Assembly (NCBI GenBank): GCA_949879025.1
Contig: CATLBO010000012.1
Location: 1-46,896 of the forward strand
Reading direction: 5' to 3'
DNA length: 46,896 nucleotides
Source: an uncultured Hungatella sp.
GTDB taxonomy: Bacteria > Bacillota > Clostridia > Lachnospirales > Lachnospiraceae
Shown here one piece after another: positions 1 through 46,896 of this stretch. Below the pieces are notes generated by a model, which worked only from the letters and a program-made list of their open reading frames with translations, ran no database searches and had not been told where the DNA came from. Within the stretch, counting starts at the first letter, position 1. The number at the start of each line of letters is the position of its first letter. The position numbers and the translations under genes are program-made.

Positions 1-19
1 CCTAAAAGGTTATGAGGGT

Positions 20-96
20 ATATAAGAACTTCTCCCCATATCTAAAATGCCGGGAAAGCCCGAAAATACGGGCTATACCGACATATAAGAACTTCT
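20..96. repeat. Pair of 14-bp direct repeats
   Basis: ATATAAGAACTTCT occurs exactly at 20-33 and 83-96, with 49 bp between the copies. The hairpin GCCCG-aaaata-CGGGC lies between them. No function can be assigned; a transcription-factor site pair or remnant repeat is possible. Confidence 0.5.
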
Positions 97-245
97 AAAG
101 AGATAATCTAAATTCACCAATAATTTTCTGTAGAAAAGTTATCTGTTCCTTCCTATTGGCGAGGTCACTTACTATTTCGAATTATTTTAGGTGATAAAAG
201 ATTTAACATTGAAATGTCATCTTTAAAAGGGCTGCCAGCTAAATA

Positions 246-282
246 CAAAGAAGAGGGAACAGGCTTAACCAGCCAGTTCCCC
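246..282 (-). terminator. Rho-independent terminator of nagA
   Basis: On the minus strand, immediately after the nagA stop codon, GGGAAC-T-GGC pairs with GCC-T-GTTCCC (255-281) around a 7-nt loop. A T-rich but interrupted tract follows (TCTTCTTTGT). Confidence 0.7.
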
Positions 283-288
283 CCTTTT

Positions 289-1428
289 CTATAGCATCTT
301 CTTTCCCCGGCAATAAGTCTGACACACGTCATAATTATCTTCCAGCACTACAATATCTGCATCATAACCTGCCGTCAGTTTCCCTTTCCGGTTATCCACT
401 CCCAGACATCTGGCTGGGTTGATGGTACAGCTGTTCAGCGCTGTATCAAACGGAATCATAGCATCCTCAACCATGATCTTCAGCCCTCTGTTCATATTCA
501 GAGTGCTTCCTGCAATGGTATCTGTACCTTTCAAATAAGCCAGTCCGCTTTCGCTGATCTCTATAGGATGGCCTCCCAGTTCATAATCCCCTCCTGGCGG
601 ACAATGTTTCGGACGCAGGGAATCGCTGATCATAATCGTATAATCCCGCCCTTTGGCTGTCACGTAATCATTAAGGGCTGCCAAATGGGAATGGCATCCA
701 TCACTGATGATTTCTCCATAAATATCCCGGACTCTCATTGCCGTGCCCACAAGTCCAGGCTTTCTGTGGTGGAATGCAGTCATTCCGTTAAATACATGGG
801 TCATGGATGTGGCGCCATTGGCAATTCCCATCATAGCCTGCCCATAGGTGGCTGATGAATGGCCTATGCTGACCACGACGCCTGTCTCCCTGCAATACTT
901 GGTCAGTTTAAAATCCGGGTCATGCTCTGGAGCCATAGTAATATATTTAATCAGCCCCTCTGCTGCCTGCTGATACATCTTAAACTGTTCTACGGAAGGC
1001 TCGGCAATGGCCTCAGGCGGCTGGGCCCCCTTATAGTCCATGTCAAGATAAGGCCCCTCAAAATGAATTCCCAAAATCTCGGCTCCCTCATATCCCCCTC
1101 TCACTACAGAAGCCACATTGGCAACCGCTTTTATAAGGACATCCGGCATCTGGGTAACGGTAGTAGGCAGAATCCCTGTAACGCCCTCCTCCGGAATCCG
1201 CTTCATCCAGTTCCTTAAGCCTTCCGGCTCCCCGTCATTGGTGTCAAACCCGTAAGCGCCGTGTGTGTGAACATCAATAAACCCCGGAACCATCCGCCTG
1301 CACCCATAATCCTCATCTGCAGCTTTTGTCCCGTAAGGATATACTGCCTGAATCTTTCCTTCCGAAATCTCTATCTGCGCTTCCAAAAACTGGCCGCAGA
1401 TCCATACCCTCTTGCTTTGTAATATCAT
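289..1428 (-). CDS. nagA: N-acetylglucosamine-6-phosphate deacetylase
   Basis: Cytosolic amidohydrolase that removes acetate from GlcNAc-6-phosphate, giving glucosamine-6-phosphate for amino-sugar catabolism and cell-wall recycling. About 379 aa, the usual length for NagA. Visible motifs are IDVHTHGAYG near the N-terminus, the metal-ligand glutamate in HFEGPYL, histidines in GHSSATYG and MTHVFNGM, and the catalytic aspartate in ISDSL. The start at 1428 (MILQSKRVW) follows GGAG with normal spacing; an upstream in-frame ATG at 1452 is possible but crowds its ribosome site. No nagB or PTS gene is adjacent. It has its own promoter at 1496-1524 and a terminator directly after the stop, so it looks monocistronic. 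Assignment is firm. Confidence 0.95.
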   Translation of the reverse strand: MILQSKRVWICGQFLEAQIEISEGKIQAVYPYGTKAADEDYGCRRMVPGFIDVHTHGAYGFDTNDGEPEGLRNWMKRIPEEGVTGILPTTVTQMPDVLIKAVANVASVVRGGYEGAEILGIHFEGPYLDMDYKGAQPPEAIAEPSVEQFKMYQQAAEGLIKYITMAPEHDPDFKLTKYCRETGVVVSIGHSSATYGQAMMGIANGATSMTHVFNGMTAFHHRKPGLVGTAMRVRDIYGEIISDGCHSHLAALNDYVTAKGRDYTIMISDSLRPKHCPPGGDYELGGHPIEISESGLAYLKGTDTIAGSTLNMNRGLKIMVEDAMIPFDTALNSCTINPARCLGVDNRKGKLTAGYDADIVVLEDNYDVCQTYCRGKKML

Positions 1429-1495
1429 ATCGCCTTCTCCCTTCTGCAGCATCTGCCTCCCCCTGTGGTCAGACGCTGTCTATTTTTATACCATC

Positions 1496-1524
1496 AGTAT
1501 ATCCATTATTCAGGGAAAATGCAA
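1496..1524 (-). promoter_or_regulatory. Sigma-A-type promoter for nagA
   Basis: On the minus strand TTGCAT (1519-1524) and TATACT (1496-1501) are separated by 17 nt. The elements lie between the end of the helicase gene and nagA. A second A/T-rich hexamer (TATAAA) follows about 5 nt downstream. Confidence 0.6.
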
Positions 1525-1536
1525 GGCAAGAAGAAA

Positions 1537-3243
1537 TTATCTTCCTTTTCCGTTGGCTTTCTCCATATGAACATTTTTTCCTTTGATCTTTACATCTTTC
1601 ATGGCTCTTAAAACTGCATCCGCATATTCTCTGGGAACATCCACAAACGTATAATTGTCATACATGTCAATGCTTCCAACCATTTTGCCGGAAATTCCTG
1701 ATTCTCCAGCCACGGCTCCCAGAATATCGCCGGGACGGACGTTTTGGTTCTTTCCTATATTGACAAAAAGACGCGCCATATCCTCTTCTCCGTCTCTGTC
1801 ATATCTTCCGTCCCGTCCGAAGCGGCTGCTTCTCCCGTCACGGCTTCCGCGGCCTCCCCTTCCCCGGCTGTTTCTTCCGTCACGGCCATACCGGTCTAGA
1901 TCATCCAGAGAACGGGCAGGACGGCTGCAGTCAATAATGTCCTCATTCTCCTCGCCCATAGCCAGCTTTAAAAGGGCGGCTGCCACATCCAGGGAGGTGC
2001 ATTCCTCTTCTTCCAAAACCTTCTTTTCTATAATATTTACCATCTTCGTCAGGTCCGTATCGTTGATCAGATCCATAACCTGCTCCATGATCTTTTCTGC
2101 CTTAATGGTGGTAATATCATCCAGAGAAGGAATGGCCTGGGGAATTATCTTAGTCTTGCAGTACCGCTGAATATCCCTTAGTTTGTAAACTTCTCTTCCT
2201 ACCACAAGGCTGAATGCAATGCCGTCCTTTCCGGCACGGCCTGTACGTCCAATGCGGTGCACATAATATTCATCATCCTGAGGAATGTCATAATTAAATA
2301 CTGCCTCTACATCATCCACATCAATTCCTCTGGCTGCCACGTCTGTAGCCACCAGTATCTCTGTAGCCCCGCTTCGGAAGCTGCTCATTACCCGGTCCCT
2401 CTGCATCTGCTTCAAATCACCATGAAGGCCTTCCGCAAAATATCCCCGGCCCTGGAGATCCTGAACAAGCTCATCCACCTGCTTTTTCGTATTGCAGAAC
2501 GCTATGGATAGCTTGGGAGCATACATGTCCAGCAGACGGCACATTACTTCAACCTTGGTTTTTGGTTTTACCTCATAGTAATACTGGGTTACCTTAGGTA
2601 CCGTCAGTTCCTTCTTTACCACCTTTACTGTCACAGGCTCTCTCTGGAACCGCTTGGCAATATTCTGAATCTCCATGGGCATAGTAGCAGAAAACATGAC
2701 TGTCTGTCTTTCCTCGGGAAGCTGGCTTAAAATGGTTTCCATGTCTTCCAGAAATCCCATATTCAGCATCTCGTCCGCCTCATCCATAATTACGGTATGC
2801 ACATGGTCGCATCGGATGGTCTTTCTCCTCATATGGTCCATAATGCGGCCGGGGGTCCCGATAACGATCTGGGTACCATCCTTCAATCCCCGGATCTGCC
2901 TTACAATATCCTGTCCGCCGTAAATAGGAAGCACCTTAATTCCATGCATATATTTTGCAAGCCTGCGGATCTCCTCTGCAACCTGAATCGCCAGTTCCCT
3001 GGTAGGGCACAAGGCAATGGCCTGCAGTTTCTTACTTTTTGGATCTATCTTCTGTAAAAGCGGAATACCGAATGCCGCTGTTTTTCCTGTTCCTGTTTGA
3101 GCCTGTCCTACCACGTCCCGGCCTTCCATCTGTACCGGGATTGCCTGAGCCTGTATAGGCGATGCCGCCTCAAAACCCATATCTGTCACTGCCCTGAGAA
3201 TTCTTTCGTCCAATTCCAACTGGTCAAATCTTACTGTTTCCAT
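1537..3243 (-). CDS. DEAD-box RNA helicase with DbpA-type RNA-binding domain
   Basis: ATP-dependent RNA helicase, 568 aa, of the DeaD/CshA/DbpA group acting in ribosome assembly and cold-stress RNA remodelling. Motifs in order: Q motif (ASPIQAQAIP, about 27-36), Walker A AQTGTGKT (about 48-55), PTRELAIQ, the DEAD box in VIMDEADEMLNMGF, SAT, RGIDVDDVEAV and HRIGRTGRAG. After the RecA cores comes an Arg/Gly/Asp-rich linker (about 445-480), then a C-terminal fold starting MARLFVNIGKNQNVRPGDI that matches the DbpA-type RRM. The C-terminal domain suggests structured-RNA (perhaps 23S rRNA) targeting, but substrate is inference. The start ATGGAAACAG follows AAAGGAAAA. Leader of about 180 nt is discussed separately. 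Confidence 0.93.
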   Translation of the reverse strand: METVRFDQLELDERILRAVTDMGFEAASPIQAQAIPVQMEGRDVVGQAQTGTGKTAAFGIPLLQKIDPKSKKLQAIALCPTRELAIQVAEEIRRLAKYMHGIKVLPIYGGQDIVRQIRGLKDGTQIVIGTPGRIMDHMRRKTIRCDHVHTVIMDEADEMLNMGFLEDMETILSQLPEERQTVMFSATMPMEIQNIAKRFQREPVTVKVVKKELTVPKVTQYYYEVKPKTKVEVMCRLLDMYAPKLSIAFCNTKKQVDELVQDLQGRGYFAEGLHGDLKQMQRDRVMSSFRSGATEILVATDVAARGIDVDDVEAVFNYDIPQDDEYYVHRIGRTGRAGKDGIAFSLVVGREVYKLRDIQRYCKTKIIPQAIPSLDDITTIKAEKIMEQVMDLINDTDLTKMVNIIEKKVLEEEECTSLDVAAALLKLAMGEENEDIIDCSRPARSLDDLDRYGRDGRNSRGRGGRGSRDGRSSRFGRDGRYDRDGEEDMARLFVNIGKNQNVRPGDILGAVAGESGISGKMVGSIDMYDNYTFVDVPREYADAVLRAMKDVKIKGKNVHMEKANGKGR

Positions 3244-3424
3244 TCATTTTCCTTTCCATGCCGGCAGGGATTGCCCTTTGCCGGAAATACATCCATCACT
3301 TTTCTTTCAGGCCGCCAGCCGTCAGACCGCCGGCAGTACTTGCACTGTCCTGCATATTTTTATAAATTCCCCTTTACAGAATATAGTTCTCTGCCTTTAC
3401 CCGAAATCGTCTAAGTCTATAAGG
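3244..3424 (-). other. Leader region of the RNA helicase gene
   Basis: No gene is seen between the helicase start and the terminator of the two-component operon. On the minus strand the segment contains short GC-rich complementary words (around 3300-3335). Cold-shock helicase genes often have long regulatory leaders, so this could be one, but no known riboswitch pattern is recognised. Confidence 0.35.
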
Positions 3425-3467
3425 GAAAAAAACGAGAACATTCAAGACAGACCCTGAATCTTCTCGT
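3425..3467 (-). terminator. Terminator of the two-component operon
   Basis: Minus strand: ACGAGAA-G-ATTCA pairs with TGAAT-G-TTCTCGT (3432-3467, one mismatch) around a 10-nt loop, followed by an uninterrupted TTTTTTT. This is a strong intrinsic terminator about 100 nt after the response-regulator stop codon. Confidence 0.85.
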
Positions 3468-3565
3468 TTTGCACATTAGTAAACTATAACAGACCTCTAT
3501 ACATATGTCAATCAGCAAATTTACTGATTTTTGTTATAATCGGCGCCAATTGTATGGTTCCCGCT

Positions 3566-4258
3566 TTACACTTTGAACCGGTAGCCTACTCCCCATATAG
3601 TTTCAATGTACTGAGGCTTTGCCGTATTAAACTCTATCTTTTCCCGAATCTTCTTAATATGCACCGTTACCGTGGCAATATCCCCAATAGATTCCATATC
3701 CCAGATCTTGCTGAACAGCTCCTCTTTCGTATATACATGGTTAGGATTCTGAGCCAGGAACGTTAAAAGATCAAATTCCTTGGTAGTAAAGTTCCTTTCC
3801 TCCCCGTTGACCCACACTCGCCTAGCCGTCTTATCAATCTTCAGCCCCCTTATTTCGATAATTTCATTGTCCGGCATTCCGCTTCCAATAAGTCTTTCAT
3901 ATCTGGCCAGATGGGCTTTCACCCGGGCTACCATCTCGCTTGGGCTAAAAGGCTTAGTCATATAGTCATCAGCCCCCAGGCCCAGCCCCCGTATTTTATC
4001 AATATCCTCTTTTTTAGCTGATACCATAATAATAGGCGTATTTTTAACCTCTCTCACTTTCCGGCAAATCTCAAACCCATCCACTCCAGGAAGCATCAAA
4101 TCCAGAATAAACAGATCATATTCTCCCTGCAGCGCCTTGGAAAGTCCTGTCTCCCCGTCATTATCTATCTCCACCTCAAAGCCGCTCAGTTCCAAATAGT
4201 CCTTCTCCAATTCGGCAATGCTTTCTTCATCTTCAATGATTAAGATCTTCTTCATCAT
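3566..4258 (-). CDS. OmpR/PhoB-family response regulator
   Basis: Cytosolic DNA-binding response regulator, 230 aa. The receiver domain has the acidic pocket IIEDEES, phospho-acceptor Asp53 in ILDLMLPGVDG, Ser/Thr in IIMVSAKK and Lys in YMTKPFSP. The C-terminal winged helix (about 130-228) contains FTTKEFDLLTFLAQNP and ends WGVGYRFKV, typical of the OmpR class. Its start lies inside the 3' end of the kinase gene (26-nt overlap), with AGGAGG 7 nt upstream of ATGATG, so translation of the pair is probably coupled. The partner is the sensor kinase just upstream. Paired 11-bp repeats in the operon promoter (5819-5836) suggest it controls its own transcription. The inducing signal is unknown. Confidence 0.95.
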   Translation of the reverse strand: MMKKILIIEDEESIAELEKDYLELSGFEVEIDNDGETGLSKALQGEYDLFILDLMLPGVDGFEICRKVREVKNTPIIMVSAKKEDIDKIRGLGLGADDYMTKPFSPSEMVARVKAHLARYERLIGSGMPDNEIIEIRGLKIDKTARRVWVNGEERNFTTKEFDLLTFLAQNPNHVYTKEELFSKIWDMESIGDIATVTVHIKKIREKIEFNTAKPQYIETIWGVGYRFKV

Positions 4259-5750
4259 GAATAACCTCCTGGTATTTTCTTAGCACAAAATGGATCTCTG
4301 TGCCGATTCCTTCTTTACTGGTAGCCCAAATCTTTCCGCCGTGGTCTTCAACAATCTTGCGGACAATAGACAGCCCGATTCCGCTTCCGCCCTTTGAGGA
4401 GTTTCTCGAAGAGTCGGTTCGGTAAAATCTGTCAAAAATATTAGGAAGGTCCTTAGCTCCGATTCCCCGTCCGTTATCTTCAATTTCCACCTGAATGAAA
4501 TCGCCCACATCTTTAATTCGGATGTTAATAATTCCCCGCTTTTTATCCAGATATTTTACAGAATTGCTGATAATATTGTTTACTACCCGCTTCATCTGTT
4601 CCGCATCAGCGATAACCACCACGTCTTCATCCACATAATTAAAGTAGCCAAGTTCGATATTATTGGAATCCAACTCCAGTCCTACCTCCTCCACGCAGTC
4701 GCGGAAGTAGTTAGCCACATTGATTTTGGAAAATGTGTATGGTATCTTATTGGTATCAATCTTTGAATAAAATGTCAGTTCATCAATAAGACGATCCATG
4801 TCATTGGCTTTATTATATATGGTCCGGATATATTTATCCAGTTTTTCCGGCGAAGATGCAACCCCGTCCAAAATCCCCTCTACATATCCCTTAATGGCAG
4901 TAATGGGAGTCTTTAAATCATGGGAAATATTGCTGATCAGTTCCTTGCTTTCTTTGTCATACTGAACTTTTTCTTCCGTAGATTCCTTCAGCCGCATGCG
5001 CATCTCTTCAAAATCCTGACACAGCTGGCTGATCTCATCCCCATTATCCATATCCACATCAAGCGTAAAATCCAGGTTTCCGTTTTTTATCTCATTGGTT
5101 GCCAGCTGCAGTTTGTTCAGGGGAGCCAGAAGGGATTTATAAACCCAGCCTGTAAGCATAATCCCCGTAAATATAAGAATCATAATTCCTGAAAACAGAA
5201 TCTCAGTAAACATGGATTTGACTTCAGGAATAAAATCATCTATGCTGGAAATGATAAATACGGTTCCTTCCTCATTGTCACTAAATTTGAAATCCATCTG
5301 TTTGATCAGATGCTGCGTTTCTCCGTCCAAATAAATCCCTCCTTGTAAAAAGGAGGTTTCTGTATCGTCATAGTTGGAAAGATGGCGGAAGATTTCAGAG
5401 TTATCCGGACTTATACCTGAATATATGAACTGATCGCCTTTTCGGACAATGAGATAAGCATATTTTTCCTTTAACTCCTGATTAACGCTATCCAGGTAGG
5501 CCAGATCCATAAAACTATCAGGATCGTTCTCCAGCTTCTCCTGAATCGCCATCTGATTACTCTGAGTCAGGCGGTTAAATATCTGGATCGTATTGCCGGA
5601 GAGAAGATCCACTGGTTCCGTAAGGCCATGGGATTCCCTGAAGGCCCGCATCTGGTAGCTGCTGAGGACACTGAACGCCAAATAAATCAACAGCATGGGA
5701 ACCAGCGTTATAGTAAGAAATGCAATTCCTAAACGGGTCTTGATTTTCAT
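4233..5750 (-). CDS. Membrane sensor histidine kinase (HAMP-HisKA-HATPase)
   Basis: 505-aa transmembrane sensor. A first membrane segment (about 8-30) and a second (about 183-203, rich in Ile/Met/Leu) bracket an extracytoplasmic sensor of about 150 residues without a domain I recognise. HAMP follows (KSLLAPLNKLQLATNEIKNG), then HisKA with the phospho-acceptor in NISHDLKTPITAIKG (His near 277). The ATPase domain shows the N box (VVNNIISNSVKYL), G1 (EDNGRGIG), F box (IFDRFYRTD) and G2 (GGSGIGLSIV). It phosphorylates the adjacent OmpR-type regulator. The stop codon lies inside the regulator gene. It is the first gene of a two-gene operon with an extended -10 promoter and tandem repeats. Confidence 0.95.
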   Translation of the reverse strand: MKIKTRLGIAFLTITLVPMLLIYLAFSVLSSYQMRAFRESHGLTEPVDLLSGNTIQIFNRLTQSNQMAIQEKLENDPDSFMDLAYLDSVNQELKEKYAYLIVRKGDQFIYSGISPDNSEIFRHLSNYDDTETSFLQGGIYLDGETQHLIKQMDFKFSDNEEGTVFIISSIDDFIPEVKSMFTEILFSGIMILIFTGIMLTGWVYKSLLAPLNKLQLATNEIKNGNLDFTLDVDMDNGDEISQLCQDFEEMRMRLKESTEEKVQYDKESKELISNISHDLKTPITAIKGYVEGILDGVASSPEKLDKYIRTIYNKANDMDRLIDELTFYSKIDTNKIPYTFSKINVANYFRDCVEEVGLELDSNNIELGYFNYVDEDVVVIADAEQMKRVVNNIISNSVKYLDKKRGIINIRIKDVGDFIQVEIEDNGRGIGAKDLPNIFDRFYRTDSSRNSSKGGSGIGLSIVRKIVEDHGGKIWATSKEGIGTEIHFVLRKYQEVIHDEEDLNH

Positions 5751-5792
5751 GACGGAAATATCCTTTCTGCAGAAAAACTCATTAACGTTTTT

Positions 5793-5836
5793 ATTATAAC
5801 ATATTTCATCTGACGCATTTCTAAAATCATTCTAAA
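5793..5836 (-). promoter_or_regulatory. Two-component operon promoter with PhoB-type 11-bp direct repeats
   Basis: Minus strand: an extended -10 (TGTTATAAT, 5793-5801) lacks a good -35 (GAAATG at 17-nt spacing). Two copies of TTTAGAA lie at 5830-5836 and 5819-5825, exactly 11 bp apart, and the downstream copy overlaps the -35 position. That arrangement is the hallmark of OmpR/PhoB-class activators. Autoregulation is inferred from it. Confidence 0.6.
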
Positions 5837-5878
5837 CTTTCTCCAAAGTTATATTTTGCCGCTTAAGCTTATTATCCT

Positions 5879-5918
5879 TTATCCACATTTAAATCCAAAT
5901 TCCAGCCCTCTATCCACA
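5879..5918 (+). promoter_or_regulatory. DnaA-box-like pair
   Basis: TTATCCACA, identical to the consensus DnaA box, is at 5879-5887. CTATCCACA (8 of 9) is at 5910-5918, 31 bp further on in the same orientation. Both lie between divergent genes. Function is unproven and two 9-mers could be chance. Confidence 0.35.
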
Positions 5919-6032
5919 TTTTTCCTATGCTATCCTTATTTTTCCTTCTCAAATGCCGATATAATTCATATAAACTCACTTTACCTGCACTTACCTGTAC
6001 ATTGATTCATCTATATGAAAAAGGAGGATATT

Positions 6033-6650
6033 ATGAGAGTTGATCAGGATTTAGCTACAAGAATTTACAGCCAGCCGACACAAGCCAAGTCAATGTCAGC
6101 TGTTCAGGCTGCTGCTGATAAGCAGGCCACTGATGCCGCCAGCACCACCACTGAGAAGCAGCCTGACGTAGACCGCGTGGAGCTTAGCAGCGATGCCAAA
6201 GCGACATCTAAAATGAGTGACTCTGAGAGAGCCGCTTTGGTTAAGAGTCTGAAAGACGACCTTACCAATCAGATGACCCGCTTCACCAACATGATGGTTC
6301 AGAATTTCCAGAAGCAGGGCATTAATGTGTCCATGGCTAATGGCAATGATTTCTGGAGAATGATGGCCAGCGGCGATTACACTGTAGACGCCAAGACCAA
6401 GGCCGAGGCTCAGGAGGCTATCTCCGAGGACGGTTACTGGGGCGTTAAGAACACTTCACAGAGAATCTTTGATTTTGCTTCTGCTTTAGCAGGGGATGAT
6501 CCTGAGAAGATGAAGAAATATCAGGATGCTGTGGAGAAGGGCTTCAGCCAGGCTGAGGAAGCTTGGGGCGGTTCCCTTCCGTCTATCTGCGGCGATACCC
6601 ATGAAGCAGTTAACAAGCTCTTTGATGAGTACTACGCAAAGAATAAATAA
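6033..6650 (+). CDS. Hypothetical cytosolic protein, DUF5610-like
   Basis: 205 aa, no signal peptide or membrane segment. ATG at 6033 follows AAGGAGG (6021-6027) at ideal spacing; the in-frame ATG at 6015 would place that site inside the gene. The N-terminal third (about 1-70) is Ala/Thr/Gln-rich and looks disordered, ending in DVDRVELSSDAK, a pattern also found in small flagellar regulators and tail proteins. The rest is predicted alpha-helical, with the phrase GYWGVKNTSQRIFDFASALAG and a C-terminal segment AEEAWGGSLPSICGDTHEAV. I recall similar wording in uncharacterised DUF5610-type proteins, but cannot confirm this. Strong ribosome site and regular codon use suggest good expression. It stands alone, with a strong terminator behind it. 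Confidence 0.8.
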   Translation: MRVDQDLATRIYSQPTQAKSMSAVQAAADKQATDAASTTTEKQPDVDRVELSSDAKATSKMSDSERAALVKSLKDDLTNQMTRFTNMMVQNFQKQGINVSMANGNDFWRMMASGDYTVDAKTKAEAQEAISEDGYWGVKNTSQRIFDFASALAGDDPEKMKKYQDAVEKGFSQAEEAWGGSLPSICGDTHEAVNKLFDEYYAKNK

Positions 6651-6663
6651 TTTCATCTGATTT

Positions 6664-6704
6664 AAAAAATGCCAGCCTTTATCTGCATCAAGGTTGGCAT
6701 TTTT
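6664..6704. terminator. Bidirectional terminator between the orphan gene and mfd
   Basis: AAAAAATGCCAGCC pairs with GGTTGGCATTTTT (6664-6677 / 6692-6704) across a 14-nt loop. A and T tracts flank the stem on either side, so it can stop transcription from both converging genes. Confidence 0.85.
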
Positions 6705-6749
6705 CCATCGGCAGATCCGCATGCGGATAACATATGTTCCATTCTGTCT

Positions 6750-9700
6750 CTAAATAGCCGGTTCCGCCAGCTTCCCTATACTGCTTAGAATTTCTTCCGC
6801 CTTCACTATCATTTTCATGCTTTCCCGGTTTTTTGTATTTCTCTCCTGGTAAAGCAGTCCGGGATTTTCCCCAGTCCGTATCCGCAGCGCTCCCTGATAT
6901 TGAGAGATCAGCTGAGGAAGAGCTTCTGTATTCAATCTGGCTTTGGAATATAATGTCATGCGGATTTCCTGTCGGTTAATATTTACCTCTGTCATATACG
7001 CCTGATGAGCCAAAGCTTTCAAATATGCCACCTTTAAAAGATTCTCCACTGCCTTAGGCAGTTCCCCAAACCTGTCAATTAATTCATCTTGCATGTCCAT
7101 ATACTCTTCCTCATTCTCAATGGCAGAAATCCGTTTGTAGATATCCAGCTTCTGATATTCATTTTTAATGTATCCTGCCGGAATGTAGGCATTAATATCA
7201 CAGTCCACCACAGTCTGAAAATCTTCTTCTTCAGTCCTTTTGCCTTTCAAAGCCTGTACGGCCTGATTTAGCAGTTTGCAGTACAGATCATAACCTACAG
7301 CCTCCATGTGGCCATGCTGCTCCGCTCCCAGGACATTGCCTGCTCCTCTGATCTCCAGGTCACGCATGGCAATCTTAATGCCAGAGCCCAGTTCTGTAAA
7401 TTCCCTTATGGCTTGAAGCCGCTTTTCCGCCTCCTCTTTAAGCATCTTATCTCTCTTGTACATTAAGAACGCATAAGACACCCGATTCGACCGCCCTACC
7501 CGTCCCCGCAGCTGATACAGCTGGGATAGACCCATGCGGTCTGCATCATGGATGATCATAGTGTTGGCATTGGGAATATCCAGCCCGGTTTCAATAATGG
7601 TTGTTGATACCAGCACGTCAATATCCCCATTGACAAAATCAAACATAATTTTTTCAAGCTGACGCTCATTCATCTGTCCATGGGCAAATACCACCACAGC
7701 GCCAGGCACCAGCTGAGCCACATGGCCTGCCACCTCGTCAATGTCATGAACCCGGTTATAGACATAGTATACCTGCCCATTTCTGGCCAGTTCCCGGTTA
7801 ATGGCCTCTCTTACCATCTCGTCATTGTACTCCATCACGTAGGTCTGAATCGGCACCCTGTCTACCGGCGGCTCCTCCAGCACGCTCATATCCCGGATTC
7901 CCACCAGACTCATATGAAGCGTTCTTGGAATCGGCGTCGCAGTCAGGGTCAGCACATCAATGTTCTCTTTCAGCTGCTTTATCTTCTCCTTATGCGCCAC
8001 CCCAAACCGCTGCTCCTCGTCAATAATAAGCAGGCCCAGATCTTTAAACGCAACATCCTTTGAAAGCACCCGGTGAGTGCCTATGATCACATCCACCAGC
8101 CCCTTTTTTAAGTCTGTCAACGTCTTTTTCTGTTCTGCACTGCTTCGGAACCGGGACATCAAATCCACTCTCACCGGAAAATCCTTCATCCTCTGAACAA
8201 AAGTATTGTAATGCTGCTGGGCCAAAATGGTGGTGGGAACCAGATAGACTACCTGTTTGCTGTCTTGGATGGCCTTAAATGCAGCCCGCAGGGCAATCTC
8301 CGTCTTTCCATACCCCACATCACCGCATATAAGCCTATCCATAATCTTCCGGCTTTCCATATCCTTTTTGGTAGCCTCAATGGCGTCCATCTGATCGTCT
8401 GTCTCTTCATATGGAAACAGTTCCTCAAATTCACGCTGCCACACCGAGTCCTCGCTGTACTGAAATCCTGCCGTCTCCTGCCTGGCTGCATACAGCTCCA
8501 CCAGCTCTTTGGCAATCTGTTTAACCGCTCCCTTAACCTTGGCTTTCGTCTTTTTCCACTGTTCCCCGCCTAGTTTGTTTAACTTGGGAGCTTTCGCATC
8601 TGCACCTGCATATTTCTGAATTCCGTCCAGCCTGGTAGCCAGAAGGTACAGGTTCCCACCATCTGCATATTCAATCTTTAAATAATCTTTTACAATGTGA
8701 TCCTGCTGGATTTTCTCGATCCCCCGGTAAATGCCCAGGCCATGTTCCTCATGAACCACATAGTCTCCCACAGACAGTTCAGAAAAGCTTTGTATCTTTT
8801 TCCCCTCGTAGGAGGTCTGCTTCCGTCTCCGCCTCTTTCTGGCAGCACCGAACATATCACCTTCCGTAATGACCACAAACTTAATCTGGGGATACTCAAA
8901 TCCCCGATGAAGATTGCCATAAGTCACTAAAAGCTCCCCCGGCTTTACCTGGGGGCTTTCCTCCTCGGAAAAGAAGGCACTGAGCTCGTACTCTCTCAAG
9001 TCCCCTGCCAGGCGCTTCGCTCTGGTGTGGGAGCCGGATAGAAGCACCACCCGATATTTCTCTCGTTTCCACCGCTTTAAATCTTTAATCAAAAGTTCAA
9101 AGCCATTCTGATAGGAATTAATATTCCGGGCCTGGATGCCGTAGCGGTTCTCTGCCGTCATTCCGGAAAGTCTCTGTTCCAGTCCTGTTATCAAGACAGT
9201 GCGGGGGGTCTGAAGCCTGGCAAAAGTTTCTTTTACTGTGTACAGAAGACTGGTCTGTTCCGGCAGAAGATATCCTTTCTCCAGACGGTTAACCATGCTC
9301 TCCCGAAATTCCGCCTCCACAGTTTCTCCCTTCTCTTTCAGCCTGGCTGGCTCATCCAGGAAAATAGCGGTGGCATTTTCCTGAAAGTACTGCTGAAAGG
9401 ATACTGTATCCTGGCAGAAATACATGAGATAGCTGTCCATACCGCTGACGCTGTATCCCTGTTCCATCCCTTCAGTAAATTCCTTTACAATAGAACAGAG
9501 GCGGTGCGCTTCCTCGGTTTTCATCTGCTTCCTGAAAAGCTTCTCCTGCTTTAGTCCTGCTTCTTTTATACGCCGTATTCCATGTTCCAGATCCTTTCTC
9601 TTCAGCGCCTGCTCCGAGGCGGGATAGAGAACTGCCTCTTCCACCTGCTCCACAGAGCGCTGGCTTTCCAGATCAAAAGTTCTGATAGAGTCTACCTCAT

Positions 9701-10289
9701 CATCCCACAGTTCAATTCGAAACGGCAGTTCCTCCGTCAGGGGAAACACATCGATAATCCCGCCCCGTATGGAGAACTGCCCCATGCCGTCCACCTGAGC
9801 CATTCGCTCATACCCCAAATCCACCAGCAGCCGCTTCCATTTCTCCACATCAATGGTTTCCCCGGTCTTTACCGTAAGGATCTGTTCCTTTAAGTAGACG
9901 AGAGGAAGCAGATGGTCCATCAGCCCGTCCAAAGTTGTGACCACTACGCCCTCATTATCTTCTATTAGATGTTTCAGCACCTGCAGTCTCTGTTTGGTCA
10001 GCAGGTTGCCATGAATATCCGCAGTGTAAAACAAAAGATCTCTGGAAGGGTACAGATACACGTTGTTTCGAAAACATCTAAAATCCTCATAGAGCTCTTT
10101 TGCCCTGGAATCATCATAGGTCACCACCAGTTTCCATGGATAGCACTCCCCGGCTTCCTCTATTAAATGGACTTTCTGTGAATCCATGCAGCCGCTTATC
10201 TGAATTGGTCCCCTGCCCCGGTTTAAGTCTTGGTTCATTTCCTCATATTCCGCCAGTTCTGTCAGCGGATTCGCAAATACCCTGCTCAT
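6750..10289 (-). CDS. mfd: Transcription-repair coupling factor
   Basis: Mfd displaces RNA polymerase stalled at DNA lesions and recruits UvrA for nucleotide excision repair. 1179 aa, full length. The N-terminal UvrB-like region contains [16 protein letters not shown] (about 165-185). The RNA-polymerase-interaction domain begins [19 protein letters not shown] (about 505). The translocase has Walker [27 protein letters not shown] and QLRGRVGRS. The C-terminal TRCF domain includes [20 protein letters not shown]. The ATG at 10289 (MSRVFANPL) follows GGGGAAG; a TTG 36 nt upstream has no better site. The stop of pth is 53 nt upstream, so pth-mfd are one transcription unit, an order conserved in many Firmicutes. 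Confidence 0.97.
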
Positions 10290-10342
10290 GTCTTCCCCTT
10301 TCCCGTTTCCCAGTTTCTGCGGCAATTGCCAAAATATAACTG

Positions 10343-10924
10343 TTATGATTCTTCTATTTTCCGCTTTCCATTAAAATGGTTCATAGCTTCATTGATGCCC
10401 TGTCCGATAATCATAGCCGCCGCATCCGCAGCGTCCCGAAAAGCTGTCTCCATCTGTTCCTGCTCTCCTTTCGAGAAACGGCTCAGCACGTAATCCGCCA
10501 GATCCATGCCCTTAGGCTTTTCCCCCACGCCCACTTTCACTCTTGGAAATTCCTGGGTTCCCAAGTGGGCAATCAGATTTTTTATTCCATTATGGCCTCC
10601 TGCGCTTCCTTTCCCCCGAATGCGGAGCTGCCCCGGCTCAAGGCTTACATCATCATATATTATCAGAATATGTTCTTGATCCGCCTTATAAAAATCCGCT
10701 GCCGCCCGGACACTCTCTCCGCTTAAATTCATAAACGTCTGGGGTTTCAGCAATACAACCTTCTGCCCCTCAAGCACGCCTCTCCCGCACAAGCCTTTAT
10801 GCTTTTTCTCATCCACGCATATGCCCATGCGGTCAGCCAGAATATCTATCACACAGAATCCCACATTATGTCTTGTATTTTCGTATTGTTTCCCCGGATT
10901 CCCCAGTCCTGCTATAATATACAT
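10343..10924 (-). CDS. pth: Peptidyl-tRNA hydrolase
   Basis: Releases peptides from prematurely dissociated peptidyl-tRNA so that the tRNA can be reused. About 193 aa. The fold starts MYIIAGLGNPGKQYENTRHN, including the catalytic histidine in TRHNVGF. Further motifs are PQTFMNLSGESV, the catalytic aspartate in IYDDVSLEPG and GSAGGHNGIKN. The ATG at 10924 is preceded by AAGGAG about 10 nt away; the in-frame upstream start would put this site inside the gene. It is co-oriented with mfd. A long imperfect hairpin sits in its leader (10975-11031). Confidence 0.96.
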   Translation of the reverse strand: MYIIAGLGNPGKQYENTRHNVGFCVIDILADRMGICVDEKKHKGLCGRGVLEGQKVVLLKPQTFMNLSGESVRAAADFYKADQEHILIIYDDVSLEPGQLRIRGKGSAGGHNGIKNLIAHLGTQEFPRVKVGVGEKPKGMDLADYVLSRFSKGEQEQMETAFRDAADAAAMIIGQGINEAMNHFNGKRKIEES

Positions 10925-10974
10925 TATTTTCTTACTCCTTATTCTCATTGCTGATGATTCTTTACAGCACTTTA

Positions 10975-11031
10975 AGCGTTAACAGAATTGCAGGCAGGGG
11001 GTATCATCTGTCTGTTAAATCTGCTAACGCT
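10975..11031 (-). other. Long imperfect hairpin in the pth leader
   Basis: AGCGTTA (10975-10981) is complementary to TAACGCT (11025-11031). Inside it AACAGA pairs with TCTGTT, separated on one side by an 8-nt bulge, with a C/T-rich apical loop. A weak -10 candidate (TATGAT, 11044-11049, minus) lies just upstream, so the hairpin would be at the 5' end of the pth-mfd transcript. Confidence 0.4.
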
Positions 11032-11096
11032 GATTTGGCTTTTATCATATCAGTTTTTAAGGCAGAAGTAAATAGCTCTAACATTCTGTTTTTCAC

Positions 11097-11126
11097 TTGA
11101 TTGTATGGCATAATTCATAGTATAAT
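11097..11126 (+). promoter_or_regulatory. Promoter for the flavoprotein gene
   Basis: TTGATT (11097-11102) and TATAAT (11121-11126) are separated by 18 nt. The start codon is 81 nt downstream. A small GCAAG/CTTGC hairpin (about 11158-11173) lies in the leader. Confidence 0.6.
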
Positions 11127-11206
11127 AAAATGTAGTGGTGTGTCCGCTGTTGGCGCATGCAAGTTTACTTGCTTTACATCTTATTTTAAATCAAAGGAGT
11201 GATTGA

Positions 11207-12625
11207 ATGAATCCATCCAGCCAGTTTGACGTCATCATTATCGGTGCCGGCCCGTCCGGCATTTTCTGTGCCTATGAACTGATTGCCAAAAATCCTGACC
11301 TGAAAATACTCATGATTGAAAAGGGACGGCCCATTGAAAAACGCACTTGCCCAAAGCGCACCACCAAGACCTGCGTTGGCTGCAAGCCCTGTTCTATAAC
11401 CACTGGTTTTGCAGGCGCAGGGGCATTTTCCGACGGAAAGCTTTCCCTGTCACCAGACGTAGGCGGCCATCTGCCGGATATTCTTGGCTATGACAAAGCA
11501 GTGGAACTGATTAAGGAGTCTGATGATATTTATCTGAAATTCGGTGCTGACACCAACGTATATGGTGTGGACAAGCAAAAAGAGATTGAGGAAATCCGCA
11601 GGAAAGCCATTAATGCCAACCTGAAGCTGATTGAGTGTCCCATCCGGCACCTTGGCACCGAGGAGGGATATAAAATCTACACCCGCCTTCAGGAACATCT
11701 TCTTGCCCAGGGTATTGAAATGAAATTTAATACTATGGTGGAAGACATTATAATAGAAGAAAACCATGCAAAAGGTGTGCTTACAGATAAAGGCGAGACC
11801 TGTTATGCCCCGGAAGTAGTAGCGGCTATTGGCCGGGAAGGGTCTGACTGGTTCAGCCAAATCTGTAAACGCCATGGCATTGAAACGGAAGTAGGCACTG
11901 TGGACATCGGCGTACGGGTGGAAGTCCGGGATGAAGTTATGGAATTCCTCAACCAAAATCTTTATGAGGCCAAGCTGGTATACTATACCCCCACCTTTGA
12001 TGACAAGGTCCGTACTTTCTGCACCAATCCCTCTGGAGAGGTGGCCACAGAATACTATGAAAACGGCCTGGCAGTAGTCAACGGCCATGCCTACAAATCA
12101 AAAGATTATAAGACCAGCAACACCAACTTTGCCTTGCTTGTGTCCAAAAACTTTACCAAGCCCTTTAAAACGCCCATTGAATACGGCAAACATATTGCGC
12201 AGTTAAGCAACATGCTGTGTGACGGGAAAATCATGGTTCAGACTTTCGGAGATTTCCAGAGAGGAAGACGAACTACGGAAGAGCGTCTATGCCGCAATAA
12301 CCTGATTCCTACATTAAAAGATGCTGTGCCAGGGGATCTTTCCCTGGTATTCCCTCACCGCATCATGGTAGACATCAAGGAAATGCTTCTGGCTCTTGAC
12401 AAGGTAACTCCTGGCATTGCCAGCGACGAAACCCTCCTGTATGGCGTGGAAGTGAAGTTCTATTCCAATAAAGTCGTTGTCAATGGAGACTTTGAAACCA
12501 GTATCTGCGGCCTAAGGGCAATCGGCGACGGCGCCTCCGTAACCAGGGGGCTTCAGCAGGCTTCTGCCAACGGCATCAGTGTGGCCAGGAGTATTCTGCA
12601 GTGCTGCAAAGGAAAGATATCTTAA
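11207..12625 (+). CDS. FAD-dependent dehydrogenase/oxidoreductase (COG2509 type)
   Basis: 472-aa soluble flavoprotein of an uncharacterised but widespread family. The N-terminal dinucleotide-binding motif is DVIIIGAGPSGIFCAYEL followed by the conserved acidic/basic strand MIEKGRPIEKR. A cysteine cluster CPKRTTKTCVGCKPC (about 50-64) precedes GFAGAGAFSDGKLSLS, which is diagnostic for this group. The C-terminal FAD-contact segment is GLRAIGDGASVTRGLQQASANG. The substrate is unknown. The cysteines might serve redox or Fe-S roles, which is only a suggestion. The start ATGAATCC follows AAAGGAGTG. The next gene starts 22 nt after its stop and is probably co-transcribed. Confidence 0.88.
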   Translation: MNPSSQFDVIIIGAGPSGIFCAYELIAKNPDLKILMIEKGRPIEKRTCPKRTTKTCVGCKPCSITTGFAGAGAFSDGKLSLSPDVGGHLPDILGYDKAVELIKESDDIYLKFGADTNVYGVDKQKEIEEIRRKAINANLKLIECPIRHLGTEEGYKIYTRLQEHLLAQGIEMKFNTMVEDIIIEENHAKGVLTDKGETCYAPEVVAAIGREGSDWFSQICKRHGIETEVGTVDIGVRVEVRDEVMEFLNQNLYEAKLVYYTPTFDDKVRTFCTNPSGEVATEYYENGLAVVNGHAYKSKDYKTSNTNFALLVSKNFTKPFKTPIEYGKHIAQLSNMLCDGKIMVQTFGDFQRGRRTTEERLCRNNLIPTLKDAVPGDLSLVFPHRIMVDIKEMLLALDKVTPGIASDETLLYGVEVKFYSNKVVVNGDFETSICGLRAIGDGASVTRGLQQASANGISVARSILQCCKGKIS

Positions 12626-12647
12626 TATTATATGGAGGAAAACTCTC

Positions 12648-13574
12648 ATGACAATTGCAGTTACCATGACGAAACTGCTGGTTACCATTGCAGTAGGATT
12701 CTATTTGAACAAAAAAGACATATTAGACATAGGAACCTGCAAAAAGCTTTCCTCTATGATTGTAAACTTTACCTCCCCGCTGTTGATTATCAGTTCTGCG
12801 GGCCAAGTATCTGCAGACAGCCAGGGAGATATTATTCTCTTGCTGGCTTCAGGACTTGTATTGTATGCCGCTCTTCCATGGATTTCCGCAGCTATAATCC
12901 GGCTGATTCATGTACCTTCAGACTGCCAGGGAACCTATCGTTCCATGCTGATGCATGCCAATGTTGCATTTATGGGCTATCCTGTAGTTCAGGCGCTGTA
13001 CGGGGAATCTTCTATATTTTATACTACAATTTTCAATCTGGGGTTTAACCTGCTTATCTATACTTACACCATGTTCCTGTTTGACAGGGATGCAGGCCGT
13101 ATATCCCGGTTTGAGCCCAGGCGTCTTTTAAACGCCGGAACTGCAGCAGCCGTCCTGGCCCTTATTATCCCGTTTTCCGGAATTGCTCTCCCTGATATGC
13201 TCCAGCAGCCCTGCAGTTTTATCGGAAATGTAACTACGCCATTGTCTATGCTTATCATTGGCAGCAATATGGCCAGCTATCCTCTTCACGATATTTTCAG
13301 TGAAGGGAAAATCTATGCAGTAACCATTATCCGCCTGCTTGTTATGCCTCTGCTTACTGCATTATACATGAGTTTCTTTACAGATAACTCTCTTCTTATC
13401 TGCATGACGGCTATGACCATCGGCATGCCTGTGGCGTCCATGGTCGCCATGGCCAGCAGCCGGTACGAAAAACAGGGGCGCATTGCTTCCATCAGCGTTG
13501 TTCTCTCGACCTTGTGCTCCATGGCTACTATCCCAATCCTGGCTGCAATTTTTAAATTGTGGTTTGGAGTTTAA
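12648..13574 (+). CDS. AEC-family (auxin efflux carrier-like) transporter
   Basis: Integral membrane permease of about 308 aa with roughly ten hydrophobic segments in two halves, typical of the AEC/BASS-like fold. Bacterial members export or import small carboxylates such as malate; the substrate here cannot be read. The start at 12648 (MTIAVTMTKLLVTIAVG) follows GGAGG at 12634-12638; an in-frame extension to 12579 would overlap the flavoprotein gene by 47 nt and lacks a ribosome site. The C-terminal half contains the conserved pattern LIIGSNMASYPL and MTIGMPVASMVA. It follows the flavoprotein gene directly, and a strong terminator comes right after it. Confidence 0.9.
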   Translation: MTIAVTMTKLLVTIAVGFYLNKKDILDIGTCKKLSSMIVNFTSPLLIISSAGQVSADSQGDIILLLASGLVLYAALPWISAAIIRLIHVPSDCQGTYRSMLMHANVAFMGYPVVQALYGESSIFYTTIFNLGFNLLIYTYTMFLFDRDAGRISRFEPRRLLNAGTAAAVLALIIPFSGIALPDMLQQPCSFIGNVTTPLSMLIIGSNMASYPLHDIFSEGKIYAVTIIRLLVMPLLTALYMSFFTDNSLLICMTAMTIGMPVASMVAMASSRYEKQGRIASISVVLSTLCSMATIPILAAIFKLWFGV

Positions 13575-13590
13575 CGTATGAATGATTCTG

Positions 13591-13629
13591 ACAGCAAAAT
13601 CGGCGGCTATTGGCCGCCGTTTTTGCTGT
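13591..13629 (+). terminator. Terminator of the flavoprotein-AEC operon
   Basis: ACAGCAAAA-t-CGGCGGC and GCCGCCG-t-TTTTGCTGT pair around a short loop. The T-rich arm provides the tract after the GC core. Confidence 0.85.
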
Positions 13630-13785
13630 TCCCTATTTGAAAATATCCAATGATTATGGCTGGCCTGCGCATAGATACGCTGTACGCAGACTGCGGGAAT
13701 GCGGTTCTGCATTCCATGTGTATCCCCCTGGATGGCACGGGAACCTCTCTGTATTCATGGTCAGGCCACAAAGACAGTATAAGGG
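13630..13785. other. Non-coding spacer downstream of spoVG
   Basis: No gene is supported here. On the minus strand GGAATGC pairs with GCATTCC (about 13696-13715), which could end the glg-spoVG transcript, although no T tract follows. Confidence 0.4.
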
Positions 13786-14061
13786 TTACTGTGCTGCTTC
13801 GCTTTCCAGGGTGGTACTCTCATACTTGTCAAGAATCACTCTCTGAATCATATCCCTGGTTTCGGAATTAATCGGATGGGCAATATCTCTGTATTCCCCG
13901 TCCGCCGCTTTCCGGCTTGGCATTGCTATAAACAGTCCTTTTTCTCCTTCAATCACTTTAATATCATGAATTACAAATTCATTATCCAGCGTGATTGAAA
14001 CAATGGCTTTCATTTTTCCCTCTTTCTCAATTCTTCTTACTCTTACATCTGTAATTTGCAT
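13786..14061 (-). CDS. spoVG: Septation/sporulation regulator SpoVG
   Basis: Small nucleic-acid-binding protein, 91 aa, affecting sporulation (asymmetric septation) in Bacillus and gene expression more broadly in Firmicutes. The whole chain matches the family: [11 protein letters not shown], then [32 protein letters not shown] and [13 protein letters not shown]. The ATG follows AGAGGGG. The gene is 48 nt downstream of glgD with no visible terminator, so it may be part of the glg transcript. In Bacillus it lies beside glmU and near pth-mfd, and here it lies between glgD and (about 3 kb away) pth-mfd. Confidence 0.97.
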
Positions 14062-14109
14062 CCTGTTCCCCTCTCTGTTTCTCCTCTGTAACGATGAAAC
14101 AATTGAAAC

Positions 14110-15231
14110 CTATAACGTATAGCGCTCATTCTTTTCTACAACAATTTTAACATTATCTGGAGTACCAATATAGGTAGTATTAGCACGTATGGTATCGCGG
14201 CTTTCCACGATGCAGTTTTCAATTACCGTATTATCCCCGATGTAAACATCATTTAAGATAATAGAATTCTTGATCACGCAGTTATTTCCAACATAAACCT
14301 GTTTAAACAGCACGGAACTGTCCACCACTCCGTTGATAATGGTTCCGCTGGCTACCAGGCTGTTTTTCACATCTGCGCCGGGGTTATACTTGGCTGGCGG
14401 AAGATCGCCGACCTTGGAGTAAACCTCCGGATACTGACGGAAGAAGTAATCCCTTACTTCCGGCTTTAAAAAATCCATATTTGTTGTATAGTAAGACTCT
14501 ACAGAGGCAATGTTGCTCCAATAAGTCCCCAGCTCATACGCATAGATTCTTTTAATGTTTTTATAACGTACTAAAATGTCATTGACAAAGTCATACCTGT
14601 CTTCCTGTGCGCAGCGCTCCAGAAGTTCAATCAACTGACGGCGGCGGATAATGTATATTCCGCAGGAAATTGTATTGGACTCAGCCACCATGGGCTTTTC
14701 CTGGAAATCCATAATGCGGCCGTCATCATTAATTCCCAGAACTCCGAATCTGGTCACATCCGCATCCGCTGGCATGGTCTTGCACACTACCGTAATATCG
14801 GCCTTCTTCTCAATATGGTATTCCAGCACCTTGCTGTAATCAAGCTTGTAAATACAGTCGCCGGAAGTAATCACCACATAAGGTTCATGGCTGTCTTTCA
14901 AAAATGTCAGATTCTGGTACAAAGCGTCAGCCGTGCCCCGGTACCAGTCATTGTGTTCTGCTGTAATCGTCGGTGTAAATACAAACAGTCCTCCCTGCTT
15001 TCTTCCAAAATCCCACCATTTGGAGGAATTCAGATGTTCGTTCAGTGAGCGGGAATTGTACTGGGTAAACACTGCTACGCTCTGAACATGGGAATTTGAC
15101 ATGTTACTCAAAACAAAATCAATGCTGCGGTAGCTTCCGGCAATTGGCATAGCCGCTATGGCCCGCTTATTGGATAACTCCCGCATTCTTTTGCTGTTGC
15201 CGCCTGCTAAAACGATACCGATCGCTCTCAT
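14110..15231 (-). CDS. glgD: Glucose-1-phosphate adenylyltransferase subunit GlgD
   Basis: 373-aa second subunit of ADP-glucose pyrophosphorylase, the committed step of bacterial glycogen synthesis. It has the nucleotidyltransferase fold but the nucleotide loop reads [17 protein letters not shown], differing from the catalytic GGxGxRLxxLT of GlgC. Firmicute GlgD subunits are generally regulatory or weakly active, boosting GlgC. The C-terminal part (about 280-365) is a left-handed beta-helix with hexapeptide-like repeats ([24 protein letters not shown]). It starts at ATGAGAGCGATC, overlapping the glgC stop by 4 nt (ATGA), so the two are translationally coupled. Confidence 0.95.
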
Positions 15232-16502
15232 TTTGCGCCACCTGCCTTCATAATGTAGTCTCCGCCGGCCAATAAGCCTTCTGGGTAATCTTCTGATGTG
15301 GTCTGGCCGGAGATCGCCGTGTTCTTGCCTACTTTTACATTGTCAGGAATCACGCTGCGCTCACCAACGGTAACTAAATCGGACTGATATACCTTGGGAT
15401 CGTATTTGTTGGGTGCAACCTCGCCTACCCCCAGCTCTACATTGCTGCCGATAACCACATCCTCGGCAATGATGGCTTTCTTAAGAATGCTGTTCTCGCC
15501 GATGACACTGCCTCTCATAATAATGGAATCCCGGATCACGGTTCCCTTGCCGATAGTTACACCGGCGCCGATAACGGAATTGCTCACTTTGCCGTAGATC
15601 TCCGTGCCTTCACCGATGATGCTTCTCTCAATGACTGCATCTGCAGCAATAAACTGAGGCGGTATGATATCGCTTTTTGTATAAATCTTCCAGTATTCTT
15701 CATAAAGATTGAATTCCGGAATAATATCAATCAGTTCCATGTTGGCTTCCCAGTAAGAACTTAGGGTTCCAACATCTTTCCAATAGCCGTTGTACTCATA
15801 GGCAAAAATCCTCTGCCCCTTCTCATGGCAGTATGGGATTACGTGCTTGCCGAAATCGCAGCTGGGAACTTCAGCCAGCTGAACCAGGGCCTCTTTTAAA
15901 ACCTTCCAGCTGAATATATAAATACCCATAGATGCCAGGTTGCTTCTCGGGTTAGCCGGCTTCTCCTCAAATTCCGTAATCCTGTTTGTGTCATCTGTAA
16001 TCACAATACCAAACCGGCTGGCTTCCTCAATAGGAACAGGCATGGCAGCAATGGTGACATCTGCGTTATTTGCCTTGTGATACTCCAGCATAACTTCGTA
16101 ATCCATCTTGTAAATATGGTCGCCGGACAGGATCAAAACGTATTCCGGATTGTACTGCTCCATATACTCCATATTCTGGTAAATGGCATTGGCCGTTCCG
16201 GTGTACCAGTCGCTGCCTTTGCTCTTCTCGTATGGAGGGAGCACGGTAACTCCGCCTACGTTCCGATCAAGATCCCACGGAATGCCGATTCCGATGTGGG
16301 TGTTCAGTCGTAATGGCTGGTACTGGGTCAATACGCCTACGGTATCGACGCCGGAATTGATACAGTTGCTTAAGGGAAAATCAATAATTCTGTATTTTCC
16401 GCCGAAAGATACTGCTGGTTTTGCAACTTTTTGGGTTAAGACTCCAAGACGGCTGCCTTGTCCCCCCGCCAAAAGCATGGCGATCATCTCTTTCTTGATC
16501 AC
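15228..16502 (-). CDS. glgC: Glucose-1-phosphate adenylyltransferase catalytic subunit GlgC
   Basis: 424 aa. Makes ADP-glucose from ATP and glucose-1-phosphate for glycogen. Signature nucleotide loop [37 protein letters not shown] at the N-terminus (given by its parts [11 protein letters not shown] and [15 protein letters not shown]), sugar-phosphate contacts [11 protein letters not shown] and [10 protein letters not shown], and a C-terminal hexapeptide beta-helix (about 295-390). GTG at 16502 is the preferred start because AGAGGTG lies 5 nt before it. The gene heads glgC-glgD(-spoVG), but no glycogen synthase or branching enzyme is in the window. A promoter with an extended -10 about 480 nt upstream implies an unusually long leader. 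Confidence 0.96.
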
Positions 16503-16979
16503 ATTATCACCTCTTGCTGTGTATTTTTCTGTGGTGCAGTGGCCTGGGGCGGGCAGGGAAGCGGTAGGCGGACGGGCCGGATGTGTGTTTAGCTATGCGA
16601 GTCTGATAATTCAAAGGCCGAATGCGCTTAAGGCTTCGCTTGCGCTTGGGGCATGGGCTGGGACGTGAATCTGTAGATATGAACGGCTTTCACCGGCAAG
16701 GGAACGCCGGAATCTTAAGCCGGAACCGCTGCTCTTCACTGCCGGCTTGTGAGACCGAAAGGAAGACAGAAGGCGGGATAAGAGGGTTGTTGCAGTTACC
16801 TCCCTTTCCCTTTCAGGGGCGGCTGCCCTGGAAGGGTCCGCTTTTTTACCTTTTTTACGGACTCGCCGGCGCTTTCTCGTTGTCTTGCCCCGGCTCGGCC
16901 ACGTACCGTGCCCTATAAAATAAAACGCAGCCAAGACCGGCTTTTGTTTTATTTCGCACTGCTCATTGCTTACATGGAC
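16503..16979 (-). other. Long GC-rich leader upstream of glgC
   Basis: About 470 nt lie between the predicted promoter and the glgC start. No credible gene is present on either strand. Composition is GC-rich and word-repetitive, with several GCCGG/CCGGC elements able to pair (about 16690-16745), an A-rich strip (minus, around 16838-16857) and a GGCTTCGC...CTTGGGG block (16632-16650) that resembles one in the gdpP leader. It may be a regulatory leader or an inserted intergenic repeat. Confidence 0.45.
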
Positions 16980-17008
16980 ATTATACCACACATTTTAGAA
17001 ATAGTGAA
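16980..17008 (-). promoter_or_regulatory. Extended -10 promoter for glgC-glgD
   Basis: Minus strand: TTCACT (17003-17008), 17-nt spacer, then TGGTATAAT (16980-16988), an extended -10. The next minus-strand gene is glgC. Confidence 0.55.
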
Positions 17009-17153
17009 TAAATTCTTATGGTATTCATGGTTTTTTTTATGCATTTTCCGACACTTTCCGGCAAAAAAATTTTTCTTTCCTTTTCAATAGATTCTGCGTC
17101 TGAAAACTTGTGCCTTCTCTATTTAAAAAGAACTAAATTGAAAAGGGAAAGCC

Positions 17154-17182
17154 TTGAATCCATGCAAAAAATACAGTATAAT
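17154..17182 (+). promoter_or_regulatory. Sigma-A-type promoter for asnS
   Basis: TTGAAT (17154-17159) and a perfect TATAAT (17177-17182) are separated by 17 nt. The start codon is 48 nt after the -10. There is no room for a T-box leader between promoter and gene. Confidence 0.75.
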
Positions 17183-17229
17183 CGACGTAGTTCTGTTTAT
17201 ATTGAAAGGGAAAAGGAGATTTATTTGAT

Positions 17230-18621
17230 ATGGATTTTATAACGGTAAGGGAAATATATAAAAACAGAGAATCATTTTTGGATCAGAAGGTTTCCGTAGG
17301 CGGCTGGGTTAAAAGCATTCGGGATTCTAAATCTTTTGGATTTATTGTCCTTAGTGACGGCTCCTATTTTGAAGCTCTCCAAATTGTTTATCATGATACC
17401 ATGGATAACTTTGATGAGATCAGAAAGTTAAACGTGGGAGCTGCCGTGATCGTTACCGGCACTCTGGTAAGTACTCCCCAGGCCAAACAGCCTTTTGAAA
17501 TTCAAGCGGATACGGTTGCCGTGGAGGGAGTCTCGGCTCCTGACTATCCCCTTCAGAAAAAGCGCCATAGTTTTGAGTATCTGCGGACTATTTCCCATCT
17601 GCGTCCCAGGACAAACACGTTTCAGGCAGTGTTCCGGGTCCGTTCTTTAATTGCCTATGCCATCCATCAGTATTTTCAGGAGAGGGATTTCGTCTATGTT
17701 CACACTCCACTGATTACCTCCAGTGACTGCGAGGGCGCAGGGGAGATGTTCCAGGTAACTACCATGGATTTGGACAATATTCCTAAGACGGCCCAGGGAA
17801 CTGTGGACTTCTCCCAGGATTTCTTCGGTAAGCCCACCAGCCTTACTGTAAGCGGGCAGCTAAACGGTGAAACATATGCCATGGCTTTCCGGAACATCTA
17901 TACGTTTGGCCCTACGTTTCGGGCAGAAAACTCTAACACCACCCGCCATGCCGCTGAATTCTGGATGATTGAACCAGAGATGGCTTTTGCTGATCTGGAA
18001 GACAATATGGCTGTTGCCGAGGGGATGTTAAAGTATATTATCCGCTATGTTCTGGAACATGCTCCGGAAGAGATGAATTTCTTCAGCCAGTTTGTGGACA
18101 AAGGTCTTTTAGATCGGTTAAATGGTGTGCTGAACTCTCAGTTCGGTCATGTAACGTATACAGAGGCTGTGGAGATTCTGGAAAAGAACAACGACAATTT
18201 TGACTATAAGGTGTTCTGGGGCTGTGACTTACAGACAGAACATGAAAGGTATCTGACGGAGCAGGTATTTAAGAGGCCGGTGTTTGTAACGGATTACCCA
18301 AAAGAGATCAAGGCTTTCTACATGAAACTAAATGATGACAACAAAACCGTAGCTGCCATGGACTGTCTGGTTCCGGGCATTGGAGAGATCATCGGCGGAA
18401 GCCAGCGTGAAGACAGCTATGAGAAGCTGACAGCCCGGATGAAGGAACTTGGGCTTAAGGAAGAAGATTACGGCTTCTACCTTGATTTACGTAAATACGG
18501 TTCTGCCCGCCACGCCGGCTTTGGCCTGGGCTTTGAGCGGTGCGTAATGTATCTTACAGGAATGTCCAATATCCGTGATGTTATTCCGTTCCCAAGAACT
18601 GTAAATAACTGTGAACTGTAA
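17230..18621 (+). CDS. asnS: Asparaginyl-tRNA synthetase
   Basis: Class IIb aminoacyl-tRNA synthetase, 463 aa, charging tRNA-Asn. The N-terminal OB fold (about 15-105) contains [24 protein letters not shown]. The catalytic core has motif 1 near [21 protein letters not shown], motif 2 [21 protein letters not shown] (split here as [15 protein letters not shown] and WMIEPE) and motif 3 [15 protein letters not shown] near the C-terminus. Asn rather than Asp specificity follows from overall wording of these motifs, particularly the [11 protein letters not shown] segment. ATG 17230 is preceded by AAAAGGAG. It is a single gene with its own promoter and a GC hairpin behind it. Confidence 0.96.
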
Positions 18622-18623
18622 AT

Positions 18624-18660
18624 CAGCCGGCCGGTGATCATTATCCAACCGGCCGCCTGT
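18624..18660 (+). terminator. GC hairpin after asnS
   Basis: GGCCGGT (18629-18635) pairs with ACCGGCC (18648-18654), extended by flanking G/C bases. The following tract (TGTTGTCTG) is only weakly T-rich, so termination may be partial. Confidence 0.45.
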
Positions 18661-18724
18661 TGTCTGACAGCGAATCAGCAGAAAAGAGTCCGAAAGTACA
18701 TTCCATATCCAAGGAGGAACTGAC

Positions 18725-19795
18725 ATGAAATTCATCCACACTGCCGATATCCACTGGGGCATGACCCCGGACAGCGACAAGCCCTGGTGCCGGGAGCGGA
18801 CTCAGTCTGTCAAGGATACATTTTCTCAGATTGTCACCAAGGCACGGGAGATGGCAGTTGATTTTCTGTTTATTTCCGGGGATTTATTTCACAGGCAGCC
18901 TCTCCAGAAAGATCTGAAAGAGGTTAACTACCTGTTTACCACCATACCGTCTGTGCATATTGTTATTATTGCCGGAAACCATGACCGCATCCGCAATACC
19001 TCTGCCCTCCTGAGTTTTTCCTGGTGTTCCAATGTTACGTTTTTTATGAAAGACCAAATGAGCAGCGTTTACTTTGAAGACTGCAATGTAGAGGTTCATG
19101 GATTCAGCTATACCACGTCGGAGATCCGCGAAAACCGGGTGGATCACTTATCTGTTCCTCTGGATGGGCGGATTCATATCCTCATGATTCACGGCGGGGA
19201 TGCCAATCATCTGCCTTTTGATAAAAGCGCTTTGGCTGCTTCGGATTTTTCTTATATTGCCCTTGGCCACATTCATAAGCCGGAGATTCTGTTTCCCGGC
19301 AAAATGGCCTATCCCGGCTCTCCGGAGCCTTTGGATAAGACGGAAACCGGAGTCCACGGCATTCTGATCGGAGAGATTAATCCCGGCACAAAGAAAGTCA
19401 CTTCGTTGGAGTTCCTTCCCTTATGCCGCTCTCAGTATGTTCCGCTGGCGGTCAATGTTTCCCCGGCAACCACCAACATGGAACTGGAAATGAAAATCGC
19501 ACAGGAGATTGAACGGCGGGGACGCCACCATATTTATCGGTTCCGCATCCGGGGTATGCGTGATCCTCAGATGGAATTCGATATGGAAAATCTCCTTTCC
19601 AAATTCCGCATTGTGGAAATTATGGATGAATCGGAGCCTCAGTACGACTTCAGCGCTCTTTTTGCCGAGCATTCCAGCGATATGATCGGTTTTTATATCC
19701 GGGCTCTTCAGAAACCTTCCATGAGCCCTGTAGAAAAAAAGGCACTCTACTATGGAATCAATGCGCTGCTTCGCACGAAGGATGAAAGGAGTTAA
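18725..19795 (+). CDS. SbcD/YhaO-like DNA repair metallo-exonuclease
   Basis: 356-aa calcineurin-like phosphoesterase of the Mre11/SbcD group that forms complexes with SMC-like ATPases to process DNA ends. Metal-binding motifs are all present: HTADIHWG (Asp8, His10), ISGDLFHRQ, IAGNHDR, MIHGGDANH and LGHIHKPE. The last 110 residues correspond to the capping region and a short C-terminus ending in a helical tail. The ATG follows AAGGAGG. The partner ATPase begins 2 nt after its stop, so stoichiometric coupling is likely. Compared with classical SbcD it best fits the YhaO subfamily, judged by context with a YhaN-like partner. Confidence 0.88.
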   Translation: MKFIHTADIHWGMTPDSDKPWCRERTQSVKDTFSQIVTKAREMAVDFLFISGDLFHRQPLQKDLKEVNYLFTTIPSVHIVIIAGNHDRIRNTSALLSFSWCSNVTFFMKDQMSSVYFEDCNVEVHGFSYTTSEIRENRVDHLSVPLDGRIHILMIHGGDANHLPFDKSALAASDFSYIALGHIHKPEILFPGKMAYPGSPEPLDKTETGVHGILIGEINPGTKKVTSLEFLPLCRSQYVPLAVNVSPATTNMELEMKIAQEIERRGRHHIYRFRIRGMRDPQMEFDMENLLSKFRIVEIMDESEPQYDFSALFAEHSSDMIGFYIRALQKPSMSPVEKKALYYGINALLRTKDERS

Positions 19796-19797
19796 GC

Positions 19798-21678
19798 ATG
19801 AGATTTATCGAACTTCATATTAAGGGCTTTGGAAAATTTCATGATCGCACCATCACCTTTCAGGACGGCCTTAATGTTGTCTACGGAAAAAATGAAGCCG
19901 GCAAATCCACTATCCATACATTTATCCGGGGCATGCTTTTCGGCATCCAGCCTATGCGGGGCAAGGCCTCCAGAAATGATCTGTACAACAAATATGAGCC
20001 ATGGGAAAACAGCGGAACCTATGAGGGGGCGCTCCGGCTGGAACATGGGGGGCACATCTACCGGATCGAACGCACATTCCAAAAGACCAAGAAAGAATTC
20101 TGCCTTATTGATGAGACCTTAGGAAAATCCCTGCCCCCTGAAAAGGCCCTGATGGATGAGCTGCTGTGCGGCCTCAGTGAAACGGCATACAATAATACAA
20201 TCAGTATCGGTCAGTTAAAGTGCGCCACAGATGCCGGCATGGTTACGGAATTGAAAAATTACATTGCCAATATGAACAATACCGGTAATATGGCTCTCAA
20301 TATCACCAAGGCAACAGATTATCTGAAAGTGCAGAAAAAAGAGCTGGAGGCCCAGCTGGTTCCTGAGGCTGCCCGCTCCTATACTTCCCTTTTAGGGGAA
20401 ATTAAGACTCTCGAGCGGGAAATATCCGCCCCGGAATATGAAAACCAGCTTCCTGCCTATCAGCAGATGCGGGCCGGCACCCGCTCTCAAATCGACGAGA
20501 AGCAGGCAGAAAAGGAATCTCTTCTGCAGAAAGCCGCCAGGGGACGTCAGGTTCTGAGCCAAAATCAATTTACAGATATTCTGTCGATTAAAAATTATCA
20601 GCAGAAAACGCAGGGCCTGTATAATGACTATCAGAACACAAAAACGGCATCTGAAAAAAAATCCCGCCGGATTTTTGGCATTGGGGCGTTTATCCTAGCC
20701 GCCTTATGCTTTGCCTGCGGCGTATATTTTTATACGCTGGGCGATTGGAATCCTGTTACGGACTTTCTGCTTGACTATCATATTGATTTCCCTGATGCTG
20801 CTGTCTTTGCTGTTATGGCTGCGTTTTCGGCGTTTCTCCTTCTGGCTGGGCTTCTTTCTCTATGGAAGGGGAAACGGCTGAAAAAGGAGCTGGCTCTGTC
20901 AGCCCAGGTTCTTGAGGAATCTTTTTCCAGGCATTTAGGTGACAAAACTATCTCTCAGGAAGCCCTGGATGCATTCCTGGCACGGATGGCGGAATTTCAA
21001 AGATTAAGCGCTTCCATGGATAAATCTGAGGAAACTATTGTGCAGCTGACCAATGACATATCTGCCTTGCAGGAAAAGCAAAACAGCTGCAGTGAAGTCA
21101 TTGAGAAGCAGCAGAAGCTTCAATGGGAGCTGGAGAAAAAGCTGGAGCTTTTATCCAACTATAAAACTCAGATGGAAGTTCTCCGCAGCACTTTGGCAGA
21201 AAACGACCGGATCTCCCAGGAAATTGCCGCCATTGATCTGGCCCGGGATACTATGACAGAGTTGTCTGCTTCCATCAGAGATTCCTTTGGTTTCTATCTC
21301 AATAAGACTGCTTCTGAACTTATCGGGGGAATCACGGGGGGGATCTACACCAGTATGAGTATTGATGAAAATCTTAATGCTTTTATGAACACGCCTTCCA
21401 AGCTGGTGCCTCTGGATCAGGTAAGCAGCGGTACCATGGATCAGATTTATCTTGCCCTGAGGCTGTCTGCTGCCAAGCTTCTTCAGAGAGAGGCCGCAGA
21501 ACAGATGCCTTTGATTTTTGATGACAGTTTTGTTCTGTATGATGAAGATCGGCTAAAAAGCGCTCTTAAATGGCTGTCTGCTGCCTACACCGGACAAATC
21601 ATTATTTTTACCTGCCACCAGCGGGAAGCCCAGATGCTGACTGCCAACCAGATACCTTATACTCTGATTACGATTTAA
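19798..21678 (+). CDS. SbcC/YhaN-like SMC ATPase with internal membrane hairpin
   Basis: 626 aa, shorter than SbcC (about 1000 aa) and YhaN. The N-terminus has the SMC/Rad50 start FIELHIKGFGKF and Walker A YGKNEAGKST (about 29-38). Coiled-coil-like stretches (about 170-265 and 390-490) flank two hydrophobic segments (about 293-312, GIGAFILAALCFACGVYFYT; and about 334-356, AAVFAVMAAFSAFLLLAGLL). A membrane hairpin therefore sits where Rad50 carries its zinc hook. The C-terminal half-site has signature VSSGTMDQIYLALRLSA (about 542) and Walker B MPLIFDDSF, then the switch region ITCHQREAQ-like FTCHQ. It should work with the preceding nuclease at the membrane; substrate and role are unknown. Confidence 0.87.
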   Translation: MRFIELHIKGFGKFHDRTITFQDGLNVVYGKNEAGKSTIHTFIRGMLFGIQPMRGKASRNDLYNKYEPWENSGTYEGALRLEHGGHIYRIERTFQKTKKEFCLIDETLGKSLPPEKALMDELLCGLSETAYNNTISIGQLKCATDAGMVTELKNYIANMNNTGNMALNITKATDYLKVQKKELEAQLVPEAARSYTSLLGEIKTLEREISAPEYENQLPAYQQMRAGTRSQIDEKQAEKESLLQKAARGRQVLSQNQFTDILSIKNYQQKTQGLYNDYQNTKTASEKKSRRIFGIGAFILAALCFACGVYFYTLGDWNPVTDFLLDYHIDFPDAAVFAVMAAFSAFLLLAGLLSLWKGKRLKKELALSAQVLEESFSRHLGDKTISQEALDAFLARMAEFQRLSASMDKSEETIVQLTNDISALQEKQNSCSEVIEKQQKLQWELEKKLELLSNYKTQMEVLRSTLAENDRISQEIAAIDLARDTMTELSASIRDSFGFYLNKTASELIGGITGGIYTSMSIDENLNAFMNTPSKLVPLDQVSSGTMDQIYLALRLSAAKLLQREAAEQMPLIFDDSFVLYDEDRLKSALKWLSAAYTGQIIIFTCHQREAQMLTANQIPYTLITI

Positions 21679-21702
21679 GTTTAAAGAAGGAGGTTCTTTC
21701 TT

Positions 21703-22044
21703 ATGGAGTCACAAGATATACCGCCTGTAGATTGGGAATTAACTGAAGACTATTATCAGAACAGACAAGATATGCCGGAACTTAAGCTGGAAGATTTTAT
21801 GGATGAGGGGGAAACCGAATCTGTTTCTGGAAAATTCTCCCAGGAGCAGGCCCAGCGGTTCCAAAAAATTGCTGACGACGTACACTGCGTACTGGCTCTG
21901 GCTAAAACCGGAAAAACCATCCAGGAAATCGCCGCCCAGCTTAATCTGGAACCGCAGTATGTGTATGATATTCAGGTGTCAGCCCAGGGCTTTCGGGAAG
22001 ATGATGAGATTGCCGTAGCCCATCTGGTGGAGATGTCACTTTAA
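21703..22044 (+). CDS. Small acidic protein with helix-turn-helix-like segment
   Basis: 113 aa, unrecognised. An acidic N-terminus (about 1-40) precedes a helical region whose core GKTIQEIAAQLNLEPQYVYDI (about 69-89; shown by its parts KTIQEIAAQLN and PQYVYDI) looks like a helix-turn-helix of the repressor or sigma-region-4 type. GGAGG lies upstream of ATG at good spacing. It starts 24 nt after the ATPase stop and is the last gene before a strong terminator, so it belongs to the nuclease-ATPase operon. It may be a regulator or an adapter, but no function is established. Confidence 0.72.
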   Translation: MESQDIPPVDWELTEDYYQNRQDMPELKLEDFMDEGETESVSGKFSQEQAQRFQKIADDVHCVLALAKTGKTIQEIAAQLNLEPQYVYDIQVSAQGFREDDEIAVAHLVEMSL

Positions 22045-22075
22045 GTGGAAATGTGCGCCGTCAAGTCCATATACG

Positions 22076-22118
22076 GCCAGAGACAGGCATCGGATTTACA
22101 TGCCTGTCTCTGGCTTTT
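22076..22118 (+). terminator. Strong terminator of the nuclease-ATPase operon
   Basis: GCCAGAGACAGGCAT (22076-22090) pairs perfectly with ATGCCTGTCTCTGGC (22100-22114) around a 9-nt loop and TTTT follows. The stop codon of the opposing gene (22096-22098, minus) lies in the loop. Confidence 0.92.
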
Positions 22119-22731
22119 GGGAAAAAATAATTGTTACAAGTTGTGCCTTTGACAGCCCTCCGCCCTTTTCTTGTCCGCCGAATCCCAAAAAGCAGTTAAC
22201 GCCACCTATTTCATTTTCCCATCGGATTCTCTCGCAAAATTCAGGGTTGTACCCGGGAACCCTGTCTATTATCACCCTTTCATCATATGTTTCCTGAAAA
22301 TTTTTATAAACTTGATTTTCATTTTTAAATCCGCCATATAAAATAGTTGCTAAACGTACTGCCTTCTCCCAGTCTTTCTGAGAAATATTGGCCTGCGTCC
22401 CTTTTAATGCGAGAAAGTTAATCTGGAGAATTCTTTTTTCATTACCGCCTACGCTGGAAATTTCTGCAACCGGCTGCCCCTCCTGATTGTTAATCACATA
22501 TAAAACATGGTCTTCTCTTAGGGTATTCTCTTCTGCAGCATTCCATCCTAATCCGCTCCCTGACAGCACCTGTTCCAGCACTTCTCTCTGCAGAGGAAAT
22601 ATGGACGCAGGCATTTTTTGATTTTCGCATTGATTATAGAAAATACCGGCACTTATACATAATGCTATTATAATGATAACCAAGCTATTTTTAATTTTGA
22701 TTTTATATGCCTCCCATTCTCTTATCTCCAA
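22096..22731 (-). CDS. Hypothetical membrane-anchored protein
   Basis: 211 aa or slightly shorter. One strongly hydrophobic N-terminal segment (SLVIIIIALCISAGIFYN, about 16-33) acts as an anchor or uncleaved signal. The rest is predicted extracytoplasmic, with Glu/Gln/Asn-rich surface, the phrase YDERVIIDRVPGYNPEF and three cysteines. No domain recognised. The start is awkward: TTG at 22731 has a poor ribosome site, while a good GGGAGG lies 24 nt later, with no ATG, GTG or TTG at suitable distance behind it. Its last six codons fall in the arm of the convergent terminator. Neighbour on the same strand is another orphan membrane-anchored protein. Confidence 0.6.
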   Translation of the reverse strand: MEIREWEAYKIKIKNSLVIIIIALCISAGIFYNQCENQKMPASIFPLQREVLEQVLSGSGLGWNAAEENTLREDHVLYVINNQEGQPVAEISSVGGNEKRILQINFLALKGTQANISQKDWEKAVRLATILYGGFKNENQVYKNFQETYDERVIIDRVPGYNPEFCERIRWENEIGGVNCFLGFGGQEKGGGLSKAQLVTIIFSQKPETGM

Positions 22732-22846
22732 GTGAACCTATGATGAAAGATTCAGTTTTGTCCTGGAACGCCCGGTTTCTCCGGCCGCAAAAAATTTTTA
22801 TATCAACCTCCAGCTGTCAAACTAAGTTTACTTCTTTCACTATACA

Positions 22847-23914
22847 CTAACTATCACCTATATCATTAAAATCGAAGTAAAGATCTATCTGGTTAGAATT
22901 TGTAACAGAGCCATCAAATGTACAATGAGTTGATTTTATTTCACGGTTAGACTCAGGGGAAAGGTAAATGTCCATTACGTAGTCCGCATTTAAGCTAAAG
23001 TATGTTTGAGTACCCCAAGACAATATTCCAGACTCCGTCGTAATACCATAATAGGTATTGACAATTTTAGAATCATGTAAACTCCTGCACGTAAATATAG
23101 CGTCTTTATAAGAGGAAGCAATGCAATATGACTTGTCTTCGTCCGGGCTTGTCATATAGAGACGGAGTTGAAACAAAGGAGTATATTGACAGTCTTTCTT
23201 TTCCAAATTCATAGAAAAATTACCACTCTCTTCCCCGCTAACTACCTGAATTGGGCATGTAACATAAAGATCATAATCATCATGAAAGACAACACAGTAG
23301 AATTTATTTTGATTTCCAGGCGAATAACGTATATTGTCGGAAGAAGTCAGGGTACAGATTATTTCATCGCTGGAATAATCCATGATCACCATCTTAGCAG
23401 ATGAGATAGGTCTGCCTTTCAGTATATCATAGTTCTCAGTATTCATTAAATCATGGTATATGCGGCCAGCTCTCTCATTTATATAAAATTCTACGCTGCC
23501 GCTCTCACTTTCAATGGCTGTTGTGTCTGCCTCTGAATACTCATCTTTCAGCTGCTGAATCAAATCAAAATTTTGTCTGATTAACAGTTCTTCTGGAGAA
23601 AGCTCCGCCTTCTCATCATCTCTAACGGTATCATCACTATCCTGTTCACTGGACTCCTGAGAACTCTCACTCTGAATATTATTGTCTTGTTCACTGCTGT
23701 TGTTACTATTGATATCAACTACAAAGTGCAGATTCACAAGGCCGAGAACCAGCAGCATCAGCCACATAAGTATGAAAGTCATCTCACGCACAGAAAGCTT
23801 TTTCTTTTGAGATGGTTTCACTTCAAAAAAAATGAGGAAAATTGTTATCGGCAATCCCAGTGCGCCTATAGCGGTAAGCAGAATGGATATTATAGTAGGA
23901 CCGTTTACTGACAT
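22847..23914 (-). CDS. Hypothetical two-pass membrane protein with extracytoplasmic domain
   Basis: 355 aa. Two hydrophobic segments (about 7-30 and 43-66) with a basic loop KPSQKKKLSVRE between them, then a Ser/Glu/Asp/Asn-rich linker (about 70-110) and a 240-residue C-terminal domain, probably outside the cell. The domain has recurring short beta-like blocks (VEFYINERAG, TYYGITTESG, IDLYFDFND) and no recognised family. ATG 23914 follows a GAGGGGGGAT site. Upstream on the minus strand a perfect TTGACA -35 lies about 17 nt before a poor -10 (GAAGAT). Composition is visibly AT-richer than surrounding genes. No enzymatic signature is seen. Confidence 0.65.
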   Translation of the reverse strand: MSVNGPTIISILLTAIGALGLPITIFLIFFEVKPSQKKKLSVREMTFILMWLMLLVLGLVNLHFVVDINSNNSSEQDNNIQSESSQESSEQDSDDTVRDDEKAELSPEELLIRQNFDLIQQLKDEYSEADTTAIESESGSVEFYINERAGRIYHDLMNTENYDILKGRPISSAKMVIMDYSSDEIICTLTSSDNIRYSPGNQNKFYCVVFHDDYDLYVTCPIQVVSGEESGNFSMNLEKKDCQYTPLFQLRLYMTSPDEDKSYCIASSYKDAIFTCRSLHDSKIVNTYYGITTESGILSWGTQTYFSLNADYVMDIYLSPESNREIKSTHCTFDGSVTNSNQIDLYFDFNDIGDS

Positions 23915-24201
23915 CTTATATCCCCCCTCGATTCAATCTTCTCACATATGTAAAAATTTGTCAATATACAGGCCAGTTTATCAGCATAGGGAGTTAGGCC
24001 ATAGTAGAACTATTAAACCATTGCTCTTAAAAAGCTGTACTCATATAGAAAGTATTGTTACATCAATATCTATGTAATTTAACAAGGACTGTCCTTTGAC
24101 AGCCCTTGCAGCAGTATATTTATTTAGATTTTATTAGCAGCCAGGTAGCAAGACATATACTTAATTACTTTTCTGCATTGTTTAAAAACCAACTGTCACT
24201 G
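23915..24201. other. Non-coding spacer, 287 bp
   Basis: AT-rich, no supported gene. It holds the promoter region of the upstream gene on its left (TTGACA, minus) and a stem-loop (24083-24108) that can end the GNAT operon. Confidence 0.5.
24083..24108 (-). terminator. Putative terminator of the GNAT operon
   Basis: CAAGG-G-CTGTC pairs with GACAG-T-CCTTG around a 4-nt loop on the minus strand, followed by TTAAATTA. It lies about 95 nt after the GNAT stop codon. The T tract is interrupted, so confidence is moderate. Confidence 0.5.
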
Positions 24202-24750
24202 TTATCCTACTGTGGACAACCTGCCGATTTTTTTAAGGAAAATCTCCCTTATATATCCGCCGTACTTTTCTTTTACCGCCACCGGCTCATAACCCTGGCT
24301 GACAATGTTGTTCCTGCTGTAATAATTATCCGGGTGAACCGTGCACATCAGATACTTAAATCCCTTTTTCTGCAAGTCCTTTTCTGCCGCCTGCATTAAT
24401 CGGTATTGAAGCTTATGTCCACGGTATTTGGGAAGTATGGCTATGGAATCCATATGGGCCACCAGGGGAAGTTCCCTTTCCTCCAATCCTGCATCATATC
24501 CCAGATTATTGGGGCTGGTTCCTGGTATTGCTGCCATAAAAACTCCCGCAACACGGCCGGTATCTGCGGCTACAGCCTTGTATCCAAGGCCTTTGCCGCC
24601 CTGCAGCATCTCATAGGTGTAATCTGCGTTGTCCGCCACAAACCATTCCTTGTTATCCAGATCATTCCACACAGTCTGGATAATATCCGCAAACGTCTGA
24701 TAATCCGCAGCATCAGCCAGCTCAATCGTAAATTCCACTTGCTCTGCCAT
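24202..24750 (-). CDS. GNAT-family N-acetyltransferase
   Basis: 182 aa. The acetyl-CoA binding core is visible as SIAILPKYRGHKLQYRLM (motif A with the Q/RxxGxG/A-like pattern YRGHKL) and the following C-terminal segment YYSRNNIVSQGYEPVAV. The N-terminal part VEFTIELADAADYQTFADII is typical. The acceptor substrate cannot be inferred. ATG 24750 is 3 nt after the trmL stop, and the GGAGG ribosome site is encoded by the end of trmL, so it is co-translated at the end of the operon. It is probably a small-molecule or amino-acid-derivative acetyltransferase. Confidence 0.88.
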   Translation of the reverse strand: MAEQVEFTIELADAADYQTFADIIQTVWNDLDNKEWFVADNADYTYEMLQGGKGLGYKAVAADTGRVAGVFMAAIPGTSPNNLGYDAGLEERELPLVAHMDSIAILPKYRGHKLQYRLMQAAEKDLQKKGFKYLMCTVHPDNYYSRNNIVSQGYEPVAVKEKYGGYIREIFLKKIGRLSTVG

Positions 24751-24753
24751 GAA

Positions 24754-25248
24754 TCACTTCCTCCAGTTAAGCCGGTGCAGGCTGCCTTCCATACTCATCT
24801 TTTCAAATCCGTTCTGCCGCAGAGCCTCATAAAGTACTATGGATACTGCATTGGACAGATTCAGGGAACGGATATCGCCCCACATGGGAATCCGCACGCA
24901 GTTTTCCTGATGCTCTAAAAGAAGCTCCTCCGGAATCCCTGCACTTTCTTTGCCAAACATCAAATAACAATCTGGTTCATAGGAAATATCCGTATACGCC
25001 TTTTTGGCCTTGGTGGTAGCCATATAAATCCTGGCCCCCGGGTTTCTCTCCAGAAAATCTTCAAAATTGCAGTAAACGATTACATCCAGCATATCCCAGT
25101 AATCAAGTCCTGCCCGCTTTCTGGCCTTCTCGTTGATCTTAAATCCCAAGGGTTCTATAAGATGAAGCCTTGTATTGGTTGCCACGCAGGTTCTTCCGAT
25201 ATTCCCTGTATTGGCAGGTATTTCCGGTTCAAACAGTACAATATTCAT
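24754..25248 (-). CDS. trmL: tRNA (cytidine/uridine-34 2'-O)-methyltransferase TrmL
   Basis: SPOUT-class methyltransferase, about 164 aa, methylating the wobble nucleotide of tRNA-Leu isoacceptors. Motifs: MNIVLFEPEIPANTGNIGRTC, then the knot region CYLMFGKESAGIPEELL, then IPMWGDIRSLNLSNAVSIVLYEALRQ. The start at 25248 lies one base after the aminotransferase stop, with GGAAAGG upstream in the aminotransferase 3' end. A TTG at 25266 also reads in frame, but would sit inside the previous gene without advantage. The family identification is strong, the operon partners are unrelated metabolically. Confidence 0.94.
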   Translation of the reverse strand: MNIVLFEPEIPANTGNIGRTCVATNTRLHLIEPLGFKINEKARKRAGLDYWDMLDVIVYCNFEDFLERNPGARIYMATTKAKKAYTDISYEPDCYLMFGKESAGIPEELLLEHQENCVRIPMWGDIRSLNLSNAVSIVLYEALRQNGFEKMSMEGSLHRLNWRK

Positions 25249-25249
25249 G

Positions 25250-26422
25250 TTAAGCCTTTCCGTCAAGCCGCTTCACAAACCGCTCCATGCGCCCCAAAGC
25301 CTCTTTCAGGCTCTTTAAGGAATATGCATAGGACACCCGAAGAAATCCCTCCCCACAGGCGCCGAATGCGGTTCCCGGCACAACTGCTACCTTTTCTTCC
25401 TGCAAAAACCGGTTGGCAAATTCCTCCGATGTCATGCCGAACCGCTTAATGCTGGGAAACGCATAGAATGCGCCGTTAGGTTCAAAACACGAAAGTCCCA
25501 TTTCTTCAAAAGCATGAAGCACAAATCTCCTTCTCTGGTCATAGGATTCCCGCATCATTTCCACATCCCCATCTCCATCCCTGACAGCGGAAACTGCAGC
25601 ATACTGGCTGGTAGTAGGGGCGCACATGATGGCAAACTGATGAATTTTAAGCATCTGCTCCTGAATCACATGGGGAGCCGCCGCATAGCCCAGCCTCCAG
25701 CCAGTCATGGCATAGGACTTGGAGAATCCGTTGATCAGCACGGTTCTCTCCTGCATTCCGGGAAGAGACGCAATAGATACGTGACGCTCTGATCCAAAAG
25801 TCAGCTCACAATAAATCTCATCGGAAAGCACAAACAGATCATGCTCTAAAATAACCTCTGCAACCGCTTCCAGATCCTCTCTTCTCATGACAGCCCCTGT
25901 AGGATTATTGGGGAAAGGCATAATCAAAATCTTGCTCTTATCCGTGATCTTTTCTCTCAGCTTCTCTGCAGTAAGCCTGAACTGGTCGTTCTCCTCCAGT
26001 TCTATAATTACCGGCTTGCCGCCTGCCAAAACCGTACACGGCAGATAGGACACAAAGCTGGGCTGGGGAATCAGCACTTCATCTCCGGGATTCAGCATGG
26101 CCCTTAATGCAATATCAATAGCCTCGCTGCCGCCTACCGTTACCAAAAGTTCCTTATCCGGATTGTATGTAAGGCCGCAGCGGCGCTGCAGATAATTGGC
26201 AATCTCTGTGCGCAGCTCTTTTAATCCTGAATTAGACGTATAAAAAGTCCTTCCCTTTTCCAGGGAGTAAATTCCTTCCTCCCTGATGTGCCAGGGCGTG
26301 TCAAAATCCGGCTCGCCTACACCCAGGGAAATGGCATCCTTCATCTCGCTGACAATGTCAAAAAACTTTCTGATTCCAGATGGCTCTATGGTTGTAATCA
26401 CATCTGATAAAGGGTTTCTCAT
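25250..26422 (-). CDS. Class I/II PLP-dependent aminotransferase
   Basis: 390-aa cytosolic aminotransferase of the aspartate/aromatic (PatA-like) subgroup. PLP motifs: the N-proximal SLGVGEPDFDTPWHIRE, PQPSFVSYLP, FPNNPTGAV with the cofactor-aligning Asn, DEIYCELTFG with the Asp/Tyr pair, and the Schiff-base lysine in NGFSKSYAMTGWRLGY (about 233). The C-terminus has the substrate carboxylate Arg (LRVSYA). Exact amino donor is unknown. Its ATG overlaps the Lrp-regulator stop by 4 nt, hence tight translational coupling and probable control by that regulator in response to an amino acid. Confidence 0.92.
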   Translation of the reverse strand: MRNPLSDVITTIEPSGIRKFFDIVSEMKDAISLGVGEPDFDTPWHIREEGIYSLEKGRTFYTSNSGLKELRTEIANYLQRRCGLTYNPDKELLVTVGGSEAIDIALRAMLNPGDEVLIPQPSFVSYLPCTVLAGGKPVIIELEENDQFRLTAEKLREKITDKSKILIMPFPNNPTGAVMRREDLEAVAEVILEHDLFVLSDEIYCELTFGSERHVSIASLPGMQERTVLINGFSKSYAMTGWRLGYAAAPHVIQEQMLKIHQFAIMCAPTTSQYAAVSAVRDGDGDVEMMRESYDQRRRFVLHAFEEMGLSCFEPNGAFYAFPSIKRFGMTSEEFANRFLQEEKVAVVPGTAFGACGEGFLRVSYAYSLKSLKEALGRMERFVKRLDGKA

Positions 26423-26901
26423 GGGGTAATCAGCATCCTTTCATCCTGAACTTCCTGCACCAGTACAGTTCCATGGTCTTTATATTTTTTCAAAACAAAA
26501 TGAGTTGCCGTGCTGAGGACAGATTCCATAGGGGAAAGCTTCTCGGACACGAACTGAGCTACCTGCCGCATGGTCCTTCCCTCAATAAATACAGTAAAGT
26601 CATAGGCGCCTGACATCAGGTATACGGCATTTACTTCACTGTACTGGTATATTCTCTCTGCGATCTTGTCAAATCCCATGCCTCTCTGAGGCGTCACCTT
26701 TACTTCAATCAGGGCAACCACTTTTTCATCACTGGTATTATCCCAGTTAATCAGGGTGTGATATCCGCAGATAATGTTCTCTTTTTCCATATCCGCAATT
26801 TCGTTGGCCACTGCGACTTCACTTTCTCCCAGAAGAATAGCCAGATCTTTTATATCAATTCTGCTGTTCTTCTCTATCACTGCTAAAATTTTCTCTCTCA
26901 T
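26419..26901 (-). CDS. Lrp/AsnC-family transcriptional regulator
   Basis: 160 aa. N-terminal helix-turn-helix MREKILAVIEKNSRIDIKDLAILLGESEVAVANEI, then a C-terminal RAM (ligand-binding/oligomerisation) domain with VVALIEVKVTPQRG, IYQYSEVNAVYLMSGAYDFTVFIEG and HFVLKKYKDHG. Such proteins sense amino acids and control neighbouring metabolic genes. It is encoded in 4-nt overlap with both the upstream PurM-like gene (26898) and the aminotransferase downstream, so all three are expressed as a unit. The operator is probably upstream of the operon, but is not identified. Confidence 0.92.
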   Translation of the reverse strand: MREKILAVIEKNSRIDIKDLAILLGESEVAVANEIADMEKENIICGYHTLINWDNTSDEKVVALIEVKVTPQRGMGFDKIAERIYQYSEVNAVYLMSGAYDFTVFIEGRTMRQVAQFVSEKLSPMESVLSTATHFVLKKYKDHGTVLVQEVQDERMLITP

Positions 26902-27476
26902 AATGCTGCCTCCTGTATAATCTTTTGAATCTCATCTTCCCTTGGCCGCTCCATATAGCCCCTTATGTGGCCGTGGCGGACTTGCCGTTTAATGCCTGCC
27001 TGGATCTTTCCTATGACAGATGCTTTTATGCCGTCTGCCGCCAATTTCTCACACAGGTTCCACCCATGATCTGACGCTGCAACCATGCAGTTGGAGCTAA
27101 GCAGACGATACGGATTCAAGTCATATCTTTCACAGACTTCTATGGTCTCCTGTTTAACCGGAATTTTGTACAAATCTATGTCAAACCCCAGCCTGTACGC
27201 ACCTGACAGATTCCAAAGGGCGGTAAAAATACCGCCCCTGCCGACTTCTTCCCATTCCGTGGCACCGTACTTCTGCCATGGTATGGATATTCCGTCTATT
27301 TGAATTTCGTCATTCTGCTGTATCTGTTGAAGATATTCTTTCGAAAACCAGGTGAGAAGCTCTTTCTCCCGAATCAGGCCTATTCGCCTGGCGCCTTCCC
27401 GGCCTGCATAGCCAGCCGCCACCAGGTCCTGGCCAGGCGTCATGATCCCTTTAGGCTCCCGCTGTATCATTAACAT
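26898..27476 (-). CDS. AIR-synthase/HypE-like C-terminal-domain protein (short form)
   Basis: 192 aa. The sequence resembles the C-terminal half of the PurM/AIR-synthase/HypE superfamily: GQDLVAAGYAGREGARRIG, then the typical VGRGGIFTALWNLSGAYRLGFDIDLYKIPV and the last block RYDLNPYRLLSSNCMVAASDHGWNLCEKLAADGIKASVIGKI (each quoted only in part). Family members of this kind usually have an N-terminal ATP-binding half too, which is missing here, and no remnant is found upstream because VanW ends 35 nt away. It may be a truncated survivor, or a domain-only partner. Start ambiguous among 27476, 27470 and 27443. Function unknown; the operon suggests amino-acid metabolism. Confidence 0.7.
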   Translation of the reverse strand: MLMIQREPKGIMTPGQDLVAAGYAGREGARRIGLIREKELLTWFSKEYLQQIQQNDEIQIDGISIPWQKYGATEWEEVGRGGIFTALWNLSGAYRLGFDIDLYKIPVKQETIEVCERYDLNPYRLLSSNCMVAASDHGWNLCEKLAADGIKASVIGKIQAGIKRQVRHGHIRGYMERPREDEIQKIIQEAAL

Positions 27477-27511
27477 GGCAATAACCTGCTTTCACTGTGT
27501 ATATAAGGCTG

Positions 27512-29008
27512 TCAGCTTGTATATCCCGGCCCTCCGTCAATGCCTTCAATGGGCGCTGACGGCTGAGACTGTTCTGGAATGCTTTCCGCCGGAGCTGTCT
27601 GGGCAGGCGTTCCCTCTCCTTCCGCCGGAATTCCCTCTGCGGGATCTGGCTGGGCAGGCGCCGGCGGAGCGGCGGGAGCCGGAGGGCCTACCCGGTATAC
27701 GGCTTTAGACGCATTGTAAGTATCTGTGTGGAGAAGCGTTCTCTCTGTCTCCACGCCGTCTATATAGACACATTTCCAAAGCCTTGATTTCAGTCCCTGG
27801 TGAGCTGACTGCACCCGGACCCTGGCACCTGGAGCAAGAGACGGATCTACTTTGGTAATTGGCTCCCCTGCGCTCTGAACGCTCAGTGTCTCGGACTGGA
27901 ATTTTATGGTTCTGTTTGCTGGCCTGGTTTCTTTCCCATAGATTGTAAATGTAAGTGTTCTCCCACTTGTTCCGCCTTCCACATAAATCGGCGTATCATA
28001 GGGATTTGTCACCTTTATGTCTTTATAAGTTCCTGCAATTGCTGCATCATTCGACGGCGGCACATAGGTCACTATCATAGAGTGATTCTGCCTCTGGGTA
28101 ATCTCCAGTTCTGCAAACAGCGCCGCATTGTACAGGGTAGTAGCAATCTGGCAGACGCCTCCGCCTACGCTGTCCACTACCTGGCCGTTCTCATAGGCAG
28201 CTGCCGTGGCATATCCGTTGGCTGTAGTAAACGGCTGCATACATTCATAACCGGACAGTGTTTCTCCTGGCATCAGTACATGGCCGTTAATCTTGGAAGA
28301 TCCTACCTGGAGGTTTGTGGCCCTTGCCCGGCCGCTGCTGCTGAAGTCCGTAGAAAAGGTTCCCAGCACATCCTGTATCTGTGACAGCATCTCTGTAGTT
28401 TTTGCCGGTTCCGAAACCGCTACTGCCGCCTTTACATAGACGGGCTGCTGCAAGTCTCCCTGTATTCCCTGACGCAGCATTTCCATGGTCTGTGCCAGAT
28501 CCACCATAAGCCCGTTCTGAGACGGGGTTATCACAAACTGACCGTTTTCTCTGGTAATGGAAGCATCTAAGGCTTCTCTCTGCAGAGGATGACACAATAT
28601 TTCCAAAGTACTCTGCATAGTGCCTTCATCTGCCTTCAAATTCAGTGGAAGCTCAACGGGATTTCTTCTTAAATCTTTTTGTTTCATGTAGCGCTGTATA
28701 ATATTACCGGTGTGATATTCTTTTACTGTCTCTTCCACTACACTCGGATTGTCCCAATAATATCCCAGCCCTTCCACAGTAGTCTCTATAACAGTTCCGT
28801 CCACATCCAGAGTGACTGTCTGCGCCTTCATGGCTGCCGCAATCTCCTCCGCTTTCTGCTTTGCCTCTTCCTCCTCAAATCCTCCCAGATCCTGGCCGCC
28901 TGCCGAAATCCCCTCCGGCACCACAGCTGCCTGCACCGTGGCAGGGCATCCCCAGGCCAGGCCGAAAAGTACAGCTGTAAATCCTGCTGCCCATATCCAT
29001 TTCTTCAT
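27512..29008 (-). CDS. VanW-family secreted protein with G5 domain
   Basis: 498 aa. Signal peptide or anchor at 1-27 (WIWAAGFTAVLFGLAWGC). Two peptidoglycan-binding-like (YoaR-type) blocks (about 30-220) follow. The VanW core (about 235-345) has PGETLSGYECMQPFTTANGY and SVGGGVCQIATTLYNAAL, a family hallmark. A G5-like domain follows (about 350-440), then a Pro/Ala/Glu-rich tail (about 440-498) that may span the cell wall. Related proteins occur around vancomycin-resistance and spore/cell-wall loci, but the biochemical activity is not established. Preceded 35 nt upstream by a 37-aa membrane miniprotein in the same direction, and followed 35 nt later by the PurM-like gene with no terminator. 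Confidence 0.88.
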   Translation of the reverse strand: MKKWIWAAGFTAVLFGLAWGCPATVQAAVVPEGISAGGQDLGGFEEEEAKQKAEEIAAAMKAQTVTLDVDGTVIETTVEGLGYYWDNPSVVEETVKEYHTGNIIQRYMKQKDLRRNPVELPLNLKADEGTMQSTLEILCHPLQREALDASITRENGQFVITPSQNGLMVDLAQTMEMLRQGIQGDLQQPVYVKAAVAVSEPAKTTEMLSQIQDVLGTFSTDFSSSGRARATNLQVGSSKINGHVLMPGETLSGYECMQPFTTANGYATAAAYENGQVVDSVGGGVCQIATTLYNAALFAELEITQRQNHSMIVTYVPPSNDAAIAGTYKDIKVTNPYDTPIYVEGGTSGRTLTFTIYGKETRPANRTIKFQSETLSVQSAGEPITKVDPSLAPGARVRVQSAHQGLKSRLWKCVYIDGVETERTLLHTDTYNASKAVYRVGPPAPAAPPAPAQPDPAEGIPAEGEGTPAQTAPAESIPEQSQPSAPIEGIDGGPGYTS

Positions 29009-29043
29009 AATCTCTCCCTCAGCTACTGTCCTTGTATCTCGCT

Positions 29044-29157
29044 TTAGTAGTTCAGGGCACTTAAAACCATAGGTGCCACCATCGCCAGAACCAGAAGGAT
29101 CACAATAATGGAAGACACGATTTTTCTGTTCTTTTTATTGTTGAAATCAAACATCAT
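29044..29157 (-). CDS. 37-aa membrane miniprotein upstream of VanW
   Basis: Reads MMFDFNNKKNRKIVSSIIVI followed by LLVLAMVAPMVLSALNY. A basic/polar start (Asn/Lys/Arg) is followed by one clear transmembrane helix, giving an N-in single-pass topology by the positive-inside rule. The ribosome site AGAGGTG precedes ATGATG at normal spacing. Layout resembles Prli42/DUF4044-type Firmicute membrane miniproteins, a resemblance in shape rather than a proven homology. It is 35 nt upstream of VanW and co-oriented, and is probably co-transcribed. Confidence 0.6.
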   Translation of the reverse strand: MMFDFNNKKNRKIVSSIIVILLVLAMVAPMVLSALNY

Positions 29158-29317
29158 TTTTATTCACCTCTTTATTATTCTTCCGTACTGTGACCTGATT
29201 TTATCCCTCATTCTGAAACTTTTATTTTGGCTGCGGAACTCATCTGCACAGTTTATAGCATTGTATGTCTGCAGGAATCATACCTTCTGATTCCCATAAG
29301 GTATATTCTATGCTATT

Positions 29318-31183
29318 TTAGTCATTGATGCAAGACCTGTTTTCGCCTTTTTCGGCTGCATTCTGCCAAATTATGCCTTCCTTTCCATTCCATATGCCGA
29401 TTGTCACAGCTTCTCCGTTGTGGCTTACACGATTCCGGTTTCTATAATCAAACAATATCATCCTTCCGTCACTCATTACTTCAATGTGAGCCATTTTGCC
29501 CATCTGTCTGGAATCGTAAGCCTCATATCCTTTTAGATATCGAGGGTTTTTGTTCTCCTCCTCAAAAAACTCCCGTATGGCAGCTTTATATCTGCTTTGA
29601 TCATTGGCAAATTTGGGACGGCTTTTGACATTTTCCCGCAGATACAGATCGTACATTAAAAGATCACAATATTTATGGATTCGCTGAGGGTCTTTCTCTT
29701 TCAGAAAATCATAAAGTATTTCATACCTGGTCAGCCGGCTGTGGCTTATGCCGGCAAGGCCATGGCATTCATAATACATTCCTATGTCCCGAAACATGGC
29801 GTAAGGAGTCTTCCAGAATGTCTCCATCTCCCTCAGTGTATGGACAAATTGACAGCTGTTATAATAAACCTCTACCATTTCTTCTACCATTTTAAGTTCA
29901 AGAATCTCTCCATACGTCAGCCACCGGGTAAAAAGCACTTCGTAAGGCGGTTCTTCATGAAAGCAAAGGCCGTAATCTTTGGCAGCGGCCGCCATATATG
30001 ATCCTTTCAATACTTTCAGAAATCCCAGCTGAAGCTGATCCGGCCGCATGCCGTATACCCGATCAAATGACTGGCAGAAACTGGAAAAGTCCTCATATGG
30101 CAGTCCGGCAATCAGATCCAGATGCTGGTGAATATTGGAAAATCCCCTGACTGCCTGTACTGCCTTTTCTAATTTTTCCAAATCCGTCTTTCTGCGGATC
30201 TCTTGGATAGTCTGCAGATTCGTTGTCTGAACCCCGATCTCCAGCTGAATAAGCCCCGGTCTCATTTTACTCAGCAGTTTCAGCTGTTCTTCGTCTATAA
30301 GATCTGCCGAAATTTCAAAGTGAAAATTTGTAGTTCCATTGTCATTGTTCAGCAAAAATTTCCAGATTTCCAGACAATGACTTTTTCTGCAGTTAAATGT
30401 TCTGTCTACAAATTTTACCTGAGGCACTTTCTTTTCCAAAAAATATCCCAGTTCTTTCTTCACCAAGCTGATGCTTCTGAAACGCACCGTTTTATCAACA
30501 GAGGAAAGGCAGTAGCTGCAGGAAAAGGGGCATCCTCTGCTGCTCTCATAATAGATAATCCTGTGCTCCATTCCATCCAGGTTCCTATAAGGAAAAGGTA
30601 TTTCGTCCATATGAAGCAGCGGCCTTATGGGGGTTGCTTTTATCCGCCCTGACTGATCCCTCAAAACGATTCCTGAAATCTCCTTTAATCCTGTATCCTT
30701 TTCATGCTCATGATCTGAAATTGATTGGGCGTTTTCGCTGCTGGATGCCTGTTTTGACAGTAGCTCCTGCTTTTCGTAGTAATCTGCCAATTCAGAAAAA
30801 GTCTGCTCCCCTTCCCCCACCATAATTCCTGTAACCGCTGGCTCTTCTGCCAAAACAGTTTCTGCATCATAGGATACTTCCGGCCCGCCCAGCCATATTT
30901 TAGTCTTTGGCAGCACTTTTGCAAGGTTTCTCACCAGCTGTTTTATATAAGTAATATTCCAAATATAACAGGAAAATCCCACTATATCCGGTTTCCTTTT
31001 ATAAATATCCTGTAAAATGCCATCCATCTGGTTGTTAATGGTGTACTCTCCGATCTCAATCCGGCTTCTGCCCTTCTCTTTACTGTTTTGGGCCAGGGCT
31101 TTTTCTGCATAGGCTTTCAGACTGTAAACCCCTAGATTGGAATGAATATATTTTGCGTTGACAGCTGCTAACAGTATTTTCAT
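29318..31183 (-). CDS. B12-binding-domain radical SAM protein (DUF4080 type)
   Basis: About 621 aa. An N-terminal cobalamin-binding fold (MKILLAAVNAKYIHSNLGVYSL through VGFSCYIWNITYIKQLV) and a class-B radical SAM core with the [4Fe-4S] cluster motif in RGCPFSCSYCLSS (Cx3Cx2C, about 211-218). A conserved C-terminal DUF4080-like region of about 200 residues follows. Substrate unknown; relatives are class-B radical SAM methyltransferases or oxidoreductases acting on undefined substrates. Start 31183 (MKILLAA) follows GGAGGG with suitable spacing; codons upstream to 31225 would read MCGGGSAG, which looks spurious. The upstream neighbour Sua5 is in the same direction, with a 114-nt structured spacer. 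Confidence 0.85.
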   Translation of the reverse strand: MKILLAAVNAKYIHSNLGVYSLKAYAEKALAQNSKEKGRSRIEIGEYTINNQMDGILQDIYKRKPDIVGFSCYIWNITYIKQLVRNLAKVLPKTKIWLGGPEVSYDAETVLAEEPAVTGIMVGEGEQTFSELADYYEKQELLSKQASSSENAQSISDHEHEKDTGLKEISGIVLRDQSGRIKATPIRPLLHMDEIPFPYRNLDGMEHRIIYYESSRGCPFSCSYCLSSVDKTVRFRSISLVKKELGYFLEKKVPQVKFVDRTFNCRKSHCLEIWKFLLNNDNGTTNFHFEISADLIDEEQLKLLSKMRPGLIQLEIGVQTTNLQTIQEIRRKTDLEKLEKAVQAVRGFSNIHQHLDLIAGLPYEDFSSFCQSFDRVYGMRPDQLQLGFLKVLKGSYMAAAAKDYGLCFHEEPPYEVLFTRWLTYGEILELKMVEEMVEVYYNSCQFVHTLREMETFWKTPYAMFRDIGMYYECHGLAGISHSRLTRYEILYDFLKEKDPQRIHKYCDLLMYDLYLRENVKSRPKFANDQSRYKAAIREFFEEENKNPRYLKGYEAYDSRQMGKMAHIEVMSDGRMILFDYRNRNRVSHNGEAVTIGIWNGKEGIIWQNAAEKGENRSCIND

Positions 31184-31297
31184 ATTACCCTCCATGCGCC
31201 TGCCTGCGGACCCACCGCCGCACATGAAAGTCCGGCGGGCACATTTGGCATACCTGAATTTATGCCGCCTATTTGGCGGCGGGACTTTTTATAGTAA
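31184..31297 (-). other. GC-rich spacer able to fold, upstream of the radical SAM gene
   Basis: On the minus strand GCCGCC-aaata-GGCGGC (31263-31279) forms a compact hairpin at the start, and CCGCC (about 31227) can pair with GGCGG (about 31208) further on. On the plus strand the first hairpin is followed by TTTTT, but no plus-strand gene ends here. It could be a processing or attenuation element; I recognise no known family. Confidence 0.4.
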
Positions 31298-32374
31298 TCA
31301 AATTTTCATAATGTGATACCCTGCTGCCTTTGTCAGACGGTTCATAATAGCCCTTCCCAGATTGTCCCCGGAAAAACTCTCCGAATAAATTTCATCCACA
31401 TCCAGGCTGTCAAACTCTCTCAGCACCGCAAACAGGCTGTGTGCAATGCTTTCCTCCCTGTTCCGATGGCCCAGGCTTCGGATCACTGCCTCCGCCGGAT
31501 ATAAAGCTTTCGTTTCCTCCGTGCAGATAATCCCTGCCTTTTGTCCTCTTGCTGCGGTTTCGGAAGCAAGTCTTATAATTGTATCTGTCACTTTGGCGCT
31601 TACGGCGCCCCCTTCCCAAATTCTATCTTCTATCAATGTCAGATTTGCCTTAGGTGCATAGTGGCGGTATTTCATTCCAGGCGCTTTTGGCCTTATGCCG
31701 GATTTTAAAGGCCCTGCAATGGCTGGATCAATTTCTATCCGGCCTGCAGTTTCCTGAAGCATTTCCACAGTAATTGCCCCAGGCCGTAAAAGCATGGGAA
31801 TGTCTCCTGTTACATCCACAATAGTGGATTCTACCCCGATTTCCACCGGCCCTCCATCCACAATCATTTCAATCCGTCCATCCATATCCTGAAGCACATG
31901 GCCTGCCGTCGTAGGGCTGGGACGTCCGGAAGTGTTGGCGCTGGGAGCCGCTACAGGGATACCTGCCAATTCAATCAGGCGGTTTGCTATGATATCATCC
32001 GGCATCCTTACGGCTACTGTGTCAAGACCACCAGTAGTGGTATGCGGCACAAGACTGCTCTTCATAAAAATCATAGTCAAAGGCCCCGGCCAATATGCAT
32101 CCATCAATCTTTGTCCTGCCTCCGGAATCCCGGATACCAGAGGCTGAAGATCTGATATTTTTGCTATATGGGCTATTAAAGGATTATCTGACGGCCTTCC
32201 TTTTGCCGCATAGATTTTAGCCGCTGCATGTTCATCCAGGGCATTGGCCCCCAGACCGTAGACTGTTTCCGTGGGAAAAGCTACCAGACCTCCTGTGCGA
32301 AGAATTGCGGCGGCTTCCTCAAGGCTGGCATTATCCAGCTCTGTTCTATTGATCGAAATCATCCTGGTTTTCAT
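31298..32374 (-). CDS. sua5: L-threonylcarbamoyladenylate synthase (Sua5/YwlC)
   Basis: First enzyme of the universal tRNA t6A37 pathway, using threonine, bicarbonate and ATP. 358 aa, the long Sua5 form: catalytic YrdC domain at about 10-205 (GLVAFPTETVYGLGANAL, KGRPSDNPLIAHI, PSANTSGRPSPTTA, RPGAITVEML) and a C-terminal Sua5 domain (about 225-350) after a flexible PGMKYRHYAPK linker. Start 32374 (MKTRMISINRT) follows GAAGG; a TTG two codons upstream is less likely. Divergent from the amidase gene. The C-terminal domain is known to regulate the YrdC site in archaeal Sua5. Confidence 0.93.
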   Translation of the reverse strand: MKTRMISINRTELDNASLEEAAAILRTGGLVAFPTETVYGLGANALDEHAAAKIYAAKGRPSDNPLIAHIAKISDLQPLVSGIPEAGQRLMDAYWPGPLTMIFMKSSLVPHTTTGGLDTVAVRMPDDIIANRLIELAGIPVAAPSANTSGRPSPTTAGHVLQDMDGRIEMIVDGGPVEIGVESTIVDVTGDIPMLLRPGAITVEMLQETAGRIEIDPAIAGPLKSGIRPKAPGMKYRHYAPKANLTLIEDRIWEGGAVSAKVTDTIIRLASETAARGQKAGIICTEETKALYPAEAVIRSLGHRNREESIAHSLFAVLREFDSLDVDEIYSESFSGDNLGRAIMNRLTKAAGYHIMKI

Positions 32375-32517
32375 GTACAATCCTTCTTTTTGTCATAATT
32401 CCTATATCACGGGACATTTTACCATAAATAAGTCCCTGATTGCAACTAACCAGGCAGCAGTTCTTTTTTTATATTTTCGGGATATATTTAAAACAAGAAT
32501 TCTCTTTGGAGCAGGCT

Positions 32518-33267
32518 TTGAAACCTACCAATACGAACCAAACTCCGTCTCCAGCCAAAAAATCCTCATTGCTGTCAGGCACAGAACTGATCATGACAAT
32601 TCTGCTGCTTTTTTTTATCTATCATCTGTCCCGGCAGGCCGCCATGCTGACTTCCGTCACTGCCTCCCCGTCTGCCAAGAAAACCTCTAATCCTGTTGTT
32701 GTAATTGACAGCGGACATGGCGGAAGGGACCCAGGAAAAATCGGCATTGACGGCAGTCTGGAAAAGGATATAAACCTGCAGATTGCACAGAAGGTAAAGA
32801 ACTACCTGGAAAAATCCGATGTGACAGTGATTATGACCAGGGATGGTGACGCAGGTTTGTATGATGAAGGCGACGGCAACAAGAAAATGGCTGATATGAA
32901 AGGGCGATGTAGCCTTATTAACCAGGCTTCGCCGGTTCTTACAGTCAGTATTCATCAAAACAGTTACCACCAGGAACCTATAAGCGGCGGTCAGGTATTC
33001 TATTATAAAAATTCCCAACAAGGCAAACGCCTTGCGGAGATCCTGCAGAAGCGGTTTGACTTTGTCCTGGGAGAAAACAACCGGCGCACTGCAAAAGCCA
33101 ATGACAACTATTACCTCCTTCTCCATGTCCGCTCCCCTATTGTGATTGTGGAATGCGGGTTTTTAAGCAACAGGAACGAAGCTGCCCTGCTGAACACAGA
33201 GGAATATCAAGATCGTCTGGCGTGGACCATTCATATGGGCATTATGGAGTATTTAAATACGCAGTAA
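32518..33267 (+). CDS. N-acetylmuramoyl-L-alanine amidase, CwlD-like
   Basis: Amidase_3 zinc hydrolase, about 249 aa. Catalytic pattern intact: zinc His in VVIDSGHGGRDPG, Glu in GSLEKDINL, His in TVSIHQNSY and Glu in IVIVECGFLSN. A hydrophobic segment (MTILLLFFIYHLSRQA) near the N-terminus anchors it or acts as signal. Similar to CwlD, which makes muramic-delta-lactam in the spore cortex, enabling germination; other cell-separation roles are possible. The start is uncertain: TTG at 32518 has GGAG six nt away and gives a good topology, while a TTG at 32440 has no comparable site. Divergent from sua5 and convergent with the lipoprotein gene. Confidence 0.85.
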   Translation: MKPTNTNQTPSPAKKSSLLSGTELIMTILLLFFIYHLSRQAAMLTSVTASPSAKKTSNPVVVIDSGHGGRDPGKIGIDGSLEKDINLQIAQKVKNYLEKSDVTVIMTRDGDAGLYDEGDGNKKMADMKGRCSLINQASPVLTVSIHQNSYHQEPISGGQVFYYKNSQQGKRLAEILQKRFDFVLGENNRRTAKANDNYYLLLHVRSPIVIVECGFLSNRNEAALLNTEEYQDRLAWTIHMGIMEYLNTQ

Positions 33268-33286
33268 CTTTACAGGCCACCGAAGC

Positions 33287-33324
33287 AAAAAACGGTACTG
33301 CCTTTACTAAGCCGTACCGTTTTT
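33287..33324. terminator. Bidirectional terminator between convergent genes
   Basis: AAAAAACGGTAC and GTACCGTTTTT pair around an intervening loop containing an extra small GC/CC pairing. It serves the CwlD-like gene and the opposing lipoprotein gene. Confidence 0.85.
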
Positions 33325-33355
33325 CTCATATCTGTATTTTAATTTTCTTCTGTTC

Positions 33356-34783
33356 TTATGGCCTGGATCTCTTATTATAGTCTACAACCGCATCCTCCAG
33401 TATTTCATCCATATACATCGATAAAATGCTGGTGCGGTTGTACCTTTGCCACAGCTCATAATATGGCGTTGCCATAATATAATCTTTAATCTCATAGGCT
33501 CTCCCGCCAACTGCCCGTACATTCAGCATTGCATATACTTCCGCCATGCCTCTTATCTCGTCCGGGCTTACTTCTTTTCCCTCAAGCTCGTCTCTGGCCT
33601 TACTATAAAAAATATCCTGAAGGAATTCGTCTGCATATTGTCTGAAATCTTGAAGGTTCCTGTCCGGATTCCCCTTTCTGTCTGCCCACCCTGTTACATC
33701 TGTTACTTCCGTATGGTAAAAATAATTTTCAGAGTTAAAAAACTGCAGGACTCCATACTGGCACGGCGATACTGACAATGCCGATGTGACAATCTCGTCA
33801 ATGGCATATTTCTGGGAGGACTTGTAATGCTGTACATGCAGATGGCCGCTTAGAAACAGCCCTATATTCCACTCATCCAATTTCCGCTCCAGTTCCTCTG
33901 CATGTTCAATTGTACAATCTTCCTCATAAATCCGGCTTTCATCCAGCAGATTATGATGGCTTACTGCAATGACCCGCCGTTCCTGAACCCAGGCTTCATC
34001 CATCACCTCGTCAATCCACTGATACGTCTCTCCCCTGATCATTCCGCCTACCAGTGCACCGTCTTCATACTGACAGCTGTCCAGCATCAACAGCCATGTT
34101 CCGTCTGCCAGTTCGTAGGTATAGCTGAGAGAAGCCGGGTCTCTGCTTATAGATTCCCCATAGCCGAAGTTTTCATAGATTTTTGCAAATTGCTCAGGAG
34201 TGGTAAGCTCTGTAGGCACCCTTTCTTCCCCTTTATAAGAGCATGCCTTATGATTGTTGATATCATGGTTTCCGGGAATCACCACTACAGGAATGCCTGC
34301 ATTCTCCACTCTCTGCAGCTGCTGAGCCAGTGCCTCCTGGCTGATACGTTCTCCATTAAGTGTCAAATCTCCGGTCAAAATCAGTACCTGCGGCCTCCGC
34401 TCAATAACCTGATCCAAGAATGCATCGGTAATCTCCCACACATATGCTGCCATTTTTCCGTCTGCCTTATTTGCCATCTCCTGAAAAGCAATACCAAAAT
34501 CAGTCAGCTCTTTAGCCAGATAATGAATATCCGATGCAATCACGATCTCCGGATTCACCGTCCCTGTCTCCGTGCCCAGATCCGGCAGCTGAAGAGCCTC
34601 AATGGTGGTCTCTTCCGGAGAAAGATTGGGGGCTGTAGGGCCTTCCTCTATATCTTCTACTGTATTCTTCTCAATAATAATGTCTGAACCTGCTACCGGT
34701 TCGCCCCGATTTTGCTGAGCCAAAGAACATCCGCCAAGCATCAGTGCCCCTGTACACAGACATAGTATTACTATCCCTCTCAT
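33356..34783 (-). CDS. Metallophosphoesterase lipoprotein
   Basis: About 475 aa. N-terminal lipoprotein signal: MRGIVILCLCTGALMLGGC with lipobox LGGC (Cys19), so an extracytoplasmic membrane-anchored enzyme. Calcineurin-like motifs: ASDIHYL, LTGDLTLNG, VIPGNHDINN, VSHHNLL and LSGHLHVQH. The C-terminal helical part (about 370-475) has no recognised domain. Related secreted proteins act on nucleotides or phospholipid headgroups, but the substrate is not deducible. The start at 34783 follows GAGGCGG; an extended in-frame start overlapping the upstream gene lacks an RBS and puts a non-signal sequence in front. Downstream partner in an operon with the GH18 gene (17 nt gap). Confidence 0.88.
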   Translation of the reverse strand: MRGIVILCLCTGALMLGGCSLAQQNRGEPVAGSDIIIEKNTVEDIEEGPTAPNLSPEETTIEALQLPDLGTETGTVNPEIVIASDIHYLAKELTDFGIAFQEMANKADGKMAAYVWEITDAFLDQVIERRPQVLILTGDLTLNGERISQEALAQQLQRVENAGIPVVVIPGNHDINNHKACSYKGEERVPTELTTPEQFAKIYENFGYGESISRDPASLSYTYELADGTWLLMLDSCQYEDGALVGGMIRGETYQWIDEVMDEAWVQERRVIAVSHHNLLDESRIYEEDCTIEHAEELERKLDEWNIGLFLSGHLHVQHYKSSQKYAIDEIVTSALSVSPCQYGVLQFFNSENYFYHTEVTDVTGWADRKGNPDRNLQDFRQYADEFLQDIFYSKARDELEGKEVSPDEIRGMAEVYAMLNVRAVGGRAYEIKDYIMATPYYELWQRYNRTSILSMYMDEILEDAVVDYNKRSRP

Positions 34784-34800
34784 GTAACCGCCTCTGTCAT

Positions 34801-36462
34801 CTATTCGTTTACTTTTACCACATCCCATATCGATGCCGGCTCGAAACCCAGCTTCCAGCACCCTACTCCGGCTAGATCATATTCTCTGATAAGATCCATT
34901 TTCAGGCCCAAAGAAGTGGCTTCCTCCATCCAGATCTGCTTCAGGCCTGCTTCCGAATCAAGTTCTCCATAGTACTGTCCCAATTCTTCCTGCCAGTACA
35001 ATTCCACATCGTTTTCTTCAACCCACTTCAAGGCATCTTTAATCCCCATAGCAGATGTGGTGATCATACCGTCTTTTTCTGTCCAGATTCTGGTATAGAA
35101 CGGCACCGCATTAATTACTTTTTCCTTGGGAACCTGTTCCAAAGTATTTCTGATTCCCTCTTTCACAAAATTGTAAGATGCCACCGATCCGGCTTCTCCT
35201 CCAGCATGGTGTTCATCATACCCCATAATTATCACATAGTCTGCCACGCGCCCCTGCTCCGCCCGGTTATAAAAAGCATTGTATCCAGCCGGAACATAGT
35301 TATCTACTGAAAGGATAATGCCCTCCCTGCGGCAGGATACTGACAATTCCCGAATAAACTCGACGTAATGGGGGCCTGCTTCCGGTTTAATTCCTTCAAT
35401 ATCCAAATTAATTCCATCCAGATCATAAGTCTTTACATCTTCCATGAGGGAACTGATCAGTTTCTTGCGAACCGATGTCTTTGCAAAAAGGATCTCAGAG
35501 TTTACATTCTCCCCCATGTTAAAATTATCCAGCGCCGCCCATACCTGCATCCCCATACTATGGGCCTTATCTACATAGCTGCGGCTGGCATAGGAATGAT
35601 ATGTACCGTTATTATCTGTCAAAGCAAACCAGGTGGGAGCAATGACATTAACCCCTGAAGTATTGGCAATCAGCTGCTCCATAGCATCATTGGCATTATC
35701 GCCAGTTACCTGGTGCCACACAAGGCAAACCTTTTCATCCATGGAAATATTTGTGTACTCCGGAAGCTCTGCAGTGCATGGATGCTCCTGACTTTTTATG
35801 TCCTTAATAATCTTATTTTTCAGATATCCTGTATGCCCGTCATCTGTCCGGACTTTCGTCCATTCTTCTGACTCCTCCAGAATAATTATATTCCCGCCTT
35901 TCTCCACGTAAGTCAGCACTGGACTCTTAATACTGGGTTCCACCCTGACTGCTGACCGCTTATCTGCAGTTCCTGTGCGGAAAGGTTCCCATCGGTTGTC
36001 CAGATAAATCCTCTTATACTCTCCCCCCGTGTAACTGTCCATATCCACTGCCGTGTAATTGTTGATTAGGCCCATGGAAAGGTAAACTTCATCTCCCTCT
36101 AAAAGCAGGAGCGGAGCCCCTGTACTGCCTTCAGTTCTCTTGTCTGCATAAACGATGGAATCAGGAAGTGCATACACCAGAAGTTTTTCCGTATCATCCC
36201 AGTAGAATTTCTCATTAACCGAGCTGTTGACCCATTGAAGGGGCAAATATATCTGGCCGTCCCTGGTGATCCCTTTTATCTTCTGCAGTTCTTCATTAAA
36301 AAAAACTGCTGTCTTCTCACCGCTGACTCCCAGCACCTGCCCTAAGTCTGCAGGTTCCTTCGTAGGCATAAGCCGGCCTGCCGCCCACCAGCCTGCAATT
36401 GCTGCCGCTATCAGGATAATCAGCGCTATGGCCATAAAAATTGGAATCCGTTTTTCTCTCAA
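34801..36462 (-). CDS. GH18 protein with SH3 domain, YaaH-like (spore/cell-wall)
   Basis: 553 aa. Anchor segment at about 8-28 (IFMAIALIILIAAAIAGWWAAG). A stalk-like segment resembling copper-amine-oxidase N-type repeats (about 50-140) is followed by a bacterial SH3 domain (KRSAVRVEPSIKSPVLTYV to GHTGYLKNKI, about 165-225). The glycoside hydrolase 18 domain follows (about 240-550) with the catalytic motif DGINLDIEG (Glu near 355) and YDEHH. This architecture fits spore-cortex or peptidoglycan-directed hydrolases such as YaaH, although substrate is inferred. Start is TTG at 36462, with a strong AAGGAGGAGG ahead. A possible -10 (TATACT, about 36503-36508, minus) lies upstream. Operon with the lipoprotein. 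Confidence 0.86.
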   Translation of the reverse strand: MREKRIPIFMAIALIILIAAAIAGWWAAGRLMPTKEPADLGQVLGVSGEKTAVFFNEELQKIKGITRDGQIYLPLQWVNSSVNEKFYWDDTEKLLVYALPDSIVYADKRTEGSTGAPLLLLEGDEVYLSMGLINNYTAVDMDSYTGGEYKRIYLDNRWEPFRTGTADKRSAVRVEPSIKSPVLTYVEKGGNIIILEESEEWTKVRTDDGHTGYLKNKIIKDIKSQEHPCTAELPEYTNISMDEKVCLVWHQVTGDNANDAMEQLIANTSGVNVIAPTWFALTDNNGTYHSYASRSYVDKAHSMGMQVWAALDNFNMGENVNSEILFAKTSVRKKLISSLMEDVKTYDLDGINLDIEGIKPEAGPHYVEFIRELSVSCRREGIILSVDNYVPAGYNAFYNRAEQGRVADYVIIMGYDEHHAGGEAGSVASYNFVKEGIRNTLEQVPKEKVINAVPFYTRIWTEKDGMITTSAMGIKDALKWVEENDVELYWQEELGQYYGELDSEAGLKQIWMEEATSLGLKMDLIREYDLAGVGCWKLGFEPASIWDVVKVNE

Positions 36463-36565
36463 GGTTCCTCCTCCTTATGTGTCTGCACAATAATGTCTTT
36501 AGTATAGCATATTTTCATAGTCCTGCATCTTAATTTTTCTTTAATCCCGCTGCAGGCTTCCACGC

Positions 36566-36600
36566 AAAAAATGGCGCCAGGCAGCAGACCGCCTGGCACC
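36566..36600 (-). terminator. Terminator after the kinase locus
   Basis: Minus strand: GGTGCCAGGC pairs with GCCTGGCGCC around an 8-nt loop, and TTTTTT follows at 36566-36571. It separates the kinase locus from the GH18 gene. Confidence 0.85.
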
Positions 36601-36685
36601 ACATAAAGTATGCAGCCAGGTTCCGCATCCTTTTGGCTGCAGGCTGAATATGGTATTCTCCCGGAACCTGGTATCTTATTGCTGT

Positions 36686-36910
36686 TTAACGATTATAAAC
36701 CCGATCAAAATGAATTTCCTTTAAAGTTCCCTCATCACCTCCTATGTAGTCGCACATATAAAAAGCTCCATCTTCTCTTACCTGGAAAATCTTATCCCAG
36801 TCCTTATCCTCTGCTATTACCCCGTCTATGTAAATCGGGATGCCTTTGGATTCAAACCGCCTTAATCCGTCTACGTACTGCCTCTGTTCCTCCGCACTGT
36901 ACCCTTCCAT
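36686..36910 (-). CDS. Small hypothetical protein of the kinase locus
   Basis: 74 aa, soluble, mixed acidic/aromatic. It contains two beta-like blocks, GIPIYIDGVIAEDKDW and EDGAFYMCDYIGGDEGTLKEI, ending in HFDRVYNR. I recognise no family. GGAGG precedes ATG 36910 at about 8-nt spacing. It starts 19 nt after the stop of the degenerate ParA-like gene and is followed by a strong terminator, so it is the last gene of the locus. The compact beta-rich appearance suggests a partner or substrate protein, which is inference. Confidence 0.65.
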   Translation of the reverse strand: MEGYSAEEQRQYVDGLRRFESKGIPIYIDGVIAEDKDWDKIFQVREDGAFYMCDYIGGDEGTLKEIHFDRVYNR

Positions 36911-36929
36911 CCAATCTTCTCCTCCGTTT

Positions 36930-37586
36930 TTAACCGCTGTCCCTTTTCATTCTCCATAGAAGGTTTTTCCGTGACACACTGCCTGAAAAAGAACCCTGCA
37001 TGAGCGTTGTCTCCATCCACCCAATCAGCTCCCGGGTAACCGTAAATGCATCTGCTGAAAATGGAATCCTCCAAACTTCTGGTTTCCGCCTTTTATTCCA
37101 CTCCTTTCTGGATTCTTCACTGCCAAAGGCTGTCAAAAATTTCCAGCTTTCTTTTTCTGCGTCCCCTTCCGATTCGGCAATCTCCCAAAATGCATTCATC
37201 TGCCACTCGCTGAAGGACATGACGATCCAGACAGCACTGCATCTCGTCAGCTCTATGCACACTTGCTTCTTCATAGAGCCAAAGTCAATAAGTATCTCCT
37301 CATATTCTGCTGCCAGGCATTCCATCAGCCTGCTGCTGTCTGCCCTGGGATAATAATCCACTTTCTGAATCTGATAGCAGCAGGCATCCTGAAGCTGACC
37401 AGTACACATTTTTCCCAAACGACTGAAGTCTCCATGGCTGTTCCATTCCAGCACTGCTGTCCTTTTTCTTTCCACGCTCTGTAAGTAATTGGCTGCCAGC
37501 AATATAAGATGAGTGACTCCCACCCCTCTGCCGGCTCCGGCAATCCCCGTAATCCTCGGCTTTGTTCCCCTCCCAGCAAAGCCCAT
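36930..37586 (-). CDS. Stand-alone degenerate ParA/MinD-like P-loop protein
   Basis: 218 aa. Starts with a Rossmann-like strand and a Walker-A-like loop GIAGAGRGVGVTHLILLAANYL, in which both P-loop lysines of ParA (KGGxGKT) are absent and the signature reads GVGVTH. The A' position reads LIDFG. The region after it (SAVWIVMSFSEWQ, WRIPFSADAF) keeps the ParA layout. The same pattern is found in the C-terminal part of the kinase just upstream, so the two are probably paralogues. Start uncertain: ATG 37586 has no good ribosome site, and a strong GGGAGGGG lies just after it without a suitable start codon. An extended -10 promoter lies at 37633-37641. Confidence 0.7.
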   Translation of the reverse strand: MGFAGRGTKPRITGIAGAGRGVGVTHLILLAANYLQSVERKRTAVLEWNSHGDFSRLGKMCTGQLQDACCYQIQKVDYYPRADSSRLMECLAAEYEEILIDFGSMKKQVCIELTRCSAVWIVMSFSEWQMNAFWEIAESEGDAEKESWKFLTAFGSEESRKEWNKRRKPEVWRIPFSADAFTVTRELIGWMETTLMQGSFSGSVSRKNLLWRMKRDSG

Positions 37587-37632
37587 TGATGAAAATTTCG
37601 TTTTTTCTTCCGCCTCTCACAGTCAAAAATTT

Positions 37633-37641
37633 ATTATAACA
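37633..37641 (-). promoter_or_regulatory. Extended -10 promoter of the degenerate ParA-like gene
   Basis: TGTTATAAT on the minus strand, immediately downstream of the kinase stop codon. No good -35 is present, as often with extended -10 promoters. Confidence 0.45.
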
Positions 37642-37653
37642 TAACTGGCTGTT

Positions 37654-39105
37654 TTATTCCTGCTGCCTGTGGCTTTCTTTCATATGTTTCTTCCACATGC
37701 CTGTATCTCCACCTCCTTTAGCCTTTTTCCAGTTTCCGGCTCTTTTCTTTCTGGCTCCTGTGCCTCCGTCCAACACTCCTGTTATCCTTATCAGTTCCTG
37801 AAAAAAAGCTTTATTCTCTTTTTCCATCTTCCACGGGTTCCTGAACACCGGCACCTGCAGGCATCTGGTTTGATCCACTCCTTCCGGAAAATCTGGCTTC
37901 ATTTCAGAGACAGTACGATTATAAAGCACCGCAAATTCCCGGCAGTCTCTCAGCTCATGAATTGCCAAGCCTCCTGCCTCCTGTTCCCACCATTTTCCGC
38001 CATGGATCAGCCACAGCGCCTTTGCCTCCCGATCATCTTGCACTGCTTTCCATTCCAATCCGTAATCGCGGATAACCACTGGATATTCCACTGGCTTCAG
38101 ATAGACAGAATCCCCATAGAAAGGCTTCATAGCCACCTGGTTTATCTGATAAATCCCATAGGAATCCAAAGCGCTTCTGCACCGAAGCGCCATGGCACGC
38201 ACATCGCCTGATAAATTTCTTTCTTCGTAAAGTGTTTTGCAGCCAGACTGGTTTAAGTATTGGGCCAGCCCTATTGCAACATGTGTCGTCCCTACGCCGT
38301 GACGGCTTCCTGCCAGAGCCAGTATAAGAGATGATAATTGATTTTCTTTGAAAACACCTGTTTGAGAATACAGATATTCTAATTCCTGTTTTAGTTCCGG
38401 GATTGATGGATAGCGCCGGGTCTTGTCTTCCCGCACGCAGATTTCGACGATTCTGCCAAGGGCTTTATCACTCATGGTTTCTGCCCCACGCTTTATATGC
38501 CCTGTTGAAAGATAGTATAGAAGAGCTCCGATCTGATAGATATCAGTGTAGGTTCCCAGCACGCCTCCAGTCTTTTGTTCAGGCGCACTGAAACCAGGGG
38601 TTCCGTATCGAAACAATGACTCATTGACCTCACAAATACGGCCTGCATGGTCAAAATCCAGCAATTTCACATATCCATGACAAAATAACAGATTCTTAGG
38701 CTGCAAATCCAAATATAAAATAGGGGTTTTTCCTGCGGAATGCAGGTAATGGACCAGGTCACAGACTTGAATTCCTATGCGGAGCGCTGCTTCCCGGTTC
38801 AGATGTCCCTGGTCTTTCACCAGGTCATAGAGAGTATCTCCCTCAAGATATTCTTCAATGAGATAACTGTTGCTGCAATCTTCTTCCAGATCGTACACGA
38901 TGGGAATCCCCGGATGGCATAAGGAAGTAAGAAGAAGGGCTTCCTTTTTAAATTGCCCATATCCGGCTGAAGACTTTGGAACCTGCTTTATGGCACGGTA
39001 TTCTCTCAGTTCCTGATGGAATGCCAGGTATACGGTTCCTCTCTGTCCCTTTCCTAATGTACGTATTAACTGATATTTTCCAAACAAAACGGTGTTCTCT
39101 ACCAT
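37654..39105 (-). CDS. Ser/Thr kinase fused to degenerate ParA-like domain
   Basis: About 483 aa, no membrane segment. Kinase domain (about 5-255): glycine loop LGKGQRGTVYLA, AIKQV lysine, catalytic loop ILYLDLQPKNLLF (HRD is YLD, LKPEN is LQPKN), DFG changed to DFD (LLDFDHAGR) and GTPGFSAPEQ as activation segment. After a short linker comes a ParA-like domain starting LILALAGSRHGVGTTHVAIGLAQYL, lacking the P-loop lysines, with RDYG at the A' position. C-terminal tail rich in Lys/Arg/Gly. Start 39105 (MVENTVLFGK) follows AAAGGAGGT at short spacing; an alternative ATG is at 39129. Its own promoter (39143-39171) drives the locus. Substrates unknown. Confidence 0.85.
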   Translation of the reverse strand: MVENTVLFGKYQLIRTLGKGQRGTVYLAFHQELREYRAIKQVPKSSAGYGQFKKEALLLTSLCHPGIPIVYDLEEDCSNSYLIEEYLEGDTLYDLVKDQGHLNREAALRIGIQVCDLVHYLHSAGKTPILYLDLQPKNLLFCHGYVKLLDFDHAGRICEVNESLFRYGTPGFSAPEQKTGGVLGTYTDIYQIGALLYYLSTGHIKRGAETMSDKALGRIVEICVREDKTRRYPSIPELKQELEYLYSQTGVFKENQLSSLILALAGSRHGVGTTHVAIGLAQYLNQSGCKTLYEERNLSGDVRAMALRCRSALDSYGIYQINQVAMKPFYGDSVYLKPVEYPVVIRDYGLEWKAVQDDREAKALWLIHGGKWWEQEAGGLAIHELRDCREFAVLYNRTVSEMKPDFPEGVDQTRCLQVPVFRNPWKMEKENKAFFQELIRITGVLDGGTGARKKRAGNWKKAKGGGDTGMWKKHMKESHRQQE

Positions 39106-39142
39106 CCCACCTCCTTTGTCCAATATCATCTCTTATGGGAAT

Positions 39143-39171
39143 ATCTTAATACATTTTACTCCTTTTGGCAA
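39143..39171 (-). promoter_or_regulatory. Promoter of the kinase locus
   Basis: Minus strand TTGCCA (39166-39171) and TAAGAT (39143-39148), 17-nt spacer. It lies directly upstream of the kinase start. Confidence 0.6.
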
Positions 39172-39221
39172 TGGCTAATTGATAATTCTATAAATTTTTT
39201 TTTAAATTTTCTACATAGCAA

Positions 39222-39251
39222 TTGATATTTGATCGTATTCTATAGTATATT
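39222..39251 (+). promoter_or_regulatory. Promoter of mecA
   Basis: TTGATA (39222-39227), 18-nt spacer, TATATT (39246-39251), in an AT-rich tract. The start codon lies about 100 nt downstream. Confidence 0.55.
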
Positions 39252-39352
39252 ATTATTGAGTTATTCTATTCCTGTTTAAGTATACTTGAAATCAGGTTTT
39301 TTACTCTTATATGTGGTTTCGCAAAATGGCATTGAAAAGGAAGTGATCCTAA

Positions 39353-40084
39353 ATGAAAATAGAACGGATTAATGACAACCAGATTCGCTGCACCCTTACC
39401 AGCTTTGACTTAAGCGTGCGCAACTTGAATCTGGGAGAATTGGCTTATGGAAGTGAAAAAGCCCGGGGATTGTTCCGGGAAATGATTCAGAAGGCTTCCA
39501 ATGAAGTAGGTTTTGAAGTTGAGGATATTCCTCTAATGGTGGAAGCCATTCCTCTTTCCAATGAAAGCATTATGCTGGTGATTACCAAGATCGAAGATCC
39601 GGAGGAACTGGATACTCGTTTCTCCAAGTTTTCGCCGTCATCAGAAGTTTCCTCCGATATGCTGTCCAATCTGGCAAATGAGCTGTTGGAAGGTGCGGAC
39701 GGATTATCCAAGCTGCTGGGCGAACATCTATCCTCCCTGCTTACGGACAGCACCCTATCCGGAGACGAATCGGCATCCCAGTCAGATACTCCTTCCCTGC
39801 GGATTTATACTTTTGACAGCCTGGACATGATATCGGAAGCCGCCCGGGCAGTGAAAGGCCTTTTTGACGGTATTAACACGCTTTACAAAAAACCGGACAC
39901 CTGCCAATATTTCCTGGTCATTAAAAATGACGGCAGCGATTCCCTGGCATTCAGCCGTGTATGTAATGTTCTGGCTGAATACGGAACCAAGCTTCATCAT
40001 GAATATGCCAGTGAAGCTTATTATGTGGAACATTATGAAGTTATCTGCCAGGATAAGGCACTTCAGGTATTTTCTTCTATTTAA
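39353..40084 (+). CDS. mecA: Adaptor protein MecA
   Basis: 243-aa ClpC adaptor that delivers substrates such as ComK or unfolded proteins to ClpCP. N-terminal substrate-binding domain (MKIERINDNQIRCTLTSFDL, about 1-80), a flexible Ser/Glu/Asp-rich linker (about 90-145) and a C-terminal ClpC-binding domain (RIYTFDSLDMISEAARAVKG to the end). The ATG follows AAGGAAGTG. Monocistronic between its promoter and terminator. It is divergent from the kinase gene. Confidence 0.93.
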   Translation: MKIERINDNQIRCTLTSFDLSVRNLNLGELAYGSEKARGLFREMIQKASNEVGFEVEDIPLMVEAIPLSNESIMLVITKIEDPEELDTRFSKFSPSSEVSSDMLSNLANELLEGADGLSKLLGEHLSSLLTDSTLSGDESASQSDTPSLRIYTFDSLDMISEAARAVKGLFDGINTLYKKPDTCQYFLVIKNDGSDSLAFSRVCNVLAEYGTKLHHEYASEAYYVEHYEVICQDKALQVFSSI

Positions 40085-40124
40085 ATAGATCCGCCAGCCG
40101 ACAGATGTCTGAGGGAATAATCGG

Positions 40125-40160
40125 AAAAAGCCGTCTGCAGAGACTGCAGGCGGCCCTTTT
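40125..40160 (+). terminator. Terminator of mecA
   Basis: GCCG-t-CTGCAG pairs with CTGCAG-g-CGGC around AGA, followed by CCTTTT. Flanking AAAAAG can pair with the T tract. Confidence 0.85.
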
Positions 40161-40182
40161 GCTGTTCTATGCCTAACAGGAA

Positions 40183-40383
40183 TCAGCGATCAGCCAATAT
40201 CTCATTCATCTTGGATACCAGATCATCACAGTCAATTCCATGAACATAACAAGCTTCTTCCAGGCTTTCGCCCTGAGCAGACGGGCATCCTAAACAGTGC
40301 ATTCCGGCACCCATCAGCATCTGCGGAATCAGCTCGTCCATCTGCACCAGCTGACCGATAAGCATTTCTTTATTAATCTGCAT
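40183..40383 (-). CDS. DUF1858-type small cysteine protein
   Basis: 66 aa. Begins MQINKEMLIGQLVQMDELIP, then GAGMHCLGCPSAQGESLEEACYVHGID. The pattern HCLGCP is typical of the DUF1858/ScdA-N family, often associated with hybrid-cluster and redox proteins; it may bind a metal or carry a redox disulphide. Start at 40383 has AAAGGAGG about 10 nt upstream. A longer in-frame reading to 40443 lacks a ribosome site. It sits between mecA and the ferredoxin, each on the other strand. Function is not established. Confidence 0.85.
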   Translation of the reverse strand: MQINKEMLIGQLVQMDELIPQMLMGAGMHCLGCPSAQGESLEEACYVHGIDCDDLVSKMNEILADR

Positions 40384-40576
40384 GGGTAATTCCTCCTTTC
40401 CATGTACTATCTCTACTATAATACTTTTCCCAAATCTTGGCAAGCAAAGAATCCTTCTGCTATTCTGTAATGGTAATCATCCCAATATAATATTGACACT
40501 TTTTCCGCAAAGCAGACACCAAAGCTGCAAAAAAATATTGCTTTCAATTTTAAACAATTGCACCTGGAATTTCCTC

Positions 40577-40603
40577 TTGAATATTCGCCGATTATGGTAT
40601 AAA
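40577..40603 (+). promoter_or_regulatory. Promoter of the ferredoxin gene
   Basis: TTGAAT (40577-40582) and TATAAA (40598-40603), 15-nt spacer. Slightly short spacing, strong -10, gene 39 nt downstream. Confidence 0.5.
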
Positions 40604-40641
40604 ATGATTACACATGTATAGAATATAAGGAGGTAAGAATT

Positions 40642-40812
40642 ATGGCACGTGTTATCAGTGATGCTTGTGTAGCTTGCGGTACCTGCGAGGGCGAGTGCCC
40701 GGTAGGCGCTATCTCTATGGGAGACGGACAGTATGTAATTGATGCTGATTCCTGCATCGATTGCGGCGCTTGCGAAGGCGCTTGCCCAACTGGCGCTATC
40801 AGCGAAGCTTAA
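40642..40812 (+). CDS. 2[4Fe-4S] ferredoxin
   Basis: 56-aa clostridial-type electron carrier. The two cluster motifs are CVACGTCEGECP (Cys9, 12, 15 and 19) and CIDCGACEGACP (Cys38, 41, 44 and 48), i.e. CxxCxxCxxxCP twice, with each last cysteine joining the other cluster. The ATG is preceded by AAGGAGG (40627-40633). Typical of high-expression ferredoxins of anaerobes serving pyruvate:ferredoxin oxidoreductase, hydrogenase and Rnf. Promoter and strong terminator flank it, so it is monocistronic. Confidence 0.96.
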   Translation: MARVISDACVACGTCEGECPVGAISMGDGQYVIDADSCIDCGACEGACPTGAISEA

Positions 40813-40843
40813 GATGTATCCATAGATACTTAAAGCCTTTAAA

Positions 40844-40878
40844 ATGCCTCTTCCGTTTGCGGAGGAGGCATTTCTTTT
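40844..40878 (+). terminator. Terminator of the ferredoxin gene
   Basis: ATGCCTCTTCCG pairs with CGGAGGAGGCAT (one G-T pair) around a TTTG loop, followed by TTCTTTT. Confidence 0.9.
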
Positions 40879-40939
40879 ACTGAAATTATTATAAATAGAA
40901 TTTAATTGATGACTAAACAGCCTCTGAAAGGAGTTTATT

Positions 40940-41677
40940 ATGTACAAACCCGTTATCGGCCTGACTCCCGGGCATAATACTGATACCCAGGATGCATTTC
41001 TGCGTTCCACCTATCTGCAGGCCCTGACTGCCGTCGGAGCCATACCTGTGATGCTCCCTCTGGAGCCTTATTCTGATGATTATGAGCAAATAGCTGACGC
41101 TTTTGACGGCTTTCTGTTTACTGGCGGGCCTGATGTTCAGCCTTTCCTGTTCGGAGAAGAAACCCATGAGCACTGCGGCAATGCATCCTCCAAACGCGAC
41201 TCTATGGAGCTGGCCCTGCTCTCCCGGGTTATGGCAGCTAAAAAGCCGGTTTTCGGCATCTGCCGGGGGCTTCAGTTGATCAATATCGGGCTGGGCGGAA
41301 CCATATATCAGGATATACCCAGCCAGTACTACGGATGTGCTGAAAAGAAACCGGATTTTCCCTTAGCACACACGCAGCCCTACGATTATGAAATCCCTTC
41401 CCACACCGTAATGCTTGATGCCAAAAGCCGCCTTGCCACTGTCTGCGGCTGCACCTCGCTTAAAGTCAACAGCATGCACCATCAGGCCGTCAAAGACCTT
41501 GCACCTGGATTAACAGCATGCGCAAATGCTTTAGACGGCCTCATAGAGGCATTGGAAATGCCAGAGTATCCATGGCTTTTAGCAGTTCAGTGGCATCCTG
41601 AATATCTCTGGAAACATGATGAGGCTGCCGCACTTCTGTTTAAGAGTTTTGTAAATGCCTGCCTTGTGAAACATTAG
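40940..41677 (+). CDS. Class I glutamine amidotransferase-like hydrolase (peptidase C26, PuuD-like)
   Basis: 245 aa. Catalytic nucleophile in PVFGICRGLQLINIGLGG (Cys near 111), with the His-Glu pair in LAVQWHPEYL (about 216-219). These enzymes cleave gamma-glutamyl bonds, for instance gamma-glutamyl-GABA in putrescine breakdown. No other putrescine-pathway gene is nearby, so substrate is open. GAAAGGAG precedes the ATG. The stop overlaps the stop of the converging MerR-family gene by 3 bases and no terminator is visible between them. Confidence 0.88.
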   Translation: MYKPVIGLTPGHNTDTQDAFLRSTYLQALTAVGAIPVMLPLEPYSDDYEQIADAFDGFLFTGGPDVQPFLFGEETHEHCGNASSKRDSMELALLSRVMAAKKPVFGICRGLQLINIGLGGTIYQDIPSQYYGCAEKKPDFPLAHTQPYDYEIPSHTVMLDAKSRLATVCGCTSLKVNSMHHQAVKDLAPGLTACANALDGLIEALEMPEYPWLLAVQWHPEYLWKHDEAAALLFKSFVNACLVKH

Positions 41678-42615
41678 AACATTTTCTTTCCGCTTTTTCC
41701 GAATTTTTTCTTTTTAAAAAAGGGAACCTTGGTCGCAGCGGCTTCGGCGCGGCCTTTTCCCTGCCTTTGATAGGCGCGGATCGTTTCGTCTAACTGTTTA
41801 AACCGTTCTTCCTCTTTCTCATCGCTGACCCGCATCAGGTATTCAACTTCTTTCATCACCTTATCCGTTACATCCTCGCTGACAGTATCGCTGACTTCCC
41901 GTGCAAGCCTGTCCATATTGGCATCCATGGCTCGTCCGATAATGTGGTTCATAACGCTCTGAAAACGTGCCATTTTCTCCGCATTCAATTCCATGTTTTC
42001 CCCCTTGCGGGCTGCCACTTCTTTTACACCGGGATTTACCTGAGGCGGATTCGGCAGAGCCTTCTGATCCATTTTGGGCATTCCTGTCTGCCCTTTGCCT
42101 TTTAGCAGTCTTTCCTTTTGTTCTGCCGTCTGTTCTTCGGAAACAGCTTTTCCTTCCGTGTTCTCTCCCTTTTTCGGCCTGGGTTGTTCTGCTTTTCCCA
42201 TTTCTGAAGCATTCTTTGTGCTTGCCTCTTTCAGCCTTTCCCTTAAGGCGTCGCCGGCTTGTCCGCCTGCCGTCCTCTCTTCCCTGGCGCCCGCCTTTGA
42301 TGCCCTCTCCCTTGCAGGCCCCTCATTCCAAGCTGCCTTCATGTCTTCCTCCATATAATCTTCGGTGATGGTAATCTCTTCCATAGCACCTGCCATTTTA
42401 TTCAAAGCATTTTTTATTGCCTTCAATTGGTATCCTTTTTCCTTCAGTTCTTTTATCTGGCGAAATAAGCGGATGTGGTATTCCGTATAATACCGGTGTC
42501 CCATATCGTTTCTCGGAATTTCCAATTCCAATTCATCTTCCCAATATCTGAGAACATGGGATTCCACGTCCACCTGCTTCGATGCATCCGATATGAAATA
42601 ATGTACCTCAGCCAT
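41674..42615 (-). CDS. MerR-family DNA-binding protein with long charged C-terminus
   Basis: About 313 aa. An N-terminal MerR winged helix (YFISDASKQVDVESHVLRYWE, NDMGHRYYTEYHIRLFRQIK) is followed by a long Lys/Glu/Ala-rich low-complexity segment (about 90-210), a coiled-coil-like part (ARFQSVMNHIIGRAMDANMD) and a strongly basic tail KKKKFGKSGKKMF. Layout recalls chromosome-anchoring or nucleoid MerR relatives (RacA-type) rather than metal-sensing MerR, because no metal/ligand cysteine is present. Start 42615 follows AAAGGAGAGG; ATG codons upstream read implausible sequence. It is the last gene of gdpP-rplI-dnaB-merR. Confidence 0.78.
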   Translation of the reverse strand: MAEVHYFISDASKQVDVESHVLRYWEDELELEIPRNDMGHRYYTEYHIRLFRQIKELKEKGYQLKAIKNALNKMAGAMEEITITEDYMEEDMKAAWNEGPARERASKAGAREERTAGGQAGDALRERLKEASTKNASEMGKAEQPRPKKGENTEGKAVSEEQTAEQKERLLKGKGQTGMPKMDQKALPNPPQVNPGVKEVAARKGENMELNAEKMARFQSVMNHIIGRAMDANMDRLAREVSDTVSEDVTDKVMKEVEYLMRVSDEKEEERFKQLDETIRAYQRQGKGRAEAAATKVPFFKKKKFGKSGKKMF

Positions 42616-42732
42616 AACATCCTCTCCTTTTGTCTCCATGATTTCATCCCCTGTCTTTTGGGGGCATACCTTATTAATATCATATGAATGCTTTCGGAAT
42701 ATTATGCCAAAAAATAAAAAAAACCGGAACAT

Positions 42733-44088
42733 CTACTGTCCCGGCTGTCTTGTAGCATTTGCAAATTTGGTATATTGCGGCATCCAAACCAGATTCACGG
42801 TCCCAATTGGGCCATTACGCTGTTTGGCAATAATCACTTCTGCCATATCCTTCATTTCAGAATCTTTATTATAGTAATCATCGCGGTACAAAAACATAAC
42901 TACATCAGCATCCTGCTCTATGGCTCCTGATTCTCTTAAGTCTGACAGCATCGGACGATGGTCGGTCCTGGTTTCACAGGCCCGGCTTAGCTGAGACAGC
43001 GCCACTACCGGCGCCTGCAGTTCCCTGGCCAATGCTTTTAAAGAGCGGGAAATCTCTGATATTTCCTGCTGACGGTTGTCGCTGCTTCTCCCGCTTCCAG
43101 TCATCAGCTGAAGGTAATCAATAATCACAATTCCCACTCCATGTTCCAGTTTGGCTTTTCTGCACTTGGAGCGCAGTTCTGTAATGGAAATTCCCGGTGT
43201 GTCGTCAATAATAAGTTTTGAACTGCCGATAACGCCTACGCCCTCCACCACTGCATCCCAGTCGGAATCAGTCAGCGTGCCTGTCCTTAACTTCTGGGAA
43301 TCTACATTGGATTCCATGGACAGCATACGGTTAACCAGCTGTTCCTTGGACATCTCCAGGCTGAATACCATACAGGGGGTTCCTCTTCTCACTGTTACGT
43401 AATCCACTACATTAAGCACAAAGGCCGTCTTTCCCATAGACGGACGGGCTGCTATCAGTATAAAATCTGATGGCTGAAACCCGGATGTCTTATAGTCCAG
43501 ATCAATAAATCCTGTAGGAACGCCTGTAACAGTCTCTTTTGTCTTTGACGCCTTTTCAATATTTTCCAGTACGTTTAAAACTACCTGGCGAATAGGCACA
43601 AAATCCCCGGAATTGCGGCTTTGAAGCAGATCAAATATCTTTTTCTCCGTATCCGCCAGAATTACTTCCAAAGGTTCCCTGCATAGATAACAGTCATTTG
43701 CAATCTCTTCATTTACTTTTATCAGCCTTCTTAAAACGGCTTTCTCCCGGACAATATTGGAATATGATTTCACATTGGCAGAAGTGGGAACCGTAGTAAT
43801 AATATCCCTGACAAATTCCAGGCTGCTGACCTCGGGAGGCACATCCTTCTCCTTTAAACGGTCTTGAAGGGTTACCAGATCAACCGGTTTTCCCTCATTA
43901 AACAATTCCACCATTGATTCAAACATCACACCATACTGATGCTGATAAAAGTCCTCCGCAGTCACAATCTCTGACGCCGTAATAATGGCATCCCTGTCCA
44001 TAAGCATGGAACCGATTACCGACTGTTCAGCTTCTATGCTGTGTGGAAGTATCCTTTTTATAAGGGCTTCGTCCATCCTGCTCTCCAT
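42733..44088 (-). CDS. dnaB: Replicative DNA helicase DnaB
   Basis: 451-aa hexameric replication-fork helicase (called DnaC in Bacillus). N-terminal domain starts LPHSIEAEQSVIGSML. The RecA-like core has Walker A ARPSMGKTAFVLNV (about 210-223), FSLEMSKEQL, the Walker B VIIDYLQLM with GRSSDNRQQEISEISR, and the arginine-finger region FLYRDDYYN. The start ATG 44088 is preceded by GGAGAATACAGG. rplI is 45 nt upstream. The gdpP-rplI-dnaB order is conserved in Firmicutes. Confidence 0.96.
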   Translation of the reverse strand: MESRMDEALIKRILPHSIEAEQSVIGSMLMDRDAIITASEIVTAEDFYQHQYGVMFESMVELFNEGKPVDLVTLQDRLKEKDVPPEVSSLEFVRDIITTVPTSANVKSYSNIVREKAVLRRLIKVNEEIANDCYLCREPLEVILADTEKKIFDLLQSRNSGDFVPIRQVVLNVLENIEKASKTKETVTGVPTGFIDLDYKTSGFQPSDFILIAARPSMGKTAFVLNVVDYVTVRRGTPCMVFSLEMSKEQLVNRMLSMESNVDSQKLRTGTLTDSDWDAVVEGVGVIGSSKLIIDDTPGISITELRSKCRKAKLEHGVGIVIIDYLQLMTGSGRSSDNRQQEISEISRSLKALARELQAPVVALSQLSRACETRTDHRPMLSDLRESGAIEQDADVVMFLYRDDYYNKDSEMKDMAEVIIAKQRNGPIGTVNLVWMPQYTKFANATRQPGQ

Positions 44089-44132
44089 CCTGTATTCTCC
44101 TCAGGGACAACCTTTGTTTTCCCCTATATGTG

Positions 44133-44579
44133 TCAGGCTTCTGTAACCTTTACAGACAGTTTTGCTGTCACATCTTTGTGAAGCTTAACAGGAACCTGAT
44201 GAGTTCCGAATGTTTTTAAGGGTTCGGAAAGAACCAGTTTCTTTTTGTCAATCTCCAGATTAAGCTGCTCCTGAATTGCTTTGCTGATCTCCTTGCTGGA
44301 AACCGATCCAAAAGCTTTGCCGTTATCTCCTGCCTTAATAGTCAAGGTAACAGAAGCCTTTTCCAGTTTTTCTCCCAGCTCCTTTGCAGCTGCAAGCTGC
44401 TGTGCGGCAATCTTTTCCTGATTAGCTTTTTTAAGCTTTAAATCATTTAAATTTTTTGCTGTAGCTTCCACGCCCAACTTTTTAGGGAGAATAAAGTTCC
44501 TGGCATAGCCTTCATTGACTTTAACAATTTCCCCTTTTTTTCCTAATGATTTTACATCCTCTAATAATACAATTTCCAT
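44133..44579 (-). CDS. rplI: 50S ribosomal protein L9
   Basis: 148 aa, normal length. N-terminal domain MEIVLLEDVKSLGKKGEIVKV with the family phrase EGYARNFILPKKLGVEAT. A long connecting helix (KNLNDLKLKKANQEKIAAQQLAA) precedes the C-terminal rRNA-binding domain containing GKAFGSVSSKEISKAI. Starts one base after the gdpP stop. Confidence 0.98.
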   Translation of the reverse strand: MEIVLLEDVKSLGKKGEIVKVNEGYARNFILPKKLGVEATAKNLNDLKLKKANQEKIAAQQLAAAKELGEKLEKASVTLTIKAGDNGKAFGSVSSKEISKAIQEQLNLEIDKKKLVLSEPLKTFGTHQVPVKLHKDVTAKLSVKVTEA

Positions 44580-44580
44580 A

Positions 44581-46632
44581 TTAACTTACTTCTCCTTTCT
44601 CTATCATTTCTTTAATAACCTGTTTTACCTTTTCTTTTGCATCTTCTATGGTCGCTCCCGGCATTTGGGCGCCTGCAACGGTCCGATGTCCGCCTCCTCC
44701 AAGCCGCTCCATCATTACCTGAACGTTAACCTCGTCAATGGATCGGGCGCTGAGATAGATTGTATTGTTGAATCTGGACATAACCACTGATGCTTTAATC
44801 CCTTTAATCTCCAAAAGCTCATTGGCAGCCTGGGCAGCCACAATGGTTGGATTCTCTATGCCTTCAGAGGGGCAGACGCTGATAGCAAATGCTCCCTGAT
44901 ACACATCTGCCTGGCGCACTGCCTCTGCCTTAGCCTTATAGTCTGACATCTCCTCCCGGAACATTTTCCGGACTCTTGTGATATCAGCCCCGCAGCGCCG
45001 CAAATATGCAGCCGCCTCAAAGGTGCGGACACCTGCCTGGTTAGTAAAATTTGTGGTATCAATGACAATGCCTGCGTACATGGCATCTGCTTCCTGAGGC
45101 TTTATCTTGATGCCGTCTGCAATGTACTGGAGGACCTCTGCCACCATCTCGCAAGCAGAAGATGCATAAGGTTCCACGTAAGACAATACAGCATTGGTAA
45201 TAATCTCACTGCTCTGGCGGTGGTGATCCAGCACTACAATGGTCTTTGCCAGGGTCAGCAATTCCGGAGCATCAGTAATGCTTGGACGGTTCACATCCAC
45301 TACTACCAGTGCTGTGTTGGCATCCACCATATCACATGCCTTGTCACCTGTCAGGAACAGATCGTCAGGGTAATCTGGATTGTTTAAAAAACGTTCCATC
45401 ATAGGGCGGACGGATGAGGTAATATCGTTGATAACAATGTGCGCCTTTTTATTCAGTGACGTTGCGATGCGATAAATACCCAGAGATGCTCCAAAAGAAT
45501 CAATGTCTCCAAGTTTGTGTCCCATAATCATCAGGCGATCTTTTGTTTCTATAAGTTCCCGAAGGGCATGGGCCTTTACACGGGCCTTTACACGGGTAGT
45601 TTTTTCCTGCTGCTGAGATTTTCCGCCGAAATACTCGATCTTATCCTGCTCTTTGAGAACAGCCTGATCTCCGCCGCGGCCAAGAGCCATGTCCATAGCC
45701 ATACGCGCCAATTCATAATTCTGGCTGTAGGTACTACCGCCGCGGCCTAGGCCAATACTTAAGGTTATGGACATCTCATTGCCGATGTTAACGGCTTTTA
45801 CTTCCTCTAAGATAGAAAACCGCTGTTCCCGCAGTTCTTCTACATATTTGTTCTTAATGGCAAAAAAGTATTTATCCTTTTCCAGTTTCTTGACAATGCC
45901 GTCCATTCTGCTGATATATTTGCTGATCTTCCGGTCTATAAGAGCCATAAGAAGGGAGCGGCGCACCTCTTCCACGCTGGCTAAAGCTTCTTCATAATTG
46001 TCAAGATATATCAGTCCCGCAACCATCTTCTGGTCATTGACCTCCTGTCCCAGACGAAGGATCTCTGTTTCGTCAAACAGATAGACCGTTACAAGAGGTT
46101 TATCTTTAGGTAGCACTGTAGGATCTGTCCCTGGCTTAATGTCATCGGTTTCTATTACAACGGGTCTTAAATCTACCTGATAAAGACTGTCAGCAAAGGT
46201 ACTGTGAATGCTGGTGCTTTCTTCCAGCTGCATAAGATATTCCCTGGTAATGTCAGGAAACATGGCAGTAATGGTTTTTATGTTCCCCTTTTCCCCTTTT
46301 ATAATGGCAGAAAACTGCGTATTGGCCCAAAGAATACGGCCATTCTCATCTACAATGGCGTAGGGGATGTGAAGATCCATCAGCAGCTTTCGCTGTATCC
46401 ACGCATAATCAGCTGAAAATTCTATTAATCCGGCCATAATGCTTTTTCGTTTATACACGTAAAAGAAAATAGATATAATAATGTAGATTATGGTAAATCC
46501 AAACATGGCCAGGCCGGCTGTGGTATCTATGATGGCTATTACTGCATTCATGATGATGATAATAATGGACAGCAGTAATGGCCATTGGAGGTAAAAGCCT
46601 AACTGGCCTGTGATTTTTTTTCTTGTATTCAT
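44581..46632 (-). CDS. gdpP: Cyclic-di-AMP phosphodiesterase GdpP
   Basis: 683-aa membrane enzyme degrading c-di-AMP, so controlling potassium/osmolyte and cell-wall balance. Two membrane segments (about 14-60), a PAS domain (about 75-180; IPYAIVDENGRILWANTQF), a degenerate GGDEF domain (about 180-330; no intact GGDEF/GGEEF) and a DHH/DHHA1 catalytic pair: MGHKLGDIDSFGAS, VVVDVN, VLDHHRQ and GGGGHRTVAGAQ. The start MNTRKKITGQ follows AAAGGAG (minus). It heads the conserved gdpP-rplI-dnaB operon. The leader is GC-rich and contains a repeated GCGAAGC pattern and a terminator-like hairpin. Confidence 0.95.
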   Translation of the reverse strand: MNTRKKITGQLGFYLQWPLLLSIIIIIMNAVIAIIDTTAGLAMFGFTIIYIIISIFFYVYKRKSIMAGLIEFSADYAWIQRKLLMDLHIPYAIVDENGRILWANTQFSAIIKGEKGNIKTITAMFPDITREYLMQLEESTSIHSTFADSLYQVDLRPVVIETDDIKPGTDPTVLPKDKPLVTVYLFDETEILRLGQEVNDQKMVAGLIYLDNYEEALASVEEVRRSLLMALIDRKISKYISRMDGIVKKLEKDKYFFAIKNKYVEELREQRFSILEEVKAVNIGNEMSITLSIGLGRGGSTYSQNYELARMAMDMALGRGGDQAVLKEQDKIEYFGGKSQQQEKTTRVKARVKAHALRELIETKDRLMIMGHKLGDIDSFGASLGIYRIATSLNKKAHIVINDITSSVRPMMERFLNNPDYPDDLFLTGDKACDMVDANTALVVVDVNRPSITDAPELLTLAKTIVVLDHHRQSSEIITNAVLSYVEPYASSACEMVAEVLQYIADGIKIKPQEADAMYAGIVIDTTNFTNQAGVRTFEAAAYLRRCGADITRVRKMFREEMSDYKAKAEAVRQADVYQGAFAISVCPSEGIENPTIVAAQAANELLEIKGIKASVVMSRFNNTIYLSARSIDEVNVQVMMERLGGGGHRTVAGAQMPGATIEDAKEKVKQVIKEMIEKGEVS

Positions 46633-46837
46633 GGATGGTTCTCCTTTTTGGCTGGTGGAAGGAGGATTGAGAGACGCTTATTTTCTCGCTCTGACTCCTT
46701 TTACGGGCTTCGCACTTGGGGAGGATGGCACGCTCTGGGACGGCTCGCTTCGCTTTGCCTGCCTTACGGGATTTTCGCTTTTTTGCCCCGCAGTGCAGCT
46801 CAATTCCGCTACGCTCCATCTCGCTCACGGGCTTCGC
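46633..46837 (-). other. GC-rich leader upstream of gdpP
   Basis: No credible gene. The minus strand is filled with related words such as GGGCGAAGCCCGTGAGCGAG, GAGCGTAGCGG, GCAAAGCGAAGCGAGCC and GTGCGAAGCCCG. A block GGCTTCGC-CTTGGGG-CTGGGACG (plus strand, 46706-46742) resembles one in the glgC leader. I see no riboswitch I know. Confidence 0.5.
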
Positions 46838-46896
46838 CCTATGAAAAAAGGCGGAGAGAAATTTTCTTACATGCAAGCATGACGAAAATTTCTCTC
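46838..46896 (-). terminator. Strong hairpin with T tract at the window edge
   Basis: Minus strand: GAGAGAAATTTTC (46884-46896) pairs perfectly with GAAAATTTCTCTC (46854-46866). An inner CATGC/GCATG stem caps the loop. CGCC and then TTTTTT follow. It is either the terminator of a gene outside the window or an attenuator ahead of gdpP. Confidence 0.7.

Follow-up and report, generated by a model that had tools for sequence, protein, structure and literature searches.

What does a eukaryote-like kinase do when it is linked directly to a positioning protein of the ParA/TadZ type, at a locus where no pilus machine is encoded? The question is raised by two adjacent genes in the window (the whole stretch of 46,896 nucleotides analysed here, from a gut bacterium), which encode a kinase fused to a ParA-fold domain and a free-standing ParA-fold protein. 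The two belong to a family whose P-loop lysines are widely lost in Clostridia. Probably, they once headed and controlled a Tad-like machine of the cell envelope, and in Lachnospiraceae have been kept also where this machine is no longer found.

Genes and elements of the locus

The three genes of the first-pass annotation are all present on the minus strand (Table 1), with the kinase starting at an ATG at position 39105 behind AAAGGAGGTGGG. The terminator claimed for the end of the group was also recovered (36602-36571); terminator-like sites number 6 in the region, against a mean of 3.0 (sd 1.6) in shuffles. The internal extended -10 is there as a pattern match. For the promoter said to precede the kinase, the candidate at 39171-39143 agrees at no more than 9/12 positions, and the 8 promoter matches of the region do not stand out clearly from its shuffles (mean 5.3, sd 2.3).

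Table 1. Features of the kinase-ParA locus and its surroundings, in window coordinates.
Feature	Position	Strand	Remarks
Ser/Thr protein kinase (residues 11-242) + lysine-less ParA-fold domain (about residues 257-447) + basic tail	37654..39105	-	483 aa
Kinase catalytic loop YLDLQPKN	38692..38715	-	HRD Arg to Leu, DLKPxN Lys to Gln; catalytic Asp and Asn kept
Kinase DFG region LLDFDHA	38644..38664	-	Asp kept, Gly to Asp
P-loop of kinase-fused domain, GSRHGVGTTH	38281..38310	-	kinase residues 266-275
Extended -10, perfect TGTTATAAT	37633..37641	-	between kinase stop and ParA-like start; pattern match only
Free-standing lysine-less ParA-fold protein	36930..37586	-	218 aa
P-loop of free ParA-fold protein, GAGRGVGVTH	37509..37538	-	residues 17-26
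Small 74-aa gene	36686..36910	-	neighbour; assigned to the downstream GH18 gene, not to the kinase-ParA module
Intrinsic terminator	36571..36602	-	14-bp stem (9 G-C), then TTTTTGCGTG
mecA	39353..40084	+	divergent neighbour, syntenic anchor; PF05389 E 1.6e-63
SH3 + GH18 gene	34801..36462	-	syntenic anchor; PF00704 E 1.4e-19
Gene of query AMID, which we take to be amidase-like	32440..33267	+	syntenic anchor; strand opposite to most loci
Gene of query SUA5, presumably Sua5/TsaC-like	31298..32380	-	syntenic anchor

Two paralogous ParA-fold domains without P-loop lysines

The kinase-borne domain and the 218-aa protein match each other as profiles (hhalign probability 99.1, E 1e-18), and the predicted structures of both have the ParA/MinD fold (SIMIBI-type ParA), so the common frame described in the first-pass annotation is real, and the lack of a ParA-like fold that would have refuted it is not what the models show. 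Its suggestion of kinship with TadZ/CpaE-type proteins also holds, as models of both domains match Eubacterium rectale TadZ (PDB 3fkq) in structure searches; for the fused domain, Foldseek ranks 3fkq fourth, and it is absent among the best 50 VIA-align matches listed. By sequence, the 218-aa and 74-aa proteins have no Pfam match up to E 1, and PHROGs gave no match for either ParA-like part or for the small protein. A search of PDB with the profile of the free-standing protein (alignment A2, 56 rows) found no ParA match (best E 0.28, a designed protein), and the profile of the fused domain (alignment A3, 52 rows) matches Soj at E 0.016. In the viral structure library, a phage protein resembling CpaE was the sole match at E<=0.001.

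The P-loop Gly (the last one in A2), Thr and His and the Walker B Asp are invariant in both alignments. The invariant Thr25 of A2 and Thr29 of A3 are presumably the Mg-site Thr/Ser, and we take the likewise invariant Asp101 and Asp102 to be the Walker B Asp. IDFG and RDYG, earlier read as the A' position, close the Walker B strand, judging by how the elements follow one another. From the predicted secondary structure we would place A' at EWN and YEERN, where the second strand ends, and the A' Asp would therefore be replaced by Glu here.

In the deviant Walker A motif (KGGxGKT), the signature lysine and the second lysine are both absent from both window domains, as first described. The second is missing in 112/112 kinase-fused rows; among the 92 rows that have no machine at the locus, 20 carry Lys at the signature position. 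The earlier deduction that these losses put ATP hydrolysis in doubt is not warranted, because E. rectale TadZ, also without both lysines, is reported to have intrinsic ATPase activity (PMC10482377). Two loci (L038 and L050) lack the free ParA gene, and their kinase-borne domain scores better with A2 than with A3, which may hint at a fusion.

A machine operon in relatives

Eighteen loci, none of them from the family of the window (f1), have the pair at the head of a Tad-like machine operon. The usual order is kinase::ParA, (ParA), SAF/CpaB-like, ParA-like, TadZ-like, TadA-like ATPase, membrane protein and small membrane proteins; gene counts of loci use all reading frames, overlapping ParA genes included. 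In L048, likewise not an f1 locus, the kinase is present but no machine is in view. In one related family the machine sits between mecA and GH18-amidase-Sua5, which is the window's own neighbourhood. The order there (G063, loci L044 and L163) is DF1858, mecA, a 300-aa gene, kinase, ParA, SAF, ParA2, TadZ, ATPase, TM, three small membrane proteins, GH18, amidase and Sua5, that is, the window gene order plus the machine. Its genes are found with queries from the unrelated locus L148 (ATPase 8e-179, TM 9e-64, SAF 3e-32, TadZ 3e-31). As the first-pass annotation states, the rest of a pilus locus is lacking at the window locus; this context is found in relatives.

The name Tad-like is suggested by weak profile matches, mostly below the family cut-offs. 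TIGR03819 (TadA), with a cut-off of 373 bits, matches the machine ATPases at 34-38 bits (E 1e-8 to 1e-9, 3/3 scanned), PF00437 is above its cut-off in 2/6 ATPases scanned, and CpaB is matched at E 8e-7 (29 bits, cut-off 71). T2SSF matches one of the five membrane proteins scanned weakly (E 0.063), with no match in those of L044 or L148. No prepilin peptidase was seen among the machine genes scanned, the loci being scanned in part. Among the open-licence PMC papers that our searches listed, none is described there as dealing with a kinase-ParA fusion or such a machine. The pair is a pointer to an uncharacterised, kinase-headed, pilus-like machine.

Distribution in the window's family and co-retention with SAF

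Among 150 f1 genomes surveyed (149 genera), 49 have a ParA-domain match at E<=1e-10 and 101 do not; this cut omits weaker matches such as that of G787 (5.9e-7), which has the kinase and a machine match. The kinase fusion was verified in 46 of the 49; the other three (G555, G681 and G801) showed no kinase and were left out. The free ParA gene accompanies the kinase in 39 of the 46 loci and is missing in 7. Lacrimispora algidixylanolytica (locus L097), a non-pathogenic member of Lachnospiraceae, is among the carriers of the pair.

SAF and the machine are co-retained. The SAF gene lies beside the kinase in 11 of the 46 kinase-bearing genomes, and the machine membrane protein is encoded in all 11, as against 8 of the 35 others (Fisher p 5.7e-6); in these 11 the machine lies elsewhere in the genome. 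A looser rule, now superseded, counted all 49 ParA-domain genomes as pair-bearing and gave SAF in 12 (p 1.4e-6), and one looser still gave 1.4e-10. Twenty f1 machine loci were examined, and 11 of them, one from each genome with SAF beside the kinase, have no detected SAF or kinase; two of these (L208 and L221) begin at a contig end, so an upstream SAF cannot be judged there. In five of the eight other genomes with a machine match (G049, G741, G728, G800 and G783) the machine locus carries its own SAF, and in G728, which the looser rule would have counted too, SAF is found beside an 896-aa ParA-domain protein without a kinase. The remaining three are G620, with the membrane protein in two short frames, G807, with no SAF detected, and G777, counted by its match alone. 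ParA-type domains, SAF and machine occur in one locus of G801, with no kinase detected. No machine was found in 27 of the 46 kinase-bearing genomes, the window's included.

The window's own draft genome, 83% complete, has no match to the machine membrane protein or SAF. Canonical Tad genes are found on another contig (C3), namely those of a T2SSE ATPase (E 3.6e-51), an A24 peptidase and a TadZ-type protein; the last matches 3fkq at E 1e-6 and PF21194 at E 9.9e-6 (26.3 bits, cut-off 27.4). PF21194, the N-terminal atypical receiver domain, has no match in the window proteins P0001 and P0002. The orphan pair might have been taken over by this Tad pilus as a positioning or phosphorylation module. 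TadA-family ATPase matches (E<=1e-20, none above the family cut-off) occur in 149/150 f1 genomes, and a target would therefore nearly always be at hand. We consider such a takeover unlikely, however, as a TadZ is already encoded at C3, and the 101 genomes without a ParA-domain match nearly all have the ATPase. Co-occurrence of pair and ATPase is uninformative here because the ATPase is near-universal.

The 74-aa gene and the GH18 neighbourhood

The 74-aa protein had been proposed as a small partner of the kinase and the ParA-fold protein. This was rejected: of the 63 f1 genomes that have the gene, only 23 belong to the 46 in which the kinase was verified, and 40 do not. In 15/15 of the kinase-less loci examined (of 40), the 74-aa gene lies directly before the GH18 gene, with mecA in view in 12. 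The gene keeps company with GH18 even where there is no kinase, and is not part of the module. Of the proposed three-gene association, the kinase and the free ParA gene hold together in most loci (39 of 46); the 74-aa gene does not join them.

Fixed neighbours could also mean that the position itself is functional and that the pair acts on the cell envelope together with the GH18 hydrolase, the amidase and mecA. GH18 is present in 52 and mecA in 45 of the 54 kinase-bearing named loci. This is a somewhat less likely reading than the takeover by the Tad pilus: GH18 and the small gene stay together without the kinase, mecA is in view in only 2/18 full-machine loci (L044 and L194), and in the window the terminator divides the 74-aa gene from GH18.

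The kinase domain and selection

The kinase domain matches PF00069 (Pkinase) at E 9e-33 (114 bits, cut-off 31.7). In the window kinase the AIK Lys, alpha-C Glu, catalytic Asp, Asn and DFG Asp are all present, and the HRD Arg, the DLKPxN Lys and the DFG Gly are substituted (Table 1). A role as an anti-phage defence kinase has a basis in matches to the PADLOC models PD-T4-6 and mad6 (best E 5.8e-36). However, the matches listed fall in the kinase domain (residues 1-237, one ending at 271), the ParA-like parts have no PADLOC match and the gene has a fixed chromosomal place, so this role is very improbable indeed.

The kinase and ParA genes are under purifying selection, with a median dN/dS over 28 pairs of 0.14 for the kinase, 0.20 for the fused domain and 0.18 for ParA, and are less tightly constrained than MecA and GH18. 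This looser constraint, the changes in the catalytic loop and the 101 f1 genomes without a ParA-domain match are what decay to a remnant without function would produce. Such decay is improbable at these dN/dS values, with the kinase frame kept at 382-534 aa in 54/56 named loci (the other two are cut by contig ends), the P-loop Gly/Thr/His and Walker B Asp invariant, and the catalytic Asp kept in 112/112 kinase-fused rows.

Two further candidates were discarded. The DLKPxN Lys is present in 29/29 rows with machine or SAF and in 17/38 others, but coupling of motif loss with machine loss was not upheld, since two changes on the tree suffice and five independent pairs give no support. A MinD-like C-terminal membrane helix finds no support as a common feature of the kinase: only 16/66 tails attain p 0.05 when compared with shuffles of themselves, and the last helix of the domain is among the matches.

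A probable retained control head

Computation establishes the fold and the paralogy, the lysine-less motif, the operon and synteny with the machine, the joint retention of SAF and machine, and purifying selection. The following picture is inferred, as regards both the biochemistry of the pair (ATP binding, kinase activity and its substrate, pairing of the domains) and its localisation and any present function. Originally, the C-terminal ParA-fold domain of the kinase and the free ParA-fold protein would have formed a nucleotide-bound pair, keeping the kinase at the machine's cytoplasmic base, close to the TadZ-like protein and the membrane protein of SAF/CpaB type; phosphorylation would then have controlled assembly or activity of the machine. 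In Lachnospiraceae the rest of the machine would have left the locus, remaining elsewhere in the genome in some genera, with SAF still adjoining the kinase. In the 27 kinase-bearing genomes where no machine was found, the pair may live on as a phospho-signalling scaffold in its own right; in the window the catalytic loop of the kinase is altered. A scaffold or positioning role governed by phosphorylation, as first proposed, would be plausible.

A wider reading is put forward tentatively, as falling a little short of an even chance: that in Clostridia a cytoplasmic kinase, carried by a pair of lysine-less ParA folds, runs an as yet unnamed Tad-like machine, and that in Lachnospiraceae this head became a free phospho-signalling scaffold with a new client after the machine was lost. 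As the same kinase occurs with the machine nearby, elsewhere or absent, the family offers a natural experiment on the role of the kinase.

Comparison with known systems

TadZ/CpaE proteins (E. rectale TadZ, PDB 3fkq) have an N-terminal atypical receiver domain, where one protein of the window pair has a kinase and its partner has nothing, and a His follows the P-loop Thr in the window pair. TadZ/CpaE is encoded in the Tad locus, unlike the window pair, and the Tad-like locus of relatives has a separate TadZ-like gene. Type 1 McdA is also without the signature lysine, but positions carboxysomes with McdB, unlike the pair.

Type VII secretion variants (TscD, TsdD, TsfV; T7SSg/h) combine a kinase with TadZ-receiver/AAA proteins at Gram-positive secretion loci, some beside Tad genes, according to an excerpt of PMC11217815. 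A likeness to these is seen in L047, where the kinase-ParA protein is beside a PP2C gene. However, TscD and TsdD also span the membrane and reach outside the cell, with no ParA-like domain mentioned in that excerpt, and no type VII gene was recognised at the window locus by inspection.

The machine of relatives differs from the canonical Tad (type IVc) pilus in the kinase at its head and its extra ParA-like genes; its profile scores are below family cut-offs except for some SAF and T2SSE scores, TadB/TadC are not confidently recognised and no peptidase is seen among the genes scanned. It resembles this pilus in its TadA-family ATPase, CpaB/SAF and ParA/TadZ-like proteins.

Gene order and distribution of the kinase-ParA pair

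The three genes named in the first-pass annotation are located on the minus strand of the window (see table), and both the terminator and the internal extended -10 that it proposed are present, the latter as a perfect pattern match. The free-standing ParA-like protein matched no model in Pfam, NCBIfam, PHROGs or PADLOC.

Genes of the kinase-ParA locus in the window
Feature	Position	Strand	Domain match
Kinase fusion, 483 aa	37654-39105	minus	Pkinase domain, E 9e-33; C-terminal domain unmatched in Pfam
Free ParA-like protein, 218 aa	36930-37586	minus	no Pfam match
Small protein, 74 aa	36686-36910	minus	no Pfam match

Of 99 genomes searched, 41 contain a match to the 218-aa protein, including 24 of the 26 from the window's genus (own genome counted). 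A broader search of the order gave matches in 204 of 393 genomes, the weak ones of which may be other ParA-like proteins. In 56 named loci of Hungatella, Enterocloster, Lacrimispora and others, picked by their ParA gene, the gene order is mecA - kinase - ParA - small gene - GH18. The kinase fusion was detected in 54 of these, together with ParA (54/54, as expected of loci found by ParA), the small gene (53), GH18 (52) and mecA (45).

A Tad-like machine beside the kinase in relatives

Kinase loci were sorted with profiles made from those same loci, a machine locus being one with at least three machine genes adjoining the kinase, from TadZ-like, ATPase, membrane protein and three small-protein families. 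The machine stands beside the kinase in 18 loci, every one outside the window's family (f1), and in two further loci cut by contig ends (L036 and L039). The usual order is kinase::ParA - (ParA) - SAF - ParA2 - TadZ-like - ATPase - membrane protein - small proteins, although SAF and ParA2 are swapped in L152, and L199 has no ParA2. The membrane protein is about 570-690 aa, and the small proteins carry a single N-terminal hydrophobic segment each. SAF exceeds its Pfam cut-off in two of four scanned proteins from machine loci. As the ATPase matches the TadA model TIGR03819 well below its curated cut-off (E 1e-8 to 1e-9), and TadB and TadC have no confident match among the machine-locus proteins scanned, the evidence takes the naming as far as "Tad-like".

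In G063, a genome of another family (f4; loci L044 with L163), the pair and GH18-amidase-Sua5 flank a complete machine; mecA and a DF1858 gene are found on the far side of the pair, a single 300-aa gene separating mecA from the kinase. This is the neighbourhood of the window, here enclosing the machine. The window differs in that a CNP-type phosphoesterase gene follows GH18 and the amidase-like gene lies on the opposite strand. No machine was found at the kinase locus in 38 f1 loci of coded genomes or in 54 classified named loci (the sets share some genomes); SAF is kept in 9 of the 38. In a tree of 67 kinases, arbitrarily rooted, machine rows form one side of a branch with support 100/99, except that L048, with no machine in view, falls inside this side and L044 outside it.

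Co-retention of SAF and machine in f1

Among 150 f1 genomes from 149 genera, the machine membrane protein was matched in 21, SAF in 32 (many weakly) and ParA domains in 85, 49 of them at E<=1e-10. The loci of all 49 were scanned for the kinase: it is fused to a ParA-type domain in 46, 39 of which have the free ParA gene, and was not detected in G555, G681 and G801. Eleven of the 46 genomes have SAF adjoining the kinase, and every one of them has the machine membrane protein, versus 8 of the 35 without SAF beside the kinase (Fisher 5.7e-6).

Twenty f1 machine loci were examined, and the kinase was detected in none. Both SAF and kinase went undetected in 11, one per genome with SAF beside its kinase; two of these loci (L208 and L221) start at a contig end. 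Seven of the remaining nine have their own SAF; none was detected in L226 (G807), and the contig of L224 (G801) is 3.7 kb long. In G801, locus L243 (contig C65) combines the machine and SAF with ParA-type domains; no kinase was recognised in its first protein, of 377 aa. In G620, whose kinase locus is without SAF, the membrane protein of machine locus L245 (contig C20) was found only in two short pieces, frames of 217 and 241 aa; the machine there may be decaying, or the assembly may be wrong.

Kinase residues, selection and the small gene

The catalytic Asp and DFG Asp are kept in all 112 kinase rows, and the AIK Lys in every row ungapped there (6/112 gapped). The 20 machine rows, two cut by contig ends, all keep the DLKPxN Lys and DFG Gly, and 18 have Arg before the catalytic Asp. 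The 92 rows without a machine at the locus have Leu before the catalytic Asp in 81, Gln for the DLKPxN Lys in 64 and Asp for the DFG Gly in 45; nine SAF-only loci retain the DLKPxN Lys and DFG Gly. Since loss of this Lys takes only two steps on the kinase tree, and coupling of motif loss to machine loss finds no support in independent pairs, the link with machine status is descriptive and not proof.

Across the window and seven close relatives (28 pairs), median dN/dS is 0.14 for the kinase, 0.20 for the fused domain and 0.18 for ParA (28/28 pairs each), against 0.06 for MecA (22/28) and 0.08 for GH18 (20/28). All three are thus maintained, under looser constraint than these references.

The small gene is conserved (dN/dS 0.05, 10/28 pairs measurable). 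It had been proposed as a partner of the pair; it belongs instead with GH18. It is present in 63 of 150 f1 genomes, 23 of which belong to the 46 kinase-verified genomes; for 15 of the other 40, it directly precedes GH18 in every case (15/15) with no kinase in view. In many Lachnospiraceae (relatives L227-L241), as in the window, it stands right before the SH3-GH18 gene.

Related domains in other settings

The own genome also encodes a 384-aa protein (L142:8724-9878, contig C47) with a match to the kinase-fused ParA-like domain in its C-terminal part (E 2.4e-17). Comparable proteins of 310-430 aa occur in L147, L151, L153, L155-L157 and L160, loci that give the impression of integrative elements. 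In L047:7608-10333 (G073) a kinase-ParA fusion has as neighbours a PP2C gene and small, WXG100-sized proteins, possibly a type VII secretion locus. Two G728 proteins, L214:11635 (896 aa, adjoining SAF within a machine locus) and L272:4715 (774 aa), carry the same ParA-type domain with no recognised kinase, which suggests that this domain also has other fusion partners. In L038:6708-8162 and L050:6656-8167 the kinase-fused domain resembles the free-standing ParA family and the free gene is missing; fusion appears to have replaced the domain.

Interpretation and relation to known systems

The account we favour, and consider rather probable, is that the kinase would be tethered by the ParA-fold pair at the base of the Tad-like machine, and that the pair would have been retained once the machine was lost. 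Gene order, co-retention and fold point to the placement. Retention after loss is suggested because neither SAF nor the machine membrane protein was found in the own genome (a draft, 83% complete), and 27 of the 46 kinase-bearing f1 genomes have no machine match. The orphan pair could possibly have as its client the canonical Tad-type locus on contig C3 of the own genome. That locus (L143:7970-10908) has an A24 peptidase, a receiver-domain TadZ-type protein (E 1e-6 to 3fkq, the E. rectale TadZ structure) and a T2SSE ATPase. A TadA-family ATPase is matched in 149 of 150 f1 genomes, so this possibility cannot be tested by co-occurrence.

No description of the kinase-ParA fusion or its machine was found in open-licence PMC literature. 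Gram-positive secretion loci with kinases and TadZ-type proteins are already in print, going by excerpts of PMC11217815.
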